A stretch of DNA of 64,000 bases, taken from assembly GCA_947479085.1 (NCBI GenBank), contig CANJYB010000001.1, positions 124,001-188,000 on the forward strand, given 5' to 3'. This document shows, piece by piece, positions 1-64,000 of the stretch. Under the pieces are notes generated by a model, which saw only the letters and a program-made list of their open reading frames with translations, did no database searches and was not told the DNA's origin. The number at the start of each line of letters is the position of its first letter. The stretch's first letter is position 1. The position numbers and the translations under genes are program-made. This stretch comes from Bacteroidota bacterium. Lineage in GTDB: Bacteria; Bacteroidota; Bacteroidia; 2-12-FULL-35-15.

Positions 1-65
1 CCATAATCCCAATTTTGCAATCGGGCCGAGGGTATGCGATATTTATTTTGAAATTTATCTGACAT
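1..65 (-). CDS. REP-associated tyrosine transposase (RAYT), N-terminal fragment
   Basis: Only the first 21 codons lie in the window; the rest continues past the left edge. Translation from the ATG at 65 gives MSDKFQNKYRIPSARLQNWD and then Tyr-Gly. This matches the conserved start of Bacteroidota REP-associated tyrosine (Y1) transposases, whose N-terminus runs K-Y-R-I-P-S-x-R-L-x-x-W-D-Y-G. Such enzymes are single-strand transposases of the IS200/RAYT superfamily linked to the spread of extragenic palindromes. A perfect 28-bp palindrome lies about 50 bp upstream of its start, as expected for a RAYT/REP pair. The catalytic HUH and Tyr residues are outside the window, so activity cannot be judged. 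Confidence 0.72.
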   Translation of the reverse strand, partial: MSDKFQNKYRIPSARLQNWDY

Positions 66-116
66 TATTATTTTTTCAATATTCGATGAACAATGGTTAC
101 GTTTACATATTGCGGG

Positions 117-144
117 GTAGAGACGCAATGCATTGCGTCTCTAC
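117..144. repeat. Perfect 28-bp extragenic palindrome upstream of RAYT
   Basis: The half-site GTAGAGACGCAATG is followed immediately by its exact reverse complement. It lies in the divergence-free gap between the PD-(D/E)XK gene and the RAYT start. It has the same GTAG...CTAC ends as the palindromes at 2.05-2.42 kb (GTAGGGGC-type), so it probably belongs to the same REP-like family, perhaps mobilised by the neighbouring RAYT (inference). Confidence 0.8.
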
Positions 145-179
145 GAACACACGTTAATTATTGATTCCATTTTAAATAT

Positions 180-1304
180 TTATTTTGTTCCCCCTCTTTG
201 AACCTTTTCCCATATTGGGTTTATCGAATTATAAAACTTTACAATACTATTTTTATACCATTCAATTAATTTATCCCAATAAATTTCATCATTAAATGAA
301 CCTTCAAGTTCATCCACTTCCTCTTTCGACATTTCCAATTTTATGCGAGATGCTTTTTTATTATCTAGTCGTTCCCATTCCAGTTTTCCATCAAATGCTT
401 TTTCAAGTACCTCTTTATATTTTGCCATCGCATCAATCAAGTTCTTATTAGGGTCATTTGTAAAATATAACTCAACTCTGAAAGACGTGCGGCCCATACA
501 AAAATTAAACTGCCCGGCACCTCTTGAACAAGACATATAATATTGAGGCTTTGCAGCTACTCGTTCGAAATAATCTATTTTATTTTCCTTCAACTTGTTT
601 TTTAAAAGTGTCCAGAATTTTAATAGCCGAGCTTCTGATTCTTGCACAGTTTTGCTTTTATCGTTCTCTTCCTTCTCTTTTTCTTTAGCATCAATCATAA
701 ACTCTTTGGTTTCGGGAAGAGGTATAATTTGTTCAATCTGGAGAAACAAATCATCGCCCATCGAATGTGGAGTGGCCTTAAAACATTGCAATTGCACATC
801 GTGTTGGAGCAACCACAATGCAGTAGATGTTACTTCCTTGCGATATTTATTTGCAACAAATATTATACGTTGGTCTTTTCTGTTAAGAAGTAGTTCTTCT
901 TCATTCTTATCCAGAAATTCAAGCAAGTTTTTTTTAGCATCTTCTCCGTTTTGCCATTTATCTAAATATTCCTGGTATATTTTAATAATCTGAGAAGTGG
1001 TAAGTGTTGAACAATAGGATGCATATTTAAGTGCCTGCCAAACCACGTCTCTACCTGTATCGTCCAGTTTGTTTTCTATTATAACCAATCCTCCTTCTTT
1101 ATCTAATGCAAGTAAATCCAATCGTTCGTTTGTATCATTAAATCCATCAAATTCTTTTTGAATAATAAGTAAATCCTCTCCAAGCATTTCAGGGTTTTTA
1201 GCTACCCATTCCTGCAAGTTTTCTCTTTCCTTTATATGTAGTTCTTTAAAAAGCCTAATATCAAGCTTTTCAACTTTATTAGATTTCATATTTATTTTAT
1301 ACAT
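180..1304 (-). CDS. PD-(D/E)XK nuclease-like protein with C-terminal DUF4268
   Basis: The N-terminal half carries a PD-(D/E)XK nuclease signature: D63 in RLDLLALD, then the E77-N-K79 core in VIIENKLD, followed by a conserved QALKYASY helix. Residues about 225-360 look like DUF4268, a domain often attached to such folds. The middle (about 205-225) is a Lys/Glu-rich linker. The gene is last in a minus-strand group after hsdM, hsdS and an unknown gene, so a role in restriction or defence against foreign DNA is likely by context. It is not a HsdR: there is no helicase domain. Start ATG 1304 was used; an in-frame ATG at 1289 is possible. Target and activity are unknown. Confidence 0.75.
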   Translation of the reverse strand: MYKINMKSNKVEKLDIRLFKELHIKERENLQEWVAKNPEMLGEDLLIIQKEFDGFNDTNERLDLLALDKEGGLVIIENKLDDTGRDVVWQALKYASYCSTLTTSQIIKIYQEYLDKWQNGEDAKKNLLEFLDKNEEELLLNRKDQRIIFVANKYRKEVTSTALWLLQHDVQLQCFKATPHSMGDDLFLQIEQIIPLPETKEFMIDAKEKEKEENDKSKTVQESEARLLKFWTLLKNKLKENKIDYFERVAAKPQYYMSCSRGAGQFNFCMGRTSFRVELYFTNDPNKNLIDAMAKYKEVLEKAFDGKLEWERLDNKKASRIKLEMSKEEVDELEGSFNDEIYWDKLIEWYKNSIVKFYNSINPIWEKVQRGGTK

Positions 1305-1379
1305 AATATCAATTGCCTTATTAAGTTTATTTCTTAAGCAGCTATAGTTAGATAGCTCAATTTATTTAATGGTTATTAA

Positions 1380-1922
1380 TTAAAACAATTTTCTAATTCG
1401 TAGTATTATTTCTTGTACGTTAATATCCATTTCTGTTTTGTTTTTTTCAAGATATAATTCCTCTGCCCATTTTTTGTTTTGAGCAAGGAGTTTTAATTGA
1501 TTCTTGATATTTGATTCAACAGATTCAAGATGATTAACAAAGCAATTGCTAACCATTATACAAATGCTGTCTACACTAATTTTTTCATAATTATTTACAA
1601 AATAATCTTCATCTTCAATAATCTCATATTTAAACTTATCGTTAATGATATGTGTATAGTAAAAGGCTAATTCATTTATTTCGTTAATAAACGCATCTCT
1701 CAGTGTTTGAAAAACTATTTCTGGGTCATGGAAAACAAACAGATCGCCATCGTATAATTCAGCTGCTATATTCTTCACCGCTTGTTCCCAAAGAGGATCT
1801 TTAATTGGGATTAAAACCGCATTGATGAATTTATATTCATCCAGTTCTTTCAGGTTTCCCCCAAATTCTATATTAGGTAGCGTTTTGTGTCTTTTGCCTA
1901 ATTCTTTTATAATATTTTCCAT
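1380..1922 (-). CDS. Hypothetical protein inside the type I R-M locus
   Basis: A 180-aa, acidic, probably all-helical soluble protein with no signal peptide or clear membrane segment. I do not recognise a family or catalytic motif. It lies between hsdS (with its duplicated 3' fragments) and the PD-(D/E)XK/DUF4268 gene, all on the minus strand. Its start codon is only 12 bases from the end of the outermost duplicated hsdS tail, so the duplications separate it from hsdS. Accessory genes between hsdS and hsdR are common in type I loci; whether it modulates restriction or is an independent defence gene is unknown. Confidence 0.6.
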   Translation of the reverse strand: MENIIKELGKRHKTLPNIEFGGNLKELDEYKFINAVLIPIKDPLWEQAVKNIAAELYDGDLFVFHDPEIVFQTLRDAFINEINELAFYYTHIINDKFKYEIIEDEDYFVNNYEKISVDSICIMVSNCFVNHLESVESNIKNQLKLLAQNKKWAEELYLEKNKTEMDINVQEIILRIRKLF

Positions 1923-1934
1923 ATTTTTATTTTT

Positions 1935-2050
1935 TTACACAAACATTTGTTGCAACAATCCTTTTTTAAATCCCTGCGTTGCCGTTATTTCTTTTTTTAT
2001 GGTTTCTATCTTTTTATCTATTGATGTTAAATATTTCGCGATTTTTGTTG
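1935..2050 (-). pseudogene. Duplicated hsdS 3'-end fragment, copy 1
   Basis: Minus-strand sequence nearly identical to the last ~37 codons of the intact hsdS (second conserved helix, KIETIKKEI... ending LLQQMFV and stop). It ends in a TAA in place of the TAG of the intact gene. Its upstream side is cut off at the palindrome starting at 2051. There is no start codon or target-recognition domain, so it is not an independent gene. Confidence 0.8.
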
Positions 2051-2415
2051 GGGCGTATTGCATACGCCCATTTATTATCGTTGCGGTTTGGTTTTTGGGG
2101 CGAATTCAATTCGCCCCTACACAAACATTTGTTGCAACAACCCTTTTTTAAATCCCTGTATTCCCGTTATTTCTTTTTTTATGGTTTCTATCTTTTTATC
2201 TATTGATGTTAAATATTTCGCGATTTTTGTTTGGGCACCCCTTGCGGGTGCCCCGCCCTATCTATTAATTAATATTTTGTTGTACGGGCGACCCTTGCGG
2301 TCGCCCTATTTGAATTTTCATTTTATTTTGGGCATCCGCATTATCATTTTGGGCACCCGCAAGGGGTGCCCCTACATTATACCCATTATTATTTTGGGCG
2401 GGGGTAAACCCCGCC
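2051..2415. repeat. Cluster of six GC-rich palindromes between hsdS tail copies
   Basis: Six short inverted repeats sit at 2051-2069, 2097-2117, 2233-2253, 2286-2306, 2351-2371 and 2396-2415. Arms start with GGGC and end with GCCC (for example GGGCACCC-CTTGC-GGGTGCCC); several are followed by CTAC. They interrupt the duplicated hsdS tails and are much more GC-rich than the surrounding DNA. They resemble REP/RAYT-type palindromes; the RAYT start at the left edge of the window is a candidate source (inference). Confidence 0.8.
2117..2232 (-). pseudogene. Duplicated hsdS 3'-end fragment, copy 2
   Basis: Second extra copy of the hsdS C-terminal ~37 codons on the minus strand, ending in TAG exactly as the intact gene does and directly abutting the palindrome at 2097-2117. 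Spacing between successive copies is 182 and then 300 bases, so the unit is a tail plus a variable number of palindromes. It could serve as a recombination partner for the hsdS 3' end. Confidence 0.8.
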
Positions 2416-2416
2416 C

Positions 2417-3694
2417 CTACACAAACATTTGTTGCAACAATCCTTTTTTAAATCCCTGTGTTGCCGTTATTTCTTTTTTTATGGTTTCTATCTTTTTATC
2501 TATTGATGTTAAATAATTCGCGATTTTTTCTTGTTCGGGTAATGATGGAAATGGTAATAAAATTTCAGAAAAATATTTGTAACTAATCATTTTACCATCT
2601 CTAATACCTTCTAAATTCTTTTGTAATTGCTTTATATAGTAAGGAGTTTTTAAATAGTATTTATAAAATTCTCTATGCACCTGTTCAGAACTTGGCCTTA
2701 AAATATTATATGCAGGGCTACAAATCCCTTTGTAATTTGAATATTCAATACCTCCTTGAAATGTTCTTAGACTTATTATAAAATCACCAACCTGAACAAC
2801 CTTGTAGCTTGCAATACTACTATCTGTAACTGACATTTGATAGTTAATCAATTCTCTAGGTATTGCACCTTGGTCTTGTGTAATAGCAAGTATTGGCAAA
2901 TCAGAATTGTGTTTCTTATCAGATATACTATCAAATAATTTATCACCACCAACCATCTCCCACTTAGGATATTCCTTCCCCTTCTCATCTTTAAACCTCA
3001 ATACGCCCGAAAACAATTGTTGCATCACACCTTTTTTGTAGTGTTCAAGCAATTCTTTTTTGCGGGTTAGTTGCTGTATCTTTTCATCTACTGATGATAA
3101 AAATGATGCGATTTTTTGTTGCTCGGGGAGGGTGGGGATGGAAATTTTAATCTTTGCTAAACGACCGGTTGACAAACTTAAAACCTTTGTGCCTTGTGCA
3201 ATTATCATTACCTGCTTTCTGAATTTCCAAGATTTAACAAAATATCCTGCAAACCCTTTTGCCATTTCAAATTTATTAGGTCTTGCTAAAAAAGTATGCA
3301 AACCAGCAATTACTTTTTCATTATTTAGATTTACTAATTCAATCGTTTTTCCAATATCCGCATAATCTTCAGAGGCATCTGCAATTACTAAATCTTTTTC
3401 TTGACAATAGCATTCTTCTTTTATTTTTTTGATGTCTCTATCTGAATTAACGTAAGGAACTGATTCTTTTGTAATATCAAATAATGTTGCAAACTTTGTA
3501 TGAATATCTCCATAATGAATATTCTTTACTACTCCACTTTCATAATTTAAGTTATCCCTTGAAAAAGAATTTGTAAAATAAAAAGAATAAATATCACCAT
3601 ATTCCTTCTTCAACCATTCCTCCTCAAACCCCTTAAACCTTAATTTAGGAACCAATTTTGTTTTCTTCTTATTTAATTCTGTTGCTTCTTCCAT
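2417..3694 (-). CDS. hsdS: Type I restriction-modification system specificity subunit HsdS
   Basis: The 425-aa S subunit gives the type I methylase/restrictase complex its DNA target. It shows the two-repeat plan: a variable recognition domain (about 25-165), conserved helix 1 (LPEQQKIASFLSSVDEKI then YKKGVMQQLFSG), a second variable domain (about 235-370) and conserved helix 2 ([18 protein letters not shown] then [10 protein letters not shown]). Length is normal for the family. The start, MEEATELNKKK, lies 3 bases after the hsdM stop, so the two are co-transcribed and probably translationally coupled. Its last ~37 codons are repeated twice just downstream, mixed with palindromes, which could allow 3'-end exchange or length change. 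Confidence 0.95.
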   Translation of the reverse strand: MEEATELNKKKTKLVPKLRFKGFEEEWLKKEYGDIYSFYFTNSFSRDNLNYESGVVKNIHYGDIHTKFATLFDITKESVPYVNSDRDIKKIKEECYCQEKDLVIADASEDYADIGKTIELVNLNNEKVIAGLHTFLARPNKFEMAKGFAGYFVKSWKFRKQVMIIAQGTKVLSLSTGRLAKIKISIPTLPEQQKIASFLSSVDEKIQQLTRKKELLEHYKKGVMQQLFSGVLRFKDEKGKEYPKWEMVGGDKLFDSISDKKHNSDLPILAITQDQGAIPRELINYQMSVTDSSIASYKVVQVGDFIISLRTFQGGIEYSNYKGICSPAYNILRPSSEQVHREFYKYYLKTPYYIKQLQKNLEGIRDGKMISYKYFSEILLPFPSLPEQEKIANYLTSIDKKIETIKKEITATQGFKKGLLQQMFV

Positions 3695-3697
3695 AAA

Positions 3698-5296
3698 TCA
3701 AAACGGTGTATCTATTCCTAATTGTTTGCAATAATCGGCAATCACCGCATCTGTTGTTTTTATTTCCTTTTCTAATTGTTTTAATTCGCTGGAAACTGCT
3801 GCTAAATCAATTGTTTCTTCTTCTTCAAATGTATCTACATAGCGTGGTATGTTCAGGTTATAATCGTTTTCTGCTATTTCGCTTAACAAGGCTACGTGGC
3901 TGTATTTGTCATTATTGCTGCGGGTTTTATACGTATTTATTATTTTATCTATATCCTCTGCTCGCAATACATTTTGTGTTTTCACCTTTTCAAAATGCTG
4001 TGAAGCATCTATAAACAATACGCTTCGACTCCGCTCAGCGTCCTTGTTTCTATCTTTCTTCAATACCAAAATGCAGGTAGGAATACCTGTACCGTAAAAT
4101 ATATTGGCAGGCAAGCCAATAACAGCATCCAGATAATTCTTTTCTTTTATAAGGTATTCGCGTATATGTCCTTCGGCACCACCACGGAACAGCACACCAT
4201 GAGGCAACACACAAGCCATGGTACCATTATCATCCAACTGATGTACCATGTGCTGCACAAAAGCAAAGTCGGCAGTACCTTTGGGAGCCAACCGACCATA
4301 AGCGGAATATCGGTCATCACTCATAAACAAAGGGCTTGCGCTCCACTCGGCACTGAAAGGCGGATTGGCTACTATGGCTTCGAACCGCATATCAAAATGC
4401 TGCGGTCGTTCCAGCGTATCTTCATTCTTGATGTCAAACTTTTTATAATGCACATCGTGCATAATCATATTCATCCGGCAAAGGTTATACGTAGTAGGGT
4501 TGCTTTCCTGTCCGTAAAAAGCAGAAACTTCTTTCACTTCCTTTGCCACCCGCAATAATAACGAGCCGGAGCCGCAGGTAGGGTCGTACACGCTTTTTAG
4601 TTTTGTTTTGCCTAAAGTTACCAATCGTGCCAATACCATACTTACCTGCTGTGGTGTATAAAACTCACCTGCTTTTTTGCCTGCACCGCTTGCAAATTTC
4701 CCTATCAAATATTCATACGCATCGCCTAGCACATCGCTGGTAGTATTCTGCAAATCAAAATCTATTTCATCCAAGTGCGACAGTACTTTTACTATCAATT
4801 CGTTTTTGTCGTTTTCTGTTTTGCCAAGTTTTTGGCTTGTCAGGTCAAGGTCTTCAAACAGGTGTCCGAAATCTTCTTCACTCTCGCTGCCCATGGTGCT
4901 TTGCTCTATATTGGTAAGCACCTTGGTTAAATCAGCCAATATAAATTTTGTTTTCCCTTCTGCATTGCCTCGCCTTGCCAGCTCACTGAACAGTTCGGAA
5001 GGTTTTAAGAAATACCCAAGTTTATTAAGTGCCTGTGCTTTTATTTCTGCCAGGTATATTTTACTTTCAGTATGCGTTTCTATTTCATCATACTTCAGTT
5101 TGTCGGGCTTCAATATATCATTGGCGTATGTATTCATCTTTTCACTGAGGTATTTATAAAAGATAAAGCCAAGTATATAATCCCTGAAATCATCGGCATC
5201 CATCTTACCACGCAGGGTATCCGCTATTTTCCAAAGTTGTTGTTCCAAAAGCTTGCCCTGAGCTTGTCGAACGGGTTGTTTTTTATCGTCAGCCAT
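3698..5296 (-). CDS. hsdM: Type I restriction-modification system DNA methyltransferase HsdM
   Basis: N6-adenine methyltransferase subunit, 532 aa. It has an N-terminal helical HsdM domain (LEQQLWKIADTLRGKMDA), the SAM-binding motif DPTCGSG (238-244) and the catalytic NPPF (311-314). Two short stretches look like in-frame insertions of dispersed palindromic repeats: PVRQAQGK at residues 8-15 (DNA 5252-5275) and DAERSRS at about 419-425 (DNA 4021-4040). Both are peripheral to the catalytic motifs, so the enzyme may still work. First gene of the minus-strand operon with hsdS 3 bases downstream; a -7 motif lies at 5326-5333. No hsdR is visible on either side. Confidence 0.95.
   Translation of the reverse strand: MADDKKQPVRQAQGKLLEQQLWKIADTLRGKMDADDFRDYILGFIFYKYLSEKMNTYANDILKPDKLKYDEIETHTESKIYLAEIKAQALNKLGYFLKPSELFSELARRGNAEGKTKFILADLTKVLTNIEQSTMGSESEEDFGHLFEDLDLTSQKLGKTENDKNELIVKVLSHLDEIDFDLQNTTSDVLGDAYEYLIGKFASGAGKKAGEFYTPQQVSMVLARLVTLGKTKLKSVYDPTCGSGSLLLRVAKEVKEVSAFYGQESNPTTYNLCRMNMIMHDVHYKKFDIKNEDTLERPQHFDMRFEAIVANPPFSAEWSASPLFMSDDRYSAYGRLAPKGTADFAFVQHMVHQLDDNGTMACVLPHGVLFRGGAEGHIREYLIKEKNYLDAVIGLPANIFYGTGIPTCILVLKKDRNKDAERSRSVLFIDASQHFEKVKTQNVLRAEDIDKIINTYKTRSNNDKYSHVALLSEIAENDYNLNIPRYVDTFEEEETIDLAAVSSELKQLEKEIKTTDAVIADYCKQLGIDTPF
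4021..4040. repeat. Palindromic repeat inside hsdM (encodes AERSRS)
   Basis: CGCTTCGACTCCGCTCAGCG is an imperfect palindrome of the dispersed CTTCGAC...CTCAG type. Read on the minus strand it supplies DAERSRS within HsdM without breaking the frame, in a loop between a beta strand (TCILVLKK) and VLFIDAS. Confidence 0.7.
5252..5275. repeat. CTTCGACAAGCTCAGG-type repeat at the hsdM N-terminus
   Basis: The sequence carries CTGAGCTTGTCGAA, the core of a dispersed palindromic repeat that recurs at 5531-6030 and 43014-43027 in this window. In hsdM it encodes PVRQAQGK between the initiating residues and the conserved LEQQLW helix. Confidence 0.75.
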
Positions 5297-5325
5297 ATAC
5301 TACTTATACAATATTAATTATCCTC

Positions 5326-5333
5326 CAAAAGTA
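5326..5333 (-). promoter_or_regulatory. Predicted -7 element for hsdM operon
   Basis: TACTTTTG on the minus strand fits the Bacteroidota -7 consensus TAnnTTTG and ends 29 bases before the hsdM ATG. No convincing -33 box was seen. Prediction by motif only. Confidence 0.45.
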
Positions 5334-5530
5334 ACATAATTTATTTTCCATCCCCTTTTCATTAAAATAAATCTCGAAGAACTATAAAATATCGTACGTG
5401 CTTTTTTCACTGTTTTTTATGTATGGCTCATCAGCGCTCATTAAGTTCAAAAAAAATAGCGTTCCACTTTGCGGATTTTATTCCGCACTTTTAAATGAAA
5501 TACTGCTTATATTCCGCCTTATTGCTTTTT

Positions 5531-6036
5531 GGTACTTCGACAGGCTCAGTAACCAAAAAAAGAATCGGCAGGCTCAGTAACCAAAAAAAGAATCGGCAGG
5601 CTCAGTAACCAAAATAGAAACACCAACAATGGCATACTTCGACAAGCTCAGTAGCCGGAAAAATATAATAGTGAAGCAAATAAAAGCCATAGTACAAAGG
5701 TACTATCTTTTATTTTCTATTTATTTCCTCCCAAAGCCTTGTCTGTATTCAGTATCATCAAAAAAAACTGAAATTTCAGAGGTTCGGTTTACCGTACCAT
5801 TTACGTAAAGTTTTTTGCCGTATATTCTGCCCATTGAATATTTATTGGAATTGGTGGTTACTTCGGCAGGCTCAGTAGCCAAAATAGAAACACCGACAAT
5901 GGCAGAGAGAAGAAATCCAAATACACCCGTTCGGGTGAACCAATTGTATGGTTTGCTGTTTATATTTCGCCCATTGTTATTTATTGGTACTTCGACAGGC
6001 TCAGTAACCAAAATAGAAACACCAACAATGGCATAA
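5531..6036. repeat. Cluster of CTTCGACAGGCTCAG repeats with a shared flank
   Basis: The core ACTTCGACAGGCTCAGTAAC occurs at about 5531-5554, with shortened tandem copies of 28-bp period (GGCTCAGTAACC then an A-run then GAATCGGCA) to 5610, then at 5635-5654, 5858-5880 and 5990-6010. Three copies are followed by the same flank, CAAAATAGAAACACC and then AACAATGGCA or GACAATGGCA. The conserved flank shows that a larger unit, not only the palindrome, was duplicated locally. Confidence 0.8.
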
Positions 6037-6347
6037 GGGACAAAAAAACTCCCGCATATTTTATAGTTTGTTCCTCTGAAAGGATTGTTAATAGTATTGG
6101 TCAGGCTAAAAAGAACAAAGTCTTGTAAGTAGCATTTTTGCAACTCCCAAACACATATTTCCACCTTATATTCCGCCTTTTTTCATTGTTGGGTGTTTAC
6201 CTATATAATAGTATAAATGTTAAAATCGATGAAAATTTTGAAAATAATTGATTTTTTCAGGCAACCTTTTTGAGTTTTTGCGTTATATATATATAAGAGG
6301 TAATAAAGTTGCAGTAAAAAAATAAATCTAACCCATAAACTCACAAA

Positions 6348-6953
6348 ATGGAAAAGAAATATAAAATAGAGCATAATACACTTTTTAGAAAAGTGATTAT
6401 CGAATCGCTAACAGGAGAACCCATAGCCCCTGAAGAACTGAACCCAAACTGGTGGAACGATTATCTGATTGAAGTTCCCGAAACAGAACTCCCCGCTGAA
6501 CAGGAAGATGCACCTGTTTCTGATCCGAATCAATTGGATTTGTTTGCATGCCTTGAACTGGATTTTAAAAACGAGGTTACTATGGAAGAGCTGGAGCAAC
6601 TGGCCGACAGGGTAATGCTTACTTTTCCGGAGCCGGGTATTAAACGGGTGGATTTGGATGAATTAAAAGAACGGTTCGATTTCCTGGCAGTTAATAAATA
6701 TGTAGGGAGGGTAATGTTGCCCTTATGCATGGGTTGCGACCGCAATCAAACGCAGAAAGTTATTTTCAGGGGAAAAAATTGCATTGATACTAAATTTTAT
6801 GAATTTAAAAATCAATATGGAATAAAGAAAGATGTATTGATTAAAGAAATGTTGATTTGTTCGAAAGAGGATTACAGAAAAAATTACCTGGTAATGATAG
6901 AGAACAACAGGCAACTGTTTAACCACAACCATTTAAAAAAGAAAAATATTTAA
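6348..6953 (+). CDS. Hypothetical protein (201 aa)
   Basis: Unrecognised soluble protein with no signal peptide. The N-terminal half is acidic (DLFACLELDF, EELEQLADR) and the C-terminal half basic (ending HLKKKNI). It has a Cys pair in LCMGCDRNQ near residue 127-130 plus single Cys residues later, so metal binding is conceivable but unproven. It precedes the heptad-repeat gene by about 70 bases on the same strand; that gene has its own predicted promoter, so the two are probably not obligately co-transcribed. The matching position at the second cassette (50.1 kb) holds an unrelated HTH-like protein. Confidence 0.6.
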   Translation: MEKKYKIEHNTLFRKVIIESLTGEPIAPEELNPNWWNDYLIEVPETELPAEQEDAPVSDPNQLDLFACLELDFKNEVTMEELEQLADRVMLTFPEPGIKRVDLDELKERFDFLAVNKYVGRVMLPLCMGCDRNQTQKVIFRGKNCIDTKFYEFKNQYGIKKDVLIKEMLICSKEDYRKNYLVMIENNRQLFNHNHLKKKNI

Positions 6954-6968
6954 AGAAACAAGTTTTAC

Positions 6969-7002
6969 TTGTTGCAAGCGTTTTGCCCCTCCTGTACATT
7001 TG
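6969..7002 (+). promoter_or_regulatory. Predicted Bacteroidota promoter for the heptad-repeat gene
   Basis: TTGTTGC at 6969-6975 and TACATTTG at 6995-7002 are separated by 19 bases, matching the Bacteroidota TTTG/TTG (-33) and TAnnTTTG (-7) arrangement. The predicted transcript starts at about 7008, which rules out the upstream TTG start and supports the ATG at 7022. Confidence 0.6.
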
Positions 7003-7021
7003 TGTCGTAATTAAATACACA

Positions 7022-7615
7022 ATGTTTACACCAACACCAAATAGCAGTAAAATCAATAGTAACAGCATTGCAAAGGCAATTGTTGTTACTTCATTATTGC
7101 TTGTTGTTCCATCAAAAAAGATAATTTGCTTACAACATATATGTAATAGTGAACAACATATATGTAGTGCAGAAGTAAGTAAATGTAGTAGTGAACAACA
7201 TATATGTAGTGCAGAAGTAAATAAATGTAGTAGTGAACAACATATATGTAGTGCAGAAGTAAGTAAATGTAGTAGTGAACAACATATATGTAGTGCAGAA
7301 GTAAGTAAATGTAGTAGTGAACAACATATATGTAGTGCAGAAGTAAGTATATGTAGTAGTGAACAACAAATATGTAGTGCAGAAGTAAGTATATGTAGTA
7401 GTGAACAACATATATGTAGTGCAGAAGAACATATTTGTAGTAATGAAATAGAAAAAAATAGTAAACGGGAGAGTATAATTAATAAAAACAGAGTAACAAT
7501 TTTTTCATTTTTAAAAACAGGAAAAGCGTTAAACAGGGATACTATATATAATGGTATCAGTTTTAAAAATGAAATAGTGAAACCAAAATTTAATTTGCCA
7601 CTGCCGGATGTTTAG
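7022..7615 (+). CDS. Heptad-repeat small protein with N-terminal hydrophobic segment (cassette 1, gene A)
   Basis: From the ATG at 7022 the protein is 197 aa. It starts MFTPTPNSSKINSN, has a hydrophobic segment (AIVVTSLLLVV) that could anchor or export it, then 15 heptapeptide repeats alternating CSSEQHI and CSAEVSK (about residues 41-145), then a short basic tail. Every heptad starts with Cys. Its counterpart at 50489 has the same plan: NSSKI near the start, a hydrophobic segment and heptads (LAQPCAI). It lies upstream of the fibronectin-like gene in both cassettes. No family recognised; the repeat may be selected at the DNA or the protein level. Confidence 0.6.
   Translation: MFTPTPNSSKINSNSIAKAIVVTSLLLVVPSKKIICLQHICNSEQHICSAEVSKCSSEQHICSAEVNKCSSEQHICSAEVSKCSSEQHICSAEVSKCSSEQHICSAEVSICSSEQQICSAEVSICSSEQHICSAEEHICSNEIEKNSKRESIINKNRVTIFSFLKTGKALNRDTIYNGISFKNEIVKPKFNLPLPDV
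7142..7456. repeat. 21-bp tandem repeat array, 15 units (42-bp higher-order period)
   Basis: Fifteen consecutive 21-base units beginning TGTAG or TGTAA. Two unit types alternate, giving a 42-bp higher-order repeat. The ACATATATGT dyad recurs at the junction of units. The array stays in frame throughout (315 bases) and encodes Cys-led heptads. The opposite strand is also open across it, a by-product of the 3n period. Confidence 0.95.
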
Positions 7616-8030
7616 TTTAGTTATGAATTATGAATTATAAGTTATGAATTATGAGTTCGTGAAACTGAAAACTAATTCGTTATTCGAGAATCTCTTACTT
7701 ACAGGAGTAATTCGATGGCTCACTCAAGATTCGTTATTCGTTATAATTCGTAATTCGTTGAAATAAAAAAAATAGGAACGCAGATTTAACTTATTGGTGA
7801 TGATAAAAAGTGATAAGATGATTGGAGTTATGATGGTAGCCTTCGGCTATTATGATGGGCTTCCGGTAAACAACCATTTAAATCATAAATCAAATCTTTA
7901 GGAGTATAAATCATTTTGTATCCTAACTTAAAACATATTAATCAGCGTACTAACATTAAATTAAAATAATCATCTGCGATTCGTTATTCGTCAAGATTCG
8001 TAATTCGTAGGAACTAAAAAAAATAAAACC
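7616..8030. other. Gene-free stretch with ATTCGTAATTCG-type simple repeats
   Basis: No gene seen. It holds ATTATGAATTATGAATTATA-type and ATTCGTTATTCG / ATTCGTAATTCG runs that recur at 8.99, 50.86, 53.94-54.06 and 54.58 kb, and one copy (7775-7803) of a 29-bp repeat also found at 9611-9639. A TAGCCTTCGGCTA hairpin lies near 7841. Confidence 0.6.
7775..7803. repeat. 29-bp direct repeat, copy 1
   Basis: Begins GGAACGCAGATTTAAC and ends TTATTGGTGATGA; identical over 29 bases to 9611-9639, which forms the start of the porP remnant. It resembles a widespread ACGCAGATTT-type dispersed repeat. Confidence 0.85.
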
Positions 8031-8792
8031 ATGAAAAAAACAGTTATATCCGTGGGAACTACTGCGGGAAAAAGACAGTTGAGGATACTGAAAAATAATC
8101 CTTTTAATCAATTATTCACTACCGAAATGGGCATCATCGTGTTGCTGGCCAATGTTACCATAACCAAAGGTAAACTCGGATTCTCGGTAACGGAGAGAGA
8201 CGGAGATTTTATCCGCAAAGCACTGGGCATACATGCAGCTATATTTGCTAATGTAGGCGGGTATTATTCGCCACCATTTGGCGCACTTGCTGCTTTGGCT
8301 ACTGCTATCAGCACTTTGCAGGATACCATTATTGATGTGGAAGCTGCAGTGTATGGTGCAGAAGCAGCCAAGGCAGATGCAAAACGGGATGTGATGAGGC
8401 TGCTGAAAAAAGCGCTTAATTACATAAACGACATTGCATTCGACCGACAGGATGTGGCCTCAGAAGTGATAACCGGGGCCCGTATGCTTGTTAATAAGCC
8501 AATTTCGCAGGACAAACAGGACTTAAAAGCAGTGTTGGGTCCCGGAACAGGCGTGGTAAGGCTGTTTGCAAAGGCAGTGAAATATCTTGCAAAATATCAG
8601 AAAGCTACGTATGAGTGGCAGTTCAGTATTGATCAAGGTAAAACATGGGAAAACATACCTTTTACACATAAATCAAAAACTACAGTAACAGGTATGCTTC
8701 CGGGTATAGAAACATGGTTCCGCAAACGCGACTTTTCTGAAAAAACAGGAATGAGCGCATGGAGTGATTATGTAAGTATTTATCCGTTGTAA
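8031..8792 (+). CDS. Helical plus fibronectin-III-like protein (cassette 1, gene B)
   Basis: A 253-aa protein. Residues about 84-138 form Ala-rich helices; the C-terminal ~65 residues (WQFSID at 196-201, GKTWEN, TWFRKR, AWSDYVSIYPL) look like a single fibronectin-III-like sandwich. No signal peptide is evident. It is clearly homologous to the 50935-51702 protein: KGKLGF, GGYYS, a helix ending YIN, a VITGA/IITGA motif, WQFSID, TWEN and FRKR are shared in order. The plan also matches 37547-38173. It resembles small Bacteroidota proteins annotated as fibronectin type III domain-containing; no function is known to me. Flanked by genes A and C of the cassette. Confidence 0.75.
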   Translation: MKKTVISVGTTAGKRQLRILKNNPFNQLFTTEMGIIVLLANVTITKGKLGFSVTERDGDFIRKALGIHAAIFANVGGYYSPPFGALAALATAISTLQDTIIDVEAAVYGAEAAKADAKRDVMRLLKKALNYINDIAFDRQDVASEVITGARMLVNKPISQDKQDLKAVLGPGTGVVRLFAKAVKYLAKYQKATYEWQFSIDQGKTWENIPFTHKSKTTVTGMLPGIETWFRKRDFSEKTGMSAWSDYVSIYPL

Positions 8793-9046
8793 GGAAGGGA
8801 GTATTGAGTATTTAGTATAGAGTACAAAATATTAAGTACAAAGTACAAAGTAAACTTTTGCACCGCACTTCCGGATGTGGCACCCCTCCCCTTATTTCAA
8901 GGGGAGGGGCCGGGGGTGAGGTCTTGAAAAAGAGATTGCTTCGTACCTCGCAATGACGCACGGCTGAATGAATTGCTTCTTCACTCAGAAATATTCGTTA
9001 TTCGTTAAAATTCGTAATTCGTAGACTTAAAAAAAAATAAAAAAAA
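8793..9046. repeat. Cassette-1 intergenic repeats
   Basis: Contains runs of GTATTGAGTA/AGTACAAAGTAC, a GC-rich inverted repeat (CCCCTCCCCTT with AAGGGGAGGGG, about 8875-8910) preceded by CACTTCCGGATGTGGC, and a GAGATTGCTTCGTACCTCGC-type dispersed repeat (8931-8955). The first two elements recur in the same order between the homologous genes of cassette 2 (51.70-51.84 kb). Confidence 0.75.
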
Positions 9047-9553
9047 ATGAAAACCATTACACAACAATTATCAACCTTATTACCGATAGGTAAACTGGTA
9101 AATAACGTCATCAACTTTTTCAGAAAAAAAACAGAAACAGTTCTGGAAGAAAAGCCGGTTAAAAAAGTTCAGGGAGCAAATTTTTATGAACGGCTGCCCG
9201 ACAAGGAATTGGTGCGATATGCCGAAAGCATTGTAGACCGTATGTTTGAAAGCGAAGCGTTTCCGCAGGAACAAATTCCGGTGCTGTATCTTTCTTCGAA
9301 ACTAAAAGAAATGAAACATAGTTTGTACGAAAAGGAAATGCGTTTTGATATGATAACCTATAAAGTAAAACGAAAAGAACTTATACGGCAACTAAACGAA
9401 GTAGCTTTGGCAGTAAAACGAAGAGCAGCAAATCCCCCAAGGGCGGGACTTCGCAAAAGCTCTGCAACTAATCCCGAAGGAGTCGGTGCTTCGCGACCAA
9501 TCAGGGACGAGATTTTTATTAATGCAGGGTTTAAGGTGCAAGGGTGGAGATGA
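9047..9553 (+). CDS. MKTITQQLS-family protein (cassette 1, gene C)
   Basis: A 168-aa soluble, basic, helical protein starting MKTITQQLSTLLPIGKLVN. Its paralogue at 52063 begins MKTITQQLSTFLPFGELVN, and the central helix (YAESIVDRM / FAEGIIDRI) is also conserved. The C-terminal part (about residues 128-151, from AANPPRAGLRK to GVGASRP) is encoded by an inserted TCCCGAAGGAGTCGG-type palindromic repeat; beyond it the ancestral-looking tail INAGFKVQGW resumes, matching VNAGFY in the cassette-2 DNA. I know no function. The repeat insertion kept the frame, suggesting the end is tolerant or the gene still used. Confidence 0.65.
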   Translation: MKTITQQLSTLLPIGKLVNNVINFFRKKTETVLEEKPVKKVQGANFYERLPDKELVRYAESIVDRMFESEAFPQEQIPVLYLSSKLKEMKHSLYEKEMRFDMITYKVKRKELIRQLNEVALAVKRRAANPPRAGLRKSSATNPEGVGASRPIRDEIFINAGFKVQGWR

Positions 9554-9608
9554 AGGGGCACGCCATGACGCATGCATCCAAAAGTTATAAAAGCCTATAA
9601 AGAAAAGA

Positions 9609-10142
9609 ATGGAACGCAGATTTAACTTATTGGTGATGAACACTGACAGAACTTCGAACATGATAGATGCAAGCTTCGGAATTGCCTATCATAATAAAAA
9701 TTTGCACATTGGTTTTGCTGCTCCTCGTTTATTATCAGGCGAAGATGCTGACCAAAACCTGTATTATCTTACTCCTCAGTACAAAGGGCATATCAGTTAT
9801 AAATTAGCCTTTAACCAAGTTTGGGCCATCGACCCGGTTGCCATTGTTTCCATCCCTAAAAATGCCGACATGTATTACGAAGTAGCTGTTCCGGTAATGT
9901 ATAAGGAAAAAATATGGATTACCCCTGCCTATAAAAAATCGAGTATGGCATTGGGGCTTGGCGCTAAAATATGTTCCAGTTTCTTTTTCAATTATACGTA
10001 TGAGTTTTCTTCCATGGGAATAGCCGGCAAATCTTCTGGCACTCACGAAATATCCATAGGGTGGAAATTATCTCCTAAAAAGAAAACGGACGAACCTGCT
10101 GCCGATAAAAAGAAACCATATTATAAATGGTTGAGCAAATAG
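9609..10142 (+). pseudogene. PorP/SprF-type T9SS outer-membrane protein, C-terminal remnant
   Basis: The 177-aa frame matches only the C-terminal half of PorP/SprF family beta-barrel proteins: LHIGFAAPRLL, an AIDPVAIVSIPKNADMYYEV stretch, MYKEKIWITPAYKKSSMALG, NYTYEFSSMGIAGKSSGTHE and ISIGW. Family members are about 300 aa or more with a signal peptide; here the N-terminal ~150 residues and the signal are missing. The first ~10 codons (MERRFNLLV) come from a 29-bp dispersed repeat also present at 7775-7803, so the 5' boundary is a rearrangement junction. The product could not reach the outer membrane; I call it a 5'-truncated pseudogene. Confidence 0.8.
9611..9639. repeat. 29-bp direct repeat, copy 2, at porP truncation point
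   Basis: Identical to 7775-7803 and fused directly to the porP coding sequence, marking the breakpoint. Confidence 0.85.
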
Positions 10143-10192
10143 ATTTTACTCTATTTATGCGCCACAGACTTTAATATTTCAAAATTATATTG

Positions 10193-10380
10193 CTATTCAC
10201 AGAATAGGAATTACTATTCACAGAATAGTAACAACTATTCACCAATTAGTAGTTACTATTCACCAAACAGTAACAACTATTCCACAACAAGTAATTACTA
10301 TTCATGGATAGTAATAGCTATTCCATGAATAGTAACTACTGTTCACCAAATAGTAACTACTATTCATGAACTATTTATTA
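10193..10380. repeat. 21-bp tandem repeat array with hairpin units, 9 units
   Basis: Nine units starting CTATTC (one CTGTTC), each 21 bases except the sixth (10298-10317), which is 20. Most units are quasi-palindromic: CTATTC...GAATAG or ...ATAG can pair, for example CTATTCACAGAATAG. The first five units are open as Tyr-Ser heptads (YSQNSNN, YSPISSY), in the frame of the porP remnant but after its stop and with no start codon. The 20-base unit breaks that frame. Confidence 0.92.
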
Positions 10381-10562
10381 ATTTCTTTAATTTTAGAATA
10401 AGTACGTAACAGGAACCTATAATAAATAATTGCCAATAAACAGGAAATGCGGTTTGGGTGAATAGTTAACAATTGCTAATGCTATTAAAATGAGCAAATT
10501 AAATGAGCATGGTGTTTGTTAGTTTTAATAAAAACCAGATTTTAAAACGCATATTAATTGCA

Positions 10563-10570
10563 TATCTTTG
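10563..10570 (+). promoter_or_regulatory. Predicted -7 element for M23 peptidase (leaderless type)
   Basis: TATCTTTG fits TAnnTTTG and ends 4 bases before the ATG at 10575, so transcription should begin at or next to the start codon. Confidence 0.55.
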
Positions 10571-10574
10571 TACC

Positions 10575-12302
10575 ATGCAAAACAGAAATTTCTTACTTCT
10601 ATTCGCATTTTTAGTTCAATTACCTCTTTTTTCTCAAACCACTTACCCGGTAGATTATTTCCAGGCTCCGGTTTCGGGAGATTTATCATTGGTTGGTAAT
10701 TTCGGTGAAATACGCCCAAACCATTTTCATGCAGGTTTTGATATTCGTACCGGAGGACAGGAAGGAGTGCCTGTAAACGCTATAGCAGTTGGGTATGTGT
10801 CGCGCATTAAAATAAGTGCCGCGGGTTACGGCAAAGCATTATATATTACTCATCCGAACGGCTTTACCAGTGTTTATGCCCATCTTAGAAACTACAATAC
10901 AGAAATAGCCGCTTTTGCAAAGAAAGTTCAGTATGCCGAAGAATCATTTGAAATTGATACACTTCTTCCGGCAACTGCATTACCTGTAAAAAAAGGACAA
11001 CAGATAGCCAATTCAGGTAATACGGGTAGTTCTTCCGGTCCTCATCTTCATTTCGAAATAAGAAATACAAAAACGGAAATGCCTCTTAATCCATATCTTT
11101 TTGGCTATAAAGTTCCTGATAATTCCAAACCAAGAATTCAGCAATTGGCGGTAATCCCTGTGGGAAGGACCTCTTCAGTAAATGGGAAACAAGCCATCAA
11201 AAAAATAAGACCCATTTACAGTAATAATAAATACAGTATTGCGGCATCTGATACGATACTTGTAAATGGTGAAATAGGGTTTGGTGTAGAATGTTATGAT
11301 ACCGAAAATGGTTCTACCAATCACAATGGTGTTTTTTCGATTGAATTGCAGGAAGCCGATAAAAGAATTTACTATCATGAACTTGCCACTTTTTCTTTCG
11401 GAAATTCAAGATATGTAAATGCACATATATATTATCCTGAGAAAATAAAAGCAAATGAAGTAATTCAAAAATGTTTTGTTTCAAAAAATGATAAGCTGGA
11501 GATTTATAAAAATGTAATTAGTAATGGGGTTGTAGGTTTTAAGGATGACAGCATTCATATAATGAAATTTATTGTAAAGGATTTTTCAGGAAATGCAACA
11601 GAGATTCAATTGAAAGTGAAGAGTATTTCTAAAACAAAAATAAAAGAGAATAGCATGGCTGCAACCTCTGTTTGTTTCGATTGTTTAAAGGAAAATAAGT
11701 TTGATAATTACGAATTAAAAATGGAAATGCCGGAGAACGCATTATATAATGATATTAATTTTGAGTACACCAAAAAGCTTGACCTGAAAGCTCCCTATGC
11801 TCCTTTGTTTAAAATTATGACAAACGAAATAGCTTTACAAAAAGCATATAAATTAAGTATTAAGGTTGTTAAGCTTTCTGACTCATTGCAAAAAAAAGCA
11901 TGTATTATTTCTATTAATGATAAAAGAAAAGAAACTTACGAGGGTGGAACTTATAAAGAAGGGTGGGTAACAACCCAAACCAAGAACCTTGGGAATTTTA
12001 CCATTGGTATTGATAATACTGCTCCTGTAATTAATCCGGAATTTAAAATTCCGGATAAAAATAACGTTGATTTGAGTAAAACAAAAACCATTGGATTCAC
12101 TGTAACGGATGACTTGTCAGGAGTTAAAACATATAAAGCAACCATTGATGATAAATGGGTGTTGTGCGAATATGATTTGAAAAAAGATTTGTTGTTTTAT
12201 ACTTTTGATGAAAACATAAAACTGGGAGATCATACTTTTAAAATAGAAGTAAGCGATGATAAAAATAATAGATCAACTTTTACTTTTAAATTTAAAAGGT
12301 AA
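10575..12302 (+). CDS. M23 family metallopeptidase (secreted LytM-type)
   Basis: Predicted periplasmic peptidoglycan endopeptidase-like protein. From the ATG at 10575 it starts with a signal peptide (MQNRNFLLLFAFLVQLPLFS then Q). The M23 domain (about 30-175) has the zinc motif H-x-x-x-D in FHAGFDIRTG and the HLHFEIRN motif after SSGP. The C-terminal ~400 residues are beta-rich, with a DDLSGVKTYKATID segment like an Ig-type fold, as in many Bacteroidota M23 proteins. An in-frame ATG at 10503 would put 24 extra residues before the signal and lies upstream of the -7 motif, so 10575 was chosen. Converges with the next gene with only 2 bases between. Confidence 0.9.
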   Translation: MQNRNFLLLFAFLVQLPLFSQTTYPVDYFQAPVSGDLSLVGNFGEIRPNHFHAGFDIRTGGQEGVPVNAIAVGYVSRIKISAAGYGKALYITHPNGFTSVYAHLRNYNTEIAAFAKKVQYAEESFEIDTLLPATALPVKKGQQIANSGNTGSSSGPHLHFEIRNTKTEMPLNPYLFGYKVPDNSKPRIQQLAVIPVGRTSSVNGKQAIKKIRPIYSNNKYSIAASDTILVNGEIGFGVECYDTENGSTNHNGVFSIELQEADKRIYYHELATFSFGNSRYVNAHIYYPEKIKANEVIQKCFVSKNDKLEIYKNVISNGVVGFKDDSIHIMKFIVKDFSGNATEIQLKVKSISKTKIKENSMAATSVCFDCLKENKFDNYELKMEMPENALYNDINFEYTKKLDLKAPYAPLFKIMTNEIALQKAYKLSIKVVKLSDSLQKKACIISINDKRKETYEGGTYKEGWVTTQTKNLGNFTIGIDNTAPVINPEFKIPDKNNVDLSKTKTIGFTVTDDLSGVKTYKATIDDKWVLCEYDLKKDLLFYTFDENIKLGDHTFKIEVSDDKNNRSTFTFKFKR

Positions 12303-12304
12303 TT

Positions 12305-13069
12305 TTAAATAGATTTTTCTCCTAACCAAGGGGAAATGTTAACGCTGGCTTTCTTCTTTAAGTGAAATTGCTGTATAGCGTTTTTGTCAATATGTTCTAT
12401 TGCCTCTTCAACAGAATCAGTAAATAATAATAGTTTCATGTCTTCTTCAAGTATAGTTCCGGATTTTATCATCACATCAAAATGTTCGCATAATTGTTGA
12501 TGAAAAATTTTATCCATAATCACTACTGGGAATCGTTTCATGAAATTGGTTTGTATTAAAGTTAATGCTTCAAATAATTCATCCATCGTGCCGAACCCTC
12601 CGGGCATTACAACAAAAGCATAGGAGTATTTGGTTAACAAGACCTTTCTGACAAAGAAATAACGGATGTTCACCCATTTATCAAGGTAGGAGTTGGGGTA
12701 TTGTTCCTGAGGTAAAACTATATTGCAACCAACAGATTTTCCTCCTGCTTCCTTTGCTCCCCTGTTGGCGGCCTCCATTATTCCGGGGCCTCCTCCGGTC
12801 ATTACAGTAAATCCGATATTAGTAAGCGCACCTCCCATTTTTCTTGCCAGTTCATAACTCAGGTGTCCTTCTTTAAACCTTGCAGAGCCAAAAACAGTTA
12901 CACAAGGCCCTATAAAATGGAGTTTCCGGAATCCTTTAATAAATTCGAACATTACTCTTACCAAAAACAGGAAATCCTGTATTCTTGATTGCGGTCCATC
13001 CAAAAAAGATTTTTCTTCAGGTCTGGGTTGATGGGGTTTCATTTCATTAATTTTCTCTTCGTTTTCCAT
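12305..13069 (-). CDS. LOG-like Rossmann-fold protein (TIGR00730 type)
   Basis: About 254 aa. It has the lysine-decarboxylase-like/LOG motifs: GGGPGIMEAANRGAKEAGG for nucleotide binding and PGGFGTMDELFEALT. Members of this superfamily include cytokinin-riboside phosphoribohydrolases and other nucleotide hydrolases; the substrate here is unknown. The N-terminal ~35 residues are an extension rich in charged residues. ATG 13069 was preferred to the GTG three bases upstream because a -7 motif ends 4 bases before it. Divergent from the alpha/beta hydrolase gene. Confidence 0.85.
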   Translation of the reverse strand: MENEEKINEMKPHQPRPEEKSFLDGPQSRIQDFLFLVRVMFEFIKGFRKLHFIGPCVTVFGSARFKEGHLSYELARKMGGALTNIGFTVMTGGGPGIMEAANRGAKEAGGKSVGCNIVLPQEQYPNSYLDKWVNIRYFFVRKVLLTKYSYAFVVMPGGFGTMDELFEALTLIQTNFMKRFPVVIMDKIFHQQLCEHFDVMIKSGTILEEDMKLLLFTDSVEEAIEHIDKNAIQQFHLKKKASVNISPWLGEKSI

Positions 13070-13073
13070 CACG

Positions 13074-13081
13074 CAAAATTA
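13074..13081 (-). promoter_or_regulatory. Predicted -7 element for the LOG-like gene (leaderless type)
   Basis: TAATTTTG on the minus strand, followed by CGTG and then the ATG; same 4-base spacing as at 10563-10570. Confidence 0.5.
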
Positions 13082-13139
13082 CATATTATTAGTTTGAAGT
13101 TTTATAGTTCTATTTTTATATTTTTACAAAAAAAATAGA

Positions 13140-13823
13140 ATGGAACACTTACTTTTATTACATGGAGCAATTGGTGCAAAAGATCAGTTGCAAGCACTTG
13201 CCGAAAAACTTAAAAATAATTTTATTGTTCATATCCTTAACTTCAGCGGGCATGGAGGAGAAGCAATGGTGGAAGAATTCAGCATTGAATTGTTTGCAAC
13301 CAATGTGTTGGATTATTTAGAGAAGAATAATATTTCCTCAATAAATATATTTGGATATAGCATGGGTGGATATGTGAGCTTATATCTTGCAAAACATCAT
13401 CCTGACAAAATTAAAAAAGTATTTTCATTTGCTGCCAAAATAAACTGGTCACCGGAAATAGCACTACAAGAAGTGAAGATGATGGATGTAGAAAAAATTC
13501 AGCAAAAGATTCCTGCCTTTGCCAAAACGCTAGAACAAAGACATGCTCCGAATGATTGGAAAATTGTGTTAAAGAAAATGGAAGAAATGCTTATTCGTGT
13601 GGGAATAGAAACACCTTTGAAAGAAGGTGAATTTGAAACCATTGAACAACCAATATTAATAGGTATTGGGGATAAGGATGCAACAGTTAACCTGGAAGAA
13701 ACAATTGCGGTATATCGTAAATTAAAAAATGCAAGCTTAATAGTTTTTCCCGGCACACCACATCCGATAGAAAAAATTTCTGTGGAACGATTACCAGGCG
13801 AAATCGTTAACTTCTTTAAATAA
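13140..13823 (+). CDS. Alpha/beta-fold hydrolase
   Basis: A 227-aa cytoplasmic esterase/lipase-type hydrolase. LLLHGAIG provides the oxyanion-hole HG; the nucleophile elbow is GYSMGG (Ser about 77); the acid is likely Asp in GIGDKDATV and the base His in PGTPHPIE. Length is at the short end for the fold, with a small helical cap (about 120-165). The substrate is unknown. Followed directly by a strong bidirectional terminator. Confidence 0.85.
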   Translation: MEHLLLLHGAIGAKDQLQALAEKLKNNFIVHILNFSGHGGEAMVEEFSIELFATNVLDYLEKNNISSINIFGYSMGGYVSLYLAKHHPDKIKKVFSFAAKINWSPEIALQEVKMMDVEKIQQKIPAFAKTLEQRHAPNDWKIVLKKMEEMLIRVGIETPLKEGEFETIEQPILIGIGDKDATVNLEETIAVYRKLKNASLIVFPGTPHPIEKISVERLPGEIVNFFK

Positions 13824-13854
13824 AAAGACCTGCAACTATCAGTTGCAGGTCTTT
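13824..13854. terminator. Bidirectional intrinsic terminator
   Basis: A 14-bp perfect stem (AAAGACCTGCAACT and its complement) with a 3-base loop and T-rich flanks on both strands. It separates the convergent hydrolase and DPP III genes. Confidence 0.9.
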
Positions 13855-13873
13855 TGTTTCAACAATTTTAGGA

Positions 13874-15949
13874 TTAATTCTTCACCGGCAAATAACCGTA
13901 GTCTTTTCCATAACGAAGCATTTGCTCCATAAAGGTTTCGGTGTTTTCAATTTTTACATCTGTAATTTTATCTCCATCCATAACAGGAACCAACTTAGGT
14001 TGAATAAAGCCCATGTATGGTGCGATGTTTAGTTTCTCCATACGAGTATGCACTTCTTTCAATAATGCCTGATCTACTTTTACTCCGTAATTCTCAACCA
14101 GATCTTTACCTGCTTTAAAGTCTCCTTCTGATTTAATGCGCTGAATTTCTTTTAACAATTGGCCAAACAAATCACGAAGTTTAGTGTAATCATTAATTTT
14201 GAAATACGTTTTTCCGTCTTTTGAAACGCGCTCAATAACATTATCTTTCTTACCTTTTTCAAATACCCATTGTGCATTCACCTGGCGGTTTCGCATGTGA
14301 GCTTCTTCCAGGTTATCTCCTTCTTTAATACGCACCAGTTGGGTCATCATTCCATTCATGATGTAATAATCATATTGAGCTTTACCTACTTCTATAGATG
14401 GGCTTACTCCAATATCTACTAATTTCTGATCCATGATGTAATACAATCCTACCAAATCCGCACGCGCTTCTTCCAATGTACCTGCATAATTTTTAAGTGT
14501 TACATCGGGTGTACTTACTCCTTTATTTATCTGCCCGGAAGCATGACCAATTACCTCATGCATATCAGTTTCCAAATCACCGCTCAAAGGACCATATTTC
14601 GAAACTCTGTCTTTTACTTCATCACTTGCTCCAAACTCGCCTATCGTAGGGCTTTTGGCGCGGGCAAAATTGTAAGAATAAACAATGTTACTTAACGAAA
14701 CAGATTTAGAACCATGTTCTTCCCTTATCCATTCTGAATTTGGAAGGTTAATACCGATAGGTGTGGCAGGCGCATTATCTCCCGCTTCCCCTATTACAGT
14801 TATTACTTTTGCCGAAATTCCTTTAACTTCTTTCTTTTTATGATTGTCTGCAATTGGGGAATGGTCTTCAAACCATTGTGCTTCTTTTGCAATAGCAGCA
14901 ATACGTTTGGTAGCTTCCATATCTTTCATTGAAACGACTGATTCATACCCTCCCTTTTTTTGCATTGCATCGTGATATACTTCAATGAACCCGTTTACCA
15001 CATCCACGCGCGAAGCAGTATCGCCAACCCATGAAACGGAGTAATCGTCAAAGTCTTTTAAATCGCCACTTTTGTAATATTTAATTAAGGCAATCAAGGT
15101 AGTTTTCTGAACATCATTTTCAGCAACAGTACTTGCTTTTTCGAGCCAGTAAATAATCTTGTCAATAGCAGCACCATACATGCCTCCGCTTTTCCAAACC
15201 TTTTCAGTTACTTTGCCATTCTCCATCACCACCTTTGAGTTAAGTCCCCATGATGGCTGTTCTTTGGCATCTTTCAGTGATTTGCCTGCATAAAAATCTT
15301 CCACCTGCTTTTGTGTAACTCCCTCATAAAAATTACCTGCTGATGCTTTCACTATGTCCACATTGGCACTTAGGTCAACTGTTTTAGGTGCTACTTTAGG
15401 GTCAAAAATTACAGGTTGCATCATTTTAAGGAAGTCTTCCATATTCATTCCTTCGAGCGGAAGTTTTGCATTATCGCTTTTGCTTATTAATTCCTTGAAA
15501 TAATCAAATGAAAAATCAGGAAGCATTTTTGCATTACTGTAATGATGGTGAATTCCATTAGAAAAGAAAACACGATTGCCATACTCAAGAAATTTTTTGT
15601 AATCATCCGTATTCTTATCTCCCGAAAAAGTGGTAAGAATAGTTTCCAGCGTTTTCCTTACACATAAATTGTATTTATACTTCTGGTCCCAAGCCATATC
15701 TCTTCCGCATAAACCGGCTTCGTATAAATAGTAGGCAAGTTGTTTTTGTTTTAAAGATAAATCAGAAAACCCTGGAATGTCGTAACGCAAGACCTGTATA
15801 TCGGCAAAGCGGTCGGCCATTATTTCCGTGTTGGAGGTTTTTGCAGAATCTTTATGTTCTGCTTCTTCTTTTTTTGTTTCTCCACTGTTGCATCCCGAAA
15901 ATACCAAGGATACCAATACTGCAGAGATGGATAATTGTTTTAAATTCAT
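13874..15949 (-). CDS. Dipeptidyl peptidase III-type metallopeptidase (M49) lipoprotein
   Basis: A 691-aa zinc peptidase predicted to cleave dipeptides from peptide N-termini. The zinc site is HEVIGH (464-469), close to the M49 HEXXGH pattern, with the second motif EEARAD (493-498), as in Bacteroidota DPP III. The N-terminus is a lipoprotein signal ending LVFSGC, so it is anchored in the cell envelope; many DPP III enzymes are cytosolic, but lipoprotein forms are usual in Bacteroidota. Monocistronic by appearance, bounded by the terminator on its 3' side. Confidence 0.92.
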   Translation of the reverse strand: MNLKQLSISAVLVSLVFSGCNSGETKKEEAEHKDSAKTSNTEIMADRFADIQVLRYDIPGFSDLSLKQKQLAYYLYEAGLCGRDMAWDQKYKYNLCVRKTLETILTTFSGDKNTDDYKKFLEYGNRVFFSNGIHHHYSNAKMLPDFSFDYFKELISKSDNAKLPLEGMNMEDFLKMMQPVIFDPKVAPKTVDLSANVDIVKASAGNFYEGVTQKQVEDFYAGKSLKDAKEQPSWGLNSKVVMENGKVTEKVWKSGGMYGAAIDKIIYWLEKASTVAENDVQKTTLIALIKYYKSGDLKDFDDYSVSWVGDTASRVDVVNGFIEVYHDAMQKKGGYESVVSMKDMEATKRIAAIAKEAQWFEDHSPIADNHKKKEVKGISAKVITVIGEAGDNAPATPIGINLPNSEWIREEHGSKSVSLSNIVYSYNFARAKSPTIGEFGASDEVKDRVSKYGPLSGDLETDMHEVIGHASGQINKGVSTPDVTLKNYAGTLEEARADLVGLYYIMDQKLVDIGVSPSIEVGKAQYDYYIMNGMMTQLVRIKEGDNLEEAHMRNRQVNAQWVFEKGKKDNVIERVSKDGKTYFKINDYTKLRDLFGQLLKEIQRIKSEGDFKAGKDLVENYGVKVDQALLKEVHTRMEKLNIAPYMGFIQPKLVPVMDGDKITDVKIENTETFMEQMLRYGKDYGYLPVKN

Positions 15950-16114
15950 GTTGTAATTATTTGTTGTTAGTTGTTTTTTTATTTAATAGAAATGAAATAA
16001 ATATTTTTTTAAAACTTGAACTTATCAGTTTTTACAAAAATACATTTAATTATTTGATTGTCAAGTTATCAAATAAAAGGGCTTGGGGAAATGAGATTAA
16101 CCCTCTCGGCTTGA

Positions 16115-17458
16115 TTAATCTTCAATAAAATACATATCTATTTCCCCTTTATTCTTTGCTTCAATCTTACCCCTATGAGTGCAGTTGAAATTGTTTTTCA
16201 CCAGTTCGTATGTGGTTCCGGAAACATTTATTTTACCGGGCTCTCCGCTGCTTTCCATTCTCGAAGCAATATTTACGGTGTCGCCCCAAATGTCGTAAGC
16301 AAATTTTTTGATTCCCACTATTCCGGCTACTACCGGTCCGGTATTAATTCCAATTCTTATTTCGAATGGAATTTTTCCTGCTGCTACCACTTGTTTATTG
16401 TGGCTTTTCATAAAATCACGAATGTCAATTGCTGCTTTTACAATATCAACAGCATGAGTAGTATTTACAGAAGGTAATCCACCTACGCACATATACGAAT
16501 CGCCAATGGTTTTTATTTTTTCAATATTGTATTTCGAAATTATTTTATCAAAAGAGGAAAAACAAAAATCAATTTCTTTCACCAGTTGTTCCCCGTTCAT
16601 CAGCTCGCTGATTTTAGTGAAGTCTTTGAAGTCAGTAAACATAACGGTTACCTGCTGAAAAGTTTTTGCTGCACTTTTCCCGTTTTCAATTAATTCCATT
16701 GCCACTTCTTTGGGTAAAACATTTAAAAGCAGTTCTTCATTCTGCTCTTTTTCTTTTCGGATAATGATGTTTTCTTTTTCTTTCAGTTCCAGTTTTAGTT
16801 GTATTTCAGCCTGTTTCGAAGCTTCTTCTGCTTTAGTAAATTCCTTGGTTTTCTCTTCAATAATTACCTGCGAACGATTTACCGCCTGGGTTAAGTACAA
16901 TGCCCACATGGCAAAACAACCAAATGAAAGAACAATATTAGAGACTTTGAAAAATGAAGCCGGAAACGTGGTGAGGGAATAATAAGGATTTGTTTCCCGA
17001 AAATAAAAATCTATTAAAAGATAACCAGCCAGGCAAACTAAAAACATAAACCACTTCCAGAATGTATTTCCTTTAGGAATCAGAAAAGGGAAAATGGCCA
17101 CCACGGGAATATAATACTGAAAGCCACATTCCCAACCTATGAAATAAACAGCTATCATTTGATGTGCTACTATTTCCGAAAGTGACAGGGCCATACTTAT
17201 CATGTGGTATCCTCTCCTGTTGATATTAATTGCCAAAAAGTAAATGAGAATACTTGCAAATTGGATATAAGCCATTAACGGAACGTGGAGTGAAAAGAAA
17301 AGAATCATCCAGATGAAGTGGGCCATCCAGGCGATGGTTTGTCCTATATTCGAAACAATGTAAAAGCGATAATTGATGAGTTCTATAACATCAGGGGTAG
17401 TGTCAAAATGAAGAAACATTTGTTTCGAAACATTTACTGCGCTCTTCATTAATTTCAT
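16115..17458 (-). CDS. Membrane-bound class III adenylate cyclase
   Basis: From ATG 17458 the protein is 447 aa: about six hydrophobic segments (to ~residue 200), a coiled coil (EEKTKEFTKAEEASKQAE...), then a class III cyclase domain. Metal-binding Asp residues lie in VMFTDFKDF and TIGDSY; the specificity Lys (EKIKTIGDS) and Asp (YDIWGDTVN) favour ATP, and Asn/Arg of NIASRM bind the transition state. It should make cAMP in response to an unknown membrane or lipid signal. An upstream in-frame start would overlap the ABC permease coding end, so 17458 was chosen. It trails the Dar/ABC cluster on the same strand. Confidence 0.88.
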   Translation of the reverse strand: MKLMKSAVNVSKQMFLHFDTTPDVIELINYRFYIVSNIGQTIAWMAHFIWMILFFSLHVPLMAYIQFASILIYFLAININRRGYHMISMALSLSEIVAHQMIAVYFIGWECGFQYYIPVVAIFPFLIPKGNTFWKWFMFLVCLAGYLLIDFYFRETNPYYSLTTFPASFFKVSNIVLSFGCFAMWALYLTQAVNRSQVIIEEKTKEFTKAEEASKQAEIQLKLELKEKENIIIRKEKEQNEELLLNVLPKEVAMELIENGKSAAKTFQQVTVMFTDFKDFTKISELMNGEQLVKEIDFCFSSFDKIISKYNIEKIKTIGDSYMCVGGLPSVNTTHAVDIVKAAIDIRDFMKSHNKQVVAAGKIPFEIRIGINTGPVVAGIVGIKKFAYDIWGDTVNIASRMESSGEPGKINVSGTTYELVKNNFNCTHRGKIEAKNKGEIDMYFIED

Positions 17459-17522
17459 TTTTTGCAAATAAAGTAGTGTAAGTTTAAAAATAAACGACTG
17501 AAATTGAGAGGATAAATTTAGT

Positions 17523-18794
17523 TTATTTTTTCTTATTATAAATAAAAGCCACAAGAAGGGTGGAAATAAAAAATGCAAAAAGTTTTAGAAGGTTGGGTAA
17601 TATGGTTTGTATGGTTCCTTCACTAAGAAATAGTTTATGAAATGCACTAAGCGCCCAGTTAAGAGGAGAAAATTCAGCGAGCAGTCTTATTCCTTCAGGC
17701 ATTACATAAATGGGTACCCAGATGCCTCCAAGAGCTGCTAATATTACAATGGATACCGCCCCGAATGTAGAAGATTGCTGATGCGTTTTAAATAGAGTAC
17801 CTACCATCACTCCATAGCCTGTGGCTGCGAGTCCTGTTGCAATAGCTATCAGTAACATTGCAGAAATATTATTTCCTATTATCAATCTGGGTAATCCTAA
17901 ATGAGGTAATACAAATATGCCTACCAATAACATTAATACACATTGAATGAGGCAGATAAACAAATAAGCGGTTGTTTTCCCTGCTAATACTGTGATATAA
18001 GACCCCGGCATGGTTAGTATCCGGGTATAACTTCCTTCATCTCTTTCTTTAATAATGCTTCCCGACATGGATATAACAATGAAAAACATCCCGAAGATGG
18101 TCCAGGCCGGAACATTATGTTGAACAGAGTTTAACAACAAGGCTTCTTTCGGAGTATCAATGGTACTTACTTCCTGTAAGGTTACAAAATCATCAATTGG
18201 TTTTTTGTCGGTTACTTTTGATTCATCTTTATTTAATTCTTTCGAAAAATAATCCAATAAGGTTTGTGTTTCCAGTTTGGATATGGATTGTTTTAAAGAA
18301 CTTAAAATAGAGGCTTTGAAAGATTTTTTTGTGTCGGGAGAAAAGAACACATTAAGATTCAAAGAACCATCCGTGATTTTAACATCAGTTTTTCCTGAAT
18401 CAGCAAGGCCTACAGACGAAAGTTTAGCAGCAACAAAATGACTTACTTTGGAATTCAATAATTCGGTAGCATTATCAGGGATAATAACGGCTATTTCATA
18501 ATCTCCTGATTTTACAGTTTTTTTTACCTCTTCAGGGGAGGAATTTTTTTTAGTAATGTCAAATATTTTTGATTCATTTAACCCTTTTTCAACAGCTATT
18601 CCTAAACTTCCTTTATCGTTATTAATTAATAAGAGTGGAATTTTTAATTCCTGGTAATCACGAAAAGGGGCATCCTGTATCAACGCCATAATGGTAATCA
18701 TAGCCATCGGCATCAGGAACATAATCGCAAGGCCTCCTCTGTCGCGTAAGACAATCAGCATTTCTTTCTGTATGGTGGAGAAGAGGCGTAGCAT
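17523..18794 (-). CDS. ABC-2 type transporter permease
   Basis: A 423-aa membrane protein with one N-terminal TM helix, a large periplasmic loop (about 45-230) and five to six C-terminal TM helices starting WTIFGMFFIVISMSGSII; the KERDEGSYTRILTMP motif before the next helix is typical of ABC-2 (DrrB/YhhJ-like) permeases. It lies directly after its ATPase gene with no gap, so the two form an exporter. Position inside a Dar cluster suggests export of the dialkylresorcinol or a related lipid (inference). Confidence 0.9.
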   Translation of the reverse strand: MLRLFSTIQKEMLIVLRDRGGLAIMFLMPMAMITIMALIQDAPFRDYQELKIPLLLINNDKGSLGIAVEKGLNESKIFDITKKNSSPEEVKKTVKSGDYEIAVIIPDNATELLNSKVSHFVAAKLSSVGLADSGKTDVKITDGSLNLNVFFSPDTKKSFKASILSSLKQSISKLETQTLLDYFSKELNKDESKVTDKKPIDDFVTLQEVSTIDTPKEALLLNSVQHNVPAWTIFGMFFIVISMSGSIIKERDEGSYTRILTMPGSYITVLAGKTTAYLFICLIQCVLMLLVGIFVLPHLGLPRLIIGNNISAMLLIAIATGLAATGYGVMVGTLFKTHQQSSTFGAVSIVILAALGGIWVPIYVMPEGIRLLAEFSPLNWALSAFHKLFLSEGTIQTILPNLLKLFAFFISTLLVAFIYNKKK

Positions 18795-19547
18795 TTAATC
18801 CCTTAGTTTTTTACCGGTTAATTTTAAAAACAGTTGCTCCAAATTATCCGAGTTGTTTTCATTAATTAAGGTTTTGGGTTTTCCTTTAATAATTATTTCT
18901 CCGTTATCAATTATTGCAATGTCAGAGCAAAGATTCTCTGCTTCCTCCATCAGGTGGGAGGTATAAATAATGGTGCAACCCTGCTTGTTAATATGGTGTA
19001 AATGTTCAGTAATCATATTCCTTGATTGAACATCCACACCTACCGTTGGTTCATCCAAAAATAATATTTTTGGTTGATGAAGAATTCCCGCAATAAGGTT
19101 AATCCTGCGTTTCATTCCTCCGGAAAATGTTTTTATTTGTTTGTCGGATGATGAAAGTAAACCAACAATTTCAAGATGGTCTTTAATTTTGTCTCTCAAT
19201 TCCTTTCCTTTTAATCCGTACATGTTCCCTATGTACCTAAGATTTTCAAAGGCAGTAAGACTGGGATATAAGGCTATTTCCTGAGGAACAATTCCGATTT
19301 GTTTTTTAATTTCCTCGGCACTACTTTTAATGGATAGACCAAGTAATTCTGCATTTCCGTTGGTGAGTTTTATCAGGCCACAGAGAATGGAAATGGTCGT
19401 TGTTTTTCCGGCACCATTAGGACCCAGTAGTCCAAAAATGCTGTTTTTTTCAATAGAAAAGGAAATATTATTTACAGCAGGAAAGGATGCGCCTTTGTAA
19501 ATTTTGAGGAGATGGTTTACTTCAATTGCAGTGCCGGAGGTAGTCAA
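18795..19547 (-). CDS. ABC transporter ATP-binding protein
   Basis: A 250-aa ATPase partner of the permease 17523-18794. Walker A GPNGAGKTT (42-50), Q-loop IVPQEIALYP, signature TFSGGMKRR, Walker B ILFLDEP and H-loop YTSHLMEEAE are all intact. Fold and signature are DrrA/CcmA-like. The start lies 4 bases after the hotdog gene stop, so it is part of one transcription unit. Confidence 0.93.
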   Translation of the reverse strand: MTTSGTAIEVNHLLKIYKGASFPAVNNISFSIEKNSIFGLLGPNGAGKTTTISILCGLIKLTNGNAELLGLSIKSSAEEIKKQIGIVPQEIALYPSLTAFENLRYIGNMYGLKGKELRDKIKDHLEIVGLLSSSDKQIKTFSGGMKRRINLIAGILHQPKILFLDEPTVGVDVQSRNMITEHLHHINKQGCTIIYTSHLMEEAENLCSDIAIIDNGEIIIKGKPKTLINENNSDNLEQLFLKLTGKKLRD

Positions 19548-19551
19548 GCAA

Positions 19552-20010
19552 TTAATCTTTTTTCAAAAATATTTTCATTTCACACTCAGCAATGGTCTCG
19601 CCATTCAAAGTAGTTTTGCCGGTAATAAGAGTTACATCAAAAATTATTTGTTGAATAACCACTTCTGTTTTTAATTCGCTGTTAGCTTTGGGTAACTGAT
19701 GTATGATTAGTTTTTTTATGGCACCAATGTATCCGATGGGTGGGTTTATTTTTTCTCCCTCCTTAGGTTTCATTAGCGAAACCATGTAACCCACTCTTAA
19801 TGCAGCTGTTTGTGCAATGTTCTCCACCAATCCCGGTTCAGTGAATAAACCATTTTCACAAAAGATATTATTTTCAGGAATAGTAAACCCTGATATGGTG
19901 GAAGTCTCATCATTGAACCACAACTTATCTACCATAACTATGGGAGGCTTTTGGGGTATCAGGTTAAATACTTCTTCCCCCGCCAATATTGGTTTGTCAA
20001 GTACATTCAT
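19552..20010 (-). CDS. FabZ-like hotdog-fold protein, catalytic His replaced
   Basis: A 152-aa single hotdog domain resembling 3-hydroxyacyl-ACP dehydratases (IPQKPPIVMVDKL, FTEPGLVENIAQTAAL). Aligned by eye with FabZ, the catalytic Glu is kept (E63 in LVENIAQ), but the position of the catalytic His, 14 residues earlier, is Ile49 in NNIFCENG. It is therefore unlikely to be a normal dehydratase; it may bind an acyl-ACP intermediate or catalyse another step. It lies 3 bases after darB and before the ABC genes, typical of flexirubin/dialkylresorcinol clusters. Confidence 0.8.
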   Translation of the reverse strand: MNVLDKPILAGEEVFNLIPQKPPIVMVDKLWFNDETSTISGFTIPENNIFCENGLFTEPGLVENIAQTAALRVGYMVSLMKPKEGEKINPPIGYIGAIKKLIIHQLPKANSELKTEVVIQQIIFDVTLITGKTTLNGETIAECEMKIFLKKD

Positions 20011-20013
20011 TTT

Positions 20014-21153
20014 TTAAACAACAGTTAAAACAGCGTTGGCATAAGAAAAACGGGCACTTTCGGGAACAGTAAGAGCAATTTTTTGTCCTTTCTGTAATTT
20101 CCCTGAATTCAATAATTCACCTAAGGCAATAAAAATAGATGCAGCCCCGATATTCCCAACCCTTGAAAGGTTAACAAACCATTTTTCCTGTGGTAACTGA
20201 ACTCCATATTTTTTCATTTCATCGTCTACTTTCGAACGGAAATATTCTGACGAAATGTGTGGTAAAAACCAATCGATACTTTGCGGGTCAACATTATGTT
20301 TTTTAAACAGCTCTACATACTTTTTGGTCCCTAACTGTGCAATGTATCTGTCTAATAAACGGGCATCCTGTTTAACAGAAAAGATGGATTTTTCCAACCA
20401 TTGCTTTGGTTTAAATTCGCTCCACCCATGTAAATTTCCTTCAGCATCTTTTTCAGCACCCACATACATACAAGCTTCCACTTCATTTGCAAAGGAGCAG
20501 ATTTCAATCCAATCTATTTTTAAAGAAATTCCGTTGGGATTTGGTTTGTCTGAAATAAGTGTTGCTACAGCACCATCAGAAAGCATCCATCTTAAAAAGT
20601 CCTTTTCAAAGGCAATCATTGGATTTTCTTCCAGTTCTTTCAACTTTTGAGATTCTTCTTCAAAATTTCCTGAACGCATCCAGGCAGCAAATTTTTCAGA
20701 GCCTGTGGTAACAGCATTATTAGTATTGCCAGTTAAAACAGACATGTGAGCATACTTTAAAGCATTCATTGCAGAACAGCAGGAACCTGAAAATGAAATA
20801 GCTTCAATAGGCCTGGCTTTTAACAAGCCGTGCACCATGATAGCGTGTGCAGGTAAAATCTGATCAGGAGATGTGGTACCACTGGTAAGCAGTTCAATGT
20901 CCTCTAATTTAAAATCATCAGTACAAAGTGCTTTAACGGCCTCAGCAGTTAGTTGAGCATTGCTATGTGTATCGTTCCCTTCTTTATCATGGGAATAATA
21001 GCGTGTAGTAATTTTATTGTTCCTTAAAATAGTAGGCTTGGACCTTGACTTTCTCCCATCAATATACCCTAAATATTCCTCCATCTCATCGTTATTAATC
21101 GGTTTGCCGGGTAAAAAACTGGCAATACGATTAATATATACGGCTCTATCCAT
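20014..21153 (-). CDS. darB: DarB-like ketosynthase (KAS III family)
   Basis: A 379-aa thiolase-fold condensing enzyme. The active Cys is in FSGSCCSAMN (about 125-126), His in DWFLPHISSEYF and Asn in RVGNIGAASIF, the KAS III triad. With DarA, DarB-type enzymes condense two acyl chains to the ring of 2,5-dialkylresorcinols (known for the family). The neighbours DarA, BtrH/DUF4872 protein and hotdog protein support this rather than FabH. Gene order on the minus strand is BtrH protein, darA, darB, hotdog, ABC ATPase, permease. Confidence 0.85.
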   Translation of the reverse strand: MDRAVYINRIASFLPGKPINNDEMEEYLGYIDGRKSRSKPTILRNNKITTRYYSHDKEGNDTHSNAQLTAEAVKALCTDDFKLEDIELLTSGTTSPDQILPAHAIMVHGLLKARPIEAISFSGSCCSAMNALKYAHMSVLTGNTNNAVTTGSEKFAAWMRSGNFEEESQKLKELEENPMIAFEKDFLRWMLSDGAVATLISDKPNPNGISLKIDWIEICSFANEVEACMYVGAEKDAEGNLHGWSEFKPKQWLEKSIFSVKQDARLLDRYIAQLGTKKYVELFKKHNVDPQSIDWFLPHISSEYFRSKVDDEMKKYGVQLPQEKWFVNLSRVGNIGAASIFIALGELLNSGKLQKGQKIALTVPESARFSYANAVLTVV

Positions 21154-21288
21154 AATTCTTTTTAGTGCGTTAGTTTAGTTTTAATCTTTGTGCGAATGCA
21201 AAAATAACAGAAATAATTAATTTTCGGGAAATCAATCTGGTTTATTTAGGCAATTCTTTTATCAAATATACTGTATTTGTTCAATTAA

Positions 21289-22212
21289 TTAGCGTATTGA
21301 ATTTCCTGAATAATATTCAATTTCCTTTTTTATTTTTTTAGGAAAAAGAATTGGTGCCAACCTTGAAGCAATAGTAATAATTGGTGAAAGAATAAGAATG
21401 GCGGTTGGCAATACTATCCCGAATATACGAACCCTTGTTTTTCTGTCTTCAGTACCCCATGTGCCTTTTTTGGAAATATAATTGGCATAAATAGGAAAAA
21501 ATACTTTTCCTCTTCCTTCCAGCAATAGTAAATTAGATTTGATATTAATAGCCCCATTTTTAATCAACTCATTTTGCATGGAGGTATAATTATCACTTAA
21601 AAAATGTTGTAAAACAATATCACCAAGTTGGGGAGCTTTAGTAGACAGCTCTTTCTCAGATACCCCGTATTTCGGGAATATTCCAAGGTATTTATGTTGA
21701 ACCCCTCCTAACGCAAAAGCAAAGACAGTAATAAGGCTTACTAAATTCGGAGCTTTGTCAACATAGGTTATATTTCCGACAAGGTTTGCATCCAACGATT
21801 TTAAAACCGTTTTCATTTTTTCCTGTGCATTCAGCCACATGTTTCTGCATGCCAAAACGGTAACCACATTTGTGTTTTTTAATAATTGTTTAGCCTCTTT
21901 AGTTTGTAAAAAGGAATTGACTGGAACCGAAACAGACAGAAACCATGGTTGATAAGCTATGATTACTAAATCATATTTTTCAGAAGGGTTAAAAGAAAAT
22001 GGTTCAAGTTCACAAGCTTTTCCCTGAACGCATTCAGGAAAAGCATCAAAAAACTGCATATAAGTCCACGGAAAAGGAAATGCAGATTTTGGTTTTAATT
22101 GCTCGTAGTGTATTTCTATATCTTTTCTGTTTTCAAACGGAGATAAAGTAGCCTTCACTGCTTTGTTTAACTGTCCGGATTGAGTAAAATAGATAACTAA
22201 TACTTTTTTCAT
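21289..22212 (-). CDS. darA: DarA-like dialkylresorcinol-forming enzyme
   Basis: A 307-aa protein with a flavodoxin-like N-terminus (MKKVLVIYFTQSGQLNKAV) and the features I associate with Bacteroidota DarA: SAFPFPWTYMQFFDAFPE, an internal LVIIAYQPWFLSVSVPVNSF strand/helix, and a hydrophobic C-terminal segment (IFGIVLPTAILILSPIITIA). Annotated family members are called dialkylresorcinol condensing enzyme; they act with DarB, probably in cyclisation/aromatisation. The C-terminal hydrophobic helix suggests membrane association. 135 bases separate it from darB. Confidence 0.8.
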   Translation of the reverse strand: MKKVLVIYFTQSGQLNKAVKATLSPFENRKDIEIHYEQLKPKSAFPFPWTYMQFFDAFPECVQGKACELEPFSFNPSEKYDLVIIAYQPWFLSVSVPVNSFLQTKEAKQLLKNTNVVTVLACRNMWLNAQEKMKTVLKSLDANLVGNITYVDKAPNLVSLITVFAFALGGVQHKYLGIFPKYGVSEKELSTKAPQLGDIVLQHFLSDNYTSMQNELIKNGAINIKSNLLLLEGRGKVFFPIYANYISKKGTWGTEDRKTRVRIFGIVLPTAILILSPIITIASRLAPILFPKKIKKEIEYYSGNSIR

Positions 22213-22245
22213 TTTATACTTAAAAGCTTTTTATTTTTTTTGAAA

Positions 22246-23259
22246 TTAAAATTTCATTTTATTTAATTTTTTAAATGCCAATTTCTCAAGTTCATATATT
22301 TCAAGGAGAGCATCAGCACATAATTCAAAATCTTTTTGTTCGTTTGCATTTCTTCCCTTGTAAATTCTCCCCATCTGAACCGCACTTGCACGCCATAAGT
22401 CTCCGGCTTTTGTAAAATCATCAGAGACCTCCATCAATTTATCATTTTTCAAAATGGTACTCGCCTGTTCTAAAAAAGCACCGTATAAGAATCGGAATCC
22501 ACCACCACCGGTGCCTATCTCCTCCTGCATTCTTACAATTTGCCCGAGGTATAATCCAGCCTTTCTTGGTCCTAATTTATCTCTCCAATTACGGATTTTT
22601 TTTGATGTGTATTTAATTCCGGAAACACCAACTATACTTCCGGGGCTATAAAGCATATCACTTGATGCTTTTTTTATTCCCCTTATTATTGCTTTATTTA
22701 TTATTGCAGGTTTAATAGTCCCAACACTTTCAGGGAAATAAATATGCCCTTTTGGCGCAAAAGGTCCTTTTGCGAATCTGACTTTCAGCATATCTTCTTC
22801 AGATAAGACAGTAACTTTTTCCATGAAAGGATCGCTGATTAAATAATTACCATTTTCTTTTCCATATACAATGAGGTTATGTGCATTAAAATGAAAACGA
22901 TATTCAGGCGGAAAATAAGGAAGATTAAAAACCCCTACCTGACATCCGACTGGCACTCCTTCTTTTACCTTCTGATCAAGAAAATCCATTGCTTTTGTTT
23001 CGCTGCTGAATTTCATTCGGCTTATTTCAATTCCAAGCGCTTTACTTGCTCTGCTGAATATCCATCCAGGCATTGTCCTGTAAGAAATAGCTGGTCCTCC
23101 GTTTATCATAAGGAAAGGTATGTGAATATAATATATTCCCGCCCCTATTCCGAAAATAAGCGGTTCAGTTAAAAAATCCACTCCGTTATACTTTAACAGG
23201 CTTGTGGCTACTCCATTCTCGCAATGTGCCGTTTGCAGATGTTTAAATTCTCTTTCCAA
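22246..23259 (-). CDS. BtrH N-terminal / DUF4872-type protein of the Dar cluster
   Basis: A 337-aa protein with the BtrH-type N-terminus: HCENGVATSLLKYNG (Cys in a papain-like context), FGIGAGIYYIHIPF, and HFNAHNLIVYGKENGNYLISDPF with the His-Asp of a transferase/peptidase-like fold. The C-terminal ~140 residues are helical (DUF4872-like). BtrH relatives are acyl-ACP:amine acyltransferases; members in flexirubin/dialkylresorcinol clusters are common but their step is uncertain to me. First gene of the minus-strand cluster. Confidence 0.75.
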   Translation of the reverse strand: MEREFKHLQTAHCENGVATSLLKYNGVDFLTEPLIFGIGAGIYYIHIPFLMINGGPAISYRTMPGWIFSRASKALGIEISRMKFSSETKAMDFLDQKVKEGVPVGCQVGVFNLPYFPPEYRFHFNAHNLIVYGKENGNYLISDPFMEKVTVLSEEDMLKVRFAKGPFAPKGHIYFPESVGTIKPAIINKAIIRGIKKASSDMLYSPGSIVGVSGIKYTSKKIRNWRDKLGPRKAGLYLGQIVRMQEEIGTGGGGFRFLYGAFLEQASTILKNDKLMEVSDDFTKAGDLWRASAVQMGRIYKGRNANEQKDFELCADALLEIYELEKLAFKKLNKMKF

Positions 23260-23574
23260 TCTAAAATTATATTATAATAAACGTATTTTATCTCAATTAG
23301 GATTAATAGTAATTCATTACTTTGCTTATAATTAATAAAAACAAATAATGTTTGATTATGTTTAACCGGAATGGTTTTCTACCCCCTTTGTATAATTAAA
23401 TACCCCCAACGAATTTTGAATAAAACTTCAAATAAATTTGATAACAAAGGTATAAAAATAAAACCAATTAATACCAGCTGTTTCTTTGACTCGAACAAAT
23501 TTTGCTGAAATGGAGTATTTAAGAACTTTTTTGTGGCATTATTTATTACATTAGCCACTCAAAAATGACTTAAA
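23260..23574. other. Divergent intergenic region (Dar cluster / MFS gene)
   Basis: AT-rich 315 bases that must hold promoters for both directions. No clear TAnnTTTG pair, hairpin or repeat stands out. Confidence 0.5.
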
Positions 23575-24798
23575 ATGATTAAACATAATACAACCAATCC
23601 ATTTAATATTATTGTAATTGTAGCTGCTTTAGGCTATTTTGTTGATATTTACGATTTAATTCTTTTCAGTATTGTTCGCATTCCAAGTTTACAATCAATT
23701 AATATACCTCAGGAGCAATTAAAAAGCGCAGGTATATATTTATATAATCTGCAAATGGGCGGTATGATGCTTGGCGGGATAGTTTGGGGAATGCTGGGTG
23801 ATAAAAGGGGAAGACTATCTGTTTTGTTTTTAACAATTTTACTTTATTCTGTAGCTAACATTGCAAATGGTTTTGTAACAAACCTGACTCAATATGCCTG
23901 GCTAAGAGCCATTGCAGGATTCGGGCTTGCCGGTGAATTAGGGGTTGGTATTACATTGGTTTGCGAAGTAATGAGCAAAGAAACCCGCGCATGGGGAACG
24001 AGTATTGTTACGGGTTTTGGCGTTACAGGTGCTGTATTGGCCTATTTTGTTGCCGAATTAGGTTGGAGAGAAGCCTATTGGGTAGGCGGTATTTTGGGTA
24101 TAATGCTCCTGGGCTTACGATTATATGTTCATGAATCAGGCATGTTTCACAACCTCAAATCTACCAATACAAAAAGGGGAGATTTTTTCAGTTTATTTAC
24201 AAGCAGAAAAAAGTTTTTTAAATACTTATGCTGTATTTTAGTTGGAATACCGGTTTGGTTTGCGATAGGAATTTTGATTGTTTTCTCAAAAGAGTTTGGG
24301 GAGGCGCTTGAAATTACCGGACCCATTAATACCGGTAAAACAGTGATGTTTCATTACATAGGAGCCGCCATTGGAAGTATATTGATTGGTTTTGTAAGCC
24401 AAAAGTTGAAATCCAGAAGAAAGGCATTAATAGTTTTTATTTCCGCGATGGGTTTACTATGCTGCTGTTACTTTGCTTCAAGTGGTATCTCTCCGAATAT
24501 GTTTTATGTTTTAATTTTCGTTCTTGGTATTGCAATGGGATATTGGTCATTATTTGTTGCTGTTTCTTCAGAACAGTTTGGTACAAATATCAGGTCAACA
24601 GTAACTACAACGGTACCTAATTTTGTTCGTGGAGCGATAGTGGGTATGACCATTTGGTGGAACTATATGGCAGCAAGTATGGGAATTATTAAATCCGCAA
24701 TGATTGTAGGCTTTGTTGTTATCCCGATTGCTATAATAGCTGTTTTGGTTCTTAAAGAAACGCATGGTAAGGAATTAGACTATATAGAATTAGATTAA
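23575..24798 (+). CDS. MFS transporter
   Basis: A 407-aa, ~12-TM major facilitator. The loop 2-3 signature GMLGDKRGRLS is present, TM1 has an acidic motif (ALGYFVDIYDLILFSIVR), and the GFGLAGELGVGITLVCEV region resembles sugar/aromatic-acid symporters. The substrate cannot be read. The next gene starts right after its stop, so the pair is co-transcribed. Confidence 0.9.
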   Translation: MIKHNTTNPFNIIVIVAALGYFVDIYDLILFSIVRIPSLQSINIPQEQLKSAGIYLYNLQMGGMMLGGIVWGMLGDKRGRLSVLFLTILLYSVANIANGFVTNLTQYAWLRAIAGFGLAGELGVGITLVCEVMSKETRAWGTSIVTGFGVTGAVLAYFVAELGWREAYWVGGILGIMLLGLRLYVHESGMFHNLKSTNTKRGDFFSLFTSRKKFFKYLCCILVGIPVWFAIGILIVFSKEFGEALEITGPINTGKTVMFHYIGAAIGSILIGFVSQKLKSRRKALIVFISAMGLLCCCYFASSGISPNMFYVLIFVLGIAMGYWSLFVAVSSEQFGTNIRSTVTTTVPNFVRGAIVGMTIWWNYMAASMGIIKSAMIVGFVVIPIAIIAVLVLKETHGKELDYIELD

Positions 24799-25164
24799 AT
24801 GAATAAAAAAACGGTAATAATCGGGGCGTCTGATAACCCTGAAAGATATGCTTACAAGGCTGCGATATCTTTATTAAACCATCAGCATGAAATTCTTCTG
24901 CTGGGGAAAAGGAGCGGAAATATAAATGGTATTGAAATATTGAAAGACCGTTCTCTGGAAATTAATAATACTAATACTGTCACACTATATATTAACCCAT
25001 CGCATCAGAAGGAGTGGTATAACTATATAATAAATTTAAAACCTAAAAGGGTAATATTTAATCCTGGGGCAGAGAATGAAGAATTTGAAAAGCTTTTAAC
25101 TGAAAATAATATTGAGGCAGTTGAAGCTTGCACATTGGTAATGTTATCTGTCGGTAATTTTTAA
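24799..25164 (+). CDS. CoA-binding protein (YccU-type, CoA_binding_2)
   Basis: A 121-aa Rossmann-like domain: VIIGASDNPERYAYKA for CoA/nucleotide binding, then TVTLYINPSHQKEWYNYI and RVIFNPGAENEEFEKL, and EAVEACTLVML at the end. Length and motifs fit the stand-alone CoA-binding family. It directly follows the MFS gene (no gap), but no pathway can be inferred. Confidence 0.88.
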   Translation: MNKKTVIIGASDNPERYAYKAAISLLNHQHEILLLGKRSGNINGIEILKDRSLEINNTNTVTLYINPSHQKEWYNYIINLKPKRVIFNPGAENEEFEKLLTENNIEAVEACTLVMLSVGNF

Positions 25165-25214
25165 AAGGCACTTCTTTTTTTATTTGCTTTTAAGTTTAAT
25201 TACAAACAAAATAA

Positions 25215-25575
25215 TTATTTCTTTTTCTCTGAAGGCATTCTTTCTACCCTATCCAAGGCTGTCATTCTTTTTACAGACTTTTGTCGCACATTTGAAGGGG
25301 TTCTTTTTGTCCCATGTTGAGGAGGATTGACAGGTCTTTCAGTTGGTTGCATCTCTGTTTTTGAAGGAGTTGTATTTTGCTTTACATTTACCGTCTCAGT
25401 AGGTTTAGCAGCTTGTGATGACTCAGCTTTAGGAGGGGGAGCTGGCTTATTTGTTTCCTGTGTTTTCTTTTTTTTTTGAATCCTCCTGAGGATTAGTTAA
25501 ACCATGGAATCCACTTCCGTATGCTGCAATGGAAATTATCCCGCCACAAGCAATTATTAAACTTAATTTTTTCAT
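25215..25575 (-). pseudogene. Small secreted Lys/Pro-rich protein, frameshifted at an A10 tract
   Basis: From the ATG at 25575 there is a clear signal peptide (MKKLSLIIACGGIISIAAYG) and SGFHGLTNPQEDSKKKK; the frame then stops at ENTGNK. Losing one base of the ten-A run (25468-25477 as T on the plus strand) restores a frame open to the TAA at 25215-25217, giving about 119 aa: Pro/Lys/Thr-rich (KPAPPPKAESSQAAKPTETV...) ending RMTALDRVERMPSEKKK. Codon use and lack of stops in the second part show a genuine gene. The shift could be slippage-based phase variation, a real mutation, or a sequencing error in the homopolymer. Family not recognised. Confidence 0.75.
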
Positions 25576-25672
25576 TATAGTTGAATTTTATACCAGCATA
25601 TTTGCAATGGGCGTGCCAAAATTTAAGGATCATTAAAAAAATCGCTAATCAATCCGGCTGGTAGCTTTAAAA

Positions 25673-26851
25673 CTAAGCTATACATTTTGTTATTATATCA
25701 CAGGCCATTTCTATTTCCTTTTCAGTGATTGTCAATGGTGGAGCAATGCGCATGGAATTTGAATTAAATAAAAACCAATCAGTGATTACTCCGTTAAGGA
25801 TACATCTGTCTATTATTGATTTGTTTTGTTCATAGTTTTCAAATTCCAACGAAAGCAACAATCCTATGCCATTTATTGATTTGATTTTCGGATGAATTAA
25901 TAATTTTCTGAATAAACTTTCTTTTTTTTCTACCTGTTCTATTAAATTTTCTTCCAACAATACTCTTAATGTGGCAAGGCTTGCAGCACAGCAAACCGGG
26001 TGCCCTCCAAAAGTAGTGATATGCCCAAGCACCGGGTTGTTGGTAAGAGAATGCATTATTTCCCCAGAGGAAATAAATGCACCTATTGGCATCCCCCCGC
26101 CCATACCTTTCGCCAAACATAATATATCCGGTACAAAATCAAAATGTTCAAAAGCAAATAATTTTCCTGTTCTTCCAAAACCTGTTTGAATTTCATCTGC
26201 TACCAGTAAAGTTCCTGTTTCCAGGCATCTTTTTTTTAATTGTTTCAGGAAATTAATTTCAGGCACAATAGCTCCTGCTTCTCCCTGAATGGTTTCTATT
26301 ATTACACAAGCAGTAAGTTCAGTTATTTGGTTTATATCCTGAATATTATTAAATCTGATTAGCCTTGTATCCGGAAGTAATGGGCGATAAGCATTTTTAA
26401 ATTCCTCGTTTCCCATTATGCTCAGGCTCCCATGTGTACTTCCGTGATAAGCATTTTTGAAGGAAATAATTTCTGTTCGTCCTGTATATCGTTTAGCCAG
26501 TTTCATGGCTCCTTCTATTGCCTCACTTCCTGAGTTTGTAAAATAAACAGAACTTAATTCCTTTGGAAGAAGCGTGGTTAATAAAGTTGCCAGTAAAACC
26601 TGAGGACTTTGAATATATTCACCATAAACCATCAGGTGCATGTATTTGTCCAACTGATTTTTTATTCCTTCAACCACTTTAGGGTGGCGATGTCCTACAT
26701 TACTTACCGAAATTCCTGAAATTAAATCTAAATACCGTTTCCCATTTATATCGGTCAGGTAAACGCCTTCGGCTTTTTCAATCTCCAGTCCCATTGGCAT
26801 TTCGCTGGTTTGAGCTATGTGTTCTAAAAATAGTTGTCGTTGTGTTAACAT
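25673..26851 (-). CDS. Class III PLP-dependent aminotransferase
   Basis: A 392-aa fold-type I enzyme of the ornithine/acetylornithine aminotransferase group. Key residues: TNSGSEA phosphate-binding loop, D219 in VADEIQTGFGRTG, and the PLP lysine K248 in CLAKGMGGGMPIGAF. The glutamate switch and GE in TIQGEAG are in place. In Bacteroidota this is usually annotated only as aspartate aminotransferase family; the true substrate (an omega-amino donor) is unknown. A -7 motif sits 4 bases before its ATG. Confidence 0.9.
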   Translation of the reverse strand: MLTQRQLFLEHIAQTSEMPMGLEIEKAEGVYLTDINGKRYLDLISGISVSNVGHRHPKVVEGIKNQLDKYMHLMVYGEYIQSPQVLLATLLTTLLPKELSSVYFTNSGSEAIEGAMKLAKRYTGRTEIISFKNAYHGSTHGSLSIMGNEEFKNAYRPLLPDTRLIRFNNIQDINQITELTACVIIETIQGEAGAIVPEINFLKQLKKRCLETGTLLVADEIQTGFGRTGKLFAFEHFDFVPDILCLAKGMGGGMPIGAFISSGEIMHSLTNNPVLGHITTFGGHPVCCAASLATLRVLLEENLIEQVEKKESLFRKLLIHPKIKSINGIGLLLSLEFENYEQNKSIIDRCILNGVITDWFLFNSNSMRIAPPLTITEKEIEMACDIITKCIA

Positions 26852-26855
26852 TTCA

Positions 26856-26863
26856 CAAAGATA
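26856..26863 (-). promoter_or_regulatory. Predicted -7 element for the aminotransferase (leaderless type)
   Basis: TATCTTTG on the minus strand followed by TGAA and ATG. Confidence 0.55.
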
Positions 26864-27021
26864 AAATTTAATTGCAAAAGCTTAGTTCATTAAGTACTAT
26901 TAAATTCAAATGACTCTATTAGAAAAATACTCTGATAGAATTTTTGTCAATATTATAATGTTGTTGGCATGATATCAATCAGTTCAATGAAATTCTTATA
27001 AAAAGTTTATTTATTTTGTAA

Positions 27022-27029
27022 TACCTTTG
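27022..27029 (+). promoter_or_regulatory. Predicted -7 element for the HlyD/FtsX/ABC operon
   Basis: TACCTTTG, 5 bases before the ATG at 27035; again a leaderless-type arrangement. Confidence 0.55.
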
Positions 27030-27034
27030 TTGGT

Positions 27035-28117
27035 ATGAATAATAAATTATTATTGGCGTTAATTTCAGTCTCTTTGTTTTCCTGTAAAAGCAAAGTGGAA
27101 AAAATAAAGCCAACTATCGAATCTATTTCTGAATCTATTTATGCTTCGGGGATAGTAAAAAGTAAAAACCAATATCAGGCTTTTGCTAATGTTAATGGGA
27201 TCATTAGTCAGGTATATGTTGTAGAGGGAGACTCTGTAAAAAAGGGCACTCCTATCTTATCTATTGTTAACGAAGCTCAGCAATTGAATAAAGAAAATGC
27301 ACGTCTCAATGCAGCTTTCTCCGATATCAATGCAAATCAAGGTAAATTAAACGAAGCAAAGTTGATTATTGATTTGTCAAGAAATAAGATGAATAATGAT
27401 TCAGTTTTGTTTTTTCGTCAAAAGACGCTGTGGCAGCAACAGGTAGGAACAAAAGTTGAATTGGAACAAAAGGAACTAGCCTTTCAAAATTCAAAAACTA
27501 CTTATTTTTCTTCTATAGTAAAATATAATGACCTGAAACGGCAGCTTGATTTAACTTCTTCTCAAACAAAAAACAATTTGGAGATTTCTGCAAGGGCAGA
27601 AAATGATTACATTCTTAAAAGTGAAATGAATGGTGTCGTTTATAGTCTGGCTAAATATAAAGGTGAGATTGTGAGCCCGCAAACACCGCTTGCAATTATT
27701 GGGGATGCAAACCATTTTATTCTTGAAATGCAGGTAGATGAATTTGATATCATAAAAATAAGAAAAGGACTTACTGTAATGGTAACTATGGATAGTTATA
27801 AGGGAAGCGTATTTGAAGCTCTTGTGACAAAAATTAACCCATTAATGAATGAACGGAGCAAAACTTTTTTGGTGGAAGCTCAATTCAGCAAACAATCTCC
27901 TGTTCTTTACCCGAATATTACATTTGAAGCTAATATCATATTGCAATCAAAAGATAAGGCAATATTGATTCCCCGTAATTATTTGTTAAACGATTCTGTG
28001 GTGGTAAAAAGTAATGGAGATAAAGTAGTTGTTAAGACCGGATTAAAGGATTACCAGAAAATAGAAATACTATCCGGTATCACTGCCGATGACGAACTGA
28101 TACTGCCTAAAGAATGA
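27035..28117 (+). CDS. HlyD-family periplasmic adaptor lipoprotein
   Basis: A 360-aa membrane-fusion protein. Lipoprotein signal MNNKLLLALISVSLFSC; biotinyl-lipoyl-like halves (ANVNGIISQVYVVEGDSVKKG and LKSEMNGVVYSLAKYKGEIV) flank a coiled-coil hairpin (about 85-185); beta-barrel and membrane-proximal domains follow. It should bridge the inner-membrane MacB-like pump encoded next to an outer-membrane channel. The last codons overlap the permease gene by ATGA (4 bases). Confidence 0.92.
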   Translation: MNNKLLLALISVSLFSCKSKVEKIKPTIESISESIYASGIVKSKNQYQAFANVNGIISQVYVVEGDSVKKGTPILSIVNEAQQLNKENARLNAAFSDINANQGKLNEAKLIIDLSRNKMNNDSVLFFRQKTLWQQQVGTKVELEQKELAFQNSKTTYFSSIVKYNDLKRQLDLTSSQTKNNLEISARAENDYILKSEMNGVVYSLAKYKGEIVSPQTPLAIIGDANHFILEMQVDEFDIIKIRKGLTVMVTMDSYKGSVFEALVTKINPLMNERSKTFLVEAQFSKQSPVLYPNITFEANIILQSKDKAILIPRNYLLNDSVVVKSNGDKVVVKTGLKDYQKIEILSGITADDELILPKE

Positions 28118-29373
28118 ATTTTAAACTGATTGCAAGTGTCTCCGCTTCTTTATTGATGGCTCGCTGGAAACAAACATTAGTAGCTGCCATTGGTGTTACT
28201 TTTAGCATTACTATGTTCATTACACTACTGAGTTTTATGGCAGGTTTAAATACATTGCTGGATGGGCTTATTGGTAATCGGACTGCTCATATTCGTTTAT
28301 ATAATGAAATTCAACCCACCAAAGTGCAGCCAGTCTATTTGTCTGACAAATACAAAAATCATTATAATTTTATTTCTTCTGTAAAACCCAAAAATGAACG
28401 ATTGCAAATTTACAGCAATGGAGCTGTGATGGATGCTTTAAAAAAAGATGAACGTGTATTAGGAGTCGCCCCTAAAATCATTGCCCAGGTTTTTTATAAT
28501 GTTGGAGCTATTGATTTGACGGGTGTTATTAATGGAGTGGATGTCGAAGAGGAAAGCAGATTGTTTTCATTTAAGGACTATGTTACTTCCGGAAATGTGA
28601 TTGATTTAAGAAATATCCCTAATAGTATTATTTTAGGAAAAGGTGCCGCAGAAAAAATGCTTGCAAATTTGGGTGACGTTATACAGGTAACGACTCCTAA
28701 AGGGGAACGGATGCAATTGAAAGTGGTAGGTTATTTTCAGTCAGGTATTCAGGAAATTGATAAAGTACAAAGCTATACTTCTATTATTACTGCCCAAAAA
28801 TTGCTTGGGGAATCGAATAGTTACATTACCGATATACAAGTCAAATTGAAAGATATATTATTGGCTCCATCATTAGCAAAGGAATATGCAAAGCTATTCG
28901 ATATCGAAGCAGTAGATATTCAATCGGCTAATTCACAATTTGAAACGGGTAGCTCTATACGTACCCTTATTTCGTATGCTGTAGGTATTACCCTTTTGAT
29001 TGTGGCCGGTTTTGGAATATACAATATCCTTAACATGATGATTTATGAAAAGATGGATACCATTGCTATACTTAAGGCTACTGGTTTTTCAGGCAAGGAT
29101 GTAAATCGAATATTTATTACTATTGCTCTAACTATTGGTGTTTTTGGTGGTATGTTAGGTCTTCTCTTTGGTTTTGGATTGTCTTCACTTATTGACCAGG
29201 TGCCATTCAATACTGCGGCCTTGCCCACCATCAAGACTTATCCGATTGATTACAATCTGAAATTTTATCTTATTGGAACAGTATTTTCCATTGTCACTAC
29301 CTATTTTGCCGGCTTTTTTCCTTCACGCAAAGCCAGTAAAATAGATCCTGTAATAATTATCAGAGGCAAATAG
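28114..29373 (+). CDS. FtsX/MacB-type ABC transporter permease
   Basis: A 419-aa permease with the FtsX plan: N-terminal TM (WKQTLVAAIGVTFSITMFIT), a large periplasmic domain (about 50-270), then three C-terminal TM helices with YEKMDTIAILKATGFSGKDV between them and a final PSRKASKIDPVIIIRG. Overlaps the adaptor gene by 4 bases and precedes the ATPase by 2. The three genes together make a tripartite efflux or lipoprotein-release system; substrate unknown. Confidence 0.93.
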   Translation: MNFKLIASVSASLLMARWKQTLVAAIGVTFSITMFITLLSFMAGLNTLLDGLIGNRTAHIRLYNEIQPTKVQPVYLSDKYKNHYNFISSVKPKNERLQIYSNGAVMDALKKDERVLGVAPKIIAQVFYNVGAIDLTGVINGVDVEEESRLFSFKDYVTSGNVIDLRNIPNSIILGKGAAEKMLANLGDVIQVTTPKGERMQLKVVGYFQSGIQEIDKVQSYTSIITAQKLLGESNSYITDIQVKLKDILLAPSLAKEYAKLFDIEAVDIQSANSQFETGSSIRTLISYAVGITLLIVAGFGIYNILNMMIYEKMDTIAILKATGFSGKDVNRIFITIALTIGVFGGMLGLLFGFGLSSLIDQVPFNTAALPTIKTYPIDYNLKFYLIGTVFSIVTTYFAGFFPSRKASKIDPVIIIRGK

Positions 29374-29375
29374 TT

Positions 29376-30068
29376 ATGAACGAAAAAATTCTGGAAGCTA
29401 AAAATATTACTAAATACTTTCACGACCCGATTAGCATTCAGGTTTTGAAAGAGATTACCTTTTCTATTCTTCAGGGGGAGTTCGTTTCTATTATTGGTAA
29501 ATCGGGGTGTGGAAAATCCACTCTTCTTTATATCCTTTCTACCATGGATACTGATTACGAAGGAGATTTATTGATAGGTAATATTGCCATGCGAAATAAA
29601 AAGGAGGCGGAACTGGCCTTGATACGAAGCGAGAAAATAGGATTTGTTTTCCAGTTTCATTACCTGCTCAATGAATTTTCTGTACTTCGCAATGTAATGT
29701 TGCCAGGGCTTAAGCTTGCAAAATATTCTGAAAAAGAAGTGGAAGCCCGGGCTTATCAAAAGTTAAAAATACTTGGAATACAGGACGAGGCCCTCAAAAA
29801 ACCTAATCAACTTTCCGGTGGACAAAAACAAAGGGTAGCCATTGCCCGCTCTCTCATTAACGACCCTTTAATACTGATGGCAGATGAGCCAACAGGTAAT
29901 CTTGATAAGAAAAACAGCGAAATTGTTTTTTCTGTTTTTCAGGAACTTTCAGAGGTCTTTAATCAGGCTTTGCTAATTGTTACCCACGACAATGAGTTTG
30001 CTGCACGCACACATAGAATTATTGAAATGGAAGACGGTAAAATATTAAAAGATGTAAGTAAGAAATAA
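29376..30068 (+). CDS. ABC transporter ATP-binding protein (LolD/MacB type)
   Basis: A 230-aa ATPase. Walker [10 protein letters not shown] (41-49), Q-loop FVFQFHYLL, signature [14 protein letters not shown], Walker [15 protein letters not shown]-loop IVTHD. The FQ...LL and DEPTGNLD motifs are those of the MacB/LolD/FtsE branch, matching the FtsX-type permease before it. Last gene of the three-gene operon. Confidence 0.94.
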
Positions 30069-30180
30069 TCAGCCTTTATTTCAACAACAAATCTTAATAA
30101 CCCTCTCTTTTCTTCCTGTATTTAGTTTCTCTGTTTTGAAATATTTATTCAAATTACCAAAGTCAATCAAATCATTTTTC

Positions 30181-30188
30181 TACATTTG
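30181..30188 (+). promoter_or_regulatory. Predicted -7 element for the amino-acid permease
   Basis: TACATTTG, 19 bases upstream of the ATG at 30208; no clear -33 box. Confidence 0.45.
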
Positions 30189-30207
30189 TTTTCACTAAAA
30201 ACGGATT

Positions 30208-31884
30208 ATGACTTTTAAAAGTTTATTCAGAAAAAAATCAACAACTATTTTATTGGAAGAAGGCGGAGACGGGGAACATACCGGGCTTCACAAAGTGTTA
30301 ACGGTAAGAGATCTTACTTTCTTTGGAATTGCAGCTATTATAGGTGGAGGTACATTCAGTGCCATCGGTAATGCCTGTTTTTCCGGTGGCCCCGGTGTCA
30401 TTTTTCTATATGTTATTTGCGGTGTTGCTTGTGGGTTCACAGCTTTATGCTATGCGGAATTTGCTGCACAGGTGCCTGTTTCGGGAAGTGCTTATACCTA
30501 TGCATATGTTTCTTTTGGTGAGTTATTTGCTTGGATAATTGGCTGGGCATTATTAATGGAATACTCAATTGGTAATATTTACATTGCCTTTTCATGGAGT
30601 GGATATTTTACCAATCTGCTTGATGGTTTCGGTATGCATTTGCCGGAATGGTTGACAATAAATTATAAAGCCGCACATCTTGCTTTTACAGACAATAAAG
30701 CAGGTGAAGGGCTAATCGCCTGGACCAATGCACCACAGATAGGTGGCCTTCATATTATTTTTGATTTGCCTGCCGTATTGATTAATGCATTTATTACTTG
30801 GCTGGTTTATAAGGGCACAAAGGAGTCACGCAACATCAGTAATTTTATGGTAATAATAAAACTCATTATTATTGTATTGGTAATAATTGTAGGATGCACT
30901 TACATTGATATTAATAATTGGACACCTTTCATGCCCAATGGTTTTGGTGGAGTAATGGGCGGTGTGTCCGCTGTATTCTTCGCTTACATTGGTTTCGATG
31001 CAGTATCCACTCTGGCGGAAGAAAGCAAAAACCCGCAACGAGATTTACCAAGAGGAATGATTTATTCATTGGTAATATGTACCGTTATATATATCATTCT
31101 TGCCTTAGTATTAACGGGCATGGTTTCTTATACCTTGTTAGGAGTGAGCGATCCATTGGCTGAAATATTTAAAATAAAAGAAATTAAATGGATGATGTTT
31201 ATTGTATCTATAGCTGCAGTGGTGGCAATGACCTCGGTGTTGCTGGTTTTTCAGATGGGGCAGCCGAGAATCTGGATGAGCATGAGTAGGGATGGTTTAC
31301 TTCCAAAACGTTTTGCTTCTATTCATCCAAAATATAAAACTCCGGGATTTGCTACAATCATAACGGGTTTGGTAGTGGGTATTCCTTTGTTTTTTACCGA
31401 TGAAAATTTTGTTTTGGACTTTACAAGTATAGGAACTCTTTTCGCTTTTGTGCTTGTGTGTGCCGGTGTATTAACCCTTCCAAGCCAGAAAGGAAATAAT
31501 AAAGCGTCTGCTGTAAAAGGGAAATTTCGTTTGCCTTATATCAATTCAAAGTATATAATGCCATTAATAACCATCATTATCTTTTCGGTGGTGTTTTATT
31601 TTATTCCTGATTTTATTGTAAGTAAATTTTCCATCACTGCAGATAATGCAGCTAATAATATACCCATGCTGGTGTTTTTTGTTCTGTTAATTGTTATGGC
31701 AATTCTTTCGTTTATAAAAAACCTTTCTTTAATTCCGGTGTTAGGTTTAATGTCATGTTGTTATTTACTTACAGGCATGGCCGCTTCTAACTGGTTATGG
31801 TTTTCCATCTGGTTAGCAGTTGGTTTGGTGGTATATTTTTTATATAGCCGGAAACATAGTAAACTTAACAACGAAACCAATTAA
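30208..31884 (+). CDS. APC-family amino-acid permease
   Basis: A 558-aa polytopic membrane protein with the cationic amino-acid transporter pattern: LTFFGIAAIIGGGTFSAIGN in TM1 (the GxG substrate loop), YAEFAAQVPVSGSAYTYAY in TM3, FFAYIGFDAVSTLAEESKNP in TM6, and about 14 TM segments in all. Substrate likely a basic or neutral amino acid; the exact one cannot be inferred. The SDR gene follows after 30 bases on the same strand. Confidence 0.92.
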   Translation: MTFKSLFRKKSTTILLEEGGDGEHTGLHKVLTVRDLTFFGIAAIIGGGTFSAIGNACFSGGPGVIFLYVICGVACGFTALCYAEFAAQVPVSGSAYTYAYVSFGELFAWIIGWALLMEYSIGNIYIAFSWSGYFTNLLDGFGMHLPEWLTINYKAAHLAFTDNKAGEGLIAWTNAPQIGGLHIIFDLPAVLINAFITWLVYKGTKESRNISNFMVIIKLIIIVLVIIVGCTYIDINNWTPFMPNGFGGVMGGVSAVFFAYIGFDAVSTLAEESKNPQRDLPRGMIYSLVICTVIYIILALVLTGMVSYTLLGVSDPLAEIFKIKEIKWMMFIVSIAAVVAMTSVLLVFQMGQPRIWMSMSRDGLLPKRFASIHPKYKTPGFATIITGLVVGIPLFFTDENFVLDFTSIGTLFAFVLVCAGVLTLPSQKGNNKASAVKGKFRLPYINSKYIMPLITIIIFSVVFYFIPDFIVSKFSITADNAANNIPMLVFFVLLIVMAILSFIKNLSLIPVLGLMSCCYLLTGMAASNWLWFSIWLAVGLVVYFLYSRKHSKLNNETN

Positions 31885-31914
31885 TTTAATCTCTTTTTAA
31901 TTTTTAAATATAAA

Positions 31915-32670
31915 ATGATCGCATTTATTACAGGAGCAACAGCAGGTATTGGGAAGGCAACAGCAGAGTTATTTGCTAAACACGGATACAACATAATTAT
32001 TACGGGAAGAAGAAAAGACCGGTTAGAGGAATTCTCTGCTCATCTTAAATCAACTTATGAAGTGGAAGTTCTATTTTTAAACTTTGATATTAGAAATAAC
32101 AAGGAAGTGGAAAAAGCCATTTCATTATTAACCGGTGAATGGAAAAAAATAGATGTATTAGTGAACAATGCTGGACTTGCTGTTGGACTGAGCACCATTC
32201 AGGATGGAGATATTGATGATTGGGAACGAATGATTGACACCAATGTTAAAGGGTTATTATACATTACTCGTCATCTCGCTCCGGTAATGATAGCAAATGG
32301 TTCAGGGCACATTATAAATATCGGTTCTATAGCAGGAAAAGAAGTATATGCCAACGGTAACGTTTATTGTGCAACCAAACACGCTGTAGATGCGCTAAGC
32401 AAAAGTATGCGTATAGATATGCTTCCTTTTAATATTAAAGTAACAGCTATTAATCCTGGTATGGTGGAAACAGAATTTTCCATAGTTCGTTTTAAAGGCG
32501 ATGAAGAACGCGCAAAGAAACCTTATTTTGGGATACAACCATTAACTCCAGAGGATATTGCTGATACCATTTACTGGTGCGCCTCTCGTCCGGCTCATGT
32601 AAATATTAATGATATTATTATTACTCCAACTGTACAGGCAAATGCCACGAATACGTTTCGGAAATCATAA
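31915..32670 (+). CDS. SDR-family oxidoreductase (YdfG-like)
   Basis: A 251-aa short-chain dehydrogenase. TGATAGIG (cofactor loop), the basic pair GRRKDR suggesting NADP(H), NNAG, catalytic Ser in NIGSIAG, Tyr-x3-Lys in VYCATKHAV and NPGMVETEFS are all present. Closest familiar type is YdfG (3-hydroxy acid / L-allo-threonine dehydrogenase), but substrate assignment is tentative. Confidence 0.92.
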   Translation: MIAFITGATAGIGKATAELFAKHGYNIIITGRRKDRLEEFSAHLKSTYEVEVLFLNFDIRNNKEVEKAISLLTGEWKKIDVLVNNAGLAVGLSTIQDGDIDDWERMIDTNVKGLLYITRHLAPVMIANGSGHIINIGSIAGKEVYANGNVYCATKHAVDALSKSMRIDMLPFNIKVTAINPGMVETEFSIVRFKGDEERAKKPYFGIQPLTPEDIADTIYWCASRPAHVNINDIIITPTVQANATNTFRKS

Positions 32671-32677
32671 AAGGATT

Positions 32678-32710
32678 ACCCCTATCAGGGTTTTGAACCC
32701 TGACAGGGGT
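32678..32710. repeat. 33-bp palindrome (dispersed repeat, possible terminator)
   Basis: ACCCCTATCAGGGTT and AACCCTGACAGGGGT arms with one mismatch and a short loop. It resembles a dispersed Bacteroidota palindrome and may end transcription after the SDR gene, though no long T-run follows. Confidence 0.7.
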
Positions 32711-32733
32711 GATATTCTAACCATATACACTCA

Positions 32734-34473
32734 ATGAAATTAATATTTAAACTTTGCGTCTTTTGCGCCTTCGCGGTGAATTTACTTTCTTCCTGCTCTC
32801 ACAAACAGCAAGTAGATTTAATAGTTCGAAATGCTGTTGTTTACAGAGTTGATTCTACTTTTTCCAACGCAGAAAGTTTTGCAATAAAAGACGGAAAATT
32901 CATTGCTGTTGGAAGCAACGAAGAAATTCAGAATAACTATGAAGCTAAGGAAACCACCGATGCAAAAGGGAAAGCTGTTTATCCTGGTTTTATTGATTCC
33001 CACTGTCATTTTTACGGATATGGCAAAGGGCTGGTTGAAGTAAATCTTGTAGGGACAAAATCTTTTGAAGAAGTCATTCAAAGAGTGGTGGATTATTCAA
33101 AAACAAATAAATCGGAATGGATTATTGGAAGAGGTTGGGACCAGAATGACTGGGCAATAAAGGAATTCCCTAATAGATATAAACTTGATAAATTGTTTCC
33201 TAACAACCCTGTTTTTCTTCAGAGAATTGATGGCCATGCGGCACTTGTAAACAGGGAGGCATTGAAAAGAGCAGAGATAATGGCGGACGCAAAAGTAAAT
33301 GGAGGGGTTATTCAAATAGATTTAATAACGAAAGAAAAGGGTGGTGAAGAAGATTGGCTTTCATCAGAAATCAATAGCGAAGTAAAACATATGCAATACC
33401 CATTTTCCATGCCAAGTGGAATCCTGATTGATAATGCAGTTGATTTGGTTAAGAATAAAATTGCAAAATCAACAAAGTCAGAAATAAAAAATGCACTGCT
33501 CTCTGCAGAAAAAAAATGTTTCGCTGTGGGGCTTACCACTGTGGATGATGCAGGGCTCGAAAAAAACATCATTGACGTAATGGATGAATTGCAAAAGTCG
33601 AACGAATTGAAAATGCGTATTTATGCAATGTTAACGGATAACAAAGAAAACCTCGATTATTATTTGCAACATGGAACTTATAAAACGGATAGGTTAAATG
33701 TCCGTTCGTTTAAGTTTTATGCTGACGGTGCATTGGGTTCAAGAGGAGCCTGTTTATTGAAACCCTATACTGATGAACCAGCAAAGCAAGGATTTTTATT
33801 AAATACACCAGAGTACTTTAATGAAAATGCAAAGAAAGTTTTTGAAAAAGGATTTCAGATGAATACACATTGCATAGGCGATTCGGCTGTTCGTTTAATT
33901 TCTGAAATTTATTTGAATACATTAGTTTCCCATAGCACGGCAAGTCTGGCACCTATATCATACAGATGGAGAATTGAACATGCACAGATAGTAAATGATG
34001 ATGACAGGAAGAAATTTTCAGGAATAATTCCATCCGTTCAACCCACACATGCCACATCAGATATGTATTGGGCAAAGGATAGAGTGGGAGAGGAGCGAAT
34101 AAAATGTGCTTATGGATATAACGATTTATTAAAAACTACCGGGCTAATTGCACTTGGCACTGACTTCCCTGTTGAAAATATTAATCCACTTTATACTTTT
34201 TATGCTGCTGTTGCCCGCAAAGATTTAAAAGGATTTCCTGAAGGTAGTTTTCAACCTGAAAATGCTTTGTCAAGAGAAAATACGTTGAAGGGTATGACCA
34301 TTTGGGGTGCTTATGCCAATTTTGAAGAAAAGGAAAAAGGAAGCATTGAACCCGGCAAGTTTGCTGACTTTATTATACTCGATAACGATATTATGAAATG
34401 TGATATAGGTAAAGTGCCCAACACAAAAGTGATATCTACTTATGTTAATGGGGAATGTGTTTATCATAATTAA
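32734..34473 (+). CDS. Amidohydrolase lipoprotein (YtcJ-like, Amidohydro_3)
   Basis: A 579-aa metal-dependent hydrolase. HxH-type motif FIDSHCHFYGYG, the later His in HCIGDSAVR and EHAQIV, and Asp in LGTDFPVENINP; C-terminal KFADFIILDND ends the composite beta-sandwich. The N-terminus is a lipoprotein signal (MKLIFKLCVFCAFAVNLLSS then C). Much of that signal (LCVFCAFAV) is encoded by a dispersed CTTTGCGTC...GCGCCTTCGCGGTGAA repeat at 32750-32780. Exported location is unusual relative to cytosolic YtcJ relatives but seen in Bacteroidota. Substrate unknown. Confidence 0.9.
   Translation: MKLIFKLCVFCAFAVNLLSSCSHKQQVDLIVRNAVVYRVDSTFSNAESFAIKDGKFIAVGSNEEIQNNYEAKETTDAKGKAVYPGFIDSHCHFYGYGKGLVEVNLVGTKSFEEVIQRVVDYSKTNKSEWIIGRGWDQNDWAIKEFPNRYKLDKLFPNNPVFLQRIDGHAALVNREALKRAEIMADAKVNGGVIQIDLITKEKGGEEDWLSSEINSEVKHMQYPFSMPSGILIDNAVDLVKNKIAKSTKSEIKNALLSAEKKCFAVGLTTVDDAGLEKNIIDVMDELQKSNELKMRIYAMLTDNKENLDYYLQHGTYKTDRLNVRSFKFYADGALGSRGACLLKPYTDEPAKQGFLLNTPEYFNENAKKVFEKGFQMNTHCIGDSAVRLISEIYLNTLVSHSTASLAPISYRWRIEHAQIVNDDDRKKFSGIIPSVQPTHATSDMYWAKDRVGEERIKCAYGYNDLLKTTGLIALGTDFPVENINPLYTFYAAVARKDLKGFPEGSFQPENALSRENTLKGMTIWGAYANFEEKEKGSIEPGKFADFIILDNDIMKCDIGKVPNTKVISTYVNGECVYHN
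32750..32780. repeat. Dispersed repeat forming the amidohydrolase signal peptide
   Basis: AACTTTGCGTCTTTTGCGCC followed by TTCGCGGTGAA. This is the familiar CTTTGCGTC..TTGCGCCTT.GCGGTGAA repeat found between genes in many bacteria; here it is read as codons 6-16. Confidence 0.65.
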
Positions 34474-34479
34474 ACTCAT

Positions 34480-34487
34480 TATCTTTG
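34480..34487 (+). promoter_or_regulatory. Predicted -7 element for pruA
   Basis: TATCTTTG, followed by a leader of about 50 bases made largely of ATAATTTATAATTCATAA-type repeat sequence before the ATG at 34540. Confidence 0.5.
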
Positions 34488-34539
34488 CACCCCAAAATAA
34501 CTCATAATTTATAATTCATAACTCATAATTATATAAACC

Positions 34540-36180
34540 ATGTCAAAAGGATTTTTTACAGTTCCCCCACCGGTGAACGAACCCATCAAAAGTTATGCAT
34601 CCAGAAGTGCCGAAAGAAAGGAACTTCAGGCAATGCTAAAGGAATCGCGTTCGAAAGAATTGGATATTCCAATGTATATTGGAGGAAAAGAAGTGCGAAG
34701 CAATGAAAAGATTCGGCTTGCACCGCCTCATGATCATCAACATACATTAGGCTATTTTCATAAAAGCAATAAAGAACATGTAAAACAGGCCATTGATGCA
34801 GCCCTTGCAGCTAAGCCGAAATGGGAAAGCCTTGATTGGGAGCATCGTGCTACCATCTTTTTAAAAGCGGCTGAACTGATAGCAGGTCCTTACAGGGCCA
34901 AGCTGAATGCTGCCACCATGCTGGGACAAAGTAAAAATGCTTTCCAGGCAGAGATTGACAGTGCCTGTGAAATTATTGATTTTCTTCGTTTCAATGTAAT
35001 GTACATGACGGAAATTTACAAGCAACAACCACCCGTAGCGGGCACCGGTTACGGAGTCTGGAACCGTGTAGAACATCGTCCGTTGGAAGGTTTTATCTAT
35101 GCCTTAACTCCTTTTAACTTTACTGCCATTGCTGGAAATCTTCCTACATCATGTGCCATGATGGGCAATGTGGTGGTTTGGAAACCATCCAATACACAGG
35201 TTTATGCTGCCAATGTATTGATGGAGATATTTATGAAAGCAGGAATTCCTGCCGGAGTTATTAATTTGATTTATCCTTCAGGACCTGATGCAGGTGAAGT
35301 AATTTTTGCACATCCTGAATTTGCGGGTATTCATTTTACCGGCTCTACTGCTGTGTTTCATGATATCTGGAAAACCATAGGTAATAATATCAGTAAATAT
35401 AAATCTTATCCACGCATTGTTGGAGAAACAGGAGGTAAGGATTTTGTAATGGCACATTCATCTGCAAATCCTAAAGTGTTGACTACAGCCCTAAGCCGCG
35501 GTGCATTTGAATACCAGGGGCAAAAATGTTCAGCAGCTTCCCGTGCTTACATTCCAAATAATCTTTGGGAGGAAGTAAAAGGCTTGTTGCAGGCTGATTT
35601 AAAGTCCATGAAAATGGGACCAACCGAAGACTTTACTAATTTTATTAATGCAGTGATTGATGAAAAGTCTTTTGATAAACTGGCTAAATACATTGACGAT
35701 GCTAAGAAAGATAAAAGCTGCGAAATAGTGGCAGGTGGAAATTACGATAAATCAAAAGGGTATTTCATAGAGCCTACCGTCATCAGGGTAAACGACCCTT
35801 ACTATGTTACCATGTGCGAAGAATTATTTGGGCCCGTTTTGACATTATATGTGTATGATGCAGATAAATATGAAGAAACCCTGAAGATAGTTGACAATAC
35901 TTCTATATATGCCTTAACAGGTTCTATTATTGCAGAAGACCGTTACGCTATTGAAGTAGGAACAAAAGCATTGCGAAATTCTTCCGGAAATTTTTACATC
36001 AATGATAAACCAACCGGTGCGGTGGTTGGCCAGCAGCCATTTGGCGGTGCCAGAGCATCCGGTACTAATGATAAAGCAGGTGCAATGATTAACCTGTTGC
36101 GTTGGGTTTCTCCACGCACCGTGCGCGAAACATTGAATCCGCCTACTGATTACAGGTACCCGTTTTTACAGGCAGATTAA
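34540..36180 (+). CDS. pruA: L-glutamate gamma-semialdehyde (P5C) dehydrogenase
   Basis: A 546-aa aldehyde dehydrogenase of the P5CDH type, oxidising glutamate semialdehyde to glutamate in proline catabolism. Catalytic Cys330 in EYQGQKCSAASRAY, general-base Glu296 in VGETGGKD, NAD site VVVWKPSNTQ and FTGSTAVF, and the family-typical end FGGARASGTNDKAG. It is a stand-alone P5CDH (no proline dehydrogenase domain). Upstream lies its own predicted promoter. Confidence 0.95.
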   Translation: MSKGFFTVPPPVNEPIKSYASRSAERKELQAMLKESRSKELDIPMYIGGKEVRSNEKIRLAPPHDHQHTLGYFHKSNKEHVKQAIDAALAAKPKWESLDWEHRATIFLKAAELIAGPYRAKLNAATMLGQSKNAFQAEIDSACEIIDFLRFNVMYMTEIYKQQPPVAGTGYGVWNRVEHRPLEGFIYALTPFNFTAIAGNLPTSCAMMGNVVVWKPSNTQVYAANVLMEIFMKAGIPAGVINLIYPSGPDAGEVIFAHPEFAGIHFTGSTAVFHDIWKTIGNNISKYKSYPRIVGETGGKDFVMAHSSANPKVLTTALSRGAFEYQGQKCSAASRAYIPNNLWEEVKGLLQADLKSMKMGPTEDFTNFINAVIDEKSFDKLAKYIDDAKKDKSCEIVAGGNYDKSKGYFIEPTVIRVNDPYYVTMCEELFGPVLTLYVYDADKYEETLKIVDNTSIYALTGSIIAEDRYAIEVGTKALRNSSGNFYINDKPTGAVVGQQPFGGARASGTNDKAGAMINLLRWVSPRTVRETLNPPTDYRYPFLQAD

Positions 36181-36191
36181 ATAAATATTAA

Positions 36192-36240
36192 TGCCGCAGA
36201 TTCACAGATTTTAAATTATTTAATCTGTTAATCTGTGGCA
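36192..36240. repeat. Dispersed CGCAGATT..AATCTGTGG palindrome
   Basis: TGCCGCAGATTCACAGATT and AATCTGTTAATCTGTGGCA arms around an AT-rich centre. It lies between convergent pruA and the T9SS cargo gene and could also act as a terminator. Confidence 0.75.
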
Positions 36241-36255
36241 AACTTTTTTCCTCTT

Positions 36256-37086
36256 TTATTTTATCACCACCATTTTTTTTCCTGCTTTGAAACCACTTGA
36301 AGTTTGCAGTTGATAATAATACGTCCCTGCATCCAATTCGGCAGTACTTATAATAATATCATGAAAAGCATTGCTTACTTTAAATCGTTTTACTTCTTGC
36401 CCTTGTATAGCATAAAAAACTAAATCCGCATTGGTAACACCCTGTGGTAATTCATATTCAATAGTTGTTTCGCCTTTTGATGGATTTGGATAATTGGAAA
36501 TAGTTCCTTTTTTTAAGTCGCTATTATTTGGCGCCATGCTGGTAATTACACCATTAGTACAATCATGGCAAGGGAGAAAGCCGGGTAAGGAATAAATAGA
36601 AGTCGGATAAGGACTAATTACACTATGAATAATCATTTTATAACCGGAAGGTGTGTATGAAATAAATTCTTCGAATCCACCTGTTGAGAGTGACGCACCT
36701 GCCCAAGAGACACTGTCTTGTGAAAACATTGCATTACCAGATTCGTCATACACTCTGCAGCGCAGACTTCCTGTGTGTCCGTAAAGAAAAAAATATTCAA
36801 TATCTGCTGGGTTTGTATTAAATAATTCTTCGCTGACATACCAAATATAAAACGTAGTTGGTCCTGAATACCCACCTGGAGGAATGTTTATTGTTCTGAA
36901 AACAGTATGATTCAGGTTAAATAATGTAATCATACTTGTATCATAAGCCACATATTTATATCCGGAAGAACTTAGTTTTTCTAAACGTAAATTATAGTAA
37001 GCTGAAGGATAAGTATTCTCCAAAGTAATCTGCGCGTAACTGCTTCCCGAAGCAATCATCAGCATTATAATAATTAGTTTTTTCAT
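36256..37086 (-). CDS. Secreted protein with T9SS type A sorting domain
   Basis: A 276-aa exported protein: signal peptide MKKLIIIMLMIASGSSYA, a ~180-residue unrecognised beta-rich middle, a CHDC motif near residue 178, and a C-terminal sorting domain (NYPNPSKGETTIEYELP ... GTYYYQLQTSSGFKAGKKM). The last part directs passage through the type IX secretion system and surface attachment. Function of the middle region unknown. Confidence 0.88.
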   Translation of the reverse strand: MKKLIIIMLMIASGSSYAQITLENTYPSAYYNLRLEKLSSSGYKYVAYDTSMITLFNLNHTVFRTINIPPGGYSGPTTFYIWYVSEELFNTNPADIEYFFLYGHTGSLRCRVYDESGNAMFSQDSVSWAGASLSTGGFEEFISYTPSGYKMIIHSVISPYPTSIYSLPGFLPCHDCTNGVITSMAPNNSDLKKGTISNYPNPSKGETTIEYELPQGVTNADLVFYAIQGQEVKRFKVSNAFHDIIISTAELDAGTYYYQLQTSSGFKAGKKMVVIK

Positions 37087-37546
37087 GATTTAAGTTTTAG
37101 GTAATGGTTTGTTAATACAATATTAAGTATAAAAAATAAAAGAGAACTTTATTTTTCAATACTTTTGTTTTACTTTTGCTATTAGGGGATTCAGGAGAGA
37201 AGTTCCGGTTTTTCTATCTGGTAATTGGGTTATAATAAACGGTTAACCTTTTACTCCAAAAGGACACCAGGAAGAGTAAAAAGGACTCAAGGAAACAGAA
37301 TAAGGAGTCAAGGATGGCTCAAACCAGGTACCTGAAAGACCAAAAGTGCACCGGGAAAGCTTAAAAGGGCGACCTTTTGCCCCAAAAGGGCACAAGGAAG
37401 AGCTAAAAGGGCATCCTGAAACGGTAAAAGGTTAACCGTTTATATAAAAAGGTTGCTTTTTTGGTTTCCCCTTTTGTTTTCAATGGATTTGAGGACAAGC
37501 CCGAGAAAAATAGGGTATCAAAATGACGACCTGGTAAAATAGAAAA
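37087..37546. other. Gene-free stretch holding a 21-bp array
   Basis: 460 bases upstream of the fibronectin-like gene. Contents are the 21-bp array (37258-37467) with its flanking inverted repeat. No other gene or clear promoter was seen. Confidence 0.6.
37235..37467. repeat. 21-bp tandem repeat array, 10 units, with flanking 18-bp inverted repeat
   Basis: Ten 21-base units from 37258, most starting AAAAGG and otherwise variable; several hold a small palindrome (GGTACC, GTGCAC, GGTTAACC). The sequence ATAAACGGTTAACCTTTT (37235-37252) is the exact inverse of 37426-37443 in unit nine. On the minus strand the array is one open stretch of heptads (CPFSSSL, CPFGAKG, RPFKLSR ...), bounded by TAA at both ends and lacking an ATG. 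Confidence 0.9.
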
Positions 37547-38173
37547 ATGCCAAAACGAGTAAAAATAATTACGGATTTCAGAGAGTTTCCTGAAAGTATT
37601 CTTTCGGACACGGTAACTCTTATTATCAATTCCCTGAAAATCAATAAAGATGATTTTACTGAACTTCCGGTGGATGTTGGCACTCTTAAATCACAACTAA
37701 AAAAGTTCAATAAAAAAAGAACCACTATTGCATATCACGGCCAAAGCACAGATACAAGAAAAGCGCGGAAAGCAATGCAAACTTCATTATCGGCTATCGG
37801 CACTTGGATAAATGTTTCTGCCCGAGGAAATGCTTCATTGCTTCATAAAAGCGGATTTCCGTTTCATCAGAAAAGTAAAGCCCAGGGAATTCTGCCCCGA
37901 ACTATCCTGACCTTAACACCCTTAAATGGAAAAGGTAAATTAAAATTTGCTATTTCACGGATCAATATTCAATTTGTCCGGTACGGAATGATGTACACAC
38001 TTGCTGATAACCCGGAGAAAGACCCTTCTAAATGGACTTTTTATTATTGTTCAAAAAAAGATGGCATAACTACCGGTTTGGAAAGCGGAAAAGATTACAA
38101 ATTTGTTTCTTTTGGTATGGGCACCGATAAGAGGTTAGTGTATAGTAATCCTGTTACAATGTCAGCACAGTAA
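37547..38173 (+). CDS. Helical plus fibronectin-III-like protein, solitary member
   Basis: A 208-aa protein with the same general plan as 8031-8792 and 50935-51702: an N-terminal helical part with a long basic helix (TRKARKAMQTSLSAIGTWIN), then ARGNASLLHKSGF, and a C-terminal fibronectin-like part (FVRYGMMYTLADN, TGLESGKDYKFVSFGMG, LVYSNPV). Sequence similarity to the other two is weak and mainly architectural, so shared ancestry is an inference. It also sits next to a 21-bp array (80 bases upstream). No gene A or C accompanies it. No signal peptide. Confidence 0.65.
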   Translation: MPKRVKIITDFREFPESILSDTVTLIINSLKINKDDFTELPVDVGTLKSQLKKFNKKRTTIAYHGQSTDTRKARKAMQTSLSAIGTWINVSARGNASLLHKSGFPFHQKSKAQGILPRTILTLTPLNGKGKLKFAISRINIQFVRYGMMYTLADNPEKDPSKWTFYYCSKKDGITTGLESGKDYKFVSFGMGTDKRLVYSNPVTMSAQ

Positions 38174-38204
38174 TTTTAATAATTACAGTAGTTGATTTTT
38201 TTTA

Positions 38205-38525
38205 TCACCTTGCTTCATTCTCCCTGGTATACTTATCATATTCCCCTGCATGAAATTTTATCCCAATATTATATCGTTCACAATTTCTAACCTCCATTTT
38301 GCAAAAGAAAGCAGAATAATGAATTCCTTTTTCAAAAGGTCGTGATATAGAAGGGATAACGGATGGAGAATTATTGCTAAGCGTAAAAGGCGGATTTGAA
38401 AATGATAAAGGAAGAGCCTTGTTTTTATAAGATAAGGAAGAAGGGATAAAATTTTGCTGGGAAAAAAGAATGGAGCAACTAATTAATGCAACCGAAAATA
38501 ACAAAATACTTTTACCTCTTTTCAT
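38205..38525 (-). CDS. Small secreted hypothetical protein
   Basis: A 106-aa protein with a good signal peptide (MKRGKSILLFSVALISCSIL then FSQQ). The C-terminus, HYSAFFCKMEVRNCERYNIG then IKFHAGEYDKYTREN, resembles short Bacteroidota proteins of unknown function with YSAFFC..ME....N...KFH.G motifs. Placed 16 bases after cvfB on the same strand, so possibly co-transcribed. Confidence 0.55.
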   Translation of the reverse strand: MKRGKSILLFSVALISCSILFSQQNFIPSSLSYKNKALPLSFSNPPFTLSNNSPSVIPSISRPFEKGIHYSAFFCKMEVRNCERYNIGIKFHAGEYDKYTRENEAR

Positions 38526-38541
38526 TTTTAATCGAACTTTA

Positions 38542-39369
38542 CTAAACCAATACCACTCCTTTATCTGTTAACTTAACCAGTCGTTCACGATACAATGCAC
38601 CGATGGCTTTTTTAAACGCTTTTTTACTGATTTGAAGTTTTGCTTTTATTTCTTCTGGAGAAGAATTATCATTTAAAGAAAGAAAACCATTTTCATCTTT
38701 CATCAGTTTCAGAATTCTCCATTTTACATCATCCACCAATTCAAACCCGCTTTTCTGAAGGCTTAAATCTATTTTATTATCTTCCCTTACATGCTTCACA
38801 AATCCTTTTACCTTATCTCCAATTCGTATGGTTTCAAAAATCTCATTTTTATAAATCAATCCGCTGTACAGGTTATTAATAATAGCATTATAGCCCAACG
38901 GGGTTTCTGAATAAATTAATAATTCCACCATGTCTCCATCCACCACTTTTATATCATCATTGCTGATGTATCTGTTCAATTTTCCAGAAGCTACCAATCG
39001 ATTGGTAACTTCATCAACGTAAACAAAGACCACATAACTTTTCCCTTCCTGCATTTTTACAGGCTGTTCACGAAAAGGAACCAGCAGGTCCTTATCCATT
39101 CCCCAATCCAGAAATGCACCCATTGCATTGGCCTGTTTTACTTCCAGGTAAGCAAAGGTATTTGCAGTAGCAAAAGGTGTTACAGTTGTTGCAATTAATC
39201 GGTCATCCGAGTCACGAAAAATAAATACATTAAGCATATCTCCAATTTGTGTACCGGCAGGTACCCATTTGGTGGGCATTAAAATTTCAACATCGTCTGC
39301 CCGGAGATAAATTCCAAAATCCAGTTGTTTAACTACTTCTAACTCGTTGTACTCTCCTATATTTATCAT
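38542..39369 (-). CDS. CvfB/YitL-family S1-like RNA-binding protein
   Basis: A 275-aa protein with tandem OB/S1 domains (LDFGIYLRADDVEILMP, ANAMGAFLDWGMDKDLLVPF, IRIGDKVKGFVKHVREDNKI) and a C-terminal winged-helix (about 215-275, SKKAFKKAIGALYRERLVKL). This is the full CvfB/YitL layout. Relatives bind RNA and influence virulence gene expression in Gram-positives; role here unknown. Confidence 0.9.
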   Translation of the reverse strand: MINIGEYNELEVVKQLDFGIYLRADDVEILMPTKWVPAGTQIGDMLNVFIFRDSDDRLIATTVTPFATANTFAYLEVKQANAMGAFLDWGMDKDLLVPFREQPVKMQEGKSYVVFVYVDEVTNRLVASGKLNRYISNDDIKVVDGDMVELLIYSETPLGYNAIINNLYSGLIYKNEIFETIRIGDKVKGFVKHVREDNKIDLSLQKSGFELVDDVKWRILKLMKDENGFLSLNDNSSPEEIKAKLQISKKAFKKAIGALYRERLVKLTDKGVVLV

Positions 39370-39397
39370 TGTAAATTATTTTATCTGAAATCTTAAT

Positions 39398-39763
39398 TTA
39401 TTCTTCATTCCCTTGTTCATCCGTCTTTTTTACATTTTGTAAAATGGAAGTTACAATTGATAATATGAAGCTGAAAAGCAATGCCCACCAGAAACTATCT
39501 ACCGTGAAACCATCTACAATTTTTGTGGTAATAATAATTATCCCGGCATTTATCACTAATAAAAACAGTCCCAAAGAAATGATGGTAACAGGAATAGTAA
39601 GTAATACCATAATGGGTTTTACCACGTTGTTTAAAAATGAAAGTACTGCCGCCACCACCAATGCAGTTAAAAAACTGTTGTCACGAATGTGAACACCCGG
39701 TAATAAATAAGCAGAAATTAAGACCGCAAGTGTTGAAATAACAAGTTGAATAATAAATTTCAT
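39398..39763 (-). CDS. Phage holin family 4-like membrane protein (PF04020 type)
   Basis: A 121-aa protein with four TM segments and the family pattern YLLPGVHIRDNSFLTALVVA, FLNNVVKPIMVLLTIPVTII, LGLFLLVINAGII and GFTVDSFWWALLFSF. Despite the family name these chromosomal proteins are not phage lysis genes. Function unknown. Confidence 0.9.
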   Translation of the reverse strand: MKFIIQLVISTLAVLISAYLLPGVHIRDNSFLTALVVAAVLSFLNNVVKPIMVLLTIPVTIISLGLFLLVINAGIIIITTKIVDGFTVDSFWWALLFSFILSIVTSILQNVKKTDEQGNEE

Positions 39764-39798
39764 TGAAAAGGAATTAAAAATATTTGGTAAAGGTAAAA

Positions 39799-41388
39799 TT
39801 AATTATGGTAGAAATCAGCAATTGAATCAGCGCACTTTTGGCCATCAATAGCAGCAGAAACGATACCTCCTGCGTACCCGGCACCTTCACCGCAGGGATA
39901 CAATCCTTTTACATCGGGATGCTGCAATGTATCCTTATCCCTCGGAATCCGAACAGGAGAAGAAGTGCGTGATTCCACCCCTACAATAACAGCATCATTA
40001 CTTAGATACCCTCTCATTTTTTTTCCGAATTCTTTAAACCCGGCTTGCAATCTTTTTCCGATGGGTTCAGGTAACAATGAATGTAAAGGTGAAGATTTAA
40101 CTCCCGGTTGGTAAGATGTTTCGGGCAAATGAGGAGAAAGCCTACTGTTTACAAAATCCAGGAGACGCTGTGCCGGTGCGGTTTGTGTTTGTCCTCCGGC
40201 ATTCCAGGCCATTTTTTCAAGTGCCTGTTGGTATCTCAATCCGGCAAGTGGTCCGTATTGCTGATATTCTATTAAATCTCCGGGTTCTATAGTTACCACC
40301 ATTCCTGAATTGGCAAAAGGGTTATTTCTTTTCGATGGAGACCAGCCATTCGTCACCACTTCCCCAGGGGCAGTGGCACAAGGAGCTATGATACCACCGG
40401 GGCACATACAAAATGAATAAACCCCTCTGCCTGCAACCTGCTGAACCAAACTGTAGGAAGCCGGCGGCAAATATTCTCTTTTCTTTACTACTTCACTGAT
40501 AGTACAATGATACTGCAAGGAATCAATCAAAGCCTGTGGATGTTCTGCCCTAACTCCCATGGCAAATGTTTTACTTTCAATTAAAATATTTTTAGAATGC
40601 AGCAATTCAAATATATCCCTGGAACTATGACCTGTAGCGAGAATCACCGCGTCTGCGATAAATTCAACCTTAGTATTATTTTCCAAATCATCGCAAACAA
40701 CTCCCTGTATGGAATTGTTTTTTAATAATAAGTCTGTCACATGTTTATTAAAATGTACCTCTCCTCCATTATCAATAATAGTTTGGCGAATAGCTTCAAT
40801 TATCTTAGGAAGCTTGTTTGTTCCAATATGAGGATGTGCCTCGATTAAAATAGTGTCGTCTGCTCCGTGTGCCACAAATGTTTCCAGTACTTTTGTAATA
40901 TCTCCTCGCTTTGTAGAACGGGTATATAATTTCCCATCTGAATAGGTGCCTGCTCCACCTTCACCAAAACAATAATTGGAATGTGGGTTGACGATATGTT
41001 GTTTATTAATAGCCGCCAGGTCCCTTCTCCTGCTTTTTACATCTTTTCCTCTTTCAATCACAATTGGTTTTAAACCCTTCTCCATCAGTTCCAAAGCTGC
41101 AAAAAGCCCTGCAGGACCAGCACCTACTATGATAACCGCTTTCCTGTTACTAACATCAGGATACTTAATTTTATAAGAAACAGCTTCCGCAGGTTGTTCA
41201 TTAATATAAACTTCCAGTTTAAGATTAATTTTAATGCTCCTGGAACGGGCATCAATGGAGCGTTTCAGTATTTTGATTAACGTAATACTATCTTGAGATG
41301 TAAACAATTGCTGAGCAGCAATAGTCTTAATACTTTCTTCGTTTGCTGCTTCTTCAGGAGAAACAACTAATTGCAGTTCGTGTTTCAT
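39799..41388 (-). CDS. FAD-dependent oxidoreductase (COG2509-like)
   Basis: A 529-aa flavoprotein. After an ~85-residue N-terminal domain comes the dinucleotide motif VGAGPAGLFAALELMEKG; later CFGEGGAGTYSDGKLYTRST, ILATGHSSRDIFELL, SFCMCPGG and the C-terminal PCGEGAGYAGGIVSAAIDG complete the family pattern. Members are uncharacterised dehydrogenases; the Cys residues in FCMCPGG are conserved in the family. Monocistronic. Confidence 0.9.
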   Translation of the reverse strand: MKHELQLVVSPEEAANEESIKTIAAQQLFTSQDSITLIKILKRSIDARSRSIKINLKLEVYINEQPAEAVSYKIKYPDVSNRKAVIIVGAGPAGLFAALELMEKGLKPIVIERGKDVKSRRRDLAAINKQHIVNPHSNYCFGEGGAGTYSDGKLYTRSTKRGDITKVLETFVAHGADDTILIEAHPHIGTNKLPKIIEAIRQTIIDNGGEVHFNKHVTDLLLKNNSIQGVVCDDLENNTKVEFIADAVILATGHSSRDIFELLHSKNILIESKTFAMGVRAEHPQALIDSLQYHCTISEVVKKREYLPPASYSLVQQVAGRGVYSFCMCPGGIIAPCATAPGEVVTNGWSPSKRNNPFANSGMVVTIEPGDLIEYQQYGPLAGLRYQQALEKMAWNAGGQTQTAPAQRLLDFVNSRLSPHLPETSYQPGVKSSPLHSLLPEPIGKRLQAGFKEFGKKMRGYLSNDAVIVGVESRTSSPVRIPRDKDTLQHPDVKGLYPCGEGAGYAGGIVSAAIDGQKCADSIADFYHN

Positions 41389-41467
41389 TTTTTTATTGGT
41401 ACATTTTTATTGTACAAAATTACAGTCCTTTATTTATTATCCCGGGCTATATAAAGGATGTTATTTA

Positions 41468-42208
41468 TTAACCTTCAAAGGTAAGCGAAATCAAAAATAT
41501 TTTTGAATTCAGTTTATCTATCGGCTCCGAGTACATGGTATGGTCCTTTATTAATAGGTCCTTGGTACCTATTATTAATTTCCCTTCAATTGCAAATTTG
41601 AAATACTGCAAAAAGAACTCTGCCCCTGCGCCCATTTCATATTCGTAATCATCCCGTTGAAGTTTTATAATCTCCATCTTCGGGTCATTGGAGTTCTTGG
41701 TATTCCTTTTTGATGCAAGGTCAAGGCTATATCCCCCTCCTGCTAATATATAAGCTGCAAAATTCTTTACCCTGGTGGAACGTAATTTTAAATCCAATGG
41801 GAAATTCAAAAAAGTAGATTCTATGCCTTGCACCTTGGTATAGCCGGTTTGTCCTTCTACACTTTGAGTGTCATACCATCCCTCATAATAATACTGAAGG
41901 TTTCTTTCCGCAAAGGAAAGGTTGGGTACAAATCGGAGGGTAACATACTTGTGTAAGCGAAGTTCCGAAACAATACCCAAATTAAATCCCCATTTTGGAA
42001 CAGATTCAATTGTTTTGAGGGAATCAAACCGTTCAAAATTTTCCGCATAACGAACAATAAAATTACTTCTGTTGATTCCCAACGTGAACCCGAAATGTAA
42101 TTTTTCGTTATAATAATTGTTCAGATTTCCCCTTTCGTTAGGGTCTTGAGCCTTTAAAGATAGAGAGGCTACAACTAAAAATAGTGCAATGATATACCTG
42201 ATATACAT
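41468..42208 (-). CDS. porT: PorT-family outer-membrane beta-barrel (T9SS)
   Basis: From the ATG at 42208 the protein is 246 aa with signal peptide (MYIRYIIALFLVVASLSLKA then Q); an in-frame start 36 bases upstream would add a poor extension. The rest alternates in beta-barrel fashion (LHFGFTLGINRSNF, TLRFVPNLSFAERNLQYY, FLNFPLDLKLRSTR, YILAGGGYSLDL, YEMGAGAEFFL). PorT is needed for type IX secretion, fitting the T9SS cargo proteins in this window. It follows ubiE by 47 bases, a usual pairing in Bacteroidota. Confidence 0.88.
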   Translation of the reverse strand: MYIRYIIALFLVVASLSLKAQDPNERGNLNNYYNEKLHFGFTLGINRSNFIVRYAENFERFDSLKTIESVPKWGFNLGIVSELRLHKYVTLRFVPNLSFAERNLQYYYEGWYDTQSVEGQTGYTKVQGIESTFLNFPLDLKLRSTRVKNFAAYILAGGGYSLDLASKRNTKNSNDPKMEIIKLQRDDYEYEMGAGAEFFLQYFKFAIEGKLIIGTKDLLIKDHTMYSEPIDKLNSKIFLISLTFEG

Positions 42209-42255
42209 GTTCAAAAAAGAATTGATATTATATAGATAACGCAAAAACTATAAAT

Positions 42256-42987
42256 TTATTGTGTTTTTTTGCAAAAATAAATGCTTGCAATGCCAAAGGT
42301 AAGGGAAATTGCCTTTGTTTCTTTAAAACCTGCCTTGTTTAATATGTTAATAAATTCAAAATCTTCAGGAAAGGCTTTTACCGATTCTGGTAAATAAGCA
42401 TAAGCCGAGTTGTCTTTAGAGAAGACTTTTCCTACAAAAGGGGTAATGTATTTAAAGTAAAAATTATAAAGTCCTTTAATAGGGAATTTCTTTGGTTTGG
42501 AAAATTCGAGGATAACCAAGGTACCATTGTTATTCAAAACACGGTAAATGTCTTGTATTCCCTTCTCCAGGTTTTCAAAATTACGCACTCCAAAGCCCAC
42601 GGTGATTGCATCAAAACTATTATCAGCAAAGGGCAGGTTTTCCGAATCTCCGGATTTAAGTTTAATTTTGTTCTGAAGCCCCAGTTTTTTTATTTTTTCT
42701 TTACCCAGTTTCATCATCCCTTCCGAAATATCCACTCCTACCACCTTGTCTGGGTTAAGTCTGATTGCTTCAATGGCAAAATCTCCGGTGCCGGTAGCAA
42801 TGTCTAAAATGGTTTTAGGATGAAACTCTTTTAAAAGATTGATGGATTTTCTTCTCCAGCTTTTATGAATGCCAAGCGAAAGCAATTGATTCAGAAAATC
42901 ATACTTTGGTGCAATGTTGTCGAACATGTCTGCAACCTGTTCTTTCTTGCTTTTTGAATTATCCTTGTAAGGGGTGACTATTGACAA
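42256..42987 (-). CDS. ubiE: Demethylmenaquinone methyltransferase UbiE/MenG
   Basis: A 243-aa SAM-dependent C-methyltransferase for the last step of menaquinone synthesis. Motifs: KEQVADMFDNIAPKYDFLN, LDIATGTGDFAIEA (SAM), VGVDISEGM, FDAITVGFGVRNF and LEFSKPKKFP, all typical. No ATG fits the N-terminus; the first plausible codon is TTG at 42987 (SIVTPYKDN follows), so it appears to use TTG. porT is downstream. Confidence 0.93.
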   Translation of the reverse strand: MSIVTPYKDNSKSKKEQVADMFDNIAPKYDFLNQLLSLGIHKSWRRKSINLLKEFHPKTILDIATGTGDFAIEAIRLNPDKVVGVDISEGMMKLGKEKIKKLGLQNKIKLKSGDSENLPFADNSFDAITVGFGVRNFENLEKGIQDIYRVLNNNGTLVILEFSKPKKFPIKGLYNFYFKYITPFVGKVFSKDNSAYAYLPESVKAFPEDFEFINILNKAGFKETKAISLTFGIASIYFCKKTQ

Positions 42988-43041
42988 TGGGTTATGTTTT
43001 AGAATTTATTCCTTCGACTAGCTCAGGATTGTAATCGGTAT

Positions 43042-44028
43042 TTATAATTTTAGAGCAATGGCTTCTTCCAGCAATTGTTGTTTATCCACTGGCACCACAC
43101 CTACTTTTTCGCAAACCAAACCACCGGCCAGGTTAGCCAATGTAGCAGTAAGCACAGGAGATAAATTTAATGCAAGGCATAAGGCAGCCACACTCACTAC
43201 CGTATCTCCCGCTCCTGATACATCAGATATATTGCGGATATGAGCTGGTATTAAAGTTTTTGATTTTTTGTTATGCGTATAAATTCCCTTTTCAGAAAGT
43301 GTAATCAAAGCGGTATCAATGTTTTGTTTTTTAATAAATCCTTCCACTGCTTTTCCCAGTTGTTTGGTGTCATTATGATCAAACTCTGATTTTAACCCTT
43401 CTTTGAGTTCCTTTAAATTAGGTTTAAACATGGTAACCCCCGTATAAGACATAAAGTTCTTCTTCTTAGGATCTACAACAGTCGGAATGTTTTTTTGTTT
43501 TGCGAAGGTCACAATTGTTTTGATTAAAGCAGGCGTTATTACTCCTTTATCATAATCTTCAAAAATAACCACATTTACCTTTTTATTGGTAATCAGTTTT
43601 TTTATTACAAAAACCAACGACTCTGCTTCTTTATTGATAATCGGAGTTTCAATTTCTTCATCAATACGCAACATCTGGTGATTATTACCAATAACCCGGG
43701 TTTTGATAGTAGTAGTTCTGTTACTGCTTTTCAGGATTCCTTCGGTAGAAAGTTTTTGCTTTTTAAGTAAGTCAATAAACAAATCACCTCCGGTATCATT
43801 ACCTATAACCGAACAAAGAATGGGATTAGCACCCATGGCCTGAACATTCAACGCTACATTAGCAGCACCTCCTAATCGGTTTTCTCTTTTGTTAACAGCA
43901 ACAATTGGAACAGGAGCTTCCGGAGAAATTCGGGACACGTTTCCCCACATGTAAGCATCAATCATTACATCGCCAATAATCAAGGCGTTTAATTTTGAAA
44001 ATGATTTGAATGTTTCCTGTATTGACAT
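43042..44028 (-). CDS. rfaE1: D-glycero-beta-D-manno-heptose-7-phosphate kinase
   Basis: A 328-aa PfkB/ribokinase-fold kinase of the HldE N-terminal type for ADP-heptose (LPS core) synthesis: IIGDVMIDAYMWGNVSRISP, ENRLGGAANVALN, VDPKKKN and the catalytic SDVSGAGDTVVS. The cytidylyltransferase half of HldE is absent, so another gene must supply it. A CTTCGACTAGCTCAGG repeat (about 43014-43027) lies just downstream. Confidence 0.9.
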   Translation of the reverse strand: MSIQETFKSFSKLNALIIGDVMIDAYMWGNVSRISPEAPVPIVAVNKRENRLGGAANVALNVQAMGANPILCSVIGNDTGGDLFIDLLKKQKLSTEGILKSSNRTTTIKTRVIGNNHQMLRIDEEIETPIINKEAESLVFVIKKLITNKKVNVVIFEDYDKGVITPALIKTIVTFAKQKNIPTVVDPKKKNFMSYTGVTMFKPNLKELKEGLKSEFDHNDTKQLGKAVEGFIKKQNIDTALITLSEKGIYTHNKKSKTLIPAHIRNISDVSGAGDTVVSVAALCLALNLSPVLTATLANLAGGLVCEKVGVVPVDKQQLLEEAIALKL

Positions 44029-44079
44029 TATCTTAATCCTTCCCTTTAAGGCTTGAAATCGAGCAAAGGGGACATACTA

Positions 44080-45273
44080 TTATTTTAATTTACTCAATGC
44101 TTCTTTCACTCTTTTCACTGCTTCTATCAGTTTGTCTTCTGAAGTAGCATACGAAAACCGGATGCAATTATCATCTCCAAAGGCGTCTCCCGAAACAAGG
44201 GCAATATTGCCAACTTCCAGTAAATACATACTAAGGTCGCTGGAGTTTTTTATTTTATAATTCTCATACGATTTCCCGAAATAAGAAGAAATGTCAAAGA
44301 AAATATAAAAGGCACCATCAGGCAAATTTGTTTTAATTCCCGGAATTTCTTTCATTAAACCAAGAACCAAATCTCTTCGTTTCTTAAAAGCTTTGTTCAT
44401 TTCAGTTGTTACCGAAGGGTCAGCCTTTACTGCTTCCAAAGCAGCCATCTGAGAAATGGAAGAAGTGCCGGAAGTAAATTGTCCCTGCATTTTTTCGCAG
44501 GCATCGGCAATCCATTTAGGAGCACCTATATAACCAATTCTCCATCCTGTCATGGCAAATCCTTTCGACATACCGTTAACAGTAATTACTCTTTCATACA
44601 TAAAATCAAAGGCAGCAAGGCTTTCGTGCTTACCTACAAAATTAATGTACTCGTATATTTCGTCTGAAATGACGTACAAATCAGGATATTGAATAATTAC
44701 ATCAGCAATTCCTTTCAGCTCCTCTTTGGTATAAACCGAACCACTAGGGTTACAAGGAGTGCTAAACACCATCATCTTGGTTTTAGGAGTAATTGCTTTT
44801 TTTAATTGCTCCGGGGTTATTTTAAAATTGGACTCAATGGAAGTAGGTATGGTCACCGGTATTCCTTCTGCCAGCTTAATGGTTTCAATATAACTTACCC
44901 AATAAGGAATAGGAACAATTACTTCTTCTCCCGGATTTATCATGCTTAAAATAACGTTGGCAATTGATTGTTTTGCACCTGTAGAAACCACAATCTGGTC
45001 AGGAGCATAGGTTAAATTGTTATCCCTTTTAAATTTTTCTGAAATGGCTTTTCGTAAATCCAGGTAACCTGCTACCGGTGGATAATGCGTAAAGTTATTA
45101 TCGATGGCGCGTTTTGCGGCTTCTTTAATAAAATCAGGAGTATTAAAATCAGGCTCACCAATACTTAAATTGATGATGTCTTTTCCTGCAGCCTGCAACT
45201 CACGACTTTTTTTAGTCATGGCTAAGGTCTGCGATTCGGCTAAATTATTTATTCTGTCTGATAATTTACTCAT
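44080..45273 (-). CDS. Class I aspartate/aromatic-type aminotransferase
   Basis: From ATG 45273 (MSKLSDRINNLAESQT) the enzyme is 397 aa, subgroup I-gamma like the thermophilic AspC. PLP Lys237 in GMSKGFAMTGWR, VSDEIYEYI, NPSGSVYT and the C-terminal Arg in IRFSYA are present. An ATG 21 bases upstream coincides with a predicted -7 motif and would lie outside the transcript. Likely aspartate aminotransferase, exact specificity open. Confidence 0.92.
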   Translation of the reverse strand: MSKLSDRINNLAESQTLAMTKKSRELQAAGKDIINLSIGEPDFNTPDFIKEAAKRAIDNNFTHYPPVAGYLDLRKAISEKFKRDNNLTYAPDQIVVSTGAKQSIANVILSMINPGEEVIVPIPYWVSYIETIKLAEGIPVTIPTSIESNFKITPEQLKKAITPKTKMMVFSTPCNPSGSVYTKEELKGIADVIIQYPDLYVISDEIYEYINFVGKHESLAAFDFMYERVITVNGMSKGFAMTGWRIGYIGAPKWIADACEKMQGQFTSGTSSISQMAALEAVKADPSVTTEMNKAFKKRRDLVLGLMKEIPGIKTNLPDGAFYIFFDISSYFGKSYENYKIKNSSDLSMYLLEVGNIALVSGDAFGDDNCIRFSYATSEDKLIEAVKRVKEALSKLK

Positions 45274-45293
45274 ACAAATGGATTTGAAAGGCA

Positions 45294-45301
45294 CAAAACT
45301 A
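45294..45301 (-). promoter_or_regulatory. Predicted -7 element for the aspartate-type aminotransferase
   Basis: TAGTTTTG on the minus strand, about 20 bases upstream of the chosen start; decides against the upstream ATG. Confidence 0.5.
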
Positions 45302-45360
45302 ATAAAATTGTACTATTCAGCGTTATTAAATACGATTACTTACTTGGTTTTTAAGCCAGA

Positions 45361-45861
45361 TTATTCCGGAGCGGCCATATTCATTGGCGCCCACTCTTCT
45401 TTGGAAGGTCCATAAACTCCCGGAACCTTTAAGCCTGCGTGGCGCATCAGTACTGTTAATTGCCCGCGGTGGTGCGCCTGGTGTTTAATCAGAATAGAGA
45501 GTGTAACCCCTTTTTTCCAGCTTTGCCCGTACATATTTGTTTCTTCTTCCAATGAAGAATCAGTCCAGTTTTTTTCTACCTGTTCGGTAACCGATTTGGC
45601 AGAATTTTCATAAGCGGCAATAATCTCGTCAATATTTTCAGGGGCTTTGCTGTGCTCGGCAGGACCTTCCACTTTTAATCCTGTTTTGGTCATCATTTCA
45701 GCTAAGGTAATGGTTATATGCCAGGATAAAACGGCAATAGTTCTTACATTTTCATTGTTCTTTTTATTCAGAGCTTCATTGGTAATGTTTTTCAACACTT
45801 TCAATGTAGATTCACTTTCGTGATTCCAATCGGTAATAAAATCGTTGATGGTTCTGTACAT
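45361..45861 (-). CDS. DinB-family protein
   Basis: A 166-aa four-helix-bundle protein of the DinB/YfiT metal-binding superfamily. The metal His triad is visible as WHI (about residue 47) and HQAHHRGQ (about 130-134). Such proteins are often thiol-dependent transferases or of unknown role. A TACTTTTG -7 motif lies at 45887-45894 on the same strand. Confidence 0.88.
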   Translation of the reverse strand: MYRTINDFITDWNHESESTLKVLKNITNEALNKKNNENVRTIAVLSWHITITLAEMMTKTGLKVEGPAEHSKAPENIDEIIAAYENSAKSVTEQVEKNWTDSSLEEETNMYGQSWKKGVTLSILIKHQAHHRGQLTVLMRHAGLKVPGVYGPSKEEWAPMNMAAPE

Positions 45862-45886
45862 GGCATAAATTATTTTTTGTGAGGCG

Positions 45887-45894
45887 CAAAAGTA
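45887..45894 (-). promoter_or_regulatory. Predicted -7 element for the DinB gene
   Basis: TACTTTTG on the minus strand, 25 bases before the ATG. Confidence 0.45.
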
Positions 45895-45967
45895 AGTAAA
45901 ACTTATCTATCTATGCTATTCAAAAAAAGCAATCATAAATTAATAAATGGTAAGAAAAAAGCAGGAT

Positions 45968-46435
45968 TTATACAGGCAGGTTAACCATAGGTAGTCCTCC
46001 AAGGGAATCTACCAGTTGCTCTTTTTTCTTTTGCAGGTAATCGTTCCAAAGGTTACTGTTTTCAATAACCGCTACCATACCTGCCTGGTATTGAAAAGTA
46101 AATGTTCTAAAATGCTCGCTGTCGTTTATTTCTCCTTTTTCGTATTGCAAGTACCATTTAAAAAAAGCTTTCTTCTCTTCGGCAAAAGCTGCGAAAATAT
46201 AATGACAAGTATATACCATTCCAAGTTCCTTTTCGGTAAGGTCTATTTTGTTTTCCGAACTTTTCAGCCGGTTATAAAATGCAGTTATTTCATCTAAATC
46301 AAGAACATTGGAAGAATAAACGTTGCGGCCAAATTCATTTTCAGGTTCCAGGAAATTATGCATTGATGCTGCCACGGCAGAAAATATCATTGGATAATAA
46401 ATGCCGGAAATGTCTAATTGGTGAAATGGTTTCAT
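45968..46435 (-). CDS. Hypothetical helical protein
   Basis: From ATG 46435 (MKPFHQLDISGIYYPMIFSA) the protein is 155 aa, helical and soluble, with no signal peptide and no recognised motif. It ends SLGGLPMVNLPV. A longer start at 46474 is possible but gives a Lys/Asn-rich extension. A terminator sits just upstream (46521-46547). Confidence 0.6.
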   Translation of the reverse strand: MKPFHQLDISGIYYPMIFSAVAASMHNFLEPENEFGRNVYSSNVLDLDEITAFYNRLKSSENKIDLTEKELGMVYTCHYIFAAFAEEKKAFFKWYLQYEKGEINDSEHFRTFTFQYQAGMVAVIENSNLWNDYLQKKKEQLVDSLGGLPMVNLPV

Positions 46436-46520
46436 ATTGTATTGTTTTTTAAAGTTTTTATTTTCTTTAAGCATTATTAAAATGCTATTACAAAGATATT
46501 ATTTTTATTTAAAAAACGGA

Positions 46521-46547
46521 AAAGGCAGGAAATTTTTCCTGCCTTTT
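46521..46547. terminator. Bidirectional intrinsic terminator
   Basis: Stem AAAGGCAGGAAA / TTTCCTGCCTTT with a 3-base loop and T-runs on both strands; ends the 46617-46940 minus-strand transcript. Confidence 0.85.
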
Positions 46548-46616
46548 TGTATCGGGTTAAAGTAATGAACTACTATATCCGGATGTTACTATTTTACTTT
46601 TTCATTATTCTATTTT

Positions 46617-46940
46617 TTAATCTTCTCTTTCTTCCAGGTCATTATGATTGTCGCCACCCAGACTGTAATAGTTATTTTCTTCATCTTCACTACCTATCTC
46701 TTCTTGTTCATCATCCAGTTCCGAGCCGGGAACATCCAAATCATCACCCGATTCATCGTCCCTGAAATCTTTTTCATTTCTTTTTTCTTTCCCTTTTTCA
46801 TTCTCTGGTTTTTGTTGGGTAATATTTTCCGGGTCTATTTCTTTTTCCTCTTTGCTTCTCGCAAAAATATCCTCACTTGCCGGATAATCATACGATGGAT
46901 TTTTCTTTGAATCTTTTTCCTGTTTTTTCATTCTCTTCAT
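46617..46940 (-). CDS. Highly acidic conserved small protein
   Basis: A 107-aa, disorder-like, strongly charged protein. The first 40 residues are Lys/Glu-rich with YDYPASEDIFARSKEE, followed by NEKDFRDDESGDDLDVPGSE and DDEQEEIGSEDEENNYYSLG, a pattern I recognise from Bacteroidota hypothetical proteins. No known domain. Followed by its own terminator. Confidence 0.7.
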   Translation of the reverse strand: MKRMKKQEKDSKKNPSYDYPASEDIFARSKEEKEIDPENITQQKPENEKGKEKRNEKDFRDDESGDDLDVPGSELDDEQEEIGSEDEENNYYSLGGDNHNDLEERED

Positions 46941-47056
46941 TATTATTGGTTAGGATACAAAGTTGAGGAGATATGGGATGAAATGTCATACAAAACTTTT
47001 TAAAATAGTTACATCATTGCACCTGTAAAATTAAATGGTTTTTATTCCAACAATAA

Positions 47057-47515
47057 TTAGTTTTTTAAAACAATGAAACCATTCAGGGAGGTAGCTATTA
47101 ACAGCCATACGAAATATGGAACCAGCAACCAGCTATACGAACCATTATATGTTAAGTTGCTGAATAATAAAAAACCTACAAGTAGCGTAAGTAAAGTAAT
47201 GGTAACTAATGCCACCAGTGGTAAATGAAAATAAAAAAAGAGGGGGTTCCAGGCTACATTTAGTATCCATTGAATAACAAAAAGCAGTATCAGAATGGTA
47301 TGATTTTTATCTTTTGTCCAAAGTGCTGCCATGTATACCGAGAAACAAATCATGATGGTAAACCAAGCCGCACCAAATACCCATCCGGGTGGTGTCCACG
47401 GTGCTTTATTAATTTGCTGATACCAGGCGGATGAAACACCTTTCGAAGTAAACAGCCCGCCCAAACCAAGCGCAGCGAAGTTTATCAGGAGGAATATAAT
47501 TGTTCTGTATATCAT
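47057..47515 (-). CDS. tspO: Tryptophan-rich sensory protein TspO
   Basis: A 152-aa, five-TM protein. Signature residues WYQQINKAPWTPPGWVFGAA, WILNVAWNPLFF and the final PYFVWLLIATSLNGFIV match TspO/MBR, a membrane protein binding tetrapyrroles. Length is typical. Confidence 0.93.
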   Translation of the reverse strand: MIYRTIIFLLINFAALGLGGLFTSKGVSSAWYQQINKAPWTPPGWVFGAAWFTIMICFSVYMAALWTKDKNHTILILLFVIQWILNVAWNPLFFYFHLPLVALVTITLLTLLVGFLLFSNLTYNGSYSWLLVPYFVWLLIATSLNGFIVLKN

Positions 47516-47707
47516 TTCTTTTATGGATTTCTATTTTTTAGTAATTGCAAAGGTCTTGATTATTTGTATTAGGTTAGTTGTACAATTGGCAGTAATAGTT
47601 ACACTATTTCAATGAAAATTGATTATTAATAATACTCCCGAGAGCGGCTGAAGTATCTACTTGTCTTTACTATCTTCGCAATTATCATCTTTTGCTTTTT
47701 AAACAGG

Positions 47708-48274
47708 TTAAGGTCTTGGTGGTTCACAGGGATTACAGCCAAAATTCATCACTATTTTATAGCCCTTTGTTTTTCCTTCCTTAATGGTAACCTGTGCAAA
47801 ACAGGTATGCAGCCAAATTTCGCAGGAGGAAGTAAACACAGTGCCTACTGATTCGGAATAGTTATCGGTCATAAATACATTATAGGTTCCGCTTTTTATA
47901 GTTTCATAAATCATCCCCTTTTTATCAGTAGTGACTTTGAAAGATTTGCTTTTATCTATGCTTTCAAACAAAAGTGTAGAACTGCTTAATGGGTATTTTG
48001 CTTCATACTGTTTCAGTATTTCTTCCGATGGTGCTGCCCCACCGCAATACGAAATTTGATACATTACTTTTATGGTATCAACTGTAACTGCAGGTTTTTT
48101 TGTCTCCTGTTGGCTGGTATCTGCAACAATGGTCTTTTCCTTTTCAGGCGGTTTGACGGTATCGTTTATTACTAATTGCTGAGTTGGTAATTGCCCGGTT
48201 GGATTTTGTACCTGCTGATTGCCGCAACTTATCAGCACTAATGCCATTAGTAGTATTCCATTTTTCAATATCAT
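47708..48274 (-). CDS. Hypothetical lipoprotein
   Basis: A 188-aa protein with lipoprotein signal MILKNGILLMALVLISC, a Gln/Pro/Thr-rich linker (about 20-65), then a small beta-rich domain with four Cys (SYCGGAAPS, SSCEIWLHTCF, GCNPC), ending FGCNPCEPPRP. The Cys spacing suggests disulfides in the periplasm. The start of the domain (YQISYCGGAAP) is a motif seen in other Bacteroidota lipoproteins. Function unknown. Confidence 0.7.
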   Translation of the reverse strand: MILKNGILLMALVLISCGNQQVQNPTGQLPTQQLVINDTVKPPEKEKTIVADTSQQETKKPAVTVDTIKVMYQISYCGGAAPSEEILKQYEAKYPLSSSTLLFESIDKSKSFKVTTDKKGMIYETIKSGTYNVFMTDNYSESVGTVFTSSCEIWLHTCFAQVTIKEGKTKGYKIVMNFGCNPCEPPRP

Positions 48275-48427
48275 ATTTATTTTGCTTTAGCGTTCTACTT
48301 TATAGATGCCATAAAAGTAAACATTCCATAAAGCAATTTAATAAATCTTTGTATGATGCATTTTTAAAAAGCGAAACCTAAACGGAAACTTAATAAACTG
48401 TTTGTTTTTTAATTTCTTTATTTCTCC

Positions 48428-48691
48428 TTAATTTATTTCTTCTTCCGGTGGTAGAATTTTGTTCATTTTACTTTCTTTCCGTTTTACAAACAGGTATAAA
48501 CTTTCCACCTTTTGCCGGGCCCAGGGTGTTTTGCGCAAAAAGGTTAAACTCGATTTTATGCTGGGGTCTTTTGTAAAACAATTAATTTTCACTTCCTCAC
48601 CCAAGTATTTCCATCCCTTGGTTTCCACCAGGTAGTTTAATATCTGTTCGAGGGTAATGCCATGCAGGGGATTGTTTTTTTGTGTTGTCAT
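48428..48691 (-). CDS. VF530-family protein (DUF2132)
   Basis: An 87-aa basic protein: [57 protein letters not shown]. This is the complete VF530 domain, a small conserved family annotated as DNA-binding on structural grounds. Confidence 0.92.
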
Positions 48692-48896
48692 TTTGTTTTA
48701 CTTTTTTAGCAGGCACAATTTACACAATTAATCCCGCACTAAGCCCTGACATTTTTTCCTACACTTCATCTTAGGCTTACAGTGATGCCTTTTAATAAAG
48801 ATATATGTATAATGCATTTTTAAACATTACATCTGATATTGAAGAATCAGGCGTTCCTGTTATTTTCTTTATTAAGGCTGTTTTATTAACTAAATA
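48692..48896. other. Short gene-free stretch
   Basis: Nothing recognisable is seen between the VF530 gene and the small TM protein candidate. Confidence 0.4.
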
Positions 48897-49025
48897 TTAT
48901 TTGTTATTTCTTTTCGTATCAAGCATTTTAGCAATGGAAGATAAAATAACTCCAGGCAAAACTGTAATAAGTAAAATTAAAAAGAGGATGTCTTTTCTAC
49001 TAGTTAAAGAAAGTTTTTCAGCCAC
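48897..49025 (-). CDS. Possible 42-aa single-TM protein overlapping the STAS-like gene
   Basis: From a GTG at 49025 the frame reads (M)AEKLSLTSRKDILFLIL, LITVLPGVILSSIAKMLD and TKRNNK: one hydrophobic helix between basic ends. It overlaps the end of the STAS-like gene by 22 bases, which would allow translational coupling. Evidence is limited to composition and position; it could be chance. Confidence 0.35.
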   Translation of the reverse strand: MAEKLSLTSRKDILFLILLITVLPGVILSSIAKMLDTKRNNK

Positions 49026-49420
49026 TTTCTTGCTTCCTCCACTTTGGTAAACATCCTTGTCTCCCGTTCTGGCTTTTCAATATGCATATAAAAATTGGTG
49101 ATAAGCTTCATCGCTGTTGAGTCAACAATGAACGCTTCTGCGCTTGTATAAGGACAAGAATCTTTTTTTGCCCAAAAATCACGATTCTCTTTAGGTATTA
49201 AAGCAAATTCATCGAATTTTGATAGCATTGGCACTTTTTTATAATTAACCATTTTGCCAATTACTTCCACTAATGCTTTTGATCTTTCAATGGTCTCTTC
49301 AACCTCATTTGTTATTCTAAGATACAATATGCCATCGTCACAATACGAAATAATATAGGGAGCTAAAGTTTCAGTAGATAACACCTTTACGGTGTCAGGT
49401 ATCAAATAACTTTTATTCAT
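49004..49420 (-). CDS. STAS/SpoIIAA-like small protein (DUF7793 type)
   Basis: From ATG 49420 (MNKSYLIPDTVKVLS) 138 aa with the alternating strand/helix layout of STAS/SpoIIAA-like domains: YCDDGILYLRITNEVEETIE, EVIGKMVNYKKVPMLSKFD, AEAFIVDSTAMKLITNFYMH and TKVEEARKWLKNFL. Many Bacteroidota carry this family in short proteins of unknown role. A longer start to 49480 adds a basic, poorly conserved-looking segment. Confidence 0.7.
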   Translation of the reverse strand: MNKSYLIPDTVKVLSTETLAPYIISYCDDGILYLRITNEVEETIERSKALVEVIGKMVNYKKVPMLSKFDEFALIPKENRDFWAKKDSCPYTSAEAFIVDSTAMKLITNFYMHIEKPERETRMFTKVEEARKWLKNFL

Positions 49421-49480
49421 TTTATTTTTCTTTTGTTCGTGATAACTCAAAATTCCCCTTTTAAACGCAGGGTCTCGCAA

Positions 49481-49880
49481 TGTTTTACTTTACAAGTCCT
49501 CCGTTATTTTCCCTGCCCGCTTTTGTTTTCGGCAACATGCCGGTTAAACAGGACGAAGCGGGGAGCCTATGTCCAGCAGGGGAGTTTTAAGATAAGATAA
49601 AGCGCGCAATTATACCCTCCTTTTTACCGATTTTTGGAATAGTGACATGTAATATTTAATTTCTTTCCAAAAGTAGCATAATTAACAAACAAAGGAAAAG
49701 GAAAATGTAAATAGTTTGGTTTTATTTATCATTTAGTAGGTAATTAATAGAGGTTAGTGGTCAATATTAACAGGTTTGTGTTAATAAAATGCAAGGCTGG
49801 TGAAATGCTATGAATTTAATGTTTTTTTAAATTTACTTACTATTTGGATGTACTCCATTATAATTATAAAACTACTTACC
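49481..49880. other. Gene-free stretch
   Basis: No gene called. 49500-49590 is more GC-rich than its surroundings (GGCAACATGCCGG hairpin) and may be a relic; the rest is AT-rich. Confidence 0.45.
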
Positions 49881-50081
49881 ATGGTTATATATTATATTAC
49901 TATCAGATGGTTAGAGGCGGTAACGAACAAAAGAATTAAAAAACTACGATTTCTTGCTGAGCAGTCGCCAGTAGAATGGGATATTATTAATGATAAAATC
50001 ATTAAAATAACCAAAGCAATAAAATCAAGATATAGTAATAATGAATATAAAGTGCGGCATTCTTTAGCAAGGGGTAAGTAA
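49881..50081 (+). CDS. Possible 66-aa basic protein upstream of the HTH gene
   Basis: From ATG 49881: MVIYYITIRWLEAVTNKRIK followed by a helical, basic stretch ending SLARGK. It ends 4 bases before the next gene's ATG, which suggests coupling. Upstream in-frame starts (49848 and GTG 49800) would add a hydrophobic segment. No family recognised. Confidence 0.35.
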   Translation: MVIYYITIRWLEAVTNKRIKKLRFLAEQSPVEWDIINDKIIKITKAIKSRYSNNEYKVRHSLARGK

Positions 50082-50085
50082 TAAA

Positions 50086-50358
50086 ATGGAAAGGGAGGAT
50101 AATCAAATGGACCATTATATAACAAGAATAACGGAAGAAAATATGTGTGACAGCGCAGTAAAAATTTTAATATCCGCTTACAGCGGAAAAAGCCAGAAAA
50201 TAATATGCGCTGAATTGGGTATTCAATATGGTTATATCGGCTCAACGATAGGCAGGGTGAATAAAAAAATAAATGAAAATTACAAAAAACATAATCTCCA
50301 CCTTTATAATTTAAAAGACCTTGTTGCCTTCCTGAAGCAACCTCGTCCGGTTTCCTGA
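50086..50358 (+). CDS. Small HTH-like (LuxR/GerE-type) protein
   Basis: A 90-aa protein whose middle fits a LuxR-type helix-turn-helix: AVKILISAYSGKSQKIICAE then LGIQYGYIGSTIGRVNKKIN (scaffold helix, turn with LG, recognition helix). The C-terminal NLHLYNLKDLVAFLKQ resembles the last GerE helix. It has no receiver domain. Located about 130 bases upstream of cassette 2, so it could regulate it (inference). The equivalent place at cassette 1 has a different gene. Confidence 0.55.
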   Translation: MEREDNQMDHYITRITEENMCDSAVKILISAYSGKSQKIICAELGIQYGYIGSTIGRVNKKINENYKKHNLHLYNLKDLVAFLKQPRPVS

Positions 50359-50488
50359 ATTTTTTTTCCCTTCCTGTAAAACACATTTTTAACATTTTGT
50401 ATAACCGAGTTATACAAATTAGAGTATCCCTCTTTAATACTTTCGTCCCCTATAAAGGCAGAAGTTAATACCTGCTTTAAAAACAAAA

Positions 50489-50788
50489 ATGCAGAGGACA
50501 TCTTTAAATAGTAGTAAAATAAAGGCATACAGGGCAGCAGCAATAATTATTGCTGCTGCTGTTTTTTTTATTTCTTCATTAAAATCATCTATTCGTCTCG
50601 CACAACCATGTGCGATACTCGCACAACCATTTGCAATACTCGCACAACCATGTGCAATACTCGCACAAACATGTGCGATGCGAATAGATGTTTTTTATCA
50701 CTTCAGGCCCGGGATAATAAAAAATGAAGGAAAGGAAAAGGGCTGGTACAGAACATTATTATATAAAATACCGAAACCTTATGAGTAG
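50489..50788 (+). CDS. Heptad-repeat small protein (cassette 2, gene A)
   Basis: A 99-aa protein with the same plan as 7022-7615: MQRTSLNSSKIKAYR, a hydrophobic helix (AAAIIIAAAVFFISSL), four heptads (LAQPCAI, LAQPFAI, LAQPCAI, LAQTCAM), then a basic tail. Shared N-terminal NSSKI and topology suggest homology although the heptads differ. Upstream, TACTTTCG (50438-50445) is a near match to a -7 element. Function unknown; probably membrane-anchored or exported. Confidence 0.55.
   Translation: MQRTSLNSSKIKAYRAAAIIIAAAVFFISSLKSSIRLAQPCAILAQPFAILAQPCAILAQTCAMRIDVFYHFRPGIIKNEGKEKGWYRTLLYKIPKPYE
50587..50689. repeat. 21-bp tandem repeat array, 4 units, with flanking 9-bp inverted repeat
   Basis: Four units (50599-50682) of the type CGCACAACCATGTGCGATAC plus T. 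Each unit is itself a hairpin (CGCACA-ACCA-TGTGCG; weaker in units 2 and 3). The array is bracketed by ATCTATTCG (50587-50595) and its inverse CGAATAGAT (50681-50689). All in frame in gene A. Confidence 0.92.
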
Positions 50789-50934
50789 TGAAGAGAGAAC
50801 AGATAATAATGAATAGTTATGGATGTTGGAAACAGATAACTGAGACCAAATAACTTATTCGTAATTCGAGAAAATTCGTAGAAATAAAAACAATAACCGC
50901 TGCTATATATAATGGTGGCATAAAACTAAAAAAA

Positions 50935-51702
50935 ATGAAAAAGAAATATTTTAATAAAGCGCTGACAAGAGTGGAGCGCAAACGGCTGAACAGGACCAAG
51001 AATACCTTGCAAAAGGCGGAAGCCGGAAATTTTGGTCCATTGATGGTATTATTGGCTTTGACCAGTAGAACAGTGAAAGGTAAGTTGGGCTTTACGATAA
51101 CCACAGCCGATGGCATCTTTTTGTTTAATTCGGAAGCCATATTTAATGCTTTAACGCTGAATACCGGTGGGTATTATTCCACGCCATTCAACCATTTGGC
51201 ATTATTGGGTACCCAAAACGCAGCTTTCGCAAGCGCCATTTCGGATGTGCGACTGAATGTGCTGGGTGGAGAAGGAGCAAAAAAAGCGGCCAAAAAAGCC
51301 CTGAAACTAACGCTGGACAGTGCGCTTGCTTACATTAATGAGCTGGCAAGAACTAATCAGAATAATGCTGTTGAGATTATTACCGGAGCAAAAATGATGG
51401 TAATAGGCGACCATAGTGTGAACAAACAGGATTTTGCGGTGAAGTATGGTGACGCTACAGCAGAAGTAAACCTGACAGCATTGGCCGAAAAAGTGAATGG
51501 CAAATATGTAAAAGCCATATACGACTGGCAGTTCAGCATAGATAACGGAAGAACATGGGAAAACCTGCCATCGACCACCAAGGCAAAAACCATTGCCACT
51601 GGTATGTTAGTAGGTATTGCTACCCTTTTCCGCAAGCGGACCATTACTGTAAAACATGGTACATCGCAATGGTGTGATGCAATACAGATAATTCCGTTGT
51701 AA
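50935..51702 (+). CDS. Helical plus fibronectin-III-like protein (cassette 2, gene B)
   Basis: A 255-aa paralogue of 8031-8792. The N-terminus is basic (MKKKYFNKALTRVERKRLNR), then KGKLGF, GGYYSTPFNHLALL, a helix ending ALAYIN, EIITGAKMM, and the fibronectin-like end WQFSIDNGRTWENLP, TLFRKR, QIIPL. The strongest conservation with the paralogue is in this C-terminal part. No signal peptide. Lies between genes A and C as in cassette 1. Confidence 0.75.
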   Translation: MKKKYFNKALTRVERKRLNRTKNTLQKAEAGNFGPLMVLLALTSRTVKGKLGFTITTADGIFLFNSEAIFNALTLNTGGYYSTPFNHLALLGTQNAAFASAISDVRLNVLGGEGAKKAAKKALKLTLDSALAYINELARTNQNNAVEIITGAKMMVIGDHSVNKQDFAVKYGDATAEVNLTALAEKVNGKYVKAIYDWQFSIDNGRTWENLPSTTKAKTIATGMLVGIATLFRKRTITVKHGTSQWCDAIQIIPL

Positions 51703-52062
51703 GGAAGAGTGTATTGAGTACAGTGTATGAAGTACAAAGTACGAAATGCAAACCTTTCCTTTTACTCCGCACTTCCGGATGTGGCTCCCCTCCCCTTATT
51801 TCAAGGGGAGGGGCCGGGGGAGAGGTCTTGAAAAATTCAAACTCAGAAAAAAAATTGAAACACATAGGAGCATAGAAAAAAGGAGGACAATAGTCCACAA
51901 GTGGATACACATAAGCCAGCTATGTGTAAAACGCAGTTTTCTATCCCTGTCTTTTTTGGGAAATTATACTATGTAACTATGTGGTTAAATTTTTAATCCC
52001 GAATGAGTCGGGACTTCGCAAAAACTCAGCAACTAAAATCTAATATCTAAAACCTAAAAAAA
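51703..52062. repeat. Cassette-2 intergenic repeats
   Basis: Gene-free 360 bases. Starts GTAAGGAAGAGTGTATTGAGTA, then the CACTTCCGGATGTGGC and CCCCTCCCCTT/AAGGGGAGGGG elements (51768-51835), all in the order seen after gene B in cassette 1. A CCCGAATGAGTCGGGACTTC repeat near 52000 resembles the one inserted in the cassette-1 gene C. Confidence 0.8.
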
Positions 52063-52458
52063 ATGAAAACCATCACACAACAATTATCAACCTTTTTACC
52101 TTTCGGTGAATTGGTAAACAAGGCAAGGCATTTTTTCCGTTCGTTATGGCAGCCGGAAAAAGCAGCAGAACAAATACAACCTTTACAAATACAGCCTGTA
52201 AAAAGGCAAAGGCCAACAGGACCAAAACGAAATTACAAACAGCTGACAAACCCAAGGCTGATGGAATTTGCTGAAGGCATAATTGACAGGATTTGGCAAA
52301 ACGAGGAGTTTGAAACAGTACAAAAGGAAGTGCTGTACCTTACTGCCTATCTTCGTGCATGCAAAATTTCGCACCGGCAACTACCTCCGGCCATACACCT
52401 TACAGAACAAAAGGAAAACAGGATACAAATTATCAGGCAACTGGATGAAATAGCCTAA
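52063..52458 (+). CDS. MKTITQQLS-family protein (cassette 2, gene C), shortened by a stop
   Basis: A 131-aa paralogue of 9047-9553: MKTITQQLSTFLPFGELVN, a Gln/Lys/Pro-rich linker, and the conserved helix LMEFAEGIIDRIWQNEEFE. The frame stops at QLDEIA-TAA, but the codons after it continue LLKQKAEETNNKGLMVNAGF, aligning with VKRRA...INAGF of the paralogue. So a single nonsense change has removed the last ~22 residues, or readthrough occurs. Function unknown. Confidence 0.65.
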   Translation: MKTITQQLSTFLPFGELVNKARHFFRSLWQPEKAAEQIQPLQIQPVKRQRPTGPKRNYKQLTNPRLMEFAEGIIDRIWQNEEFETVQKEVLYLTAYLRACKISHRQLPPAIHLTEQKENRIQIIRQLDEIA

Positions 52459-52590
52459 CTTTTAAAACAAAAAGCAGAAGAAACCAACAATAAGGGACTA
52501 ATGGTTAATGCAGGGTTTTATTCTTGAATTTAGAGGCAATCCTATATCTGCATTTGATTTAGCCAAACTGTTTAAAATAGAAAAATGTTA

Positions 52591-52615
52591 AAAAATGCCC
52601 GAAATGGGCATTTTT
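52591..52615. terminator. Intrinsic terminator after cassette 2
   Basis: Stem AAAAATGCCC / GGGCATTTTT with a 5-base loop and T-run; ends cassette 2 transcription on the plus strand. Confidence 0.85.
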
Positions 52616-53418
52616 GGAGAAAATTCTCTCATTTTTATTATTTTTTTTATACTTATTTTCTGCCCGTTTTTTTTCAAAAAGTAAACCATTATACATTTTA
52701 GAGATTCCTCTTCTCCTAGCGAATCGGAAGGAAAGGTCTAAGGGAGGTAATAGGGGAAGGGCGGCTGCTAATAAATAATTCTGTCATTCCGAGCGAAGAG
52801 AGGAATCTGAATTTTCTTCTGAAAGGGTTATAAATTAAGAGGATGCGCAAGGACTATTTTCAACTCTATCACTAACTGATAGAGTTGTATGATTTATTTC
52901 CCCTTATATTGACCTTTTTGTTAAAATATCCTTGATGGGTGCTTTTGGTTTTTTTTTTGTTTTTCCATTTGGGCCTCTATCCTTTATCTGAAAAAGGATT
53001 CCGGGGACATGGTGTAAAAAAAGAGAAAAAAAATGCCCCCGAAGATACACCCGAAAAAGTTTGATCATTAATTTTTTTATGCTACAAAAAGTGTTTTGAG
53101 AGAATTTTCTCTCACCATTATTTCCATTACGGGAAGTATATTCCTGCCGTTTTATATTTTGGCGGAATTTTCCGCCATTACTATTTTTGTCTGGTGTTTA
53201 AATTCTGCCTCCCTAAAAATCAGTTTATCCTTTAAAAAGGAATTATTATTTCCCCTGCGGCCCTCTGCGTAAATTCTCCGCACCCCTCAGCGGTTGAAAA
53301 ACTTTTTCTCCACCCCATTCTCCAAAAAATTGCGATATTTAACCTCTGAAAAAATAATGAATCGGCAATCCGACAGCGGACAACCGACAACCAACATCAG
53401 GCTAAAACAATTAAAATT
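52616..53418. other. Gene-free, hairpin-rich stretch
   Basis: No gene seen in 800 bases. Contents: GAGAAAATTCTC hairpin (52617-52629); an inverted pair AGATTCCTCT (about 52703) and GTCATTCCGAGCGAAGAGAGG (about 52783) of a dispersed element; CAACTCTATCA/TGATAGAGTTG (52861-52887); three consecutive hairpins GAGAGAATTTTCTCTC, CGGGAAGTATATTCC(TG)CCG and TGGCGGAATTTTCCGCCA (53098-53184) about 30 bases apart; and a CTCTGCGTAAATTCTCCGC-type dispersed repeat near 53260-53300. Confidence 0.7.
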
Positions 53419-53937
53419 ATGGACAGCTTATTTGATTTATTAAAATTAATTCTTCCGGCAGGGATTGTATTCCTTACCACTTATTATTTAATTAAAAGTT
53501 TCCTGGACAAGGAAAAAGCCAACAAAGCTATCGACCTGAAACTGGCCAACCAGGCTGTTATAACTCCCATCCGCCTGCAGGCTTACGAACGGGTGGTTTT
53601 GTTTCTGGAACGCATTAACCCGAACAGCATTGTGATGCGCATCGGCAAAACAGGAAGTGCTTCCACTTTTCAGGGCGAACTGCTGAAAACCATCCGCAGC
53701 GAGTTCGAACATAACCTGTCGCAACAGATTTACATGAGCACCCGGGCATGGGATGCAGCTGTTAAGGCCAAGGAAGAAACCATTAAGATTATCAATGTGG
53801 CCGGCACCCGGGTAGGTTCGGATGCAAGCGCAATGGAACTGGCACAGGCAGTGCTTGCCGTGACTTCGCAACTGAACGAGTTGCCCACCAAAGTAGCAGT
53901 GGAAATTCTGAAAAAGGAAATAGGGAAGGAGTTTTAA
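53419..53937 (+). CDS. Membrane-anchored conserved protein (DUF7935 type)
   Basis: A 172-aa protein with one N-terminal TM helix (LLKLILPAGIVFLTTYYLIK) and a cytoplasmic helical domain: PIRLQAYERVVLFLERINP, IRSEFEHNLSQQIYMSTRAW, AKEETIKIINVAG. This order is typical of a conserved Bacteroidota family of unknown function. More GC-rich than its flanks, consistent with a core gene set in repeat-rich DNA. Confidence 0.82.
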   Translation: MDSLFDLLKLILPAGIVFLTTYYLIKSFLDKEKANKAIDLKLANQAVITPIRLQAYERVVLFLERINPNSIVMRIGKTGSASTFQGELLKTIRSEFEHNLSQQIYMSTRAWDAAVKAKEETIKIINVAGTRVGSDASAMELAQAVLAVTSQLNELPTKVAVEILKKEIGKEF

Positions 53938-54026
53938 GGGGTACTACGAATGGCGAGGTACTACGAATTACGAATAAGGGCGAATAACGAAATGCTACGA
54001 ATTACGAATAAGAGCGAATAAAGAAA

Positions 54027-54598
54027 TACTACGAATTACGAATAAAGGCTAATTACGAATTAGGACGAACAAGAATTAAGAAGAATCAGATGTCGGAATT
54101 AAAAAGAACTGATATTATATACCCGGAATTAAGTTTTAAATTGATGGGTATCTTATTCAATGTTCATAATGAAATGGGACATGGTTTTTTGGAAAGATAT
54201 TATCAAAAGGCAATTGCTGCCGAACTTGAAAAAAATAATATTAGTTTTAAAGAACAGGTAAAATTAGATTTGGTGATTGGAGAGAAGATAATCGCTTCCG
54301 GAATTGCAGATTTTATTATTGAAGAGAAAATCATTTTGGAAATAAAACAAGGAAATACATTTTTAAAAACAAATATAGACCAGGTGAATAGTTATCTGAA
54401 AATGTCAAAACTCCAACTTGGAATATTGATTAATTTTACTTCAAGAGGCTTATTGTATAAACGAATTTTAAATATTAAATAAATACTACGAATAACTAAT
54501 AGAAAGGATTAATAATTACAAAAAAGTGCGAGGAATTTCGAATTCGGGAAAATAAATATAGGTATTCGTATTTCGTATTTTATTCGTAATTCGTAGTA
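54027..54598. mobile_element. 20-bp inverted repeats flanking the GxxExxY gene
   Basis: TACTACGAATTACGAATAAA at 54027-54046 is the exact inverse of 54579-54598. Further partial copies lie at 53942-54020 and around 54485. The gene for the GxxExxY protein is the only gene between them. This could be a small mobile cassette or chance placement among ATTCGTAATTCG repeats, which are common in the window. Confidence 0.45.
54090..54482 (+). CDS. GxxExxY protein (PD-(D/E)XK-like fold)
   Basis: A 130-aa protein with the defining motif in GHGFLERYYQKA (G-x-x-E-x-x-Y, about residues 33-39), a V-x-L-D-L-V-I strand, ADFIIEEKIILEIKQ (D...E-x-K nuclease-like core) and TNIDQVNSYLKMSKLQLGIL followed by INF. 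Family members are found in multiple copies in some genomes, often among repeats; function unproven. Flanked by the inverted repeats 54027/54598. Confidence 0.9.
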   Translation: MSELKRTDIIYPELSFKLMGILFNVHNEMGHGFLERYYQKAIAAELEKNNISFKEQVKLDLVIGEKIIASGIADFIIEEKIILEIKQGNTFLKTNIDQVNSYLKMSKLQLGILINFTSRGLLYKRILNIK

Positions 54599-54618
54599 TA
54601 CCACACATTAAAATAAAT

Positions 54619-56184
54619 ATGGAAGAGAAAGAAAGAAAAGAAAAGTTTTGTACCGATTCAGGGATTGAAATAAAAAGGGTTTATAATAAGTTAAGCATGG
54701 CGGACGAACAGCCTGGTGAATTTCCGTTTACCCGTGGTGTGCAGGAAACCATGTACCGTAGCAAGTTATGGACCATGCGTCAGTATGCAGGATTTTCTAC
54801 TGCTGAAGAATCGAACAAACGATACCATTATTTGCTGAACCAGGGAACAACAGGTTTATCTGTGGCATTTGATTTACCTACCCAGATAGGATATGATTCC
54901 GACCATGAATTTGCAGATGGGGAAGTAGGAAAGGCAGGTGTAGCCATCGATTCGTTAAGAGATATGGAAATATTGTTTGATGGCATAAAGCTGGAAAATA
55001 TTACCACTTCCATGACCATTAATTCCACTGCATCCATATTGCTTGCCATGTATATTGCCCTGGCAAAAAAACAAGGGGCCGATTTAAAAAAGATTTCCGG
55101 AACCATACAAAATGATATTTTAAAAGAATACGCTGCCCGGGGAACCTATATCTATCCTCCAAAGCAGAGCATGCGCATCATTACCGATATATTTGAATAT
55201 TGCAGTAAGGAAGTGCCCAAGTGGAACACCATTTCCATTTCCGGTTACCATATCCGAGAAGCCGGTTCCACAGCCGTGCAGGAACTGGCATTTACACTGG
55301 CCAATGGCAAAGCCTACCTGAAAGCTGCTATTGAAAAAGGATTGGACATCAATGTATTTGCCAAACGACTTTCGTTTTTCTTTAATGCACATAATAATTT
55401 GTTTGAAGAAGTAGCCAAGTTCAGAGCCGCAAGACGCATGTGGGCAACTATTACAAAAGAACTGGGTGCTACTGATTCAAGGGCACAGATGTTACGTTTT
55501 CATACACAAACAGGAGGTTCAACCTTAACAGCACAGCAGCCGCAAAACAATATTCCGCGTGTTACCATACAGGCTTTATCGGCAGTACTGGGCGGAACTC
55601 AAAGTCTACATACCAACGGGTACGATGAGGCAATAGCTTTACCAACCGAAGAAGCAGCAAGAATAGCATTGCGCACCCAGCAAATAATAGCTTACGAAAG
55701 TGGTGTGGCAGAAACGGTGGACCCGCTTGCAGGTTCTTATTTTGTGGAAGCATTGACCAACGAGGTGGAAGCCGCTGCCTGGGAATACATTCATAAAATA
55801 GATGCCATGGGAGGTTCGGTGGCCGCCATAGAGCAGGGGTATTTACAGAATGAAATTGCTGCTTCTGCTTATAAATACCAGAACGAAATTCAATCGGGAG
55901 AAAAAATAATAGTGGGGGTAAATAAATTTACGGTGGAAGAAAAACCAATGCAGAATGTGTTTTCCATTGATGATGCCATCCGGCAGTTGCAGAAAGACAA
56001 GATAAATAAAGTGAAAGCCGACCGCGATAATGAAAAGGTGAAAGTACTATTAAAAACACTGGAAGAAAATGCAAAAGGAACGGTAAACCTGATGCCAACT
56101 ATACTGGAAGCTGCTGAAAACTATGCCACGCTGGGAGAAATGGCCGATGTGATGCGGGGAGTTTTTGGGGAGTTTGTGGGGTGA
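54619..56184 (+). CDS. Methylmalonyl-CoA mutase-type catalytic subunit
   Basis: A 521-aa B12-dependent acyl-CoA mutase TIM barrel without the C-terminal cobalamin-binding domain. [20 protein letters not shown] then [59 protein letters not shown] and [20 protein letters not shown] are typical. The Tyr in RQYAGF and Arg in SMRIITDIF suggest methylmalonyl rather than isobutyryl specificity (family knowledge, by eye). The B12-binding subunit must be encoded elsewhere; the next gene is unrelated. Confidence 0.88.
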
Positions 56185-56276
56185 AAAGTGTTGAAATCTT
56201 TGTTGAAACCTTTTTTGTTTTCTAACCGTATAAAAGTGTATAATTAGCTTACTTTGAACCTTAAATAAAATTTACA

Positions 56277-59200
56277 ATGAAATTAAAAAATACAACTCCA
56301 ATTAGAAAATTTCATAACCTTATTTTTACTTTTGTATTAATTACCTACTTTCACAATGTTTCTAATGCTGTTACTAATACCGCAACTGTTGCGGGAGCTT
56401 GGGAAACACCCGGTAACTGGTCTTTAGCCCATGCCCCTCTTGCTACTGAAGATGTTGTGGTTCCTTTAGTAATGACTGTAAATGCCAATGATGTTTGTTT
56501 AAGTCTGACGATAAATGGAGGTTCGAGTGTAACAATAACAGGAGCATTTTCTTTAAGTATTGCGGGTAATTTTGCAAACGCAGGAACATTTACAGGAGCA
56601 GTTGGTTCCACCCTTGTGTTTAATGCTGCCACCAATTCCACCGTTACCGGAGCAGGCTCGTTTACTGTTAAAAATATTACCCTGAACATGGGCTCGAAAA
56701 CTACAATTCTGGATGTTCAATCTTCAAACTTTATAACAGGAATTAATACCGGGAATGTATTTAATTTCACGCTAACTCAAGGTACCTGGAAACAGAATAA
56801 TACAGGCACGTTAACAGATTGTCATAACAACGGTGCTGTTGGTGCCCTTACCATTCCTTTTGCAGTTGTTATTGAAGCAGATGCAGGAACAATGAATCTT
56901 TGTAAATTCGGAACAGCAGGTAATGTTCTTTTGTCCGGGAAGTTATTTGCCAATGGGGGTGCAATTACTGTTTTAATTGGACAGGCAATCAATGCAGGAA
57001 TAGATTTTAAATATAAAGTTAACGGAGGTACACCGCAGTTATACGTTGCAAGCGGCTCGGTAGATTGTGGTGCCGGATTTAATGCAAATGCAGGGACTGA
57101 TTTTATCGATTTTAATATGACCGGAGGATTTATTCACGTTTGTGATAATGGACCAACAGCAGGAAATTCATTCGTGCTTCAAAACGTGGTGGGAGGTTCA
57201 ACCGTAATGACCGCAGGGTTGATAGCCATTGAAGATGCTTGTACAGGAGCTTTCACTGATTGTGATTTTGGTGGACCTAATGTTTCTCCTTTTTCTGTTA
57301 CAGGAGGAACACTGGAACTTGGCTTTGCGGGAACTGTTGCAGGAGCAACTTTTTATGGTCTTCAATATTATACAGCCACCAATTATCCTCATATTATTTA
57401 CAATGGAGGTGTTTCCAAAAACATTGGTGCATGGAACAGTGACGGCCAGAATTTTAATTGTTTGAGTTTAGACATTGCTCCCCTTATGGTATTCGATCTT
57501 ACCGGTGCCACACCTGACCCTTTACTTACTTTTTTAACCAGTAATGGCAGTTTTGCTTTATCCATTTCGGGTACTTTTAATCTCGGAACAAGTAATATTG
57601 TTTTTAAGGGGAACGCCAACCAATTGATTACAGGAACATCAGCAAGTTATACCTTTAATGATATGACAGTGAACATGACTGCCGGTTTCACCACTTCAAC
57701 AGGAGGTGCTATTACAGCTTTAACGGTTAAAAATTTTACTGAAACGCAAGGAAACTGGACTCCGCCAGCCAACTTTAATGTATCAGGAAACTGGACACAT
57801 GATAATGGAACTTTTACCCCTGGGGTAAATACCGTAACCTTTAACGGGACAGGAGCTCAACAGATTAATGGTACCGGGATTTCTGAAACTTTTTATAATG
57901 TGATTGTTAATAAAGGGAACACACTGAACACGGGTGGCAGCAAGCAAACAATAACAACAAATGATTTGACTGAAACAGCGGGTAGCATCAATTTTTCAAC
58001 GTTACTGGCACCTTCCACACTTAATATAAACGGAAATTATTTATTAACTGCGGGTACTTTTACCGCTCCCGTTTCTACCAATATTAATGGAAACTGGACA
58101 AAGAATGGTGGAACATTTACTCCCGGCACCAATACAGTTACTTTCACAGGAACTGCCACGCAATTAATTAACGGTTCGCAGGCTACTGCATTTTATAATT
58201 TAGCAATGAACAATGCATTAGGCAGTGCAGGTGGCGTTACTCTTAGTGTTGCGCCTGCAGCATCCACAAATGTTTCCAATTCGCTTACCTTAACCTCCGG
58301 ATTAATAACTACTGATGCCACCAACATTTTGTGGATGCTAAATGGTTCTTCCTCCTCAATTGGAAGTGCATCGAGTTATATTAATGGTCCGATGAATTGC
58401 GATATGGGAGTTAATGCAACTAATAGGGTATTAAATTTTCCAATTGGGAAAATACCTGACTGGAGACCTGCCGTAGTAACAGCAAGACATTCGGTTAATA
58501 CAACTTTTACCTATAACGCAGAAATGTTTATTTCCTCTGCAATGGCTTTAGGATGGACCATGCCGGTTACTGTAGACACTGTTTCATTTGTAAGGTATTG
58601 GGACATTAAAAGGTACTCGGCATATCCGGCTACCCAATCCAACAGTAACATCAGTGGTAATCAGACCATGCAATTATACTTTGGTTTGGGGGATGGAGTA
58701 AGAGATGGGTCCCAACTTACTGTTGTTAAAAACACAACCGCTGCTCCAACCACCTGGTTTGACATCGGAGGAGCAGGTGCCCCGCCTTTCGCAGGGGGAG
58801 TGGATTTGGTAGGGAGCGTCACTTCCACTTCTGCACCAACAGCATTCACCGGTTTTAGTCGTTTTACTCTTGGGAGTTTGTTACTGGGATGGAATCCTTT
58901 ACCAATAGAACTATTAACCTTCGATGCTCAACCCTGCAATTCAAATGTGTGTTTAAACTGGTCTACCGCCTCAGAAATCAATAATGATTATTTTAGCATT
59001 GAAAAAACAAAAGATGGTAACCAGTTTAGTTTTGTAGCGAAAGTAAATGGAGCAGGAAACAGTACTACCTTAAATAATTATTCAACAAAGGATTATTTTC
59101 CATATGACGGAGTTTCCTATTATCGCTTAAAACAAACAGATTATAACGGTGCTTTTACCTATTCTGCCTTAAAAGAAGTAAACTTTAATGCATCCTCAGC

Positions 59201-59459
59201 TTTTGATTGGAATGTTTACCCGAATCCGGGGAATGGTGAAAATATTGCTTTGGAAATAAATACTGAAAACGGAAAAGAAATAGCCGTTGATATGTTTGAT
59301 GCAGAAGGGAAGAAAATTGTTTCAGAATTTATTGTTGCAAAACAAAAAGGTAAAAACAGTTTTTCTATTATTCCGAACGAAAAATTAGCAGCAGGACTTT
59401 ACTTTATTACCGCTACTTTGGATGAAAACAGGTACTCTAAAAAGATAATGATAAGATAG
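56277..59459 (+). CDS. Large secreted beta-repeat protein with T9SS sorting domain
   Basis: A 1060-aa surface protein. After a signal segment (about 1-34, NLIFTFVLITYFHNVSNA), it shows G8/beta-helix-like repeats, best seen in GNWTHDNGTFTPGVNTVTFN and GNWTKNGGTFTPGTNTVTFT, each followed by an INGT/INGS...FYN segment. The C-terminal ~200 residues (LPIELLTFDAQPCNSNVCLN, EKTKDGNQFSFVAKVNGAGN, then VYPNPGNGENIALEI) form a stalk plus type A sorting domain. Likely an adhesin or matrix protein; no catalytic motif seen. The same C-terminal block is found in 59839-62211. Confidence 0.88.
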   Translation: MKLKNTTPIRKFHNLIFTFVLITYFHNVSNAVTNTATVAGAWETPGNWSLAHAPLATEDVVVPLVMTVNANDVCLSLTINGGSSVTITGAFSLSIAGNFANAGTFTGAVGSTLVFNAATNSTVTGAGSFTVKNITLNMGSKTTILDVQSSNFITGINTGNVFNFTLTQGTWKQNNTGTLTDCHNNGAVGALTIPFAVVIEADAGTMNLCKFGTAGNVLLSGKLFANGGAITVLIGQAINAGIDFKYKVNGGTPQLYVASGSVDCGAGFNANAGTDFIDFNMTGGFIHVCDNGPTAGNSFVLQNVVGGSTVMTAGLIAIEDACTGAFTDCDFGGPNVSPFSVTGGTLELGFAGTVAGATFYGLQYYTATNYPHIIYNGGVSKNIGAWNSDGQNFNCLSLDIAPLMVFDLTGATPDPLLTFLTSNGSFALSISGTFNLGTSNIVFKGNANQLITGTSASYTFNDMTVNMTAGFTTSTGGAITALTVKNFTETQGNWTPPANFNVSGNWTHDNGTFTPGVNTVTFNGTGAQQINGTGISETFYNVIVNKGNTLNTGGSKQTITTNDLTETAGSINFSTLLAPSTLNINGNYLLTAGTFTAPVSTNINGNWTKNGGTFTPGTNTVTFTGTATQLINGSQATAFYNLAMNNALGSAGGVTLSVAPAASTNVSNSLTLTSGLITTDATNILWMLNGSSSSIGSASSYINGPMNCDMGVNATNRVLNFPIGKIPDWRPAVVTARHSVNTTFTYNAEMFISSAMALGWTMPVTVDTVSFVRYWDIKRYSAYPATQSNSNISGNQTMQLYFGLGDGVRDGSQLTVVKNTTAAPTTWFDIGGAGAPPFAGGVDLVGSVTSTSAPTAFTGFSRFTLGSLLLGWNPLPIELLTFDAQPCNSNVCLNWSTASEINNDYFSIEKTKDGNQFSFVAKVNGAGNSTTLNNYSTKDYFPYDGVSYYRLKQTDYNGAFTYSALKEVNFNASSAFDWNVYPNPGNGENIALEINTENGKEIAVDMFDAEGKKIVSEFIVAKQKGKNSFSIIPNEKLAAGLYFITATLDENRYSKKIMIR

Positions 59460-59838
59460 TTTTTTACTGTTTTTCTAATTCCATAATTAAATAGCATTTT
59501 TCGTCCGAGAGGCTTCTTTCAGGCTTATTTCTTATTTCTTTCCTCTAACGCTATTATTGTTAAAGCAATAGCCGTTAAATAATATTCTGCATTTCATTAC
59601 TTAGGAATAAACTATTTTCAATATATTTACAAAAATCAGAATTTTAATCACTTAGAAAGATTATTAAAACCAAGAGGTATGAATAGATTTATTATTTTCA
59701 AAATGTCTTCTTTAACTTTTGTTATTTTAAGCTTTACTTTTTGTTTTAGAAATAAAGACAAAAAATGCAACCCTTTTGCTCATATTTTCGTCTAATAGAT
59801 ATGAGAAGATGTGTTTTTAACCTTTAATACCTTTACCA
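59460..59838. other. Intergenic region between two T9SS cargo genes
   Basis: 379 AT-rich bases with no repeat. It contains a possible tiny reading frame (59679-59795). TACCTTTA just before the next ATG is one base off a -7 element. Confidence 0.5.
59679..59795 (+). CDS. Possible 38-aa lipoprotein-like peptide
   Basis: MNRFIIFKMSSLTFVILSFT then FC and RNKDKKCNPFAHIFV: a hydrophobic segment ending in a Cys like a lipobox. Very short and without other support; may be chance. Confidence 0.22.
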   Translation: MNRFIIFKMSSLTFVILSFTFCFRNKDKKCNPFAHIFV

Positions 59839-62211
59839 ATGAAACAAAAACTAATTTACATCGTCCTTTTATTTTCTATTTATTTCTCCTTCAAACTACA
59901 TTCGCAGAACCTGGTAGTAGATGGAAATATTTCAAATTCCAATGCTAACTGGGGTGGAGGTGCTTCGGAGGCACCTTTTACAGCAGGTACATTTGAGAAT
60001 ACCTATTTAACAACCGGATGCAGCAGTAATTATATTATGGAAGTGGATAATGCATCAAGTCCTACTCAGGTGGTAAATGGTTTTACAAACGGAAGTCAAT
60101 ACACATTAACTTTTAGATACGGATGGAGAAATACCGGTTGCAGTCCTTCTGTTAACCCTACCAATTTAGTAATACAGTTTACAGATGCTGTTGCCGTATT
60201 AAATGTAACTGTATCTGTTCCCAATACCACCACCATTTTAACCCCCATAAGTTTTAATTTTACAAACAATGCCTCAACAAGTCATACACTTAAGTTTACA
60301 AATCCTGGAAATGCAAATACCTGCGGAGTAATTGTGGATGATATTTCCATCACCAGAAACGCTTCTCCGGGTGGAGTAGGGAGTGGCAATTTAAGTTTGT
60401 GGTTCAATGCAAGCGATTTGGGTATTGCTGATAATAGCAACGTATATGGCTGGATATCTAAAGGTACAAACTCTGTGGTGGCTTTGCCTCCTTGCGCAAG
60501 CCCTCCGGTTTATAAAACAGGTTTGGCCAGTTCAGCAAATTCATTTGTTGCCAATTTTAATCCTTATATTACTTTCAACGGATCTACTCAATACATTGAA
60601 CATACCTTAGCAAGACTGAATCTTAACGACCTTTCAGCTGCAGGTGTTGGTGGAAGTTATTTCGCTTCCTATACCGGAGGCACAGCCGGGCGGACTGTTT
60701 TTGGCCATCAGGGGAGTGGCAACAGCAGGGTATTTGCAGCCAATAATGAAATTATATTTGCTCAGTCCAGTGTATCAGGAACAAGCAATGATGTGACCGT
60801 AACGAATAATGCCCGTGTTAATATAACTGCTGTTAGTGGAAAAAGTAACGGACTTACCTTACAGGATTGGAATGGAAATAATCTTGCAGTAGCTAATAAT
60901 TTAATTAATGTAGATTATTTAACAGTTGGAGTAAAAAAATCTACCGGTGGTGGCTATTCGCTTTTCTTTGATGGCACCATCAGTGAAATTATGACTTTTA
61001 ATACTATCCTTACCAATACTCAAACGCAGCAGGTTCGTTCCTATCTGGCTTCTAAATATGGTGTAACCTTAGCAGATAATAGTACTACTGCAGGAATTGA
61101 TGAACGAAATTATTTAGCATCCAACGGTTCTACCACTTACTGGAATGCAACTACAAATGCTGGTTTTCATAATAATGTGACGGTTATAGGCAGAGATGAT
61201 AATACGGCTTTGGATCAACGTAAATCGGTAAGTACAGATGCTGACGCAAACGGCTGGATGACGAATTCGATGCTTACTATTAATAACGGGGCTGCTTTTT
61301 CTTCCGACTTATCCTATTTTGGAACGGGACATGACGGAACTGCATTAAACAGTCTGGCTGAAACAACAGATATACCTGCAGGTACTCAATCCAGAATGTC
61401 ACGTTTCTGGAAATTTCAGAAAACCGGGGGCGGTGTAGCAGCTTCGGTAAGTGTAACGTTCGATATGACAGGTTTTCTGCCACTAACCGGAAGCGATTTG
61501 CGTTTATTGGTAAGTACTGTAAACTCCTTTGGAACTGCAACAACATCTGTTATTTCAGGTGCTTATGCAGCTCCTAATTTCACTGCTTCCTTGCCTACCA
61601 CAGGGGGAGTTTTTTTTACGGTAGGTTCTATCAATGTAAGCCAGACTCCTTTGCCAATTGAGCTTTTGGATTTTACTGCTCTTCCTTGCGACCAACAGGT
61701 TTGCTTGAACTGGGCTACAGCTACAGAAACCAACAATGATTATTTTACTATTGAAAAATCCAGAGATGGTGTAAATTATGATTTTGTGGCAAAAGTGAAT
61801 GGGGCTGGAAACAGTACTACTTTAAAGGATTATTCATCCTTAGATAAAACACCTTACCAGGGTATCTCCTATTATCGATTAAAACAAACAGATTATAATG
61901 GTGCTTTTACTTATTCTGATATTCGACAGGTAAATTTCACTTCTTCTATTGATTTCTCATTTAATCTTTTTCCGAATCCAAACACAGGAGAAAATATTAG
62001 TTTGGCCATAAATGCAGATAAAGGAAAAGAAATACTGGTTGTGGTTTATGATATTACCGGCAAAGAAGCTTATTCGAAAATCCTTGTAACTGAAGAACGG
62101 GGAGAGAATGTTTTTGCAATTGATCCATCCGGAAAACTGGCTGCAGGGATGTATTTAATTACTGCTACCTCTGATGAAAGTATAAATACGAAAAAACTTA
62201 TTGTGAAATAA
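59839..62211 (+). CDS. Secreted LamG-like protein with T9SS sorting domain
   Basis: A 790-aa surface protein. Signal peptide MKQKLIYIVLLFSIYFSFKL; a beta-sandwich (about 25-175, CBM-like with VVDDISITRN); a concanavalin/LamG-like domain (about 185-405, SLWFNASDLGIADN ... DGTISEIMTFNTIL, RSYLASKYGVTL); a DUF8202-like part (YWNATTNAGFHNNVTVIGRD, TDIPAGTQSRMSRFWKF); then LPIELLDFTALPCDQQVCLN and the type A sorting domain (LFPNPNTGENISLAI). Its last ~200 residues are closely related to those of the preceding gene. Probable adhesin or surface-layer component. Confidence 0.9.
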   Translation: MKQKLIYIVLLFSIYFSFKLHSQNLVVDGNISNSNANWGGGASEAPFTAGTFENTYLTTGCSSNYIMEVDNASSPTQVVNGFTNGSQYTLTFRYGWRNTGCSPSVNPTNLVIQFTDAVAVLNVTVSVPNTTTILTPISFNFTNNASTSHTLKFTNPGNANTCGVIVDDISITRNASPGGVGSGNLSLWFNASDLGIADNSNVYGWISKGTNSVVALPPCASPPVYKTGLASSANSFVANFNPYITFNGSTQYIEHTLARLNLNDLSAAGVGGSYFASYTGGTAGRTVFGHQGSGNSRVFAANNEIIFAQSSVSGTSNDVTVTNNARVNITAVSGKSNGLTLQDWNGNNLAVANNLINVDYLTVGVKKSTGGGYSLFFDGTISEIMTFNTILTNTQTQQVRSYLASKYGVTLADNSTTAGIDERNYLASNGSTTYWNATTNAGFHNNVTVIGRDDNTALDQRKSVSTDADANGWMTNSMLTINNGAAFSSDLSYFGTGHDGTALNSLAETTDIPAGTQSRMSRFWKFQKTGGGVAASVSVTFDMTGFLPLTGSDLRLLVSTVNSFGTATTSVISGAYAAPNFTASLPTTGGVFFTVGSINVSQTPLPIELLDFTALPCDQQVCLNWATATETNNDYFTIEKSRDGVNYDFVAKVNGAGNSTTLKDYSSLDKTPYQGISYYRLKQTDYNGAFTYSDIRQVNFTSSIDFSFNLFPNPNTGENISLAINADKGKEILVVVYDITGKEAYSKILVTEERGENVFAIDPSGKLAAGMYLITATSDESINTKKLIVK

Positions 62212-62235
62212 TGGTGCTGTAAATTACAGTAAGTT

Positions 62236-62727
62236 TTATTTCACTTCATTGTATTTTAGTTTTTTTCTTGTTTTTCTAGCATAGTTTTTTTGTTGATGGC
62301 GATGGTTAGCTTCAACAATGGAGTGGGATTCCTCAATAGACATTTCTTCCTTTGTCATGATTGCAAGTTCACGATAAAATTTCTGAAGTACTTTCATTTC
62401 TTTTTCGCTTATGTCTTCAACCGATACCAAACGATTACTGGCAAACTCATGAGAAGACAATAGTTCATTTAATTTTAAGTGAATGGCAATGGAATCTTTG
62501 TTCTGACTCCGTTGAATAAGAAATACCATTAGAAAAGTAATTATAGTTGTCCCGGTGTTAATCACTAATTGCCATGTATCGGAAAATTTAAAAACAGGTC
62601 CGGACAAGAGCCAGAATACAATAACAGAAAATGCACAAATAAATGCAGCTGTACTTCCGGACGCCTTTGTAACAGCAGATGACATTTTTTCGAAACCCGA
62701 AAGCCCTATGGAAGTCTTTTTTTTCAT
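62236..62727 (-). CDS. Low-affinity iron permease family protein (PF04120 type)
   Basis: A 163-aa protein with two TM helices (GSTAAFICAFSVIVFWLLSG and NTGTTIITFLMVFLIQRSQN) followed by NKDSIAIHLKLNELL, the family hallmark. The C-terminal 40 residues are helical and basic. Despite the family name, iron transport in bacteria is unproven. Confidence 0.9.
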   Translation of the reverse strand: MKKKTSIGLSGFEKMSSAVTKASGSTAAFICAFSVIVFWLLSGPVFKFSDTWQLVINTGTTIITFLMVFLIQRSQNKDSIAIHLKLNELLSSHEFASNRLVSVEDISEKEMKVLQKFYRELAIMTKEEMSIEESHSIVEANHRHQQKNYARKTRKKLKYNEVK

Positions 62728-62825
62728 CTTTTAATGTATTGTGTTTTTTTGTATAATTTATTAAGACAAGAATATGCAGAAGAAATAAATATATTTCTTC
62801 TGCCTTAATTTCTTTTTAGTATTAT

Positions 62826-63287
62826 TTATAAATGATTCAACATCAAATCCCGCAAACCTCTTATTTTATAATGGTCTGCCTTAATTAATTTAAACTGTTC
62901 ATTTACCATTTTATGTTGCTCCGCAGTTAATTTTTCCACGTTGTTCTTTAAAACATCTTTATAAGTATTTACTGCAGCATCTTCTCCGTACTCGCATGAG
63001 TTAAGTATATTTTTCCGGTCTTTGCCGGTTAAAGCAGCCTTTACATCCATCCAGATTCTGAATAGTTTCCCCGTGGTTTTCGTTCCTTCAGTTGGTTCTC
63101 CTCCTAACTTTCTAACCTCACTTCCCAGTTCTTCTTTACAAAGACGACTTACTTCTTTAAACTCAGAAAATATAACTTTCAAATCAACTTCTTCGGTTTC
63201 TTTTGAAGCTGTGTCATATCCTTCCATCCTGTCATTGTTAATTTCTATAAGCGAGTTTAGCAGCTCAATTGATTTCTCGTTTTCCAT
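62826..63287 (-). CDS. PA2169/DUF2383-family four-helix-bundle protein
   Basis: A 153-aa ferritin-like bundle: SIELLNSLIEINNDRMEGYD, FSEFKEVSRLCKEELGSEVR, KAALTGKDRKNILNSCEYGE, NVEKLTAEQHKMVNEQF. Glu residues of the EYGED motif may bind metal. Common in stress-related regions of proteobacteria and Bacteroidota. Function unknown. Confidence 0.9.
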   Translation of the reverse strand: MENEKSIELLNSLIEINNDRMEGYDTASKETEEVDLKVIFSEFKEVSRLCKEELGSEVRKLGGEPTEGTKTTGKLFRIWMDVKAALTGKDRKNILNSCEYGEDAAVNTYKDVLKNNVEKLTAEQHKMVNEQFKLIKADHYKIRGLRDLMLNHL

Positions 63288-63430
63288 TGTTTATTTGAAT
63301 TAATTGTGAAAGAATTTTCACTGACACAAAGGTTGTGAGAAAAGGAATCTCAGGCATTATATAATTCTGTAAAAGTCTTATATAAATAGCATGTGAGAAT
63401 AGTTGAAGTTTTTTTGGGGTTGTTGTAAAT

Positions 63431-63459
63431 AAAAAGTCCCGATTTAATCGGGACTTTTT
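63431..63459. terminator. Intrinsic terminator of the T9SS cargo gene
   Basis: AAAAAGTCCCGATT and its inverse almost touch, giving a stem of about 12 bp with T-runs on both strands; lies 21 bases after the stop of the 63480 gene on its minus-strand side. Confidence 0.85.
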
Positions 63460-63479
63460 ATTTTTAATTTCTTACCTTT

Positions 63480-64000
63480 TTATTGAACCACTATTTTGCG
63501 GATGATTTGCTTTTTATTGTCACATTTTATTTCCAGAAAATAAAGACCCTTGAGCATTTCCCCCCTTTCAATTACTATTTCTTTTGTTTTATCAGCAAAC
63601 TCTTTCTGTAAAACTATTTTTCCTAATACATCAGTAATTTTTACAGAAACATTTTTTTGTTCTTCTGTAAATGAAATCTTTGTTTGGGTAGTAAATGGAT
63701 TTGGAAAAATAGTTAAAAGGTCTGTGTTTATTCTCTCTTCAATGCCCACCGAATTATTAACAACATTCAAATTAAAATCTTTTGTTTCTGCCTGTCCATT
63801 AGTTAAACAAGGGTTATTGCCATTGGTAGCATTATACTGAACCCTAACCCTCATTCGGTGAACGCCTGGGGAAACACTTGAAGGAATAGTGACTGTAGCT
63901 GTTGAAGTTAAAGCGGCACCGGCAGCTAAACTTAAATTTGCCGCAATGTTTTCAACGAAAGGAGTAACATCATTCAGTACAAAATTGGTATCCCAGTCTA
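63480..64000 (-). CDS. Secreted protein with GEVED-like and T9SS sorting domains, 5' part beyond the window
   Basis: The frame is open to the right edge, so the start is outside. The visible ~173 residues hold the end of a GEVED-like domain (VSPGVHRMRVRVQYNATNG, then PCLTNGQAETKDFNLNVV) and a type A sorting domain (IFPNPFTTQTKISFTEEQKN, VSVKITDVLGKIVLQKEF, LKGLYFLEIKCDNKKQIIRK). An internal ATG at 63854 is not the true start, because the coding pattern continues upstream of it. Cell-surface or secreted via the type IX system. Confidence 0.85.
   Translation of the reverse strand, partial: DWDTNFVLNDVTPFVENIAANLSLAAGAALTSTATVTIPSSVSPGVHRMRVRVQYNATNGNNPCLTNGQAETKDFNLNVVNNSVGIEERINTDLLTIFPNPFTTQTKISFTEEQKNVSVKITDVLGKIVLQKEFADKTKEIVIERGEMLKGLYFLEIKCDNKKQIIRKIVVQ

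Follow-up and report, generated by a model that had tools for sequence, protein, structure and literature searches.

21-bp Repeat Arrays Lie 5′ of a Fibronectin-III-like Gene Superfamily in Bacteroidota and May Act as Helically Phased DNA Elements

Results

An Inverted Repeat Encloses a Degenerate 21-bp Array ahead of a 208-aa Gene

The sequence analysed here (the window) is a 64,000-nucleotide stretch of contig CANJYB010000001.1 of a Bacteroidota bacterium (positions 124,001 to 188,000). Three genes of one protein superfamily lie in it, each with an array of 21-bp tandem repeats on its 5′ side, and the array at 37.3 kb is set within an exact inverted repeat. The features are as follows (window positions).

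7132..7446, plus strand: 21/42-bp array 5′ of the third superfamily member of the window
8031..8792, plus strand: 253-aa superfamily member (208-family profile, E 9e-20; 255-family profile, E 2e-104)
10189..10373, no strand assigned: solo 21-bp array, with no superfamily gene directly 3′
37160..37178, plus strand: two TAnnTTTG boxes (TACTTTTG, 37160-37167 and 37171-37178) upstream of the array, read from the sequence
37235..37254, no strand assigned: left inverted-repeat arm, exact over 20 bp (18-bp core 18/18 in G004, 16/18 in G015)
about 37237..about 37467, plus strand: degenerate 21-bp tandem array of about 11 units, the last one weak, read by eye
37424..37443, no strand assigned: right inverted-repeat arm, exact over 20 bp (18-bp core 18/18 in G000, G015 and G004)
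37547..38173, plus strand: partner gene of the 37.3-kb array, for a 208-aa protein with an N-terminal helix bundle and a C-terminal fibronectin-III-like domain
50587..50689, plus strand: second array, of 21-bp palindromic units (TCGCACAaccaTGTGCGA) within 9-bp arms
50935..51702, plus strand: 255-aa superfamily member, 3′ of the 50.6-kb array (208-family profile, E 9e-13)

A preliminary description of the locus had reported an 18-bp inverted repeat at 37235-37252/37426-37443. This repeat proved to be exact, and each arm in fact reaches 20 bp (37235-37254/37424-37443), leaving a spacer of 169 nt. The 321,262 contig bases analysed contain two exact inverted repeats whose arms reach 20 bp or more and are separated by a spacer longer than 40 nt. 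One is the 37.3-kb pair; the other is an exact 21-bp repeat at 2233-2371 of the window, with 97 nt between its arms. The array matches itself at 0.56 at a distance of 21 and at 0.61 at 42, and TRF scores only part of it.

The 37.3-kb locus is also present in G015 and G004, and the arms bracket the array in all three genomes. The inner 21-bp units of G015 and G004 do not align with those of the window genome, and the three orthologous arrays differ in length; the arms thus outlive the units between them. A search of the genome for the arm pattern gave 23 sites at up to three mismatches, its own locus included, as compared with 27 for a control, which is the chance level, and the arms are therefore private to this locus. 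The gene neighbourhood to the left is kept in G015. Synteny with G015 is lost right after the 208-aa gene and returns about 40 kb later (from 38154 to past the right end of the window; contig 1, 162154-202083).

It had also been proposed that the arms could fold the segment into a large hairpin or allow its inversion, and that coding potential on the minus strand was switchable or decaying. The hairpin is possible: the segment folds better than its shuffles both as single-stranded DNA (z -4.1, 0/200 shuffles as good) and as RNA (z -2.8, 3/200 as good), and the arms are kept in the three genomes. An invertible segment or coding switch is, in our judgement, hardly credible. The exact 20-bp arms would suit it, and the minus strand is literally open as heptads without a start, as had been described, with 58 codons of minus frame 1 between two TAA stops that both fall inside the arms and no ATG. 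However, the purine-rich strand of the array has one orientation throughout the three genomes (as judged by eye from a single alignment), none of the 20 neighbouring proteins scanned, some of them without any hit, matched a recombinase family, and the open frame is not conserved, since another minus frame is the open one in the orthologous array of G015, where it runs through the arms. The 53 arrays examined contain 70 open frames where 54 would be expected, and no fully open frame exists in five of the 18 remaining core arrays; with an excess this weak, coding heptads were rejected as a candidate.

Period 21 Predominates among the Arrays of the Contig

The 50.6-kb array (TRF 50597-50676, period 21, 3.8 copies) is likewise surrounded by the 9-bp inverted repeat previously noted for it; the arms, ATCTATTCG and CGAATAGAT at 50587-50595 and 50681-50689, lie within a longer 48-nt pair that is 75% complementary. 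Just ahead of the array, at 50534-50570, a perfect 13-bp hairpin followed by a T run resembles a terminator. A tandem array with a period of 34 (17) is found at 53959-54069, flanked by genes for a DUF7935 protein and a PDDEXK_3 nuclease.

In a self-match scan of 321 kb of the contig, period 21 was found at 28 places, weak arrays and some arrays inside reading frames (e.g., L022, L029:19674) being counted, and each other period from 15 to 29 at 0-7. Every contig array has its own unit. No Rfam family matched at the arrays, and the plasmid and phage collections gave no match. A comparison of array flanks yielded 22 groups of similar flanks, of which the largest contains the conserved gene starts and several pair pieces within one locus. 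Arrays at two different places (L031, about 11135-11288, and L032, about 9253-9406) have an edge of about 154 bp in common at 83% and differ in their units.

These comparisons bear on the idea that the locus is a mobile element, a MITE-like unit with an internal minisatellite such as BrickBuilt of Porphyromonas gingivalis, to which it is similar in that inverted repeats bound an array in an intergenic region of a Bacteroidota genome (PMC4596501). We consider this reading very improbable, as the arms recur elsewhere only at chance level and, among 20 contig arrays, just two pairs are similar, at their flanks.

The Arrays Lie 5′ of a Gene Superfamily

Within its genus, the 208-aa protein is matched 31 times, in 8 of 36 genomes. 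A 21-bp array is located 18-334 bp upstream in 27 of the 28 loci with a full-length homolog, and the remaining locus has only 83 bases of contig at that place. At a stricter cut-off, the core subfamily (close homologs of the 208-aa protein) has an upstream array in 18/19 of the loci listed and a downstream array in 0/20. Among the matches listed, distant homologs across the class showed an upstream array in 36/51 and a downstream array in 5/52; the corresponding counts, again among the matches listed, were 14/22 and 6/30 for a 255-aa family, 4/6 and 0/5 for a 310-aa family, and 10/14 and 0/14 for a 303-aa family, or 28/42 upstream for these three families together. Ordinary background genes had an upstream array in 11/191 and a downstream array in 8/196 cases. 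An unrelated secreted T9SS family that lies beside some solo arrays served as a control and, with an upstream array in 4/13, was rejected as a partner. Thus, 21-bp arrays on the 5′ side mark a gene superfamily. The array-linked families comprise proteins of 200-310 aa.

The denominators for the core, distant, 255-, 310- and 303-aa homologs and the background genes took in only loci with at least 200 bp of flank. Gene fragments (L077, L085) and duplicates (L087, L088, L113) were excluded before counting. L112, with masked bases near the gene, was left out of most array tests and kept among the 51 distant homologs, among the 62 arrays of the palindromy test and their mean, and in the palindromy and promoter listings. 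Arrays shorter than 84 or 105 bp were left out of some tests (spacing and open frames, unit comparison, A-tracts and A-T wave, folding).

All six members of array-linked families on the sampled contig of the window genome have an upstream array, and most arrays of this contig lack an adjoining superfamily gene, only 6 of about 20 having one. No upstream array was found, at the cut-off used, in 28 of 111 homologs. Across the class, matches came from 27 of 197 genomes, in 10 of 118 genera. The 11 sampled genomes with the proteins contained 36 arrays in 725 kb, as compared with 2 weak arrays in 347 kb in ten members of the genus without hits; these counts include some arrays inside reading frames and take contig L215 of G002, which is short, repetitive and masked, as zero. 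Without G000 and G015, the source of most of the 36 arrays, there were 7 arrays in 225 kb.

Some individual loci have further features. In L095, a perfect 7-bp array (CCCAGAA) comes after the 21-bp array and immediately precedes the gene. In L070, L071, L081, L082 and L083, a subfamily leader between array and gene is partly conserved (region CGATG...GATTCAC) and has no Rfam match. A match to Flavo-1 RNA (RF01705) lies at L072:1328-1380, close to a 208-family gene.

The 208-aa Protein Combines a Helix Bundle with a Fibronectin-III-like Domain

The structure model of the 208-aa protein (mean pLDDT 87.6, pTM 0.53) has an N-terminal helix bundle and a C-terminal sandwich of seven strands, the sandwich matching fibronectin-III domains (Foldseek E 6e-5). 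The helix bundle alone (pLDDT 84.8) gave no match among solved structures, the best E being 0.75. In Pfam, NCBIfam, PADLOC and PHROGs, no convincing family was found for the protein, and the toxin families of Pfam, NCBIfam and PADLOC gave no hit. On the sampled contigs, its profile detected all four members of the 255-aa family, with E values of 1e-12 to 1e-19 for three of them and of 2e-5 for the fourth, and the 208- and 255-aa families are therefore one superfamily. The 310- and 303-aa families are array-linked, and their kinship with the superfamily is putative. The median pI of the core proteins is 7.7, as compared with 8.2 for the background, so that they are not particularly basic. The named carriers are uncultured Bacteroidetes assemblies.

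Similar small proteins that start with MKTITQQLST come after the 253-aa and 255-aa genes, at 9047-9553 and 52063-52458 of the window. The former has no NCBIfam hit and a weak hit with the 208-family profile (E 0.002), and the latter has no Pfam hit.

The Spacing of 21 bp Is Kept While the Unit Sequence Changes

The best upstream period among 111 homologs was 21 in 75, 22 in 3, 20 in 2 and 14 in 3, with none in 28, so that period 21 accounts for 75 of the 83 upstream arrays. Between neighbouring well-matching units, the spacing was 21 in 207 of 232 cases, 22 in 22 cases (partly from 22-bp arrays) and 20 in 3. A distance of 21 bp corresponds to two turns of B-DNA.

The unit sequence behaves differently from the spacing. 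Protein pairs of at least 60% identity share 11.1 of 21 unit positions on average, as compared with 8.3 for distant pairs (20-35% identity). L080 and L084 are paralogs in one genome, with proteins that are 94% identical and 5′ flanks that are 90% identical over 423 bp. Their units differ throughout the arrays (AACACAGATGGTTTTGCACCA in L080, AACACAGGACACTTTTGCTCC in L084), the unit consensus agreeing at 12 of 21 positions, and the changed blocks compensate each other in length, so that 21 bp is retained. These comparisons show a 21-bp spacing that is maintained and a unit sequence that is replaced in a concerted manner.

The fast, concerted turnover of units between flanks that stay is also what would be expected of a functionless minisatellite, in which a slippage-prone leader acquires a 21-bp period from the copying mechanism and not from selection, and the solo arrays away from genes fit this explanation as well. 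We regard it as unlikely: one period is fixed over many genera, changes of whole blocks are compensated such that 21 bp is kept, and the arrays, frequent on the 5′ side of the genes, are rare on their 3′ side.

A Promoter-like Box Precedes the Array in the Core Subfamily

The two TAnnTTTG boxes upstream of the 37.3-kb array are presumably the -7 promoter element of Bacteroidota. In 14 of the 18 core loci that have sufficient flanking sequence, a box of this kind precedes the array (a manual count by consensus). Over all loci, a box was present in 19/58, against 7.4 expected, and was accompanied by a suitably spaced TTG in 8, against 0.8. On the 3′ side of the genes, the counts were 15/61 against 7.4 for the box and 5 against 1.0 with TTG. 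Since the box is above expectation downstream as well, it is unspecific by itself, and what is informative is its enrichment among the core loci. In the distant subfamilies, there are few boxes upstream of the array, and the arrays lie 150-500 bp from the gene.

Phase variation through changes in repeat length is well known, and the arrays might likewise serve as an expression rheostat: a tandem repeat of variable copy number, placed between the promoter and the start codon, would adjust the gene through the number of its units. The box ahead of the array in 14/18 core loci and the different lengths of the three orthologous arrays would agree with this. Such a rheostat nevertheless leaves the period of 21 unexplained and fits poorly with arrays that stand 150-500 bp from the gene in distant subfamilies, and we consider it quite unlikely.

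The Arrays Are Symmetrical and Fold on Both Strands

In 21 of 62 arrays, the palindromy of the unit exceeded that of permuted columns (p < 0.05). Units thus tend to be dyad-symmetrical, with A and T in different halves. A 21-bp wave is present in A and in T separately and absent in A+T, the pattern to be expected when one half is A-rich and the other T-rich; phased A-tracts at 10.5 bp showed no enrichment. Array ends matched their own opposite ends inversely more than the ends of different arrays (16/58 at a score of at least 9, 3 expected). The left end, however, scored as high against the interior of its own array as end against end (7.97 against 7.57), and end-specific inverted repeats were therefore dropped as a general rule.

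This result agrees in general with the null explanation offered in the preliminary description, that the inverted repeats are incidental products of palindromic units. The explanation fails at 37.3 kb, because the units there are not significantly palindromic (p 0.26) and the arms outlast them. Symmetry within the arrays is the general feature, and the 37.3-kb arms are a special conserved case.

The arrays folded better than permuted sequences on both strands (t -7.5 and -6.2, 55 arrays), with no strand preference, and for this reason we lean towards a DNA site array rather than a transcribed leader element. Among the non-standard cells of the stems, A-C numbered 80 and G-U 37 (array by array, 12 versus 5, not significant). 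Hairpins of a sense RNA, another candidate, would predict an excess of G-U, and they were rejected, the observed direction being the opposite.

A related proposal is that the transcribed repeats form a protein-binding RNA, as in type III toxin-antitoxin loci, with which the core loci share the order of promoter, tandem repeats and a gene of 200 aa (by the criteria in PMC8860590). We likewise consider this quite unlikely. The protein combines a fibronectin-III domain with a helix bundle and is not a ToxN-type RNase, folding shows no preference for the sense strand, the ratio of A-C to G-U (80 versus 37) runs against the expectation for a sense RNA, and the unit sequence is not kept even between proteins that are 94% identical.

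Discussion

Taken together, a free unit sequence at a fixed 21-base spacing points to a control or recognition element that has not been described. We tentatively favour the reading in which the array serves as the cis-acting element of a conserved module of promoter, array and gene, with its dyads two helical turns apart. All dyad sites would then lie on the same face of the DNA, and a dimeric DNA-binding protein, either the encoded protein or a shared partner, might load them cooperatively, binding being inferred here from the arrangement of the sites. The loaded protein would set or mark the expression of the gene. Slippage and unequal exchange could renew the units while selection keeps their phase. 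At 37.3 kb, the conserved 20-bp arms would hold the array together as a single domain, forming either a cruciform or a leader stem. Since units differ at genes for near-identical proteins, strict sequence recognition by the encoded protein is argued against. Further points against the reading are the 28 of 111 homologs that lack an upstream array, the many contig arrays that have no superfamily gene next to them, the unremarkable pI of the core proteins, the absence of a fold match for the N-terminal domain, and, for the box, its scarcity ahead of the arrays in distant subfamilies and its excess downstream of genes.

A bolder version of this reading, which we hold to be rather unlikely, is that each paralog of an expanding helix-bundle/fibronectin-III superfamily has a private phased-dyad array, rewritten blockwise at an enforced two-turn spacing, as its own label, which would amount to chromosomal self-recognition or orthogonal addressing. 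If so, it would have no described counterpart and would be a new kind of genetic module in Bacteroidota. If the link between arrays and genes holds, a 21-bp spacing without conserved sequence identifies the cis-partner of a large unannotated gene family of Bacteroidota. The link would then also show selection on helical phase alone and give a handle on genes without an assigned function; it could perhaps account for the position of many such genes at the ends of assembled contigs.

The open-access journal literature searched yielded nothing on 21-bp arrays tied to fibronectin-III genes. Among known systems, the iterons of plasmid Rep proteins are about 20-22 bp long and lie upstream of rep. 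The arrays resemble iterons and phased operator arrays in that sites are repeated in tandem at a distance of about two helical turns, ahead of a gene whose product may be the binder. In contrast to iterons, they occur in many copies per genome, no Rep-like fold was detected, and the sites lack a conserved sequence, the units matching at 12/21 between 94%-identical proteins.

In type III toxin-antitoxin systems (ToxIN), a repeat RNA with a conserved pseudoknot core is encoded upstream of the toxin gene, and a terminator separates the repeats from the gene (PMC8860590). The succession of promoter, tandem repeats and gene described there is found here in the core subfamily only (14/18, by consensus). 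Unlike ToxIN, the present loci encode another protein fold, without the ToxN/AbiQ-type endoribonuclease fold, and their 21-bp units drift freely and fold without strand preference.

BrickBuilt, a MITE with a 23-nt minisatellite, has units and terminal repeats common to its copies and makes target duplications (PMC4596501). It is similar to the 37.3-kb locus in its Bacteroidota host, its intergenic position and its tandem units within inverted repeats; it differs in that the units and arms here are private to the locus and a gene accompanies the array. The TAACTGA heptamer forms direct repeats upstream of start codons, in some Bacteroidetes too (PMC4679880). Unlike the arrays here, the heptamer has one fixed sequence and no tie to one protein superfamily. 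The tandem repeats of Borgs, which are archaeal extrachromosomal elements, differ from the present arrays in having perfect units of varying length and in lying about half inside ORFs (PMC9879509). The arrays described here resemble Borg repeats in being many, locus-private, fast-turning and scattered over the genome.
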